DNA of 35,181 bases from a virus (IMGVR_UViG_3300025141_010397:1-35181); one strand, 5' to 3'; counted from the first letter of the stretch, positions 1 to 35,181 are shown. Translations and numbers: made by a program. Notes: generated from the sequence alone by a model not told the origin.

Positions 1-2
1 AA

Positions 3-839
3 GAGAGGATTGAATCTTTTCAAGTATCTTACGACAATGAAGGCTGGTTAACTACTGGTCACTTCCCTCCTTGCATCGATACCAATGGTAAATTCTTTGG
101 AGGTCGTGGAAGAATCCGCGCCGCCAAAAGAAATGCCGAGCGATGGGTTCCAGTGGCAGTATACAGCAGGAGCGACACTTCTCTTCGAAATGATACTACA
201 AATGGTCTACGAGAAAACGTTCGCCCTCCATCATACGAAGCCCATTTCGACGATTTTGTAGAAGCAGCTTTTAATTTAATTACGAATGGAGAATTAAGTA
301 ACACTGTCGAGGATATTGATAGTTGGCTTTACCACGACGTAGAAATTAAAAAAGTTTTTAACAACAATGGAGGAAGAATAACAAAACTGAGAGACAAGAT
401 TCGCACTAAAGTTAAGTCTCAAAGCTCTTTAGTTTTCAACCCCACTGAAAAGGATCACTGGAAGCGATGGATTCAAAAAAACTTGGGTCTAGACGATGAC
501 AAATATGTTCTGATGAACACGAAAGATACGACAAGAACCCAGCGCTTTTGGATGAACCACCTTATGCCTGCCGTTTGCGAAGAACGCGATCCTGTTAGTA
601 TTATTTTTTATACGTCCGAGCACGATCCAGACGATGCACGCTCTAACTTGTTGGGAAGAATAAAGGAGTTGGAAGAGTTTTATCAAATGACTTTTAAATT
701 TATAAACTCTCAACTTCCTGAATCAATTTCTATCAATGTGCCAGCCAAGCGACCATGGAGCGTGCTGGGGGCTGTTCCTCAGTTCACTCAAGGTCACGAT
801 ATTACCAGCACTAAGTTAGTGAAGGTTGAGGAATATTAA
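3..839 (+). CDS. ParB/sulfiredoxin-like domain protein, 5' end outside window
   Basis: The reading frame is open from base 3 to the stop at 837-839, so the gene begins before the window; a GTG at 153 is only an internal codon. Near bases 90-165 it encodes GGRGRIRAAKRNAERWVPV, which resembles the substrate/nucleotide loop of ParB N-terminal and sulfiredoxin-fold proteins (GxxRxxAAK followed by VPV). The remaining ~200 residues have no motif I recognise; they are charged, with a helical stretch near the C-terminus. The stop lies 2 bases before the Dam methylase start, so the two are probably co-transcribed. ParB-fold proteins next to methylases are common in phages and may act as DNA-binding, nuclease or NTP-binding proteins. 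The fold call is moderate; the function is unknown. Confidence 0.6.
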   Translation, partial: ERIESFQVSYDNEGWLTTGHFPPCIDTNGKFFGGRGRIRAAKRNAERWVPVAVYSRSDTSLRNDTTNGLRENVRPPSYEAHFDDFVEAAFNLITNGELSNTVEDIDSWLYHDVEIKKVFNNNGGRITKLRDKIRTKVKSQSSLVFNPTEKDHWKRWIQKNLGLDDDKYVLMNTKDTTRTQRFWMNHLMPAVCEERDPVSIIFYTSEHDPDDARSNLLGRIKELEEFYQMTFKFINSQLPESISINVPAKRPWSVLGAVPQFTQGHDITSTKLVKVEEY

Positions 840-841
840 GA

Positions 842-1843
842 ATGAAATCTCCATTACGTTATCCAGGCGGAAAGACCCGCGCTGCTAAAACAATAATGGA
901 ATTCATTCCCGAGGATTGTGGGGAGCTTTGCTCCCCCTTCCTCGGCGGTGGCTCTGTTGAGTTGTCCTTAGCGGAAAAAGGAACAAAAGTTTACGGATAT
1001 GATTCGTTTGAACCCTTGGTTTGGTTCTGGAAGGCTCTTTTGGAGCGACCTAAAGAACTAGCACGTACAGCAAACTCGTTTAGAAAAGATCATCATCTTT
1101 TTGAATTAAACGATGTTAAAGTAAAGGGTCTTTTGAAGGAAGATTTCGATAAGATCCGTGAAGAACTAAAAGAAGAAAACAAGTATTCTATTTTAAATGC
1201 TGCTAAGTTTTATGCGATAAATCGCAGCAGCTTTTCTGGAGCAACTTTTAGTGGAGGATGGTCTCGTCGTGCAGCATATGCCAGGTTTACGAACTCTTCA
1301 ATCGACAGGGTTATGGAATTCAAGGAACCAAATATCGCTGTTGAGTGCAAAGACTTTAAGGAATCGATTCCACTCCACCCTGCTACGTTTTTGTATCTGG
1401 ACCCTCCTTACATGCTAGCTTCCGAAGAGCAAGAGAGACTTTATGGAAAATCAGGAAATAAGCACCGGGGTTTTGACCACAAAGGTTTGTACGATATACT
1501 GAAAGAAAGAGACAATTGGCTTCTTTCCTACAGTGGGGATGGAAAAGAAATTTTAGATATGTATAGTAATTTTGTTACTTGCGATGTGACAGGCGCATGG
1601 TCATATGGAATGAAAAACATTACGCCTCCAAAGCATTCTTTTAACAACATCGTGATGAACTTGATGAAAAAGTACGAAGAGCTATTCCTTGACAAAAGAC
1701 ATCAAGATTTGTATTATAAGACAATGAATACAATGAAAGAAGAAAACAAAGAGCTGAGCAAAGACATGAGCAAAAGTTCTGAGATCTTAATCATGCCTCA
1801 GTCGGTATATCAAAAACACCTAATAAGGAGAAAAAATGCCTAA
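842..1843 (+). CDS. dam: DNA adenine methylase (Dam / D12 class)
   Basis: This 333-residue protein transfers a methyl group from S-adenosylmethionine to the N6 of adenine in DNA. The N-terminus has SPLRYPGGKTR and SPFLGGGSVEL, the D12-class SAM-binding motif. The catalytic DPPY is in LYLDPPYML (about residue 182). The order (FxGGG first, DPPY later) is that of alpha-type Dam enzymes. The last ~60 residues are a charged, helical extension beyond the usual ~270-residue core. It starts 2 bases after the preceding stop, and its 3' end overlaps the recombinase gene by 8 bases. No matching restriction endonuclease is visible, so it is probably an orphan methylase protecting phage DNA or marking replication. 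A strong hairpin lies within its first 35 codons. Confidence 0.93.
   Translation: MKSPLRYPGGKTRAAKTIMEFIPEDCGELCSPFLGGGSVELSLAEKGTKVYGYDSFEPLVWFWKALLERPKELARTANSFRKDHHLFELNDVKVKGLLKEDFDKIREELKEENKYSILNAAKFYAINRSSFSGATFSGGWSRRAAYARFTNSSIDRVMEFKEPNIAVECKDFKESIPLHPATFLYLDPPYMLASEEQERLYGKSGNKHRGFDHKGLYDILKERDNWLLSYSGDGKEILDMYSNFVTCDVTGAWSYGMKNITPPKHSFNNIVMNLMKKYEELFLDKRHQDLYYKTMNTMKEENKELSKDMSKSSEILIMPQSVYQKHLIRRKNA
909..945 (+). other. Two-step hairpin inside the 5' coding region of dam
   Basis: An outer stem CCGAGG (909-914) pairs with CCTCGG (940-945), and an inner stem GGGGAGC (920-926) pairs with GCTCCCC (930-936) around a TTT loop. That is 13 base pairs with one interior loop, about 70 nt into the coding sequence. 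No T-run follows, so this is not an obvious terminator. It could slow ribosomes or protect mRNA, or be incidental. Confidence 0.4.
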
Positions 1844-2933
1844 AAAAGCAAGCAAGATAGGTCGCCTAAGCCTAACAGAGATGAAAAATTTAATTAACAA
1901 GAAGGTTGGAATGTCTGTTGCACATGATCTGACTAAGGACAATCCAACTGAAGTAAAACAATGGATTCCAACAGGCTCTCGGTATCTGGATTCGATTATC
2001 TGTAGGGGGAAAAAAGCAGGAATTCCAGTCGGTAAAATTACAGAAATTGCGGGTCTTGAAGGGGCAGGTAAGTCTTGGATGGCTTCCCAAGTTGCCGTCA
2101 ACGCCCAAAAAATGGACATGGATGTCGTCTATTTCGACTCCGAGTCAGCCATTGACCCAGGATATTTAGCAAGTCTCGGCGTGGATCTCAATAGGTGTCT
2201 ATATGTCCAAGCCACTTCAGTAGAGATGGTTTTAGAAACAATCGAAGAGCTTTTAGGGTCTAATGATGGACAAATGTTATTCATTTGGGATTCTTTAGCG
2301 CTGACCCCTGCTATTTCAGATGTAGAAGGGGATTTCAACCCTCAATCTTCAATGGCGGTTAAAGCTAGGATTTTGGCTAAGGGGATGTCAAAGTTAACGG
2401 TCCCCATTGCGAATGCACAGTCTACTTTTTTAGTCCTTAATCAATTAAAAACAAATATCGCCTCCAACCCGGCTCAAAGAATCGAGGTCATGACTAATCC
2501 TTGGGTAACACCAGGCGGCAAAGCGATGCACTATGCCTATTCGCTACGCATCTGGCTGACTGGTCGCAAGTCTAAATCATCGTTCATTATGGATGGTGAC
2601 GATCGAATTGGCTATCAGGTCCAGGTAAAACTTGAAAAATCTCGATTTGGCACTACTGGAAGACGATGCAGTTTTAACATACTATTTACTGGACAGAATC
2701 CCGGTATTCAAGATGAAGAAAGTTGGCTTGACGCACTGATGGGTTCTGACAACATCATTCAATCAGGAGCCTGGTACACTTTAATGTATAAAGATGGAAC
2801 ATCGGAAAAGTTTCAAAGCAAGACATGGCCCAAAAAGTTACAAAGTGAAAAATTTAGACAAAGAGTTCTTGAATTAATGAACGATGAAATCGTCAAAAAG
2901 TATGACCAAAAAATGGAAAAGGTCACCAATTAA
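1836..2933 (+). CDS. uvsX: UvsX/RecA-like recombinase
   Basis: A 365-residue ATP-dependent strand-exchange protein for phage recombination and recombination-dependent replication. Walker A is GLEGAGKS (residues 73-80); Walker B is LFIWDS with Asp152. A RecA-type segment around FLVLNQLK leads into TPGGKAMHYAYSLRIWL, matching the L2 loop and the following strand of the RecA fold. The C-terminal half (GYQVQVKLEKSRFG, then a GWY-like segment GAWYTL) is closer to T4 UvsX than to bacterial RecA, but its Walker A is RecA-like. The start has a ribosome site (aaggag) and overlaps dam by 8 bases. The next gene starts 10 bases after its stop. It sits with the 5' exonuclease and helicase, as expected for a replication module. 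The family is firm; the choice between UvsX and RecA is less so. Confidence 0.92.
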   Translation: MPKKASKIGRLSLTEMKNLINKKVGMSVAHDLTKDNPTEVKQWIPTGSRYLDSIICRGKKAGIPVGKITEIAGLEGAGKSWMASQVAVNAQKMDMDVVYFDSESAIDPGYLASLGVDLNRCLYVQATSVEMVLETIEELLGSNDGQMLFIWDSLALTPAISDVEGDFNPQSSMAVKARILAKGMSKLTVPIANAQSTFLVLNQLKTNIASNPAQRIEVMTNPWVTPGGKAMHYAYSLRIWLTGRKSKSSFIMDGDDRIGYQVQVKLEKSRFGTTGRRCSFNILFTGQNPGIQDEESWLDALMGSDNIIQSGAWYTLMYKDGTSEKFQSKTWPKKLQSEKFRQRVLELMNDEIVKKYDQKMEKVTN

Positions 2934-2943
2934 GGAGAAAATA

Positions 2944-3300
2944 ATGAGTGTTTGTGTCTTATATATTATGTTAAGCGGAGGAGTCTTTATGACGCCCGCG
3001 TGCCACACCGATCAGGGTATCGTTTATCCTGAAAAAATCGTCTATACAGAAACTATCCCAGAGAGATATTCTTACTTGCCATATCGGGCTCCAATGCACA
3101 CCCCGTCAGTGGTTTATCGCGATTGGCGTCCATTGCCCAATCATACACGGCGATATCGAAAATGGCGTCCAACCCGTCGAGCCCGCCGCAATATCACTAT
3201 CAATCGCTATTACTATGATTCCCCGCGAAAAAGAACAAAGCGTGCTCGAAAAGTCGTTGTTAAAAAGCGACACAATAAGAAGAATTTTAAAAAGAAATAA
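2944..3300 (+). CDS. Small basic protein with hydrophobic N-terminus
   Basis: A 118-residue protein of unknown function. I place the start at ATG 2944 because GGAGAAAATA directly precedes it; the frame is open further upstream inside the recombinase gene. The first ~20 residues (MSVCVLYIMLSGGVFMTPAC) are hydrophobic and end in Cys, so this may be a signal peptide or a weak lipobox. The middle is rich in Tyr and Pro, and the last ~60 residues are extremely rich in Arg and Lys, which suggests binding to nucleic acid or an anionic surface. A surface or DNA-binding role cannot be separated from sequence alone. Confidence 0.65.
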   Translation: MSVCVLYIMLSGGVFMTPACHTDQGIVYPEKIVYTETIPERYSYLPYRAPMHTPSVVYRDWRPLPNHTRRYRKWRPTRRARRNITINRYYYDSPRKRTKRARKVVVKKRHNKKNFKKK

Positions 3301-3315
3301 CTAATTATTAACGTT

Positions 3316-3642
3316 ATGAAATCTCTTCAAAATCTTCGCCACATAATCAAAGAGCAGCTAGAATCAAATGAATACAGGGCACTTGTAGAAATTCATTTTG
3401 ACTCTGAGTTTAAAGTAACTGAGATACTGGATCAGGTGAGGTCTTTTTGTGGCGTGATTATTGTTAATGCAGAATCTAGCCAGCGACTGACCGATAGAAA
3501 GCAAAAAGTTCTTGTTAAAATCAAATTTTATGTTTTAGACCGACCAGTTAAGCAATATGTTGCTAGCATCGTTGATAAGGCATTGTCTGTTGATGGCGTT
3601 TACGCCTTCCGAGTTAAAAAAGTTAAAATCCCTAACAAGTAA
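3316..3642 (+). CDS. Conserved-looking small protein with LRHIIKE N-terminus
   Basis: A 108-residue protein of unknown function. The N-terminus MKSLQNLRHIIKEQLE resembles that of the 13244 gene (MKYDDLKNIIKEVLEE): both have L-[KR]-[NH]-I-I-K-E followed by an acidic helix, a peptide I associate with small proteins of marine tailed phages. The rest alternates strands and helices (for example VLVKIKFYVLD), compatible with a compact alpha/beta or ferredoxin-like fold. The ribosome site is weak. It lies between the basic protein and the 5' exonuclease. Confidence 0.7.
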   Translation: MKSLQNLRHIIKEQLESNEYRALVEIHFDSEFKVTEILDQVRSFCGVIIVNAESSQRLTDRKQKVLVKIKFYVLDRPVKQYVASIVDKALSVDGVYAFRVKKVKIPNK

Positions 3643-3654
3643 TAAGAGGTTTAA

Positions 3655-4617
3655 ATGAAGAAGCAACGTTGTCTGCTGATAGACATGTTTAACATGTTCT
3701 ATCGTGCTTGGATTGTAGATCCTTCCTTGTCAGTAAACGGACATCCTATCGGCGGTTTAAAAGGCTCCTTGAAGATACTTCAAAAATTGATGAGGGAGAC
3801 ACAGCCGAATAGAGTTTTTATTTGCTGGGATGGACCTGGCGGATCTCAACGACGCCGCAGCATCAATAAAAATTATAAGGAGGGGCGAAAGCCAGCCAAG
3901 GTTAATTGGGACAGCAGTTTCCTCTCACCCGAGGCAAAAGAAGAAAACAGAAAATGGCAACAGATTAGGCTTATGGAATATTTTAATCACATGCCTGTGT
4001 GCCAACTTCTTCTGCCTTCCGTTGAAGCTGATGACATTGTTGCTTTTGCCTCAAAAGCCTCCAGTCTAAAAGGGTGGCAAAAGATCATTGTTTCGAGTGA
4101 TAAGGACTTTTTTCAGCTTTTAGACAAAGAGACGCTTCTATATCGCCCAATACAAAAAGAGCTTCTAAATCAGAAGGATATTGTAGAAAAACACAAGATA
4201 CATCCCCGAAACATGGCTCTCGCTCGATCGATCGTAGGAGACACCAGCGACAACTTGCCAGGTATCGCCGGAATAGGACTGACAACTGTAGCTAACCGTT
4301 TTTCTTTTATGGCAGAAAACAATGATTATACGCTAGATGATATCTTAAGGCATTGTGAAAATGTTAATTCGAATGCGAAGGCTTACACCAACATAATAGA
4401 AGGTGAGCAACTAATACGCGAGAATTATAAGATGATGCAGCTTTATTCCCCGAGCATCAGTGTCCAAGGAAAGGCATATCTCCGAGAAACAATTACAGAA
4501 TGTGAAATAACATTTAATAAGACTGAGATTAAAAAAATGATGATTCAAGACGGTTTTGGGGACTTTAATTGGATTGATCTGTATCAGATTTTTAATAGAA
4601 TAGCAGTTGAAAAGTGA
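3655..4617 (+). CDS. 5'-3' exonuclease / flap endonuclease (T4 RNase H-like)
   Basis: A 320-residue PIN-domain nuclease that removes RNA primers and 5' flaps during replication. The N-terminus LLIDMFNMFYRAW carries the first metal-binding Asp. VEADDIVAFASKA and VSSDKDFFQLLD carry further acidic residues of the metal site. VGDTSDNLPGIAGIGLTTVA is the helix-3-turn-helix DNA-binding segment with its conserved D-x-x-D-N. Size and domain order match T4 RNase H and the 5' nuclease domain of PolA. It lies directly upstream of the replicative helicase. Its last codons carry the -35 box of a promoter. Confidence 0.92.
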   Translation: MKKQRCLLIDMFNMFYRAWIVDPSLSVNGHPIGGLKGSLKILQKLMRETQPNRVFICWDGPGGSQRRRSINKNYKEGRKPAKVNWDSSFLSPEAKEENRKWQQIRLMEYFNHMPVCQLLLPSVEADDIVAFASKASSLKGWQKIIVSSDKDFFQLLDKETLLYRPIQKELLNQKDIVEKHKIHPRNMALARSIVGDTSDNLPGIAGIGLTTVANRFSFMAENNDYTLDDILRHCENVNSNAKAYTNIIEGEQLIRENYKMMQLYSPSISVQGKAYLRETITECEITFNKTEIKKMMIQDGFGDFNWIDLYQIFNRIAVEK

Positions 4618-4635
4618 TCACTCTCTTGCTATAAT
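4607..4635 (+). promoter_or_regulatory. Sigma70-like promoter ahead of the helicase
   Basis: TTGAAA (4607-4612), a 17-base spacer and TATAAT (4630-4635). The -35 box overlaps the last codons of the exonuclease gene. Downstream, a three-codon frame ATG-GAA-ATA-TAA (4650-4661) overlaps the helicase ATG as TAATG. The promoter also explains why a TTG codon exists at 4607 without its being the helicase start. Confidence 0.6.
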
Positions 4636-4660
4636 AGAAGGGTCACAATATGGAAATATA

Positions 4661-6046
4661 ATGCAAAAAGACAATATTAGTTTCTCAAAATATGGTAAAA
4701 ACTTTCAAGAGGTCTTGGCTTATTTGATCCTTGAAGATAGACCTTTTTCCGAACAAATAGAAGAGGTCTTGGATGTTAGTTTTTTTGAATTAAATTACTT
4801 AAAGGTTTTTGTTTCAAAGATATTTGAATACCGAACCAAGTATAAGGTCCATCCTACATCGAAAATCTTTGATTCTATTATAAGAACAGAGCTGGATGAT
4901 GAAACTGAAGCCACACGAGAGCAAGTCCGCCGTTATTTCGCTCGATCTATTGTTCGAGCATCGAGTGATAGCGAGTATATCAAGAGCACCTCTCTTGACT
5001 TCTGCAAGAAGCAAAAACTCAAGGAAGCTATCCTAAAGTCTGTTAACTTATTGCAAAACTCATCTTATGATGAGATTAAGGGCTTAATCGACAATGCTTT
5101 GAATCTAGGCATCGATAGCGATTATGGTCATGATTTTCACAAGGATTTTGAGGCTCGCTATGAGCTAAGAGCACGTAATCCTGTTTCTACAGGTTGGCAG
5201 AAAATAGACGATTTAACTAAGAACGGACTTGGAAAGGGCGAGTTGGGAGTGGTAATCGCTCCCACTGGCGCAGGCAAATCAATGGTCCTGGCGCACCTCG
5301 GCTCTCAAGCCCTTCTCAATGGAAACAACGTGGTCCATTATACTCTAGAACTGTCGGAAGAAGTAACCGGACTCAGATATGATAGTTGCATTAGCGGCGT
5401 TCGCTTGGGGGATCTTCATAGTATGAAGGGTATGGTCTATGATTCGATTAAAGAAGTCGATGGTAGACTTATAATTAAAGAGTATCCCACCAAGTCAGCA
5501 TCTGTTAATACTCTTAAAGCTCATTTAGAAAAATTAAAAAAAAATAATATTAAAATCGGAATGATTATAGTAGATTACGGCGATTTGCTCAAACCCGTTG
5601 GAACTTACAGGGAGAAAAGGAACGAGTTAGAGTCTATTTACGAAGGACTACGTGCATTAGCACAAGAAAATGAGTGTCCTATATGGACAGCATCCCAAAC
5701 TAATAGATCTGGACTAAATGCTGAAGTTATTACTATGGAATCTATTTCTGAAGCGTTTAGCAAATGTTTCGTTGCCGATATGATATTTTCAGTTTCAAGA
5801 ACAGTGGAAGACAAAAATACAAATCAAGGAAGAATATTCCTTGCTAAGAACAGGAATGGACCAGATGGATTAGTGTTTCCTTTGTACATGGACACATCAA
5901 GGGTAAAAATAAAAATACTTGATTCTCCTATACAATCAGAGGAAAAAAGGCCAGTTAATAAGCTCGTAGAGGTATATCAGAAGAGTAAAAGACAGTTTAA
6001 TACTGCAAAGAACGAAGGAAAACACAATGACACAAACAGCAAATGA
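4661..6046 (+). CDS. Replicative DNA helicase (DnaB / T4 gp41 type)
   Basis: An ATP-driven hexameric helicase that unwinds the replication fork. I choose ATG 4661 (461 residues) over the in-frame TTG at 4607, which lies in a -35 box and has no ribosome site. The N-terminal ~170 residues are helical, like the primase-interacting domain. The RecA-fold core starts at STGWQKIDDLTKNGLGKGEL, with Walker A APTGAGKS and Walker B IGMIIVDYGDLL. WTASQTNRSGL is the DnaB-type sensor loop, and FLAKNRNGPDG near the C-terminus carries the arginine finger region. The downstream reductase start overlaps its 3' end by 20 bases. No primase gene is visible in the window. Confidence 0.92.
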   Translation: MQKDNISFSKYGKNFQEVLAYLILEDRPFSEQIEEVLDVSFFELNYLKVFVSKIFEYRTKYKVHPTSKIFDSIIRTELDDETEATREQVRRYFARSIVRASSDSEYIKSTSLDFCKKQKLKEAILKSVNLLQNSSYDEIKGLIDNALNLGIDSDYGHDFHKDFEARYELRARNPVSTGWQKIDDLTKNGLGKGELGVVIAPTGAGKSMVLAHLGSQALLNGNNVVHYTLELSEEVTGLRYDSCISGVRLGDLHSMKGMVYDSIKEVDGRLIIKEYPTKSASVNTLKAHLEKLKKNNIKIGMIIVDYGDLLKPVGTYREKRNELESIYEGLRALAQENECPIWTASQTNRSGLNAEVITMESISEAFSKCFVADMIFSVSRTVEDKNTNQGRIFLAKNRNGPDGLVFPLYMDTSRVKIKILDSPIQSEEKRPVNKLVEVYQKSKRQFNTAKNEGKHNDTNSK

Positions 6047-7886
6047 AATACTATCAGATATTACGGTGCATATGAAGTATGCCCGCTATCTCCCTAAAAA
6101 AGAACGCCGCGAGACATGGAAAGAACTCGTTAATCGCAATAAAAAAATGCACATTAAAAAATATCCCGAGCTAAAGGATGAAATTAGTGCTGCGTATAAA
6201 TTTGTTTATGACAAAAAAGTTCTTCCATCTATGCGCTCGATGCAGTTTGGTGGGAAGCCGATTGAAGTCGCACCTAATCGTATTTACAATTGTGCTTACT
6301 TGCCGATTGATGATTGGCACTCTTTTTCGGAAGTAATGTTTCTTCTCCTTGGAGGCACAGGCGTTGGATATTCAGTTCAAAAGCATCACGTTGAGAAGCT
6401 CCCTGAGATTCAAAAGCCCTCATCAAAACGCTCGCGCCGTTTTTTGATAGGTGACTCTATTGAAGGATGGGCAGACGCTGTTAAGGCTTTGATTCGGACC
6501 TATTTTAATGGTGGCACTCGCTTGCGCTTTGACTTTTCGGACATTCGACCAAAAGGAGCGCGACTGGTTACTTCGGGAGGCAAGGCACCTGGACCGCAAC
6601 CTCTGAAGGAGTGTTTGATAAAAATTGAAGGTATATTAGATTCTAAGGAAAATGGAGACAAGCTGGAGCCAATCGAGGTTCACGATGTCGTGTGCCATGT
6701 CGCAGATGCCGTCCTTGCTGGCGGCATTCGCCGCGCCGCCCTCATATCTCTTTTCAGCGCCGATGACGATGAGATGCTTTCTGCAAAAGCTGGAAACTGG
6801 TGGGAGCAAAATCCCCAACGCGGTCGCGCAAACAATTCAATCGTTTTGATGCGACATCGTATAACTAAAGAATATTTTGCTGAATTGTGGGATAGGGTTA
6901 AAGCATCCGGCAGTGGAGAGCCGGGGTTTTATTTTACAAACGATAAAGACTGGGGAACAAACCCGTGTTGCGAAATAGCGCTTAGACCGTATCAGTTTTG
7001 TAATTTATGTGAAGTAAATGTTAGTGATGTAGATTCACAGGAGGATCTTGAATCCCGAGTGAAGGCTGCTGCTTTAATTGGAACCCTCCAAGCCGGATAC
7101 ACAGATTTTCATTACTTAAGGGATATTTGGCAAAGACATACAGAAAAAGACGGGCTCATCGGCGTTTCAATGACTGGCATCGCATCAGCTCGCGTCTTGG
7201 ACCTAAACATGGAAATGGCTGCAAAAGCTGTCAAGAAGGAAAACCAGCGAGTTGCTAAGCTGATTGGGATCAAATCTGCCGCCCGCACAACTTGCGTAAA
7301 ACCCGCTGGGACAACATCGTTAACTCTAGGCACTTCTAGTGGTATTCATGCTTGGCATAACGATTATTATGTCCGCCGCTTGAGGGTTGGTAAAAACGAG
7401 GCGATATACACATACTTGTCTATAAATCATCCTGAACTGGTTGAGGACGAATATTTTAGACCACACGATACAGCGGTTATCTCAGTTCCTCAAAAATCTC
7501 CTGCCGGGGCAATAACTAGGCACGAAAGCGCATTGCAATTGTTAAAGAGGATCAAGAAAGTTAGCCAAGAGTGGATAAAACCTGGGCACAAGAAAGGACA
7601 AAATACACATAACGTATCTGCTACTGTTTCAATCAAGGATTCTGAGTGGATCGATGTTGGCGAGTGGATGTGGGAAAATAGGGAGTACTACAATGGACTC
7701 TCTGTCTTGCCTTACGATGGGGGCAGTTATGTTCAGGCACCTTTTGAGGACTGTTCATCTGAAAAATATGAGAAACTTATAGAGGCTTTGGAGAGTATCG
7801 ACCTCACCAAAGTGGTCGAAACGGAGGACAATACAGACCTTAAAAGTGAAGCGGCATGCTCTGGCGGCCAATGTGAGATTACTTAG
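6027..7886 (+). CDS. nrdJ: Adenosylcobalamin-dependent ribonucleotide reductase (class II)
   Basis: A 619-residue enzyme that reduces ribonucleotides to deoxyribonucleotides using a radical generated from adenosylcobalamin (B12). Visible landmarks are NCAYLPIDDWHSF near the N-terminus, GGTGVGYSVQ, TNPCCEIALRPYQFCNLCEVN (active-site cysteines), CVKPAGTTSLTLGTSSGIH (phosphate-binding loop) and a C-terminal CSGGQC pair that shuttles electrons to the active site. No small subunit (NrdB) or glycyl-radical motif is present. Length and the C-terminal CxGGxC fit the monomeric triphosphate-reductase type, somewhat shorter than the ~740-residue Lactobacillus enzyme. It therefore needs B12 from the host. 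The glutaredoxin at 26069 is a plausible reductant. The start overlaps the helicase gene by 20 bases. Confidence 0.9.
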   Translation: MTQTANEILSDITVHMKYARYLPKKERRETWKELVNRNKKMHIKKYPELKDEISAAYKFVYDKKVLPSMRSMQFGGKPIEVAPNRIYNCAYLPIDDWHSFSEVMFLLLGGTGVGYSVQKHHVEKLPEIQKPSSKRSRRFLIGDSIEGWADAVKALIRTYFNGGTRLRFDFSDIRPKGARLVTSGGKAPGPQPLKECLIKIEGILDSKENGDKLEPIEVHDVVCHVADAVLAGGIRRAALISLFSADDDEMLSAKAGNWWEQNPQRGRANNSIVLMRHRITKEYFAELWDRVKASGSGEPGFYFTNDKDWGTNPCCEIALRPYQFCNLCEVNVSDVDSQEDLESRVKAAALIGTLQAGYTDFHYLRDIWQRHTEKDGLIGVSMTGIASARVLDLNMEMAAKAVKKENQRVAKLIGIKSAARTTCVKPAGTTSLTLGTSSGIHAWHNDYYVRRLRVGKNEAIYTYLSINHPELVEDEYFRPHDTAVISVPQKSPAGAITRHESALQLLKRIKKVSQEWIKPGHKKGQNTHNVSATVSIKDSEWIDVGEWMWENREYYNGLSVLPYDGGSYVQAPFEDCSSEKYEKLIEALESIDLTKVVETEDNTDLKSEAACSGGQCEIT

Positions 7887-7889
7887 GGC

Positions 7890-7917
7890 TTGACTTTCGT
7901 TTTCTGGCGCATATAAT
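7890..7917 (+). promoter_or_regulatory. Sigma70-like promoter ahead of the groES-pckA block
   Basis: TTGACT (7890-7895), a 16-base spacer and TATAAT (7912-7917), just after the reductase stop. The GTG start at 7947 follows with AAGGAGG. This promoter would drive the small helical protein, groES and pckA. Confidence 0.75.
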
Positions 7918-7946
7918 AGTATACATAACAGCTCAAGGAGGATTTT

Positions 7947-8198
7947 GTGAGCACCGAAGAAAAAACCACAGATGAATACATTGTTGATTTTATTAAAGCA
8001 TTTAAGACAGTAGAAGACGAAATGGAGCCTTATAAGGAACACAAGCGTGATCTTAAAAAGAACTACGTTGATAACGGATGGTTGTCAAAAGACGAGCTTC
8101 GCTTTGCAATTAAGGCATATCGAATGTTAAAATCTGACGAAAGTTTTGAACACTTTTCTGAGATTTATGATAAGATTTCTAAGAGCATTGGGAGTTAA
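7947..8198 (+). CDS. Small helical protein of unknown function
   Basis: An 83-residue, mostly helical, charged protein with a GTG start behind a strong AAGGAGG site. It is the first gene after a clear promoter, so it is probably well expressed. The middle (YKEHKRDLKKNYVDNGWLSK, then a helix with AIKAYRMLKSD) has the same layout as GapR/DUF2312 nucleoid proteins: a basic helix, a short G-containing turn, then a second helix. I cannot confirm that relation by eye. GroES follows 2 bases after its stop. Confidence 0.7.
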   Translation: MSTEEKTTDEYIVDFIKAFKTVEDEMEPYKEHKRDLKKNYVDNGWLSKDELRFAIKAYRMLKSDESFEHFSEIYDKISKSIGS

Positions 8199-8200
8199 TC

Positions 8201-8485
8201 ATGAAACCAGTCCCTTTTAACAGGCACCTTCTTATTTTAAAACAAGAAAAGGAGGAGGAGGATAAGAGTCTAGTCCTAGTTCCAGAGAGCTACGAACAAA
8301 AAGACCCTTTTACCTTGGCCACAATTATGGAACCAGCTTCGGATTGTAAATCTCGTTGGATGCCAGGTTCAACAGTGGTTGTGCCTACTCACACAATTGA
8401 GACCCTATCTTTTGACGGAGAAGATTTTCACCTTGTTTTAGAAAACCATGTCCTGATGGGGTTGTTCAATAAAGAAGGAAAATAA
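8201..8485 (+). CDS. groES: GroES-like co-chaperonin
   Basis: A 94-residue protein with the GroES fold signature: an opening PFNRHLLILK strand, a Glu-rich loop region, VLVPESYEQK at the position of the mobile GroEL-binding loop, a middle segment (PGSTVVVPTH) like the GroES PGDxV strand, and a final ENHVLMGLF like the EExDILAI end of GroES. It would cap a GroEL ring, either the host's or the phage's own at 23941. T4 replaces host GroES with gp31 to fold its capsid protein, so a similar role is likely. The sequence is divergent from bacterial GroES. It overlaps pckA by one base (TAATG). Confidence 0.82.
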   Translation: MKPVPFNRHLLILKQEKEEEDKSLVLVPESYEQKDPFTLATIMEPASDCKSRWMPGSTVVVPTHTIETLSFDGEDFHLVLENHVLMGLFNKEGK

Positions 8486-9951
8486 TGAAGAACCTAAGTA
8501 GAGCCGCACTCGTTAAGCGCGCATTAGAGCAAAATGAAAACGAGCCCCGTTTGACAAACCACGGGGCTCTTTCTGTTTGCACATCTCCACACACTGGGAG
8601 ATCACCCAGCGCTAAATACATAGTGAAGGACTCTATTACTCATGACCGTGTTGATTGGGACAACAACAACTCCATGACTCCAGGCGAGTTCGAAAAATAT
8701 TGTAAAGACTTTATGAACAACCTAGAGTCTCCCATGTACGAGCAAGATTTGTATGCCGGCTATGATCCCGAACATCGCTTAGCTGTTCGAGTTCATACGC
8801 AGAAAGCGTGGCACTCTCTTTTTGCCCGTAATATGTTTTTTCATGCTTCGTTAAAAGAAGCGGAAACATTTGAGCCGGAGTTTAACGTCTATTCAATTCC
8901 TTGTCATACGAAAGATCCGAAGGTTATCATTTCTTTTGAAAAGAGGCTAATTCTCATTAGTGGAACTGACTATGCAGGAGAAATTAAAAAGAGTGTATTT
9001 ACTGTTCTTAATTTTCTACTCCCTCAGAGAGGGGTACTTCCCATGCATTGCTCGGTTAACGTAGACCCGACTGGTCCTACGTCTACTATCTTTTTTGGAC
9101 TCTCTGGGACCGGAAAGACAACGCTGTCATCAGACGAAAACACCTTTCTAGTTGGAGACGACGAGCATGGATGGTCAGATAACTCGCTCTTTAATTTTGA
9201 AGGAGGGTGTTATGCAAAGACGATTAGACTCTCTAAAGAGCAGGAGCCTTTAATCTACAAGGCATGCCATCGGTTTGGCACTGTTCTAGAGAATGTTGTA
9301 ATGAAGGCTGGTCAGGTGGACTTTGATAGTGCCGACATTACAGAAAACACCCGAGCCTCCTATCCTCTAGAATTTATCGATAATACTTGGGGACAGCCCT
9401 GGTGCGATCATCCTGACAACATAATTATGTTGACATGTGACGCATACGGCGTGCTACCCCCCGTCGCTCGCTTGGGAGAAGACAAAGCCGTTGAACAGTT
9501 TCTTCTTGGTTATACAGCAAAAGTAGCTGGAACAGAAAAAGGTGTCACAGAACCCGAGCCTACGTTTTCTTATTGCTTTGGATCTCCCTTTATGCCACTG
9601 CGCCCGAAAGAGTACGCAGCCCTGCTGAAGGACAAAATCAAAAAGCATGATGTTAAGTGCTGGCTTGTTAACACAGGCTGGACTGGTGGACCGTATGGAG
9701 TAGGATCACGCATCTCGATTGAACTTACACGTAAGATAATTAGAGCAATTCAAACCGGCACTTTTAACAGCGACCAATGTCGATACGAAAAACACTTATA
9801 CACTAATTTTGAAATTCCTGTCCTGCCGGGATACATTTCAGAGAAAGTACTCTTCCCAGAAAAAGGTTGGTCTTCTCTTGAAGATTATACAGAAAGTGCC
9901 AAAACACTAATGAGCAAGTTTATCAATCGTTTAAAGACGATGAATTTATAA
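8485..9951 (+). CDS. pckA: Phosphoenolpyruvate carboxykinase (ATP type)
   Basis: Converts oxaloacetate and ATP to phosphoenolpyruvate, CO2 and ADP, the entry step of gluconeogenesis. The 488-residue protein looks complete and intact. It has HTGRSPSAKYIV (residues 36-47), GTDYAGEIKKS (160-170), the P-loop FFGLSGTGKTTLS (203-215), the metal-binding GDDEHGW (224-230), NFEGGCYAKTI, TRASYPLEFI, CDAYGVLPPVARL, a GYTAKVAGTE segment and NTGWTGG. Bacterial enzymes are ~530-540 residues; this one has a shorter N-terminus. Its ATG overlaps the groES stop. A strong hairpin sits about 57 nt into the coding region. A PEP carboxykinase is very unusual in a phage; no decay or frameshift is seen, so it is probably functional. 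Confidence 0.95.
   Translation: MKNLSRAALVKRALEQNENEPRLTNHGALSVCTSPHTGRSPSAKYIVKDSITHDRVDWDNNNSMTPGEFEKYCKDFMNNLESPMYEQDLYAGYDPEHRLAVRVHTQKAWHSLFARNMFFHASLKEAETFEPEFNVYSIPCHTKDPKVIISFEKRLILISGTDYAGEIKKSVFTVLNFLLPQRGVLPMHCSVNVDPTGPTSTIFFGLSGTGKTTLSSDENTFLVGDDEHGWSDNSLFNFEGGCYAKTIRLSKEQEPLIYKACHRFGTVLENVVMKAGQVDFDSADITENTRASYPLEFIDNTWGQPWCDHPDNIIMLTCDAYGVLPPVARLGEDKAVEQFLLGYTAKVAGTEKGVTEPEPTFSYCFGSPFMPLRPKEYAALLKDKIKKHDVKCWLVNTGWTGGPYGVGSRISIELTRKIIRAIQTGTFNSDQCRYEKHLYTNFEIPVLPGYISEKVLFPEKGWSSLEDYTESAKTLMSKFINRLKTMNL
8542..8569 (+). other. Terminator-like hairpin inside the pckA 5' coding region
   Basis: GAGCCCCGT (8542-8550) pairs perfectly with ACGGGGCTC (8561-8569) around a 10-base loop, and TTTCTGTTT follows. 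It lies at codons 20-29 of pckA. Its shape is that of an intrinsic terminator with a broken T-run, so it may reduce read-through into pckA unless ribosomes cover it. The same bases encode the conserved GAL segment, so protein constraint may explain part of it. Confidence 0.45.
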
Positions 9952-9983
9952 ATAAATTTTCTTTTTAATTATGCTCGCCCTAG

Positions 9984-10014
9984 TTATCGTGAAGTTATCA
10001 CGAGGGTTCTTTTG
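9984..10014 (+). terminator. Possible weak terminator after pckA
   Basis: In the gap after pckA, TCGTGA (9987-9992) and TCACGA (9998-10003) form a 6-bp stem with a 5-base loop, followed by GGGTTCTTTT. The stem is short and only moderately GC-rich. The rest of the 9952-10069 gap shows nothing else I can support. Confidence 0.3.
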
Positions 10015-10069
10015 ACACAAGAGGTCGCCAGACCAATAACCAGCCACCTTCTATAATTGGAGATTTAAT

Positions 10070-10648
10070 ATGATTAGTTTTACAACTATTATTGCAGTTA
10101 CACTGCTTGCCACGCCTGCTGCCTACGAGCCAACTTACGAAAGTTTAATGTTTGAAGCAAAACATAGTTGCCGCAACGCTCAACCTGAAAAGGTTAATGA
10201 CCAGATTCTTTTAGACTTAATCCAAGTCGAGAAAAAGTACGATGTCCCTGCTTCCCTGAAGGGGATGGTTCTTGCAGCATCTTGCTCTGAATCTGGTTAC
10301 GATCCAAAAGCCAAAGGTGATTATCGAATTATTAAAAATAAAAAATTACCGATGGCAATTGGTATTTTGCAACAATGGCCATGGTATGAAAAGACCTATA
10401 ATATTGATAGGACCAATCATATCCAAGCCGCCGATGCTTGGATGAAGCATCTCCACAAAAAACTTCACTATGTTAAAAGAACTTGTAAGTTTAAAAGTGA
10501 GAGAAAAAGATGGATCGCCGCATGGGTAACAGCCATTAGATATCCAAAGCCTGAAGGTAGGTGTTATGAAAAGCCAAAGCACTTAAAGATTTTAAACAAA
10601 TGGCACCGCAATCTTAAAAAGACCACGGATGAGGGAGACGGCTGCTGA
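10070..10648 (+). CDS. Secreted lytic transglycosylase-like protein
   Basis: A 192-residue protein with a signal peptide (MISFTTIIAVTLLATPAA) and a lysozyme-like SLT domain. The candidate catalytic Glu is in AASCSESGYDPKA, followed by MAIGILQQWPW, which corresponds to the ESxFxPxA...GLMQ pattern of transglycosylases. The C-terminal third has several Cys and Trp residues and ends in a basic, helical region. It would cleave the glycan backbone of peptidoglycan in the periplasm, helping lysis, entry or virion assembly. A second, different wall enzyme (amidase) is at 22033. The ribosome site is GGAG. A TATAAT upstream (10052) has no -35 partner. Confidence 0.75.
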   Translation: MISFTTIIAVTLLATPAAYEPTYESLMFEAKHSCRNAQPEKVNDQILLDLIQVEKKYDVPASLKGMVLAASCSESGYDPKAKGDYRIIKNKKLPMAIGILQQWPWYEKTYNIDRTNHIQAADAWMKHLHKKLHYVKRTCKFKSERKRWIAAWVTAIRYPKPEGRCYEKPKHLKILNKWHRNLKKTTDEGDGC

Positions 10649-10791
10649 GAGCACACTGTTATAATTGGGAAGAAGTAATCATAGGAGAAAATTTAAATGC
10701 TATCTTATACGCAAACAAAAACAGCTCTAAAATACTCAGCCTACACGAGCCTACTATATTACCTTTCAACAAGTTTGATACTTCAGTTGAT
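10633..10791 (+). other. In-frame coding extension lacking a standard start codon
   Basis: The frame of the 10792 gene stays open back to the stop at 10630-10632, and the translation reads like real protein, including NWEEVIIGENLNAILYANKN, a hydrophobic strand and turn as in a nucleotide-binding fold. There is no in-frame ATG, GTG or TTG before 10792; CTG at 10642 or 10645 (after gaggga) is the best candidate. A competing 34-residue frame, ATG 10697-10801, has a good AGGAG site but encodes only a short hydrophobic peptide. Confidence 0.45.
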
Positions 10792-11487
10792 TTGGGGATA
10801 ATCAAGATATCCAAGGGCAATTCAAAATACGATGTTGTTAGAGAACTTACATTTAATGCCGCCACCGCAGGTTTGCATCCTTTTGCCGGCAACTTGGCTT
10901 CTATTAAAATCGATTCGGAAAGCAATACTATCCAGGCGATAACCAAGAACAACTCCTTAGTGGATATAAAATACCGCACCTTGAGAATTTTCAATCCAGA
11001 TGGTGTTGCAGGTATACCTTTCGACATAAACGATAGAATAACTCATTATGAGGTTTATGATTGGTTTGATGTTCGATCTGGGACGAAGCACCCTTACGAG
11101 ATCCTAGAAGATCCTAAAAATCTGTTTGTAGAGAAGATATTTTTCTATTTGTCTGAGCGAATAGATGGCAATACTCAATACAAAGATTTAATTTCAAAAT
11201 CTATTTTATCAAAAGAGCAATTACATCATCCTGACTATTCCGATTCGATGTCAAGATTAAAAACAATTGCTATGATGAAAGAAGAGGGCATCAAAGGAAC
11301 GTCCAATGGAACCTCGCAATATCTTCCTATAAGGATTGAGCTTTATCGGAGAGAAGTGCAGCCAAATAAAGAATTTGACTTCGCGGATCATGGTGATATA
11401 ATAATTGATAATAGGACCGACGAACAGGTAATAAATGAGTGGTTTTCATCTCGCAGGAATAGTGCCAGTAGCAGGTCAGTCGCTTGA
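10792..11487 (+). CDS. Protein of unknown function, true start probably upstream
   Basis: A protein of 231 residues from the first standard start (TTG 10792), but probably ~280 residues when the upstream extension is included. I recognise no catalytic motif. The C-terminal half is helical and charged (for example YSDSMSRLKTIAMMKEEG). With the extension, the N-terminus resembles a Rossmann-type strand (VIIGENLNAILYA). It overlaps the nucleotidyltransferase-like gene by 53 bases and is followed by cysteine synthase, so the three may form one functional unit. I have a general impression of similar proteins beside the same partner in marine T4-like phages, but no known function. Confidence 0.7.
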   Translation: MGIIKISKGNSKYDVVRELTFNAATAGLHPFAGNLASIKIDSESNTIQAITKNNSLVDIKYRTLRIFNPDGVAGIPFDINDRITHYEVYDWFDVRSGTKHPYEILEDPKNLFVEKIFFYLSERIDGNTQYKDLISKSILSKEQLHHPDYSDSMSRLKTIAMMKEEGIKGTSNGTSQYLPIRIELYRREVQPNKEFDFADHGDIIIDNRTDEQVINEWFSSRRNSASSRSVA

Positions 11488-12301
11488 CTTTGATATGCCT
11501 TGGCACGATTCTTTGATGCCGATCGCACAGAACTATCTAGCTGTTGAAAGAGCCGTCGTAGAGTGCGCCTACGCAGGATGCGAGACAATATGGATTATTT
11601 GTCATGACGATATGCAACCCTTAATTCGCCATCGACTAGGAGATTATGCTCAAGACCCGGTTTGGGTTAGTCGCCACTTTGAATTAAGGCGCAATCAGTT
11701 TCAAAAGCCTATCCCCATTTATTATGTGCCGATTCACCCAAGAGACCGAAGCAAAAGAGATTCCTTGGGATGGAGCGTTATCTATGGAGCTTGGATGTCT
11801 AAAAAAGTTTGCGGCAATCTAAGTACCCATTTAAAACCAGATAAGTATTATGTCTCATTTCCCTATGGAGTGTATCATGTTTCAAAGATCAGAGAACATA
11901 GAAGGGATATTTCATCCTCCCGACCTTTTTTCTTAGAGCACGAAGGCAGGACAGTTGTTGATGGCGAATATTTAGGGTTCTCGATGACGCCCGAAGACGT
12001 GAAAGCCCTGCAAGCATCAGTATCTGTGAAGTCTACTGGAATTTATGAAGACGAACGAAGAATCAAAAAACTTCCCATTGAGAAAAGATATTCGTTTAGA
12101 AATTTAAATCTCGACCAGATTTTTGATATACTAAGCACAGATGGAGCAAAAATTCACAAGCTGGATAGATATTGGAACATTGGTTCATGGGAAGGGTATA
12201 AAGAATACATGGGAATCGAAAAGACGCATATCAGACGCCCCAGTGCGTCTGTTTTGTCATACAAAGAATGGAACGGAATAGGAGTAGACGAAGTTGAATG
12301 A
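11435..12301 (+). CDS. Nucleotidyltransferase-like (GT-A fold) protein
   Basis: A 288-residue protein. The first ~70 residues follow the sugar-nucleotidyltransferase layout: a strand GIVPVAG, a loop ending in LMPIAQNYLAVERAVVE, then AGCETIWIICHDDMQPLI and HRLGDY. In true enzymes the first loop is GxGTR followed by a KP motif; here it is GQSLDFDMPWHDSLMP, so the usual nucleotide-binding Arg and Lys are missing. It may use a different substrate or be a non-catalytic relative. IPIYYVPIHPRDRSKRDSLG and the VSFPYGVYH region look strongly constrained. It overlaps cysK by 8 bases; a hairpin lies near its 3' end. Confidence 0.75.
   Translation: MSGFHLAGIVPVAGQSLDFDMPWHDSLMPIAQNYLAVERAVVECAYAGCETIWIICHDDMQPLIRHRLGDYAQDPVWVSRHFELRRNQFQKPIPIYYVPIHPRDRSKRDSLGWSVIYGAWMSKKVCGNLSTHLKPDKYYVSFPYGVYHVSKIREHRRDISSSRPFFLEHEGRTVVDGEYLGFSMTPEDVKALQASVSVKSTGIYEDERRIKKLPIEKRYSFRNLNLDQIFDILSTDGAKIHKLDRYWNIGSWEGYKEYMGIEKTHIRRPSASVLSYKEWNGIGVDEVE
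12232..12257 (+). other. Terminator-like hairpin just before cysK
   Basis: CAGACGC (12232-12238) pairs with GCGTCTG (12245-12251) around a 6-base loop and is followed by TTTTGT. It lies inside the last codons of the preceding gene, 43 bases before the cysK TTG start, and could attenuate transcription into cysK when translation is slow. Confidence 0.35.
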
Positions 12302-13148
12302 TATAAGTAATTTAATTGGCAACACGCCATTCATAAGGTTGGGCGAAAAGCTCTACGCAAAACTAGAAACTTACAACCCTTCTGGCTCTATCAAAGACAG
12401 GATGGCTTCTTATATCCTTGCGAAAGCTATGGAGCGCGGAGAACTACAAAATAAAGATACCATCGTGGTGGCCTCTTCGGGAAATACTGGCATCGCCTTC
12501 TCAATGCTTTCGGCTGCTAATGGTCTTAATTGTATCGTGATCATGCCTTGCAACATGAGCGAAGAACGAAAGCAGATGATGAGGGCTTACGGCGCAACCA
12601 TAGTTGAAGTTGGACCAAGCGCGTTCAAAGATGCGATATCTCTTCGTGATAAAATGCTAGAAGAAAATCCTAATTACTGGTCGCCCAAGCAGTTCAGTAA
12701 TCCTGACAACATAGAGTGTCATTTTCGCACTACAGCCGTGGAGATAGCGCAATCTGTCCTAGATATACCCGCCCGGCTATCTGCTATCATCAGCGGCGCA
12801 GGCACGGGAGGGACGATCATGGGATGCCAAAAGTACATGCCACGACTATGGAAAGAAACCCAGATCCTTATGACAACCCCAGCCGAATCCGCAGCCACCC
12901 ACGGCATTCAGGGCATCAACGACGGCGGGGACTTCTTGGTTGATAAAACCTTGATTGATGGTGAGCTGATTGTGACCACTGAAGATGCGAAATCTCGCGC
13001 TAAGCTCCTCGCCTCCGAGCATGGGCTGTTGGTTGGCATTAGTTCTGGAGCTAACGTTATCGCAGCAGAGCGCTGGATTGCTGAGCACGAGCCAGATGGC
13101 GTAGTGGTGACCTTTCTTTGCGACAGGGGTGAAAGATACTTAAGTTAA
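12294..13148 (+). CDS. cysK: Cysteine synthase (O-acetylserine sulfhydrylase family)
   Basis: A 284-residue PLP enzyme of the CysK/CysM family, which makes L-cysteine from O-acetyl-L-serine and sulfide. The PLP lysine is Lys34 in NPSGSIKDRM. SSGNTG (61-66) matches the substrate-binding loop, GAGTGGTIMG the phosphate-binding glycine loop, and GISSGAN the cofactor ring contact. The protein is slightly shorter than bacterial CysK (~310). The start is TTG 12294, after AGGAG at 12280, and overlaps the previous stop. All core motifs are intact, so it is probably active. Whether it makes cysteine or serves another beta-replacement reaction cannot be told from sequence. Confidence 0.92.
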   Translation: MNDISNLIGNTPFIRLGEKLYAKLETYNPSGSIKDRMASYILAKAMERGELQNKDTIVVASSGNTGIAFSMLSAANGLNCIVIMPCNMSEERKQMMRAYGATIVEVGPSAFKDAISLRDKMLEENPNYWSPKQFSNPDNIECHFRTTAVEIAQSVLDIPARLSAIISGAGTGGTIMGCQKYMPRLWKETQILMTTPAESAATHGIQGINDGGDFLVDKTLIDGELIVTTEDAKSRAKLLASEHGLLVGISSGANVIAAERWIAEHEPDGVVVTFLCDRGERYLS

Positions 13149-13160
13149 CTACTTAATATT

Positions 13161-13244
13161 ATGGGAGCGTATTGGATACTCGCAGCCATAGCAGTACCGA
13201 TAGTTATCAACTATTTATACCACAGCAACGGAGAAGATAAGTAA
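13161..13244 (+). CDS. 27-residue membrane microprotein
   Basis: ATG 13161 opens a 27-residue frame: a single hydrophobic helix (YWILAAIAVPIVINYLY) with a short polar tail. Its stop overlaps the next start as TAATG, a coupling used across this genome. The ribosome site is poor. Tiny membrane proteins like this are common in tailed phages (another is at 28617); function unknown. Confidence 0.5.
   Translation: MGAYWILAAIAVPIVINYLYHSNGEDK
13210..13219 (+). promoter_or_regulatory. ACTATTTATA motif (candidate late-promoter element)
   Basis: ACTATTTATA, 25 bases before the tagged gene at 13244. The same string is found 4 bases before the gene at 31811, and a variant ACTATTTAAA precedes the gene at 29039. 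It resembles a T4-type late element in AT content and position, but is not the T4 consensus read on this strand. Confidence 0.3.
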
Positions 13245-13567
13245 TGAAATACGATGATTTAAAAAACATTATCAAAGAGGTCTTGGAAGAAGAAGACGCT
13301 TGGAAAAAATTCCTCGATCAGACGAGAGATAAAAAGTCAAGGAAAATGGTTCCTTGGTCGTCTCCTCCTGAGAAAAAGAAAAGAACCCCAGAAAAAACCT
13401 TCGATCCAAGCACCGATTCACGTATTGAAGCATCAAGTGATAAAGAAGCCGCCGCCGCTCTTAAAGCGCGAATCGACAAGGCTGGACACGCCCCAGGTAA
13501 ACAATATGTCGCCAAAGACGACCAGGGTTATTTTATTCGCACGATCGTAGATACTCGCGGCACCTGA
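13244..13567 (+). CDS. Small charged protein with LKNIIKE N-terminal peptide
   Basis: A 107-residue protein of unknown function. The N-terminus MKYDDLKNIIKEVLEEEDAW resembles the 3316 protein and is a short amphipathic helix ending in Glu. The middle is rich in Lys, Pro and Ser and probably disordered; the C-terminus (GKQYVAKDDQGYFIRTIVD) is more ordered. Such peptides in marine phages may direct proteins to the prohead, but this one has no clear cleavage site. It is followed by a promoter for the polymerase gene. Confidence 0.7.
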   Translation: MKYDDLKNIIKEVLEEEDAWKKFLDQTRDKKSRKMVPWSSPPEKKKRTPEKTFDPSTDSRIEASSDKEAAAALKARIDKAGHAPGKQYVAKDDQGYFIRTIVDTRGT

Positions 13568-13574
13568 TATTTTC

Positions 13575-13602
13575 TTGACTTTCTTAAGAAGAGGGCTATA
13601 AT
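13575..13602 (+). promoter_or_regulatory. Sigma70-like promoter for the DNA polymerase gene
   Basis: TTGACT (13575-13580), a 16-base spacer and TATAAT (13597-13602) within GCTATAATATAGTTG. The same extended -10 context recurs at 20901 and, in part, at 23909. The polymerase ATG follows 25 bases later. Confidence 0.8.
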
Positions 13603-13627
13603 ATAGTTGCTTAGAAAGTGAGGAACT

Positions 13628-16600
13628 ATGCAACGCACTAAATCATCCATACCCTTTGTTGGTCTGCACGCTCATAGCGTTGCAGGCTCTCCTTTTGACG
13701 CTCTGGGGTATCCCCAAGCTCATATGGATTTCGCCTACCAAAACGGTAGCGAGGCTCTCGCCTTAACTGATCATGGTAATATGAACGGACTTGCATATCA
13801 AGTCCTTCACGCCAAGAAGATGAAAGCTGACGGTAAAAGCTTTAAGCCCATTTATGGCGTCGAAGCCTATTTCGTCCCATCGGTCGCGGAATGGAAAGAA
13901 GAATACGAGAAAGCCCAGTCAGATAAAAAAGCTGCTTCTAAATCGAAGAAAGAAGCCGAGAAGATTACTGCCGAAAACGAAGGCGCTTCTAAGGGCAAAA
14001 ACAACAAGCTCCGAACACGCAGTCATCTTATCCTCCTTGCTCAGAACCAAGAAGGACTTAATAACATATACAGCTTAATCTCTGAATCCTTCCAAGGCGA
14101 CAACTTCTATCGATATCCGCGCCTGGATTTGGAACTTCTTAAGAAGTATAATAAGGGAATCATCGCCTCAAGTGCATGCCTCGGAGGGGTTTATGCCACT
14201 GTTTACTGGAATAACAAAGACAAGGGCGACCAGGCGATTCTGGAGGCAATGCGCGACATAACAAAAAAAATGTTAAATATTTTTGGCGATCGTTGGTACG
14301 GAGAACTTCAGTGGATTAAATCCAAAGACCAACACAATCTTAACCATTATGTTCTTCAAATGAAAGAGGAATTTGGAATACAGGTGATTTCCACCGCCGA
14401 CAGTCATTACCCAACACCCACCTCTTGGAAGGATCGGGAGCTTTATAAGCGACTGGGGATTCTTCCTCTCATAACTAAGTACAAAGACAAACCAGCCGAA
14501 CTGCCAGACTGGCTCTCGCCAGAACTGCCAGAACAATTGGAGGAAGTCGGTTATGAGTTATATCCTAAGAACGGCGATCAGATGTGGGAATCCTATAAGG
14601 AATACAGCAAGTATTCTGATAGACCTTATAATGATTCTGATATTCTTTCTTCTATTAGTCTTACCCATGAGATTGCTTTCAATCGCATTGAAGACTTTGT
14701 ACCGGACAATAAAGTACGCTTACCGTCGTTTGTTGTCCCTGAAGGAGAAACTGCTACCAACGCGCTTATAGCTCAGTGCATCAGCGGACTAAAGGAATTC
14801 AAGCTCCACAAAAAGAATGAATATGTGGACCGATTGCGTCACGAACTGCGCGTCATCGACGAGAGAGGGTTCAGCAAGTATTTCCTTACAATGAAAGCTA
14901 TCTCTGACAAAGCGAACGAGCATATGCTATCAGGACCAGGACGAGGCTCAGCCGCTGGTTCCCTGGTAGCTTATGTTCTTGGCATCACCCAAGTTGATCC
15001 TATTAAGTACGGACTCCTTTTTAGTCGCTTTTTGCGTTCTGACGCTACTGACTATCCCGATATCGATTATGATGTATCAGATGCCTTTGGTCTTAAGGAG
15101 ATTCTTGCTGATGAGTGGGGTAACAAAACTGTTATTCCTATTTCAAATTTTAATACTTTGCAATTACGGTCCCTGATCAAAGACATCAGTAAATTTTATG
15201 ATGTAGAATTCAAAGAAGTCAACTCGGTCACCTCTGTGATGGAAAAAGAGGCAATGCCAAAAGCCAAAGCTAAGCACGGCATCAAGGCTGGCGTGTACAA
15301 TCCTACTTTTGAAGAGGTTATGGAATATTCCGAATCCCTTCAAAAATTTCTAAGAAAACATCCCCAGATCAAAACACATGTTGAAGCCTTGTTCGGGCAA
15401 AGGCGCTCGACCAGTAGACACGCTGGAGGCGTCGTGATCGGGGAAAACCTCGATAAGCACATGCCCTTGATCAGTTCAGGCGGCATTCTCCAAACGCCTT
15501 GGTCCGAAGGGATGAACGTCCGCCATCTAGAGCCGCTAGGCTTTATTAAGTTCGACTTACTGGGACTGTCAACATTGGAGATGATTGAATCTTGTATTAA
15601 ACACATGCTGCGTAGAGAGGCTGGGATTGAAAACCCCACCTATGCTGATGTATCCCAGTGGTATAGTAAAAACTTGCATCCTGATGTTATCGACCTTGAA
15701 GACAAAAATGTTTATAAGCACGTATTTCACAAGGGCAACTTCGTTGGGGTCTTCCAGTTTACGAACGACGGCGCACAGAAATTCTGCAAGAGTGCGAAGC
15801 CCAACAACATCATTGACATTTCAGCGATTACTTCGATTTACAGACCAGGACCTTTATCCGCCAAGGTAGACCAGGAATATGCCAAGGCAAAAAGAAAGCC
15901 AGATAGCATCCACTATGTCAACGACATTGTCAAAGAGGTCACCGAGGAGACAGCAGGCTTTCTTATCTTTCAAGAACAGATTGCACTTCTTGCTAACAAG
16001 CTCGGCAAAAATATCAGCTTGGATGAGGCCAACCTACTTCGCAAACTCTTGACGAAAAAAGGTACAGGTAAGGGAGCGCAAGAAAAAGAAAAGATTAGAG
16101 TTAAGTTTGTTGATGGTTGTGTCGAGAAAGGTATAGACCGCACAACCGCCGACGCGATGTGGAAGAAGTTCGAATACTTCTCAGGCTACGGTTTTAACAA
16201 AAGCCATGCTGTCTCGTATTCGATCTTGTCTTATCAGTGTGCTTGGCTTTATTATTACTATCCAGAATGTTGGGCTGCGGCATTCCTTGACAAAGAACCG
16301 GAAGCCCGTAAAGAGTTTGCAGTAAACCTAGTTCAAAAGTATGGCTTCAACATTCAAAAGGTTAATGTTAATAGCTCCACTGCACAGTGGGAAATTGCTG
16401 TAGACGGGAAAACCCTAATACAGCCTTTGAGTTCGATTAAGGGTCTGGGCGACAAAGCCATTGAACAAATAATCAACAATCGTCCTTTCAACACTCCCGA
16501 GGAACTTTTATTTAATGAAAACGTTGTTTATTCTAAACTTAACAAGAAAGGACTACAGGCAATGGCAGAAAGCGGCGCACTAGATTCCTTAGTGGATGAA

Positions 16601-17083
16601 AGGTTCACGGGCTTAAAACACTTCTGTCTTTCATGCGTGGAGAACCGACCCAAGACTAGGAAGAAACTTCTATCGCACATAGAAGAATTCAGAACACCAA
16701 AGGACTTTTCACCTGAAGAGCGTATTGAGCACATCTCATCAAGAACTGGAATTTATCCTTTTGATTTGGTGATGACACAAGAAATAAGAGATGCTATTGA
16801 TCACTATAAAGTTCCACCTCTTGGCAACTGGGATCGTGATCTTAAAGCAGCTTGGTTCATACCAAGAGAAGTGATAAAACGAAAAACAAAGACTGGTCGG
16901 GAATATTGGATTGTAAAGGTTATCGACGAGACGTCTACCATCTCGACAATACGTTGCTGGGGCATTGTACCAGGGTCAGATGTGCTGCACCTTAATCGTG
17001 TCTACGCTTCTGCCCTTGAGTACCATCCTATCTGGGGATATTCTACCAAGTCCATTCGACAGAATTTTAAACTATTAGGTTGA
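13628..17083 (+). CDS. dnaE: C-family DNA polymerase (DnaE-like Pol III alpha) with PHP domain
   Basis: An 1151-residue replicative polymerase, close to the size of E. coli DnaE (1160). The N-terminal PHP domain keeps metal-ligand motifs: LHAHS (residues 13-17), LTDHGNM, VEAYF and TADSHYP. In the palm, GPGRGSAAGS (about 436) is followed by PDIDYD with Asp478 and Asp480, and KFDLLGL supplies Asp643: the three catalytic aspartates. The FNKSHAVSYS segment and the finger/tandem HhH region are present, and an OB-fold follows near the C-terminus (TGREYWIVKVIDETSTIST). It has its own promoter. T4-like phages normally use a B-family polymerase, so a C-family enzyme beside UvsX- and gp41-like proteins is a mosaic. 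No separate proofreading exonuclease is visible; the PHP domain might do it. Confidence 0.95.
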   Translation: MQRTKSSIPFVGLHAHSVAGSPFDALGYPQAHMDFAYQNGSEALALTDHGNMNGLAYQVLHAKKMKADGKSFKPIYGVEAYFVPSVAEWKEEYEKAQSDKKAASKSKKEAEKITAENEGASKGKNNKLRTRSHLILLAQNQEGLNNIYSLISESFQGDNFYRYPRLDLELLKKYNKGIIASSACLGGVYATVYWNNKDKGDQAILEAMRDITKKMLNIFGDRWYGELQWIKSKDQHNLNHYVLQMKEEFGIQVISTADSHYPTPTSWKDRELYKRLGILPLITKYKDKPAELPDWLSPELPEQLEEVGYELYPKNGDQMWESYKEYSKYSDRPYNDSDILSSISLTHEIAFNRIEDFVPDNKVRLPSFVVPEGETATNALIAQCISGLKEFKLHKKNEYVDRLRHELRVIDERGFSKYFLTMKAISDKANEHMLSGPGRGSAAGSLVAYVLGITQVDPIKYGLLFSRFLRSDATDYPDIDYDVSDAFGLKEILADEWGNKTVIPISNFNTLQLRSLIKDISKFYDVEFKEVNSVTSVMEKEAMPKAKAKHGIKAGVYNPTFEEVMEYSESLQKFLRKHPQIKTHVEALFGQRRSTSRHAGGVVIGENLDKHMPLISSGGILQTPWSEGMNVRHLEPLGFIKFDLLGLSTLEMIESCIKHMLRREAGIENPTYADVSQWYSKNLHPDVIDLEDKNVYKHVFHKGNFVGVFQFTNDGAQKFCKSAKPNNIIDISAITSIYRPGPLSAKVDQEYAKAKRKPDSIHYVNDIVKEVTEETAGFLIFQEQIALLANKLGKNISLDEANLLRKLLTKKGTGKGAQEKEKIRVKFVDGCVEKGIDRTTADAMWKKFEYFSGYGFNKSHAVSYSILSYQCAWLYYYYPECWAAAFLDKEPEARKEFAVNLVQKYGFNIQKVNVNSSTAQWEIAVDGKTLIQPLSSIKGLGDKAIEQIINNRPFNTPEELLFNENVVYSKLNKKGLQAMAESGALDSLVDERFTGLKHFCLSCVENRPKTRKKLLSHIEEFRTPKDFSPEERIEHISSRTGIYPFDLVMTQEIRDAIDHYKVPPLGNWDRDLKAAWFIPREVIKRKTKTGREYWIVKVIDETSTISTIRCWGIVPGSDVLHLNRVYASALEYHPIWGYSTKSIRQNFKLLG

Positions 17084-17108
17084 CTTATACGACAAACGGA
17101 GGTATATT

Positions 17109-17384
17109 ATGGGAAGCTTTGATAAAAAAATGAGACGTAAGAAATACAAAGAAAATAAAAAAGATATCCAAGAGAAAATGACTTTTTTTGGGAAGCTCGG
17201 TGACCACTGCGAAACTTGCCAGTCACCGTTTGATAAAAAGAATCCAACGCAGGTTAAGAGCTGGAATGTTGTTGTCAAAGAAGAAGAGGGCAAAGTCCGT
17301 CTTTATTGTCCTACATGCTGGGATAAAGCACTAAGTGTTATCGAAGACTTTAAGAAAAGGATAGAGGCAAAAAATGATAATTGA
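17109..17384 (+). CDS. Small zinc-ribbon-like protein
   Basis: A 91-residue protein with a basic N-terminal helix and two CxxC pairs (CETC and CPTC) about 34 residues apart, which would bind one zinc. Between them lies a short beta region (SWNVVVKEEEGKVRLY). It starts after CGGAGG, 25 bases after the polymerase stop, and overlaps dut by 11 bases. A role in nucleic-acid or protein binding is plausible; the exact function is unknown. Confidence 0.75.
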   Translation: MGSFDKKMRRKKYKENKKDIQEKMTFFGKLGDHCETCQSPFDKKNPTQVKSWNVVVKEEEGKVRLYCPTCWDKALSVIEDFKKRIEAKNDN

Positions 17385-17832
17385 ATATACGAGAGTTAGA
17401 GATAATGTAACCCCTCCGACAAGAGGCAACCCCAGCGATGCTGGGCTTGATGTTTACTTCAGTCCAGAGAACGGAAAGACATCATATCTACACCCTGGAA
17501 GAAGCACGCGACTTCAAACGGGATTACGATTTGGAATCCCTCATGGCTATATGCTTCAAGTGATGAATCGTTCTTCTATCGCTGCTAAAAAAAACCTGAT
17601 TGTCGGTGCTCACGTAATCGATTCGGGGTATGACGGAGAAGTGTTCATTGATATCCACAACATTGGAAATATCCAACACAGTGTCGCCCCAGGCGCAAAG
17701 ATAGCGCAAGTTGTATTGATACCTGTCGTCCCATTCCGAGCACTGGAGTCGGCATCTGGAGATCTTTATGGGCACTATCCAATCACGATCTCTGAACGAG
17801 GAGACGGAGCTTTAGGGAGCACAGGAGAATAA
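17374..17832 (+). CDS. dut: dUTP diphosphatase (trimeric dUTPase)
   Basis: A 152-residue enzyme that hydrolyses dUTP to dUMP and pyrophosphate, keeping uracil out of DNA and supplying dUMP for thymidylate. The five trimeric-dUTPase motifs are present: SDAGLDVY, NRSSIAAKKNL, HVIDSGYDGEV, the fourth region GAKIAQVVLIPV, and the C-terminal arm RGDGALGSTG (usually RGxGGFGSTG). The size matches the family. It overlaps the zinc-ribbon gene at its start and is 1 base from the DUF3310 gene. Confidence 0.95.
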   Translation: MIIEYTRVRDNVTPPTRGNPSDAGLDVYFSPENGKTSYLHPGRSTRLQTGLRFGIPHGYMLQVMNRSSIAAKKNLIVGAHVIDSGYDGEVFIDIHNIGNIQHSVAPGAKIAQVVLIPVVPFRALESASGDLYGHYPITISERGDGALGSTGE

Positions 17833-17833
17833 A

Positions 17834-18139
17834 GTGGAAAAACCTAAGAACAAAAAGAAGGGCTGCGGTCGTTGCCCATCCCCGCAAGACGACCAGGGTT
17901 GCGTCCGCGATGAAGAGAAGGTAAACCATCCAGCCCATTACAACAAGGGCACTCTAGAGGTTATCGACGCCATCGAGGCTTGGGATCTTAACTTCAATTG
18001 CGGGAATGTTGTAAAATATATTGTACGACACCAGCACAAAAAAAATCCTGTTGAAGACATCGAAAAAGCAGTCTGGTATTTGACTCGCTATCTTGTACAA
18101 CTAAAGGAGAAGACACGTCATGCAAATTCATCGTCCTAA
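17834..18139 (+). CDS. DUF3310 protein (T7 gp1.7-type nucleotide kinase relative)
   Basis: A 101-residue protein with a GTG start. The N-terminal ~30 residues are Lys- and Cys-rich. The C-terminal domain matches DUF3310: VNHPAHYNKGTLEVIDAIEA, then GNVVKYIVRHQHKKNPVEDI and a helix with KAVWYLTRYL. The family includes T7 gp1.7, reported as a dTMP/dGMP kinase. Position between dut and the IMPDH-family gene supports a nucleotide-metabolism role. Confidence 0.85.
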   Translation: MEKPKNKKKGCGRCPSPQDDQGCVRDEEKVNHPAHYNKGTLEVIDAIEAWDLNFNCGNVVKYIVRHQHKKNPVEDIEKAVWYLTRYLVQLKEKTRHANSSS

Positions 18140-19184
18140 AAGCTGGTCACACGGCGACAGTCTAACTGAAGCATTGTCTTATGATGATGTTCTGCTTGTC
18201 CCCCAATACAGCGAGCTTGCCACGCGCAAAGCAGTTGATTTAACGTCGAATCTTGATGACGTTTTGAGTTTCAAGTTGCCTGTTATATCTAGCCCAATGG
18301 ATACCATTACCGAAACAGACATGGCCCTCGCTATGCACCAGGCTGGAGGTTTGGGAGTAATTCATCGTTATAATACAATCGATGAACAACTAAAGCTTGT
18401 TCGCGATATCTTCCGAAAAAATCCAGATGCTAGGGTATCAGCCGCTGTGGGCGTTACTGGGGATTATTTTGAGCGTGCTATGGCTTTATGCGAGTCGGGA
18501 GTGCAAGTGTTATGTCTCGACGTAGCGCACGGACATCATGTTCTCGTTAAGAAAGCTTTGCGAGAATTAAAGAATACCTTTGCAGAATCCGTTCACGTAA
18601 TGGCTGGAAATGTTGCCACCCGCGAAGCCTTTGACGCATTGGCTGAGTGGGGCGCTGATAGTATCCGCGTCGGAATCGGCGGCGGTTCAATTTGTTCAAC
18701 CAGACTAGTTACTGGTCATGGGATACCAACTTTACAGAGTGTCCTTGATTGTGCTAAAAGCACATACGATACAAAAATAATAGCCGATGGAGGCATAAAA
18801 ACTACAGGCGATATGGTAAAGGCGCTCGCTGCCGGTGCAGACTTTGTAATGGTAGGTTCGCTTTTAGCAGGCACTAAGGAAACACCAGGGGATGTCCTCA
18901 AAACCAACGAAGGAATCAAATACAAAGTCTACAGAGGAATGGCTTCGCTCAACGCGCAAAAAGCTTATCGTGGAAGATCCTCAACTCCAGAAGGAATTTC
19001 TACTACAGTCCCTTATCGCGGCGGCATTGAGCAAATCCTTCAAGACTTTCACGGCGGGATTGCTAGTGGGTTATCTTATACGGGCGCTTCTTGTCTAAAA
19101 GATTTGCGCGTTAAGAGTCGATTTGTAAAGCAAAGCACCGCAGGTCGTAATGAAAGTAGCACTCATATTCTAGGCAGGTTTTAG
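18120..19184 (+). CDS. guaB: IMP dehydrogenase / GMP reductase family enzyme lacking CBS domains
   Basis: A 354-residue TIM-barrel enzyme. The catalytic Cys192 is in [25 protein letters not shown] and YRGMASL are shared IMPDH motifs, and the C-terminus ([10 protein letters not shown]) follows the IMPDH pattern AGxxESxxH. It lacks the ~120-residue CBS pair that normally interrupts bacterial IMPDH after about residue 90, so it has no CBS-based purine-nucleotide regulation. The flap (277-300) is shortened and lacks the RY dyad that activates water in IMPDH. This makes the reaction uncertain: NAD-dependent IMP to XMP, or reductive GMP to IMP as in GMP reductases (~347 residues). The start follows AAGGAG and overlaps the DUF3310 gene by 20 bases. 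Confidence 0.88.
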
Positions 19185-19486
19185 TGAGAGTATTAATCTT
19201 AACTGTGATTCTTCTAACGACCTGCGCCGAGCCAGTTACCTACGATTGTGAAGGCTGGGAGAAACGGTCGTGCATATGTCCCGATGGTGCTGAAGGGATT
19301 CAGAGATGCTCTCGCGGAGAGCATTTTGGCGATCCCGTGAAGGCACGCACCTGGCAGTTCTGTAGTTGCTGTTTCGATACCAAGCAAGATCAGTACGGCG
19401 TCTATCGCTACAGTGTTGATCCTGCCTCGGGTTGCTGGGATGATGTTTACGACCCATCCATAGCTGATGTTGAGGAGGCACCGTGA
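19184..19486 (+). CDS. Cys-rich putative lipoprotein
   Basis: A 100-residue protein with a GTG start overlapping the upstream stop (TAGTG). The N-terminus MRVLILTVILLTTCAEP is a signal peptide ending in a lipobox-like LTTC. The mature part has about nine Cys residues in the patterns CICPDG, QRC and FCSCC. This CxCPDGxxGxQxC style is, in my experience, typical of secreted proteins from Myxococcota and related bacteria, and may hint at the host group or the gene's origin. It could act at the infected-cell surface, for example in blocking superinfection. Function unknown. Confidence 0.65.
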   Translation: MRVLILTVILLTTCAEPVTYDCEGWEKRSCICPDGAEGIQRCSRGEHFGDPVKARTWQFCSCCFDTKQDQYGVYRYSVDPASGCWDDVYDPSIADVEEAP

Positions 19487-19824
19487 AAGATCCAACGATA
19501 CCGACACCGGAAGAGCGTAAAAAGTTTATGTTCTACGATTCAGGCAAGAGACAAACAGACCTAAAAATTCGTTTAAGAACTGATAATTTAAATCAATCAA
19601 TGTTCTTTCGGATGATGATCACGGGCTACCTGGAAAGAGATGAAAATCTCATTATGTTTATTGAGAATTTTAAGCAAGAAAACCGCTTAGAAGGCCGATC
19701 ACACACAAAAACAATAGTGAAGAGCGCCAAAGCGTCCCAAGACACGCGCAACAAGTTTGGACTTGACACAACAGACATCGAAAGTTTTTTCGACATTATG
19801 GAAGAGGAGCATCCAGATCTATGA
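19483..19824 (+). CDS. Conserved-type phage protein of unknown function
   Basis: A 113-residue protein with a GTG start (GTGA overlap) and the site GAGG. The segment LKIRLRTDNLNQSMFFRMMI looks like a strand followed by helices, as in ribbon-helix-helix proteins, so DNA binding is possible but unproven. The C-terminus ends in an acidic stretch (MEEEHPDL). It is coupled by ATGA to the sigma-like gene. Confidence 0.7.
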   Translation: MKDPTIPTPEERKKFMFYDSGKRQTDLKIRLRTDNLNQSMFFRMMITGYLERDENLIMFIENFKQENRLEGRSHTKTIVKSAKASQDTRNKFGLDTTDIESFFDIMEEEHPDL

Positions 19825-20096
19825 AATGTATTAAGAAGTGCCGAGAGTCCAAAAGGGCTTGTAAACAAAAAGATTGCCGAATGTGGGTAGACTATCCCGC
19901 AGATTTGAACTGTACTTATGAAGCAGTTAATAAAAACAACAGTCTTTCCTTGCGCGAAGTGGCCAAGAGACTTGGCATTAGTTTCGTGCGCGTCAAGCAA
20001 TTAGAAGACAAGGCGCTTGATAAGTTACTCAGGGCACTCAGAAAAGAAACGTCCCTCTCCGAAGACTATTTAAGGGAGATGCTTCTTTGTGAATAA
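19821..20096 (+). CDS. Small Cys-rich protein with sigma-region-4-like helix-turn-helix
   Basis: A 91-residue protein. The N-terminus has CxxxC and CKQKDC clusters plus a later Cys, probably a zinc site. Residues ~42-73 (SLREVAKRLGISFVRVKQLE, then DKALDKLL) match the helix-turn-helix of sigma70 region 4, which binds the -35 element (consensus T-L-x-E-V-A-x-x-L-G-V-T-x-x-R-V-x-Q-I-E). There are no regions 2 or 3, so it is not a full sigma factor. It could redirect RNA polymerase or act as a transcription regulator for this phage. It sits just upstream of the scaffold-like gene. Confidence 0.78.
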   Translation: MKCIKKCRESKRACKQKDCRMWVDYPADLNCTYEAVNKNNSLSLREVAKRLGISFVRVKQLEDKALDKLLRALRKETSLSEDYLREMLLCE

Positions 20097-20189
20097 AAAA
20101 CAGCATCTTACCACTCTAATGAACTATATATTGTGAAAGATAAAATATCTTTTATTACTACTTTTAAACAATCGCAAGGAGATTACCCC

Positions 20190-20843
20190 ATGAAAAAGCA
20201 AATGCTTAATGAAGGCGAAATTCGTAAGATGATGAAATTTGCTAACATCCAGAAACTTACAGAGAACTTCCTCGACACTCAGATCGCAGAAGAAGAAGAA
20301 CTCGAACTTGGCGCTGAAGAGGAAGAAGAGCTTCCACTTGGTGATGACGAAGGCGCTCTTGAGCTTGACGCTGAAGAAGAAATTGAGATTGAGCCTGAAG
20401 GCCCCAAGAGCAACGAAGAAATTGCTCAACAACTCGCCGCTGGGGTCGCTGACTTGCTCAGCCAAGTCCTCGATGTTAATGTTGAGTCCGAGACAGATGA
20501 TAGTCTCGAAGATGATGGTTTGGGAGAACCCGAAGCAGAAGTCGAAGTCGAAGACGAGCTTGACGTAGATGTTGAAGAGCCAGGTGCCCGCAATATGTAC
20601 GAAGAAGAAGACACCGACTCCCCCGGCTTAGAAAAACTCGACGAAGAAGACGCTGAAGAACTCGACAAAGAAGACGCTGAAGAACTCGACGAAGGTGGAG
20701 AAACCCACAAGGGCAAAAAGAAAAAGACCAGTGGCCCCAAGCGCGGAGAGAAGAAAGGTGATGAAGCCTTCAAAAACGAAGACCTCGTTAACGAGATTAC
20801 TCGTCGCGTAGCCTCCAGGCTTCTAGCCCTTAAAAACAAGTAG
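20190..20843 (+). CDS. Highly acidic protein, possible prohead core/scaffold
   Basis: A 217-residue protein starting at ATG 20190, 8 bases after AAGGAG; an in-frame GTG at 20133 has no ribosome site. The N-terminus MLNEGEIRKMMKFANIQKLT is a distinct peptide that I associate with virion-linked proteins of marine phages. The middle is dominated by Glu, Asp and Leu and includes an LDEEDAEE repeat; the end is a Lys-rich linker followed by a basic helix (VNEITRRVASRLLALK). An acidic, repetitive body with short terminal helices fits phage scaffold or prohead-core proteins. It is followed by a terminator, so it is transcribed separately from the ClpP block. The function is an inference. Confidence 0.7.
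   Translation: MKKQMLNEGEIRKMMKFANIQKLTENFLDTQIAEEEELELGAEEEEELPLGDDEGALELDAEEEIEIEPEGPKSNEEIAQQLAAGVADLLSQVLDVNVESETDDSLEDDGLGEPEAEVEVEDELDVDVEEPGARNMYEEEDTDSPGLEKLDEEDAEELDKEDAEELDEGGETHKGKKKKTSGPKRGEKKGDEAFKNEDLVNEITRRVASRLLALKNK
20635..20695 (+). repeat. 24-bp tandem repeat inside the acidic gene
   Basis: The unit AACTCGACRAAGAAGACGC... occurs as two nearly identical 24-bp copies (20635-20658 and 20659-20682, one mismatch) plus a partial third. It keeps the reading frame and encodes L-D-[E/K]-E-D-A-E-E, so it is a coding repeat able to change length by slippage. Confidence 0.85.
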
Positions 20844-20858
20844 TATAGAAGAAAGTAT

Positions 20859-20896
20859 TAAAAAAGCCCGATACCTCCTTGTATCGGGCTTTTTTA
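20859..20896 (+). terminator. Strong intrinsic terminator after the acidic gene
   Basis: GCCCGATAC (20866-20874) and GTATCGGGC (20881-20889) form a 9-bp stem with a 6-base loop, flanked by A-rich sequence and followed by TTTTTT. The flanking A and T runs could extend the stem. Confidence 0.92.
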
Positions 20897-20906
20897 TTGC
20901 TATAAT
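20879..20906 (+). promoter_or_regulatory. Promoter embedded in the terminator
   Basis: TTGTAT (20879-20884), a 16-base spacer and TATAAT (20901-20906) in GCTATAATATAGTTA, the same -10 context as the polymerase promoter. The -35 box lies in the loop and arm of the terminator hairpin, so one block ends and another begins here. Confidence 0.65.
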
Positions 20907-20931
20907 ATAGTTATTATTACAAGGAGATACC

Positions 20932-21312
20932 ATGGATACTCAACTTATTATGGCGGCACTTTGGTTTGGCTTGGGCGTACTATCTTATAGATTACTGTCT
21001 TACTTGATGGAATACGGACGTTCAGCCCTAATGGTGCAACATACTGTCTTTGGATTACTGCTAATGCTAAAGTATTACGACAAAGTCTTCCAAGGAGAGA
21101 AAGAAAAGATCATCAAAAAGATCAAAGAAGACAACCCAGAGGCCACCGCGAGCCATAAGTTACTAGATTTAACCCTAGATGCGTGGAGACTTCAGAGCAT
21201 TCGGTCTATTAAAAACTACTTACCTAAGAAGCTGCAACCTTTAGTCCATTTTAATACGTGGAATGAAGCGATGCGCTTTCTAAACAAAATTGAAAAAGGA
21301 TTAGGAAAATGA
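20932..21312 (+). CDS. Membrane protein of unknown function
   Basis: A 126-residue protein behind AAGGAG. The N-terminus (IMAALWFGLGVLSYRLLSYL) is a transmembrane helix, with a second hydrophobic segment at VFGLLLMLKYY; the remainder is helical and basic, so it is probably cytoplasmic. It is the first gene of the block transcribed from the 20879 promoter and overlaps the ClpP-like gene by ATGA. No family recognised. Confidence 0.72.
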   Translation: MDTQLIMAALWFGLGVLSYRLLSYLMEYGRSALMVQHTVFGLLLMLKYYDKVFQGEKEKIIKKIKEDNPEATASHKLLDLTLDAWRLQSIRSIKNYLPKKLQPLVHFNTWNEAMRFLNKIEKGLGK

Positions 21313-22028
21313 AAAGACTCTCGTTCGGCCCCAAAAAGAAAAAGAATTCCAAAGCATCTGATGCCGAAGAGTCACAAGAAACTCCAGAAGAAAAGGACTC
21401 ATCGTTTGATCCTCTCACGCTACTCCCAGCGCTTTTTGGAGCAGGTGGAGACAAGGGGAAGAAGGAAGAGCTACGACTTACTGGTATCTATGGTTCCATC
21501 AATGAGGAAAGATGCCTTGAGGCAATTTACTCCTTACATATGCTGTATGTGTCAGGAAAACATCTCGTCCCCCAGAACCCTACCGACGAAGATTCCCCTT
21601 TGGTCGAGGCCATCGACCCCATCGATTTCTTGGTGTCAAGCTATGGCGGCGCTGCCGCAGAGATGTTCGGCGTCTATGATACCATTAGTGAAATGAAGCA
21701 AAAGTGTGAAATCCGCACCATCGGCTTGGGCAAAGTAATGTCTGCTGGCGTCCTCCTCTTAGCTTGTGGAACCAAAGGCACGCGAAAGATTGGCGCTAAC
21801 TGTCGAGTGATGATCCACGGAGTTATCTCAGGCCAACACGGCCATCTCCACGATGTTGAGAATGAATTTGAAGAGGCCAAGCTGACTCAAGAGTCTTATA
21901 TTAAAGCCCTGGCCAAAGAAACGAATATGAAGCCTGCCTATATTAAAAAGCTCATCCAAAGAAAAACAAATGTTTATTTAAACGCTAAGGAAGCAGTTGA
22001 ATTAGGTATCGCTGATATTATCATTTAA
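21309..22028 (+). CDS. clpP: ClpP-like serine protease
   Basis: A 239-residue peptidase of the ClpP (S14) fold with a ~50-residue charged N-terminal extension. The oxyanion region is FLVSSYGGAAAEM (usually NSPGG), the nucleophile Ser145 is in GKVMSAGVLL and His170 in CRVMIHG. By alignment to E. coli TERDRFLSA, the third residue Asp171 is replaced by Asn221 (KTNVYLNAKEA). The same change occurs in Listeria ClpP1. The PGG to YGG change is also unusual. It may degrade host proteins with host ClpX/ClpA, or be a prohead-processing protease, since it follows a scaffold-like gene. Only the fold is firm. Confidence 0.88.
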   Translation: MKRLSFGPKKKKNSKASDAEESQETPEEKDSSFDPLTLLPALFGAGGDKGKKEELRLTGIYGSINEERCLEAIYSLHMLYVSGKHLVPQNPTDEDSPLVEAIDPIDFLVSSYGGAAAEMFGVYDTISEMKQKCEIRTIGLGKVMSAGVLLLACGTKGTRKIGANCRVMIHGVISGQHGHLHDVENEFEEAKLTQESYIKALAKETNMKPAYIKKLIQRKTNVYLNAKEAVELGIADIII

Positions 22029-22032
22029 GAGT

Positions 22033-22950
22033 ATGTGTATGAATTGGTGGAAAATACGTTACAATAAGAAGTCCGCAAAAAAATATGGCTGGGCTCCCTT
22101 TTGGTTTAGAGCAACCCAATTCGACCAATTTTTGATTGAATCAATTAAAGGATTTCAACGCGACCACGGTCTAGAGGTCGATGGTATGTGCGGCCCTGCA
22201 ACATACAGAAGAGCTTATACTGTTGTGGAAAATAGAATTGCTAATCAGGACAAGGCTCCGAACTGTCTCCAACTTAAAGGGCCATCAATCCCTGTGACGA
22301 ACCATATTCTATGCAACGGCAAAGAGACAGTGATTGAGTGGCACAAGGTAAAGATCGACCCCATCAAGTCAGGATGTTATAAGGAAGTGAAGAAGGAGCG
22401 CCACCCCGCTATGATTGTAACACACTGGGACGCCGCCCTGTCCGCAGCATCATGCAAGAGTATACTTGAAAAAAGAAAAATCTCCACTCATTTTGTCATT
22501 GACAACGATGGGACAATAGTCCAACTCCTCGACACCAACCATATTGGCTGGCACGCGGGGATCCGTGCCGTCAACAATGTTTCCATTGGTATTGACTTTA
22601 GCAACGCTGTTTACGAAAAATATAACAAGACATACGAGAAGAGAGGCTTTGGCCCCCGACCTGTTATCGAGGGTTGGAAAGTTCACGGACGCACCGTAAA
22701 GCCTTTCTTGGGTTATTATTCAGTACAGATCTCGGCTTACAAAGCATTGCTTAAAGCTCTATGTTCGCATCACGGTATCGAGCTAGAGTGTCCCCTAAAC
22801 GAAGACGGCTCGCTGAATACTACCGTGGACAAGAACGCTTCTAAAGGGAAATTCAAGGGCATCGTGAACCATTATAATCTTACCAAGAAAAAATGGGACA
22901 CCCTTGGGCTGGAACTGGACAAAATAACGGAGGAACTAAAGAATGTTTGA
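22033..22950 (+). CDS. N-acetylmuramoyl-L-alanine amidase endolysin with N-terminal binding domain
   Basis: A 305-residue endolysin. The N-terminus has a peptidoglycan-binding motif (SIKGFQRDHGLEVDGMCGPA), followed by an amidase_2 (PGRP-type) domain: IVTHWDAA with the first zinc His, STHFVIDNDGTIVQ, HIGWHAG and SIGIDFSNA. It would cut the amide bond between MurNAc and the stem peptide at lysis. No signal peptide is seen, so it would need a holin or other export route. Two nearby ATGs (22033 and 22039) are both possible starts. It is 4 bases from the ClpP stop and overlaps the next gene by 8 bases. Confidence 0.9.
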   Translation: MCMNWWKIRYNKKSAKKYGWAPFWFRATQFDQFLIESIKGFQRDHGLEVDGMCGPATYRRAYTVVENRIANQDKAPNCLQLKGPSIPVTNHILCNGKETVIEWHKVKIDPIKSGCYKEVKKERHPAMIVTHWDAALSAASCKSILEKRKISTHFVIDNDGTIVQLLDTNHIGWHAGIRAVNNVSIGIDFSNAVYEKYNKTYEKRGFGPRPVIEGWKVHGRTVKPFLGYYSVQISAYKALLKALCSHHGIELECPLNEDGSLNTTVDKNASKGKFKGIVNHYNLTKKKWDTLGLELDKITEELKNV

Positions 22951-23878
22951 TTACGATTCTCTTCTGAAAGAGATTAAACAAGTGATGGGTGATAAAAAAG
23001 TTATCACAATTACAGAAAAGAAGGTAAAAGCACGGAAGGAATCTAAGACCATTGCGCTTCCAGTTTTCAAGATTTCGGAGAACTGGGGAAAGCCTGGTAA
23101 TGAAGACAGAAAAGCAGTGGCTTCTTTCTTAGGGAATATTAAAGGAGGCACGCTGAGAGAGAAGGTGGAAAATTTGGAAAACTTTGTCTCTGAGTGCAAG
23201 GCAGATTGTATCGCGGCCAAAGATGTTCCTGAGATATTGGGTAACCTCGTTTTCTTGGATGTCCTTTCTTCCATCATCTATGATTATAATGCAAAGACGG
23301 CTGGTTTTTTGTGGGAATCACTGCTTGCTGTGTTGATAAAGGGAGAACAACAACAAGCAGAGATGGGCAGAAACACTCCTATCGAAGATGTGATAGACGC
23401 CGAGGGAGCCGCCCTTAGTTTAAAACTTGTAAAAGGCGACGCGCCTGATATTGGGGGAAGCTTGGCTGGTCTAGAACGTGCATTCAAAAAGTTTGGCCAA
23501 GTTACATATATTGTTGTAACAAAAACAAATGCACCTGACACCAAGTTAACATTTTACAAGACTATTCTTACTCCTGATAACGTGGAAGACAAGATCAAGC
23601 CAGTTTCGGGAGGTAATCGGTGGAAGATGTCTGGTGAATCCTATAAGGAAGAAGTACTGGGATCTCTTTCTCTAGGTTCTCCTGAGAACCTGAAGGCGGT
23701 CGCGTCGCAGTATGTGTCCCGCTTAGGCGAAGGTGTTACGGAGATCTTCAACACCCTTGATGCTTTGACCAAGAATATTAACATATATTTTTCTGGAGCA
23801 GAAGGTGCAATAGACGCTGGGTCCGATGCCAAGGACCAGGCCGCACTTCTTAAATTAAAAGTTGATCAAGAATTTTAA
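22943..23878 (+). CDS. Possible PD-(D/E)XK nuclease-fold protein
   Basis: A 311-residue protein of unknown function. The centre has AGFLWESLLAVLIKG, then EGAALSLKLVKGD and DIGGSLAGLERAF. The spacing of an acidic helix, an xLKLxK strand and a Gly-rich turn resembles the core of PD-(D/E)XK nucleases, but the usual acidic residue before the Lys strand is not obvious. The flanks are Lys- and Glu-rich helices. It overlaps the endolysin start-to-stop by 8 bases and is followed by the groEL promoter. Alternatives include a structural or packaging protein. Confidence 0.6.
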   Translation: MFDYDSLLKEIKQVMGDKKVITITEKKVKARKESKTIALPVFKISENWGKPGNEDRKAVASFLGNIKGGTLREKVENLENFVSECKADCIAAKDVPEILGNLVFLDVLSSIIYDYNAKTAGFLWESLLAVLIKGEQQQAEMGRNTPIEDVIDAEGAALSLKLVKGDAPDIGGSLAGLERAFKKFGQVTYIVVTKTNAPDTKLTFYKTILTPDNVEDKIKPVSGGNRWKMSGESYKEEVLGSLSLGSPENLKAVASQYVSRLGEGVTEIFNTLDALTKNINIYFSGAEGAIDAGSDAKDQAALLKLKVDQEF

Positions 23879-23885
23879 ATAACTC

Positions 23886-23914
23886 TTTACAAACTGTGAT
23901 TCTGTGACTATAAT
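23886..23914 (+). promoter_or_regulatory. Sigma70-like promoter for groEL
   Basis: TTTACA (23886-23891), a 17-base spacer and TATAAT (23909-23914) in ACTATAATATAAGTT. GroEL's GTG follows with CGGAGG. No heat-shock (sigma32 or CIRCE-type) element is visible. Confidence 0.75.
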
Positions 23915-23940
23915 ATAAGTTGATATGAACGGAGGTACAA

Positions 23941-25512
23941 GTGACTAAACAATATCAACACGGCAATCAATTACACGAGAAGATTCTAAAGGGAGTCAAC
24001 GTACTCGCTGACAACGTAGCAACCACACTCGGCCCAAAGGGTCGCAATGTAATCTTGCACAAGAAAGGCGGAAAGCCAATCGTTACCAAAGATGGGGTAA
24101 CTGTAGCTAAATTTGTAGAGTTTGAGGACCACTTTGAAAACGTAGGTGCTCAGATAATCAAACAAGCTGCCGACCAAACGAACACTAATGCAGGAGATGG
24201 AACTACTACCTCTACTGTGTTGGCCCGCGATATCCTTAACAAGGCGCAGAAATATTTAGCTGCCGGGACATCTCCTGTAGAGTTGAAAAGGGGGATGGAT
24301 AAGGCCGTGAAGCAGATAACTCAAAACTTGGCCGACCTTTCAACCCCAGTGCGTAGCCGAGATGATATCGAACATATCGCCACCATCTCAGCCAATGGCG
24401 ATACCACGATCGGAAAGCTTATTGCGATGGCTGTAGACAGCGCCGGAAACGATGGGTCTGTCACGGTCGAGGAAGGCAAATCAGTGGACACCACTCTTGA
24501 TGTTGTAGAAGGCTTCAGGTTTGATGCTGGTTATTTTGCGAATGCTTTTATTAATAATGAAAAGCGACAGTGTGTTACCTACGAAGATTCTTTAATTTTG
24601 GTAACTGATCACAAACTTGAGAGTGTTCAAACGCTACTCCCCCTTCTTGAGCAGACAGCCAAATATGGTCGCCCCCTTATCATCGTCGCAGAGCAAGTTG
24701 AAGGGCAGGCACTAGCTGCCTTGATTATGAATACTGTCCGTGGCACGATGAAAATTGCTGCCGTCAAGGCCCCGCGCTATGGTAACGAACGCCGCAACAT
24801 AATGAAAGACCTGTGCCTCGCGGTTGGCGCCACATTTGTGAGCCGCGAGTCTGGTATTAAAATGGAAGATGTCAAACTCGAACACCTTGGCCGATGCAAG
24901 AAGGTAGAGATTTTGAAAAACTTTACCACCATTGTAGACGGCCAGGCCAATTATGAAAAGGTCGAGGAAAGAATAAACCAACTCAAGGAAGAGATTAAAC
25001 AAACAGAGTCAGAATCTGAATGTGTATCTATTCAAGACCGAATTACACGCCTCGCTAGCGGCGTCGCTGTCATTCGAGTTGGCGGCGCAACTGAAGTGGA
25101 AATGACTGAAAAAAGGCACAGGATTGAAGATGCCCTGGAAGCAGTTAGATCTGCTCAGCTTGAAGGCATAGTACCAGGCGGTGGCACGGCACTCCTCCGC
25201 GCTGCTCAAAATCTAAAGATTGATACAGACAATGATGAGCAACAACTAGGTGTTCAACTTATTAGACAATCACTCACGGCCCCAATCCGACAGATGGCCT
25301 TGAACGCTGGCGAGTCCCCTGATTTGGTGGTGCAAATGGTGACCAAGACAAAAAAGAAAAATCAAGGCTGGGACTTTTCCACAGGCAAAATGGTGGATGT
25401 CTATGAGTGTGGCATTTTAGATCCGGCCAAGGTAACGCGCAATGCAATAGAGAATGCTACGTCTGTCGCATCCACTCTCTTGACCACCTCTTATGCAATA
25501 ATTGAGGATTAA
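23941..25512 (+). CDS. groEL: GroEL chaperonin
   Basis: A 523-residue ATP-dependent folding ring subunit, nearly full size (E. coli 548). Conserved: [11 protein letters not shown], the KDGVTVAK and [14 protein letters not shown] nucleotide sites, [18 protein letters not shown] in the apical domain, and [21 protein letters not shown] with the catalytic-region Asp. The C-terminal GGM-rich tail of bacterial GroEL is absent; the protein ends in TTSYAIIED. Sequence is divergent but every domain is present. It has its own promoter and a GTG start after CGGAGG. Phage GroELs are known in jumbo and some marine phages. Its natural partner is probably the GroES-like protein at 8201. Confidence 0.96.
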
Positions 25513-25514
25513 AG

Positions 25515-25838
25515 ATGAAAGTAAAAATAAGCTACAATATTGAATTAGATGATGTTCCTGAACATATCTCGGAGTTGTTAAATAACATTGGCACCAGGCT
25601 TGAGGCTGTAGCCCAGGCAACTTCTAATACGGCGATAAAAGTGAAGAGTAAGCAATTTCCCGCCTCAGCCCTCTTAGGCACCCTGGGAGGTTTGAGGGAG
25701 GAGTTGGAAAAGATAGACACATTGTTTGCCGACTTTGGAGCCATATTGGCAGGGTATGAACAGGCCCTCCTTGCCCCCGAAGCATTGATAGAGCAACAAG
25801 AGGCCGCAGCAAACGCCGAGAGCACTGATGAAGAATAA
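25515..25838 (+). CDS. Small helical protein downstream of groEL
   Basis: A 107-residue protein starting 2 bases after groEL. It opens with a beta strand (MKVKISYNIELDDVPEH) and continues with long helices (LLGTLGGLREELEKIDTLF) to an acidic end. No motif recognised. Coupled to the next gene by an 11-base overlap. Confidence 0.72.
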   Translation: MKVKISYNIELDDVPEHISELLNNIGTRLEAVAQATSNTAIKVKSKQFPASALLGTLGGLREELEKIDTLFADFGAILAGYEQALLAPEALIEQQEAAANAESTDEE

Positions 25839-26076
25839 ATATTCCAAAGGGGACCTTGTTTATATTCCGCAAGCAGTAAGTCTTTTTACTTACAAGGGAC
25901 CTGAAAGATTTTATTCGACCAATATGAGATTAAAAATCCCACGTAATTGCTTAGTTGTTGACATAGACGAAGAGAATCAGTTCGCTTCTGTTTTATACGA
26001 TGGAGAGACGTGGTTTGTTAAGTTAGCCGATATTTACCCAGCCACACGAGATGAAGGAGAAAAAGCAAGTGTTTGA
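25828..26076 (+). CDS. Small beta-rich protein of unknown function
   Basis: An 82-residue protein with a pattern of short strands (GDLVYIPQAVSLF, NCLVVDIDEENQFASVLYDG, TWFVKLADIYP) compatible with an SH3-like barrel. This type often acts as a small regulator or adaptor in phages. It overlaps its neighbours at both ends; the start at ATG 25828 lies inside the previous gene. Confidence 0.7.
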   Translation: MKNKYSKGDLVYIPQAVSLFTYKGPERFYSTNMRLKIPRNCLVVDIDEENQFASVLYDGETWFVKLADIYPATRDEGEKASV

Positions 26077-26320
26077 TAGCTATGTTTTATATGTGAAAAT
26101 TGAATGTCCGTTTTGTATTCGAGCAGTCGAAACAATTGAAGAAAAAGGATTTGAATATAAGATAGTAGAAGTAGATGATTGTTCTGAAGGCTTCATAGGA
26201 CAACTTAAAGACGCTTTCAGTCATGATACTTTCCCGATGATTATGGGTTATGATGATACCTATGAATCATACAACTGGATCGGCGGCTTTGATAATCTGA
26301 TAGAGAGCTTGCATGAGTAA
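26069..26320 (+). CDS. Glutaredoxin
   Basis: An 83-residue thiol-disulfide oxidoreductase with the active site CPFC in KIECPFCIRAVETIE and a TFPMI cis-proline segment, then GGFDNLIES: the glutaredoxin order. I start at GTG 26069, 9 bases after AAGGAG; an in-frame ATG at 26051 has no ribosome site. It may reduce the C-terminal Cys pair of the class II reductase (6027), as phage glutaredoxins do for their reductases. It overlaps the preceding gene by 8 bases. Confidence 0.9.
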   Translation: MFDSYVLYVKIECPFCIRAVETIEEKGFEYKIVEVDDCSEGFIGQLKDAFSHDTFPMIMGYDDTYESYNWIGGFDNLIESLHE

Positions 26321-26684
26321 AAAAGGCTCAAAAAAAGGGAAAGCTTTGACGATGGATCTCGTGACTCTAATGGAATACGAGAGAGAAGCGCTCCAAGAGC
26401 GATCGTTATACGTCAACCTGCTGGGAGAAAAATTGGCAGCAGAAGATTTAGATTATAGGCTGCTAGAAATGTTGAGCGATGGACTTTCCATCTCCAACAA
26501 GCTCTTAAGAGAAATAAATTTAATTGTCTCAACGAATCCTATTATGATTCCTGAAGAAAAAAAGATAGAACAAGTGGTACTCTTCCCAGAAGACCGTACT
26601 ATCTTAGAGGCCATCATCGTCACGCGGGCTCACCTGAGACAAGATATGAGAAGAATCAAAAATATTTCAAGCTATTATCATTAA
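26313..26684 (+). CDS. Helical protein of unknown function
   Basis: A 123-residue protein with a Lys-rich N-terminus (MSKKGSKKGK) and then long amphipathic helices with Leu and Glu (REALQERSLYVNLLGEKLA). It overlaps glutaredoxin by 8 bases and is the last gene before the Hsp20 promoter. No family recognised. Confidence 0.7.
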   Translation: MSKKGSKKGKALTMDLVTLMEYEREALQERSLYVNLLGEKLAAEDLDYRLLEMLSDGLSISNKLLREINLIVSTNPIMIPEEKKIEQVVLFPEDRTILEAIIVTRAHLRQDMRRIKNISSYYH

Positions 26685-26688
26685 TCGC

Positions 26689-26716
26689 TTGACTTTAAAA
26701 AAAGGGTTATTAATAT
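26689..26716 (+). promoter_or_regulatory. Possible promoter for Hsp20
   Basis: TTGACT (26689-26694) with TAATAT (26711-26716, spacer 16); TATAAG at 26714 gives a 19-base spacer. The -35 is perfect and the -10 is weaker. Hsp20's start at 26775 follows a 60-base leader with AAGGAG. Confidence 0.5.
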
Positions 26717-26774
26717 AAGAGAGAGTCGCTTTATGGGCTCAGAAATTAACTCGCTTATAAAAGGAGAAAATACT

Positions 26775-27212
26775 ATGACGAATACAATTTCATTATTTAA
26801 TAACCGTGTGCCTAATTTAATTGGGCGGACAGTTTGGGACGACCTTTTCAATTCCATTTTCAACGAACCAGAGGTTCTTGTCCGCCGTTCTACTGAGGGG
26901 TATCCCGTAACAGACATCTACCGCGACGAAACCGGCAATCAGATCATCGAATTGGCTCTGGCTGGATTTCGTCGCGATGACCTCGCAATTGAGATCAAAG
27001 ATAATCAGATTACGGTAAGTGCCCACAAGCAAGAAGACGAAAGCGTTCAGCCTAGTCGTCGGATTGCACGGCGGTCTTTCAAGAAGACTTTTATTGATCA
27101 CAGTAATAAGTTGAACTTGGCAAGCAGCGACGCATCGTTTGAAGATGGGCTGTTAAAGATCAGCGTCCCCCCGCTGATTGAAGCCACTCCACTAGCTATT
27201 GAGATTAAATAG
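26775..27212 (+). CDS. Hsp20 / alpha-crystallin small heat-shock protein
   Basis: A 145-residue ATP-independent holdase. ATG 26775 follows AAGGAG; the in-frame ATG at 26733 is not preceded by a site. The alpha-crystallin domain spans about residues 40-145: LALAGFRRDDLAIEIKDNQI, then SFKKTFIDH and ASFEDGLLKISVPP (the A-x-x-x-n-G-x-L motif). It lacks a clear C-terminal I-x-I oligomerisation motif; LAIEIK at the end may serve. Small heat-shock proteins are recurrent in T4-like marine cyanophages. It has its own promoter and terminator. Confidence 0.93.
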   Translation: MTNTISLFNNRVPNLIGRTVWDDLFNSIFNEPEVLVRRSTEGYPVTDIYRDETGNQIIELALAGFRRDDLAIEIKDNQITVSAHKQEDESVQPSRRIARRSFKKTFIDHSNKLNLASSDASFEDGLLKISVPPLIEATPLAIEIK

Positions 27213-27233
27213 GGTTTTCGGAGAAGGAAATTA

Positions 27234-27264
27234 GGGCACCCTTCGTGGGTGCCCTTTTTATTTT
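27234..27264 (+). terminator. Strong intrinsic terminator after Hsp20
   Basis: GGGCACCC (27234-27241) and GGGTGCCC (27247-27254) form an 8-bp GC-rich stem with a 5-base loop, followed by TTTTTATTTTTT. Confidence 0.95.
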
Positions 27265-27277
27265 TTGTAATAAAAAT

Positions 27278-27311
27278 TTGATTTTATACAATCAGATGGT
27301 ATACTTATAAT
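27278..27311 (+). promoter_or_regulatory. Promoter for the PAP2-deformylase block
   Basis: Two overlapping readings: TTGATT (27278-27283) with TATACT (27300-27305, spacer 16), or TTTATA (27283-27288) with TATAAT (27306-27311, spacer 17). Either starts transcription just after the terminator. Confidence 0.6.
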
Positions 27312-27370
27312 GAAAGGTGCGAAAGGTGTTTCGCATTAAGCCTTTTAATTCTACTCAAGGGAAGACAAAG

Positions 27371-28000
27371 ATGTCTGCTAAGTTGAAAACTACCTACATG
27401 GCTTTGTTGGGGGTATTTTCCCTAGTGACTTACTTTGCGGTCCAGCAGCTTGTGTCGCACCAGTACGAATTCTTAACCTCTTTTGACGAAGCTATACCTT
27501 TTATTCCCTGGACAGTCTGGATTTATCATTCGATAATCCCAGTGATTGTAGCTACGATGTTCTTACTTGTCCAGTCGCGCCGTCTGTTTTTTACAACTTT
27601 CTGGGCCTGCGCCACAGCCACGATTATTATCAATCTTTTTTATATTATGTTCCCTTCTTTTTACCCCCGGCCTGAATTTGCGGTGACAGGTGTCAGTGAA
27701 TACTTGGTGGAGTTTTCTTATATTATTGATAACTCTTCTAACACTTTCCCGTCAGGCCACGTAGCATTCGCGTGGATTATGTATTGGGGATCGACCTTCT
27801 CAAAGAAGACACGACAAACGCTCGGATTAAATCGCTTATATCTTCTTTGGGCTCTCGCCTTATCTTTGTCTACTTTGACTTTAAAAATGCATTATATCAT
27901 CGATATCTTGGGTGGCTTCACCGTCGCAACTTTCTGCTTTTTCGTAGTAAAATCATATATTAAGAGGCATTCTTTGTATTCTGAAGAAACTCAGCCCTAG
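27371..28000 (+). CDS. PAP2-family membrane phosphatase
   Basis: A 209-residue integral membrane protein with about six hydrophobic helices. I prefer ATG 27371 to the upstream GTG 27317 because AAGGGA precedes it. Phosphatase motifs: SFYPRP (first), FPSGHVAF (second, with the catalytic-site His) and a third in LTLKMHYIIDILGG with His and Asp. PAP2 enzymes remove phosphate from lipids such as phosphatidate or undecaprenyl pyrophosphate. A phage copy could remodel envelope lipids or interfere with host wall synthesis. The first motif lacks the usual distant Lys I would expect; the substrate is unknown. Confidence 0.82.
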   Translation: MSAKLKTTYMALLGVFSLVTYFAVQQLVSHQYEFLTSFDEAIPFIPWTVWIYHSIIPVIVATMFLLVQSRRLFFTTFWACATATIIINLFYIMFPSFYPRPEFAVTGVSEYLVEFSYIIDNSSNTFPSGHVAFAWIMYWGSTFSKKTRQTLGLNRLYLLWALALSLSTLTLKMHYIIDILGGFTVATFCFFVVKSYIKRHSLYSEETQP

Positions 28001-28007
28001 TTACTGT

Positions 28008-28478
28008 ATGGTGTGGGAAAATATTATTCAAGATAGAAACTTTTTATCGATACCTTGTATCGATGCCACGGATGACGAAGCAAAGGAGATAGGCTCCCGA
28101 TTAGTGCGCGTACTTCTTGAAAGTCGCGATGGAATAGGCTTGGCTGCCAACCAGATCGGCATCCAAAAAAAGGTTTGCCTCGTCCGCGTCGAAGGCCCGG
28201 TGCTGTTGGTTAACCCTGTGATAATTGCTGCCTCTGGGGAAATTGAATTCGAAGAAGGTTGTCTGTCATTCCCTGGTGAGCTTATTAAAACCAGGAGATT
28301 CACTGATATTAAAGTAATGACTACCAACCATCCAGAGGCACTACGATTCAGCCGCGAAAAGAACTTGCTTGAATGTGTATGTGTCCAGCACGAAATTGAC
28401 CATTTAAATGGAATAACTATGCACACACGAGGGAGGGGGAAAGATGGCTCGATCGATCAGGAACACATCAGCACGTAA
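28008..28478 (+). CDS. def: Peptide deformylase
   Basis: A 156-residue metalloenzyme that removes the formyl group from new proteins. All three motifs are present: GIGLAANQIG (motif 1, GxGLAAxQ), EEGCLSFPG (motif 2, with the metal Cys) and QHEIDHLNG (motif 3, HExxH). Size matches. Phage deformylases are known from marine cyanophages. It lies 7 bases after the PAP2 gene and overlaps the basic 28444 gene by 35 bases. Confidence 0.95.
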   Translation: MVWENIIQDRNFLSIPCIDATDDEAKEIGSRLVRVLLESRDGIGLAANQIGIQKKVCLVRVEGPVLLVNPVIIAASGEIEFEEGCLSFPGELIKTRRFTDIKVMTTNHPEALRFSREKNLLECVCVQHEIDHLNGITMHTRGRGKDGSIDQEHIST

Positions 28479-28620
28479 GCCAACAGCAAAGAAGAAAACG
28501 TCTATAGGGACTGGCACCTTTACCAAAACACACAACAAGGGCGGCGGACCAAACGGTTCCACCACAAGTAAAAATTACAAAAAGAAACAACGAGGCCAAG
28601 GAGCCAGGAGGCGAAGATGA
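28444..28620 (+). CDS. Small very basic protein
   Basis: A 58-residue protein rich in Lys and Arg with a strong ribosome site (GGGAGGGGAAAG). The middle TGTFTKTHNKGGGPNGSTTS and the end in KKKQRGQGARRRR suggest RNA or DNA binding or a disordered virion component. It overlaps the deformylase end and couples to the next gene by ATGA. Confidence 0.65.
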   Translation: MARSIRNTSARKPTAKKKTSIGTGTFTKTHNKGGGPNGSTTSKNYKKKQRGQGARRRR

Positions 28621-28712
28621 ATGACTGGGAGATTGTAGGCGTATTTTTCGCCTGTATAATATCTTTAGTAGCGGTGCCAGCGTTTATAGCACATTGGACA
28701 ATTAAAAAGTGA
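28617..28712 (+). CDS. 31-residue membrane microprotein
   Basis: ATG 28617, with AGGAGG at 28605, opens a single hydrophobic helix (IVGVFFACIISLVAVPAFIA) ending in WTIKK. It overlaps the previous gene by ATGA and the next by GTGA, so it is translated within the chain. Function unknown. Confidence 0.6.
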   Translation: MNDWEIVGVFFACIISLVAVPAFIAHWTIKK

Positions 28713-29017
28713 GCGAGCTTGGGATAGGATTCGGGGCCATTGCAGACGATCTAAAGGACGACGACCGATGGATTCCCACCACTGAAACAGTTATCGAATG
28801 CACCGAGTGCGAAGATAAATTATATTACAAAGACTTCACCCCTCAGAACAACGCTTTTTCTTGCAGTTGTCAGAACGTGCGCGTAGGGTCGCTACCCGCG
28901 CCGCCCGCTCCATATCCGAGCTTCATGACAATTACCTATCATACTGAACCACTTATGTATGAAATTCCTTACGAAGAATATTGTAAAATTAAAGGAATAG
29001 AATGGCATAACGAATAG
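28709..29017 (+). CDS. Small protein with a Cys-rich ribbon-like segment
   Basis: A 102-residue protein with a GTG start coupled to the previous stop. It has ECTECEDK and a later CSCQ, four Cys that could bind zinc, followed by a Pro-rich segment and an acidic/aromatic end (YEIPYEEYCKIKGIEWHNE). Unknown function. Confidence 0.68.
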   Translation: MSELGIGFGAIADDLKDDDRWIPTTETVIECTECEDKLYYKDFTPQNNAFSCSCQNVRVGSLPAPPAPYPSFMTITYHTEPLMYEIPYEEYCKIKGIEWHNE

Positions 29018-29022
29018 GTGTA

Positions 29023-29032
29023 ACTATTTAAA
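29023..29032 (+). promoter_or_regulatory. ACTATTTAAA motif (candidate late-promoter element)
   Basis: A variant of the ACTATTTATA element at 13210 and 31798, six bases before the ATG at 29039, in a short gap. Its function is unproven. Confidence 0.25.
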
Positions 29033-29038
29033 GGTAAT

Positions 29039-29347
29039 ATGTCAGACGAACACTTTAAAGATTCCGCTAAAAAATCCACTCTCTCTCTTCAAATTGAAGT
29101 GGTTGAGTTGGAAAACAAGTTAGATCGCGTGGCCGATGGCATCGATCATCTCAAAGAACGACAAGAAGAAATGATGTCTCATATCTCTAAAATTAAAGAT
29201 TCGGTTTATGATCCCGAACACGGTATCTATACTCGCTTAAAAGACTTAGAGACGTGGAAGAAAACCCACTCCAAGCTAATGTGGATGCTTGTGTCGAGCC
29301 TCGTAGGTCTTATCACGGCCACAGTGTACGCCAGCTTTATCGGATAA
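29039..29347 (+). CDS. Coiled-coil protein with C-terminal membrane anchor
   Basis: A 102-residue protein: a long N-terminal coiled coil (LQIEVVELENKLDRVADGID and on) followed by a single C-terminal transmembrane helix (LMWMLVSSLVGLITATVYAS). This layout resembles XhlA-type holin-associated proteins. It could help lysis or anchor a complex to the membrane. No strong sequence motif decides it. Confidence 0.72.
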   Translation: MSDEHFKDSAKKSTLSLQIEVVELENKLDRVADGIDHLKERQEEMMSHISKIKDSVYDPEHGIYTRLKDLETWKKTHSKLMWMLVSSLVGLITATVYASFIG

Positions 29348-29352
29348 ATGCC

Positions 29353-29380
29353 TTGACAATTGCTCGCCAAGGTGTATAAT
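29353..29380 (+). promoter_or_regulatory. Sigma70-like promoter for purA
   Basis: TTGACA (29353-29358), a 16-base spacer and TATAAT (29375-29380): full-consensus boxes, the best in the window. PurA's ATG at 29409 has TAAGGAG. Confidence 0.85.
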
Positions 29381-29408
29381 CTTAACATCGCAGCTTTAAG
29401 GAGTTATA

Positions 29409-30404
29409 ATGTTTGCAGATGTTGTAATTGGTCTTCAACATGGAGACGAAGCAAAAGGTAAAGTAACCCACCACCTTTGTAAGAGTGGGGACTACACGCA
29501 CGTACTAAGGTTCAACGGAGGTTGCAATGCAGGTCATACAATTTATCACGAGGGAAGAAAATTTGTTACCCACCACATTCCTGCTGGCGTCTTTTATGGG
29601 ATTAAGTCTGTAATTGGCTCTGGTTGCGTCGTAAGCAAGGAACAATTTTTTAAAGAGATTGGCGAATTAGAAAAAGGGGGCGTAAACACTGACGGCCTGG
29701 TTTTCATTGCAAAAAACACGCACGTCATTACTGATACGCATCTGACAGAGGACGGAAAAGATACAAAAATCGGCACGACCAAGCGAGGGAATGGCCCAGC
29801 ATACCGAGATAAATATGACCGTTCAGGCGTCCTCGCCAAAGATGACCCTGATCTTAAGCCATACACAATAGATTTATATGAAGAGTTTCACGAAAATGAA
29901 GAAGTTAAAATTTTATGCGAAGGAGCCCAAGGGGTGGAGTTGGATATTGATTGGGGAGATTATCCTTATGTCACTTCTAGTCATTGCACAACGGCTGGGG
30001 CACTCCTAAATGCGATTCCACCCTCTTGGGTAAGGGACGTGTGGGGTGTCGGCAAAGTCTACGAAACTTACGTTGGCAGCAAGCAGTTCGAACCACCTCA
30101 TCCTCATTTTCCTAAACTCCGTGAGTTGGGGGAAGAATACGGTGCCACGACTGGTCGCCCTCGACAGTGTAACTGGCTAGATTTGACACGCCTCAAGAGA
30201 GCCATCCGTATTAATGAAGTAAACAACTTGGTGCTTAACAAGACGGATGTTTTGAGAAGTTTGGGTGTTTACCGACTAATTAATAATGGAGCGCATGCGG
30301 GGTTTCACAACCTAGAAGAGATGCGCTCATTTATCGAGGAAGAATTAAATGATGTAAATCCCAGCCTAAAGATACACTTCTCAGGCCGAAAGGATGCAAT
30401 TTAA
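29409..30404 (+). CDS. purA: Adenylosuccinate synthetase (short, archaeal-length type)
   Basis: A 331-residue enzyme that joins IMP and aspartate with GTP to form adenylosuccinate, the first step from IMP to AMP. The P-loop-like GLQHGDEAKGK has the catalytic Asp13, and GHT (His43) provides the general acid. TTKRGNGPAYRDKYDR, EGAQGVELDIDWGDYPYVT and TGRPRQCNWLDL are family motifs. Bacterial PurA is ~430 residues; this length is that of archaeal PurA and of phage PurZ. Retention of Asp13 (replaced in PurZ enzymes) argues for PurA rather than 2-aminoadenine synthesis. It has its own strong promoter. With the IMPDH-family gene it controls the IMP branch point. Confidence 0.92.
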   Translation: MFADVVIGLQHGDEAKGKVTHHLCKSGDYTHVLRFNGGCNAGHTIYHEGRKFVTHHIPAGVFYGIKSVIGSGCVVSKEQFFKEIGELEKGGVNTDGLVFIAKNTHVITDTHLTEDGKDTKIGTTKRGNGPAYRDKYDRSGVLAKDDPDLKPYTIDLYEEFHENEEVKILCEGAQGVELDIDWGDYPYVTSSHCTTAGALLNAIPPSWVRDVWGVGKVYETYVGSKQFEPPHPHFPKLRELGEEYGATTGRPRQCNWLDLTRLKRAIRINEVNNLVLNKTDVLRSLGVYRLINNGAHAGFHNLEEMRSFIEEELNDVNPSLKIHFSGRKDAI

Positions 30405-30433
30405 TCGATTGACGAACAAGGGGAAAGGCACCG

Positions 30434-30613
30434 ATGACAAAAGAACTAGAAAGCCTTGGATTGACAGCCACTCCTAAAGAGATCAAGATTAGAAAACTAG
30501 AGAAAAAACTCGCATTCTATCAGATTTACACGAAAAAATTACAAGAGAAATTACAGAAATGCGAAGACAAGCTCAGAGCCACTCAGAAAAATGAGAGTGG
30601 TCATTCCAAATAA
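30434..30613 (+). CDS. Small coiled-coil protein
   Basis: A 59-residue protein starting after AAGGGGAAAG. After a short N-terminus it forms a Lys- and Glu-rich coiled coil (IRKLEKKLAFYQIYTKKLQE). The next gene overlaps its end by 23 bases. Unknown function. Confidence 0.6.
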   Translation: MTKELESLGLTATPKEIKIRKLEKKLAFYQIYTKKLQEKLQKCEDKLRATQKNESGHSK

Positions 30614-30746
30614 GTCAAAGGAAAAGATTAAAGAAGCTCTGACCGAGCTTTATCTATTTCGACAGGCTATCGAATCAGGAATACTTCAGGATACAGAAAA
30701 GATTCTCAAGCGGATTGAAAAGATTCGCAAGTTACTTCAGGATTAA
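30591..30746 (+). CDS. Small helical protein
   Basis: A 51-residue, two-helix protein (SKEKIKEALTELYLFRQAIE, then KILKRIEKIRKLLQ). It starts inside the preceding gene without a visible ribosome site, so it relies on coupling. Unknown function. Confidence 0.55.
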   Translation: MRVVIPNKSKEKIKEALTELYLFRQAIESGILQDTEKILKRIEKIRKLLQD

Positions 30747-30755
30747 GGGGGCCTA

Positions 30756-31001
30756 GTGATAGAGTATTATTTAAGACCAGGAGACCTGATAATAACCGAG
30801 AAGACTTATGGGATCCTTCTTAAAAAAACCTCTACCCAATGGAAGTATGCATCGCGACCCCACGACCATCCCACGTCAGAGTGGTTTATAAATGTTATCC
30901 GCGTGAAAGACCTTTATCATCACCTAGACAAAAAGACGGCAGATGCTACCGTGGTGTATGCACCCGCTAAACGCCGCCGTCGTCGCAAAAAAATTGATTG
31001 A
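30756..31001 (+). CDS. Small basic protein of unknown function
   Basis: An 81-residue protein, GTG start after AAGGGGG. The N-terminus is beta-rich (LRPGDLIITEKTYGILLKK), like a small barrel, and the C-terminus is a run of Arg and Lys (KRRRRRKKID). It probably binds nucleic acid. Its last codons carry the -35 box of the methylase promoter. Confidence 0.65.
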   Translation: MIEYYLRPGDLIITEKTYGILLKKTSTQWKYASRPHDHPTSEWFINVIRVKDLYHHLDKKTADATVVYAPAKRRRRRKKID

Positions 31002-31026
31002 CTTTGTTTTAACTTCTTGGTAGAAT
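30998..31026 (+). promoter_or_regulatory. Sigma70-like promoter for the second methylase
   Basis: TTGACT (30998-31003), a 17-base spacer and TAGAAT (31021-31026), eight bases before the methylase ATG at 31034. The implied 5' leader is very short or absent. Confidence 0.55.
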
Positions 31027-31033
31027 AGGCGTT

Positions 31034-31777
31034 ATGAATGATATTATACTTGAAAACCTTGAAGCGCTTGAGTTCCTCTCAACGCTTGAAGACAACTCTA
31101 TTGATTTAATCCTCACTGATCCTCCTTATGAGATCTCAAGGCCAACCGGATTCCTTGCCAGCAAGGGAGCCAAAACCATTGAAAGGTTCAGGATGAGCTA
31201 CGAGTTTGGAGATTGGGATAAGCAACAGATGAACCTCTATCCTTTTGTGGAAGAAATGTACCGTGTTCTAAAGCCACACGGCACTTGCATTATCTTTTAC
31301 GACCTGTGGAAGATTACATCACTCGCTCAAATACTTGAGGCGACCCGGTTCAAACAACTGCGCTTTCTTGAGTGGCTTAAGACAAATCCAGTCCCCATTA
31401 ACAGCAAACGCAATTACCTGACAAATTCTCGTGAGATTGCTATCTCTGCTGTGAAGAAGTCTAAGCCCACATTCAACAGCGAATATGACAATGGGATCTA
31501 CAAGTACCCTATTTATCACGGCTCGGATCGTTTCCACACGGCCCAGAAGAGTTTAAAGTTATTCGACGATCTGGTTAAGAAACATTCGAACGAGGGAGAT
31601 GTCGTTTTGGATTGCTTTGCAGGATCCTCTACAACTGCTATTTCTTGTATTAATACTAACAGAAGTTTCATTGGGTGCGAGGTGGATAAGGACTACTATG
31701 CCAAATCCCTCGACCGTATAGAAAACGCTATTAATAATAGGAAAAAGAAGGACAAGATAAATGCCATTAACGGCTGA
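31034..31777 (+). CDS. DNA methyltransferase (N6-adenine or N4-cytosine, beta class)
   Basis: A 247-residue SAM-dependent methylase. Here the catalytic TDPPYEIS comes first (about residue 29) and the SAM-binding DCFAGSSTTA near the C-terminus, the beta-class order of CcrM-like enzymes, opposite to the alpha-type Dam at 842. No restriction partner is visible. The product base (N6-A or N4-C) and recognition site cannot be read from the sequence. It precedes the tagged cassette by 33 bases. Confidence 0.9.
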   Translation: MNDIILENLEALEFLSTLEDNSIDLILTDPPYEISRPTGFLASKGAKTIERFRMSYEFGDWDKQQMNLYPFVEEMYRVLKPHGTCIIFYDLWKITSLAQILEATRFKQLRFLEWLKTNPVPINSKRNYLTNSREIAISAVKKSKPTFNSEYDNGIYKYPIYHGSDRFHTAQKSLKLFDDLVKKHSNEGDVVLDCFAGSSTTAISCINTNRSFIGCEVDKDYYAKSLDRIENAINNRKKKDKINAING

Positions 31778-31797
31778 AGCGTTAAGAGGACGAGCGT

Positions 31798-31807
31798 ACT
31801 ATTTATA
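31798..31807 (+). promoter_or_regulatory. ACTATTTATA motif ahead of the tagged cassette
   Basis: ACTATTTATA lies 4 bases before the ATG at 31811, identical to the element at 13210. The surrounding 33-base gap has little other signal. A late-promoter role is a guess from position. Confidence 0.35.
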
Positions 31808-31810
31808 TAG

Positions 31811-32527
31811 ATGAAATTATTACTTGAAAATTGGCGCGAATACACCAGACAGGTGGAATTAGAAGAAGGCATTGGCGCACTCGTTCCTGGCTCTTCTGAG
31901 TGGAAGATGAACAAAGCCATCAAAAAATTAAAGAGAGAATTGGAGGATGGCAAGCATAAGAGCACTTGGCAAGCGATAGCTCAGGAGCTAAAAGAAACGC
32001 AGCAAGCGTGGGAGTTGCTCAAGAAATGGAAAACCCTTGACGACTCTGAAAAAGAAATCCTATGGGATCAAATCAAAGACGTTGCCAAGACTACGACTTT
32101 GGCCGCCGCATTTGCAGCCCCCATCGGAGGGTCGGTGTGGATTCCTTTAATAATGCCTTATCTAAAGAAGCATGGTCTTGTGGCTTCTGCCTTTATGAAT
32201 GAAAATGTCTTCTATGTTGATGTAAACCTTCTTGTCCCTTCCGAAGAGATGGGGCACGGGAAAGAACACGATTGCCCTGGGGCTGAATGCGATGCCATAG
32301 TCCAGCAAAAGATGAACTTGATTAGCCAAGGTAATTTGGAACCTATTGAGGTATGCAACCAGAAGCCCGTGAACTCTTACCGCGTTCAAGACCAAGAGGT
32401 GGCACCTAAAAGCGGAGTTAGCGAGCCTTTCTACCATGTATTGAACGGGCACCATCGTCTAGAAGCGGCAAAGCGTCTGGGGGTTAAGAAGGTTCCCGTC
32501 TATCTCACCCCCAAGGAGCAAGAATGA
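31811..32527 (+). CDS. Putative packaged protein with ParB/sulfiredoxin-like C-terminal domain
   Basis: A 238-residue protein. It opens with MKLLLENWREYTRQ, nearly identical to the next gene's start, and LEE-G (residues 17-20) fits the T4 prohead-protease site (L/I-x-E, then A/G/S). A helical region follows with a hydrophobic segment (LAAAFAAPIGGSVWIPLI), then a C-terminal ParB/Srx-type domain: NGHHRLEAAKRLGVKKVPVY. That domain can bind or cut nucleic acid or nucleotides. The design suggests a protein loaded into the capsid and injected. The next start overlaps its stop by ATGA. Confidence 0.75.
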   Translation: MKLLLENWREYTRQVELEEGIGALVPGSSEWKMNKAIKKLKRELEDGKHKSTWQAIAQELKETQQAWELLKKWKTLDDSEKEILWDQIKDVAKTTTLAAAFAAPIGGSVWIPLIMPYLKKHGLVASAFMNENVFYVDVNLLVPSEEMGHGKEHDCPGAECDAIVQQKMNLISQGNLEPIEVCNQKPVNSYRVQDQEVAPKSGVSEPFYHVLNGHHRLEAAKRLGVKKVPVYLTPKEQE

Positions 32528-33432
32528 AACTCCTACTTGAAAATTGGCGAAAATATATCTCAGAGGCAAGCAAGATACGCCGAATCAAATCCAACATTCT
32601 GACTGAAGTCACTGAGGAAGAACTACGTGACTTCCCGCTATCGGACGAGGAACTTGCTAAGATTAAAAAATGGGCTGGCCTCTCTGGCGACCCTCTCTTC
32701 TTAGGCTCAGGCACAATGGGGTCTGCTTATCAATTTGGCGATGAGGTGCTCAAGATCACCAAAGACTTTGCCGAAGCGTCTGCTACGCAATCTATCGCAG
32801 GCCAAGAGCATCCCAATGTTTACAATGTGAAGAAGGTTGGCCGCCGCTTTGTGAAGGGCGACGAACAACCTGGTGAAATGCCGCAGCACCCTTTTTTGAT
32901 TGTATACGACTTGGTGGGTGAAGAGGTTGGAGGTTCAGACTTGCCGACACCAAAACAACAAGAAATTATCAAAACCATTCACGCAAGGCCAGATGAAATT
33001 TACTATCAGTGGCTCGCCAACTTTGACGAGGTGCGCCGCAAATTTGCCACCTGGATTAAAAAGAATGGTGCCAAGGTGGAAGAAAATCCTATGTCCAGGT
33101 TTCAAAACCACTCCAGCAAGCTTCGAGGACTTATGGCCGAAGCTGGCTTAAACGAACTAGAGCGAGAAGCCCTTACCAAAGCCTGGGCCACTGGCGTTGG
33201 AGTCTATTCAGCCGACAACATTAACACCGCTGAAGGTGCTCTCAAGGCCCTGGCATCTCCTATGCTTGATTATGTAAATGATATCTCCAGTGGCTTAACA
33301 TTTTTGGAACAAAATGGTATACATTTTAGAGACCTTAAGACAACCAACGTTATGAACGACCGAGGTCGCTTGGTTATCATTGACATCGGCAAGTCAGATG
33401 TCAAGCAAAGAGAACCGATTGAGAAAATCTAA
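32524..33432 (+). CDS. Putative packaged protein kinase
   Basis: A 302-residue protein. The N-terminus MKLLLENWRKYISEA (residues 1-15) contains I-S-E-A, an exact fit to the T4 gp21 cleavage pattern and close to the end of the T4 targeting peptide (FIAEA). The body has kinase landmarks: Gly loop LGSGTMGSAY (60-69), Lys77 in VLKIT, the catalytic HFRDLKTTN (Asp270, Asn275) and DIG at 287-289 for DFG. The activation region after it is very short. Key catalytic residues are present, so activity is possible. It may phosphorylate host proteins at infection. AAGGAG precedes the ATG. Confidence 0.82.
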   Translation: MKLLLENWRKYISEASKIRRIKSNILTEVTEEELRDFPLSDEELAKIKKWAGLSGDPLFLGSGTMGSAYQFGDEVLKITKDFAEASATQSIAGQEHPNVYNVKKVGRRFVKGDEQPGEMPQHPFLIVYDLVGEEVGGSDLPTPKQQEIIKTIHARPDEIYYQWLANFDEVRRKFATWIKKNGAKVEENPMSRFQNHSSKLRGLMAEAGLNELEREALTKAWATGVGVYSADNINTAEGALKALASPMLDYVNDISSGLTFLEQNGIHFRDLKTTNVMNDRGRLVIIDIGKSDVKQREPIEKI

Positions 33433-33433
33433 A

Positions 33434-33643
33434 GTGAAGAAAGTCTATCAATATTTAACGCATCACTTGACGGAACAGCGCGAGTCATATTTTGTCCATA
33501 TGTGGAACGCTTGGAAGCTCGCAGCAAATCTTTTGCTTGTGACTTCAAAATGTTTTGTCCACTCTTTCTTTCCCTTCCTATTTACTAAGGCGGTATCGAG
33601 TAAAATTGAATACTTAGACAAGCTGGCAAGGAGAATGAAGTGA
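33434..33643 (+). CDS. Small DUF6356-like protein
   Basis: A 69-residue protein with a GTG start, 1 base after the kinase stop. The pattern HHLTEQRESYFVHMWNAWKL, a hydrophobic middle, then VHSFFPFLF and a C-terminal SSKIEYLDKLA resembles DUF6356, a family of small bacterial and phage proteins of unknown role. It probably associates with membranes. The next gene overlaps by GTGA. Confidence 0.65.
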   Translation: MKKVYQYLTHHLTEQRESYFVHMWNAWKLAANLLLVTSKCFVHSFFPFLFTKAVSSKIEYLDKLARRMK

Positions 33644-35181
33644 CCAAGTTTCAGGACAAATGGCGCACGTTTTTGAGCGAAGAGCGAATCGAGGAAAAGA
33701 CCCGCGCCGAAAAAGAGGGAGTGAAGCTGCCCTCCACCGCCGAACAACTCGAAAAATACGTAGCCAAAGATTTTACAAAGCCTGAATATTACATGCAGTT
33801 CAGTAACGTCAACAAGCTAGGGATCAACCCAAAGTCTGGCTACAGAACTCCGCTTGGTATCTATTCTTATCCAGTAACCCAACAGATTTATCGCCTGTTC
33901 ATTAACGGAAGACTTCCGTTTGCCCAAGATAGAAAGTACATCATTGTATTCAAGCCAAGAGAAGATAAAAACATCATTGTTTCTCTTGGGAAAAAGAACA
34001 ACGGGGGCTTAGACGACAAGGCTTATGCCGAAGCGATTGAAAATTTGCTCAGCAAAGAGCTTGCCGATGGGGAGACCAGGCGCGGTGCGTATGTGGTTTT
34101 CCGAAGATTTACACAAGGTGAAGGCTTTAAACCCGAACAAATACAAGAGATAGCCGCCGCATACACTAGAAAAAAAGATTTTATACAAAGGGTTTACAAT
34201 AACGGAGCTATCACACAGTTCACTGAACTCATCGCAGATGAGTTTTTAAATGAGAAGCCTTATGGTGAAGTGCCATCGTATGAAAAAATGCTTGACAAGA
34301 TTAAAAAGAATTACAGTTGGGCTGCCGGTGACTCCTACTTTATAGAGGACGTGAAAAATTTACAAAAAGATTTCACAGAGGAAGATTACAGAAAGTTTGT
34401 CGATTGGCTCGATACGCAGGATCTAAGTCCAGAGTTATCCGCTGAAGTCAACCTTAAAAAACTAACTGATTATCTTAATTACGATCCGACCAATTCCGCC
34501 GAGGCCATCCAGCAGACACAATATTGGACTAACTTAAAGGATGACGCTCGCAGCAAAACCAATCTTGGCTTGATATGGGCGCTTAGTTACAGAATGCAGA
34601 ATAATCCTCGTGTCTGGAGGACGCTTTTTCAAAAGCACCTTGGAATCGATGGGGTTGTGGATGCTGGAGGCGAAGGGCTTATTCACCCATCGGAAAAGAT
34701 CCAGGCGGTTTTCTTTTCCAAGGACGCAGTTGAGCAGGTGGCAACCATCAGGAACACTGAAACACCAGATGCGATTAACCGGCGCAAAGATTACCTTATG
34801 AAATCTACGATTCAGCGAGCCGCCACTGAATTCTATACGGATACGCTTGGCGTGAACCCGACTCAAAAAATGATAAGATCTGCACTTGGAGCCACGAGCA
34901 AGGTTCAAGAATCTCACGGCTGGAAAATAGACGGGGCAAACAACCCAGAAGTTTTTGTTAAGTGGTTTCTTGGACAGGAAATTTTCCCTCCTCAACAAAT
35001 CCCAGGCGAGTTTGATGGCCAAGAAAAAAGATATAAGCATGTAAAGAAAAAAAGTCTTAATCAATTCCACGCGATTCTAACAACGAGGTGGATAAGTAGC
35101 TATTTCAGAGAAACTATCGTCGAAGCGCACAGAAACGCAGTAGACGCAGCCTGGACAACTGAAGAATCGTTGCAGAGCCAG
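33640..35181 (+). CDS. Large putative packaged protein, 3' end outside window
   Basis: An open frame of at least 514 residues that runs off the window. The GTG start overlaps the previous stop (GTGA). The N-terminus MTKFQDKWRTFLSEE shares W8-R9-x-[Y/F]11 and L-S-E (12-14) with the two cassette proteins upstream, although the residue after Glu14 is Glu. Two constrained segments stand out: GYRTPLGIYSYPV with LPFAQDRKYIIVFKP (about 65-110), and DAGGEGLIHPSEKIQAVFFS (about 342-361). I believe similar motifs occur in other marine-phage proteins, but I know no function. An ADP-ribosyltransferase-like or other enzyme domain is possible and not demonstrated. Confidence 0.72.
   Translation, partial: MTKFQDKWRTFLSEERIEEKTRAEKEGVKLPSTAEQLEKYVAKDFTKPEYYMQFSNVNKLGINPKSGYRTPLGIYSYPVTQQIYRLFINGRLPFAQDRKYIIVFKPREDKNIIVSLGKKNNGGLDDKAYAEAIENLLSKELADGETRRGAYVVFRRFTQGEGFKPEQIQEIAAAYTRKKDFIQRVYNNGAITQFTELIADEFLNEKPYGEVPSYEKMLDKIKKNYSWAAGDSYFIEDVKNLQKDFTEEDYRKFVDWLDTQDLSPELSAEVNLKKLTDYLNYDPTNSAEAIQQTQYWTNLKDDARSKTNLGLIWALSYRMQNNPRVWRTLFQKHLGIDGVVDAGGEGLIHPSEKIQAVFFSKDAVEQVATIRNTETPDAINRRKDYLMKSTIQRAATEFYTDTLGVNPTQKMIRSALGATSKVQESHGWKIDGANNPEVFVKWFLGQEIFPPQQIPGEFDGQEKRYKHVKKKSLNQFHAILTTRWISSYFRETIVEAHRNAVDAAWTTEESLQSQ

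Follow-up and report, generated by a model that had tools for sequence, protein, structure and literature searches.

Three neighbouring genes in a fragment of an uncultivated T4-like marine phage encode proteins that begin with a common 14-residue tag (consensus MKLLxENWRxYLxE), and this tag recurs across viral sequences on proteins whose bodies are otherwise unrelated. The tag probably marks proteins that are packed with the phage DNA and injected, and we consider it quite likely that a lineage of T4-related phages, uncultivated and mostly marine, uses it as its capsid-targeting propeptide. The whole system would then be a lineage-specific, heavily used variant of T4 capsid targeting. The capsid-targeting sequences of T4 itself are already known; what appears to be new is a distinct and longer tag in another T4-related lineage, carried by many genes per genome and placed on enzyme-like cargo. 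Injected phage proteins act ahead of any phage gene expression, and few of them have been identified beyond T4 and some giant phages. If the tag does mark injected proteins, sequence alone would be enough to list about 100 or more candidate early effectors of never-cultured phages, and one could try the tag as a means of getting proteins loaded into phage heads.

Tagged genes in the window

The window is the whole 35,181-base virus fragment IMGVR_UViG_3300025141_010397:1-35181, and positions are counted from its first base. The three neighbours lie on the plus strand and start at 31811 (MKLLLENWREYTRQVELEEG), 32524 (MKLLLENWRKYISEA) and 33640 (MTKFQDKWRTFLSEE, with a GTG start). An earlier note on this DNA had aligned the three proteins from residue 1 at W8-R9-x-[YF]11, and this pattern is present in all of them. 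The run of identical DNA that it reported for the first two genes is real, with a length of 16 bases (TACTTGAAAATTGGCG) instead of 15, and the two candidate cleavage triplets that it pointed out, I12-S-E14 followed by A15 in the kinase and L17-E-E19 followed by G20 in the ParB-like protein, are in the sequence as described.

The first gene (31811..32527, plus strand) encodes a ParB-like protein of 238 aa. Judged from the sequence and the profile of 109 tagged bodies described below, its 14-residue tag (tag 1, 31811..31852, plus strand, MKLLLENWREYTRQ) has W8-R9-x-Y11 and lacks L12 and E14; the nearest L/I-x-E is L17-E-E19, ending at base 31867. An insert of about 115 residues follows, and then a ParB-like domain at approximately residues 132-238, assigned from PHROG matches and from alignment to homologues in two other viral stretches, L063 and L068. 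The PHROG ParB matches are weak, the best being 1.6e-05 over residues 206-236. In both homologues the ParB-like sequence comes directly after E14 of the tag (MKLLLENWRGYLNE followed by NVFYV in L063, MKLLFENWKRFLNE followed by RVFYV in L068, the tags ending in YLNE and FLNE), so that the body starts exactly after the predicted cut. The window protein has FMNE followed by NVFYV at the far end of its insert, and in comparison with L063 and L068 we read this internal tag-like junction (F128-M-N-E131, 32192..32203, plus strand) as a relict tag. A domain seems to have entered a tagged protein here, and the tag-like junction now lies in its interior.

The second gene (32524..33432, plus strand) encodes a protein-kinase-like protein of 302 aa with an HFRDLKTTN catalytic loop and a DIG motif; its Pfam Pkinase match (5.5e-06) falls under the curated cut-off. 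Tag 2 (32524..32565, plus strand, MKLLLENWRKYISE) has I12-x-E14 at the canonical position, with the predicted cut between E14 and A15. Kinase orthologues are 55-80% identical and every one begins MK[LV]L[LF]ENWR; the one in L331 has lost the L/I-x-E. The third tagged protein (33640..35181, plus strand) belongs to no known family and comprises at least 514 aa, continuing past the window end, and its orthologue in L333 is 581 aa long and 65% identical. By motif match, its divergent, GTG-started tag (tag 3, 33640..33681, plus strand, MTKFQDKWRTFLSE) has W8, R9, F11, L12 and E14, with a predicted cut after E14, and all 14 residues are kept in the orthologue. The earlier note had overlooked that L12-S-E14 stands at the canonical position here too, and this third protein is a better member of the tagged set than was realised. 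The kinase and the 33640 protein appear to be the better capsid-cargo candidates of the three; we are less sure that the ParB-like protein would be cleaved at its own tag. Structure models of the kinase (mean pLDDT 53) and of the 33640 protein (mean pLDDT 42) were unusable.

Recurrence of the tag across viral genomes

Viral sequences were searched with a degenerate DNA pattern for MKxxxENWR, which fixes residues 6-9. The pattern occurs in at least 120 viral stretches, with 171 tagged ORFs among the matches listed; loci have several of them, and a single genome has as many as 9 exact matches to the pattern. Removal of related bodies left 109 distinct bodies among the matches listed, and the residue counts that follow refer to these. 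Residues 3-4 are mostly L/I, and three positions outside the search pattern are conserved as well, with Y/F at residue 11 in 97/109, L/I at residue 12 in 81/109 and E at residue 14 in 80/109. Conservation ends at residue 14, and information is at background beyond residue 15. The proposal that the tag is modular and sits on unrelated bodies is thereby borne out, the 109 listed bodies having only residues 1-14 in common. The triplet L/I-x-E, which is absent from the search pattern, stands at residues 12-14 in 70 of the 109, and 9 others have it one residue later, ending in E15, compared with about 2 per position farther along the same proteins (binomial p ~1e-91 against a background of 1.9%). 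Approximately 30 of the 109 tags, including window tag 1, have no L/I-x-E at 12-15.

As a control, the identical DNA pattern gave only 57 matches in 84,980 bacterial and archaeal species genomes. Most of these are one recurring internal sequence of a single host enzyme family, ENWRW...VPFY.R.GKR, which we take to be glucose-6-phosphate dehydrogenase. The L/I-x-E triplet is present in 2 of the 57 (Fisher p ~1e-15 for viral versus bacterial matches), and both of these are N-terminal and lie on contigs resembling phage from the tagged lineage. When four tagged genomes were scanned whole with the tag profile, strong N-terminal matches numbered 8 in G012 (with none internal), 14 in G016, 11 in G002 and 4 in G076; internal matches were few and scored far lower. 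By reading, the 14 residues mix charged and aromatic side chains with at most three consecutive hydrophobics, and do not have the extended hydrophobic core behind a charged start that marks a signal peptide or membrane anchor. A tblastn search of phage isolates with a 20-residue tag sequence and two window proteins gave no match, and no paper describing the tag or its sequence was found in the open-access literature.

Comparison with T4 capsid targeting and other phages

The closest parallel is the capsid-targeting sequence of the T4 internal proteins IPI, IPII and IPIII (Mullaney and Black; PMC9026906). Ten residues are enough for entry. Experiments on IPIII have assigned targeting to residues 4 and 7 and processing to residues 8 and 10; an aspartate at position 10 blocks processing and leaves targeting intact (PMC9026906). 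IPII and IPIII begin MKTYQEFIAE, and alignment at the cut site places W8, Y/F11, L/I12 and E14 of the tag opposite IPIII Y4, F7, I8 and E10. The likeness to the T4 peptide that the earlier note had claimed is therefore found at the experimentally mapped residues. The aromatics equivalent to Y4 and F7 are present in all three window tags, and W8 is also kept in divergent tags found without the pattern. The processing residues L/I12 and E14 are present in the kinase and the 33640 protein, and are not found at 12-14 of the ParB-like protein.

We counted the joint motif [WYF]xx[YF][LI]xE in whole or nearly whole genomes, taking the first 30 residues as N-terminal. Occurrences at N-termini and elsewhere were 10 and 0 in G012 (p 5e-10), 10 and 7 in G016, 6 and 5 in G002, 3 and 3 in G076, and 3 and 9 in T4, where the N-terminal ones are in IPII, IPIII and gp61.1 only. 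Since the motif was written with the T4 tag known, the T4 matches calibrate it and are not an independent test. Divergent tags in these genomes (MEKLFENWQKYLFEE, MQPLLEAWRKYLKES, MSFDKWREFLAEA, MSLYHDKWRGFLSEG) keep the four positions while ENWR is changed. As a separate observation, T4 gp61.1 (NC_000866 18966-19130; L448:367-531) is a 54-aa hypothetical protein outside the known internal proteins, and its start, MKTFKEFIKED, resembles a capsid-targeting sequence.

For cleavage in T4, the review gives the rule simply as L/I-x-E (PMC9026906). The site had been proposed as L/I-x-E before A/G/S; the triplet holds (70 of 109 listed bodies at 12-14), but a preference for A/G/S after it is not seen, these residues occupying P1' in 22/70 among the matches listed against a background of about 21%. 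A cut before Gly20 of the ParB-like protein would fall at a non-canonical position.

The two systems share a short N-terminal peptide on otherwise unrelated proteins, the order aromatic, two residues, aromatic, L/I, x, E, a gp21-type protease (here in the large tagged records), and clustering of the tagged genes. They differ in that the tag here has 14 residues versus 10, with an added MKLLxEN half and Trp for Tyr, and in that there are 4-14 tagged genes per genome compared with three internal proteins in T4. The cargo here includes kinase-, ParB-, HAD-, Zeta- and NUDIX-like proteins, and its packaging is predicted from sequence. That capsid-targeting sequences let T4-like phages package varied proteins has already been suggested in review (PMC9026906).

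Two other phage groups invite comparison. Reports on SPN3US and other giant phages describe head and ejected proteins, with head proteins cut by a prohead protease as the head matures (PMC5694885, PMC7411985, PMC10052503); these phages form another group, and the likeness is one of description rather than of propeptides aligned with the tag. The far-T4 phages (PMC4360716), of which RM378 is the cultured member, share a T4-type capsid and portal with the tagged phages. A term search of that 2015 paper finds it silent on prohead protease, internal proteins and capsid targeting. The nearest sequenced records by capsid protein include RM378, Mel-JY01 and immuto, and the tag is absent from these isolates.

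Prohead protease and head genes

No gp21-type protease or head gene was recognised in the 35-kb window. The gp21-like protease that the earlier note had suggested seeking elsewhere is present in relatives: the family to which T4 gp21 belongs (Peptidase S77, PF03420) was found above cut-off in 14 of 24 tagged records in a first set and 5 of 29 in a second, which by size comprises all 11 tagged records of at least 139 kb and 8 of the 42 smaller ones. It was found in 0 of 50 random contigs, which are mostly small and do not reach the length of the large tagged records; compared with the smaller tagged records, the difference has p 0.0013. Two of the protease-bearing genomes are close to the window. 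G012 has homologues of 17 window ORFs, most at 156.8-181.5 kb and syntenic with the window, including UvsX-like (64%), DnaE-like (61%) and GroEL (61%) proteins, and G076, a 185-kb record, encodes a kinase with 80% identity to that of the window. The tagged-phage proteases are about 30% identical to T4 gp21, and their specificity is deduced from their putative substrates. H85 and S140, the catalytic residues of T4 gp21, are invariant when six proteases from tagged phages, one isolate and T4 are aligned.

The major capsid protein of tagged phages carries a conserved L-[RK]-E at 58-60, close to the position of L-T-E65, the propeptide boundary in T4. In G012 the position that genes 67/68 occupy in T4, with the portal on one side and the protease on the other, is taken by an acidic tagged protein (MKLLLEHWNRYLQEEEE), and VATWRTFLNEG is found close to the start of the gene that follows the protease. 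The capsid propeptide segment before the putative cut, M-A-x-L-L-E-N-Q-A-K-E-L-L-R-E, is similar to a tag of the form M-K-L-L-F-E-N-W-R-K-Y-L-L-T-E, with one extra residue, and this tag-like end is seen in G012 (134213-136003), G016, G002 and G076. The tag profile scores it no better than background, and the likeness was noticed first with the search expression composed afterwards, so we treat it only as a lead. A ribosomal protein S21-like gene also lies among the clustered head genes of a tagged phage (L143:8472-8714, L279:3143-3370), and an RpsU is annotated in that region of Mel-JY01.

Selection on the peptide and possible explanations

There are several possible explanations for a repeated gene start. 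Among the matches listed, the 60 bases ahead of the tags on 108 distinct bodies have almost no information in common, the third codon positions of the tag vary, and one peptide is encoded by 83 different 27-base versions; selection therefore acts on the peptide. The same observations make it very improbable that the repeat is a DNA-level feature, such as a recombination junction, promoter or translation-start element, that is incidentally translated. Such a feature would fit the 18 of 108 listed tags that have 26 identical bases, which comprise two common 27-base versions found on 12 and 6 different bodies, and these indicate that copying or exchange of tag DNA probably takes place as well. 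It would fit, too, the orphan tags in L062:2167, L065:5885 and L078:3537, where MKLLLENWRG[IL] and a stop precede an untagged gene as if genes had been swapped at the tag; these may be sites of cargo gene replacement. Exchange at the tag may, however, coexist with a role of the protein. The T4 late-promoter sequence TATAAATA showed no tie to tagged genes.

A recent gene duplication or mere chance, leaving three alike but functionless starts, might be suspected from the adjacency of the genes and the 16 bases that two of them share. It is scarcely credible given that the bodies are unrelated and that the 14 residues, with conservation ending at 14, recur on 109 listed bodies, a recurrence (at least 120 viral stretches and 171 listed ORFs) that already contradicts it. 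The tag could instead dock its proteins to some other phage or host assembly unrelated to the head, for example the replisome, RNA polymerase, a membrane or a phage compartment. Several cargoes are enzymatic-looking (kinase, Zeta-toxin-like ATPase, HAD, GNAT, NUDIX, exonuclease), the tagged genes of the window are not part of a head operon, and about 30% of the tags listed have no cleavage triplet, all of which would suit docking; yet we judge it unlikely, as it leaves unexplained the triplet fixed at 12-14, the match to the mapped IPIII residues and the consistent presence of the protease.

The capsid-targeting explanation, which we favor, retains the core of the earlier note, a modular T4-type tag served by a gp21-like protease; recurrence, the fixed L/I-x-E, the IPIII residue match and the protease in relatives speak for it. 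Its details on P1' and Gly20 need revision. Against it stand the listed tags that have no L/I-x-E, the absence of any A/G/S preference at P1', the isolates near by capsid protein that have no tag, and a window in which no protease or head gene was recognised. During head assembly the prohead core would bind the 14-residue tag via the aromatics W8 and Y/F11, and the tagged protein would be enclosed together with the scaffold. A gp21-type protease would then cut after E14 of L/I-x-E and free the cargo, which would stay alongside the DNA inside the head until its injection into the next host. We would put at somewhat below even the broader idea that this uncultivated T4-like lineage has its injected repertoire written in a readable sequence code, with cargo swapped behind a standing tag that possibly derives from the propeptide end of the major capsid protein.

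Putative cargo proteins and neighbouring genes

Pfam and PHROG matches in 100 tagged proteins include GNAT, Zeta toxin/P-loop kinase, M23 peptidase, endolysin-like, NUDIX, RNase T-type exonuclease, DUF192, protein kinase, HAD-like and ParB-like families, each with one to three members, and most of the 100 are without a Pfam family. An ADP-ribosyltransferase cargo, suspected by eye from YHAT motifs, was dropped after Pfam gave no support. A portal match among the tagged proteins, probably in L050 (MKFIVENWRQIPFW), is without L/I-x-E and seems to fit the pattern by chance.

Between the kinase and the third tagged gene, the window encodes a small protein (33398..33643, plus strand, start codon uncertain). 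It is untagged in the window, L331 and L112, and its homologue in L108 (blastp, 53% over 59 aa) is tagged (MKLLLENWRKHLDDQNEGYFEHM...). Farther upstream, at 8485-30404, host-type genes seem by reading to be present for PEP carboxykinase, cysteine synthase, IMP dehydrogenase, GroEL, Hsp20, peptide deformylase and adenylosuccinate synthetase; a ClpP-like protease in the same region is supported by Pfam. A phage stretch whose tagged gene, GroEL and small protein are similar by eye to those of the window lies in a 2.85 Mb MAG described as a 'WOR-3 chromosome' (L424, CP070664.1), which suggests a provirus or phage DNA joined into the MAG chromosome.
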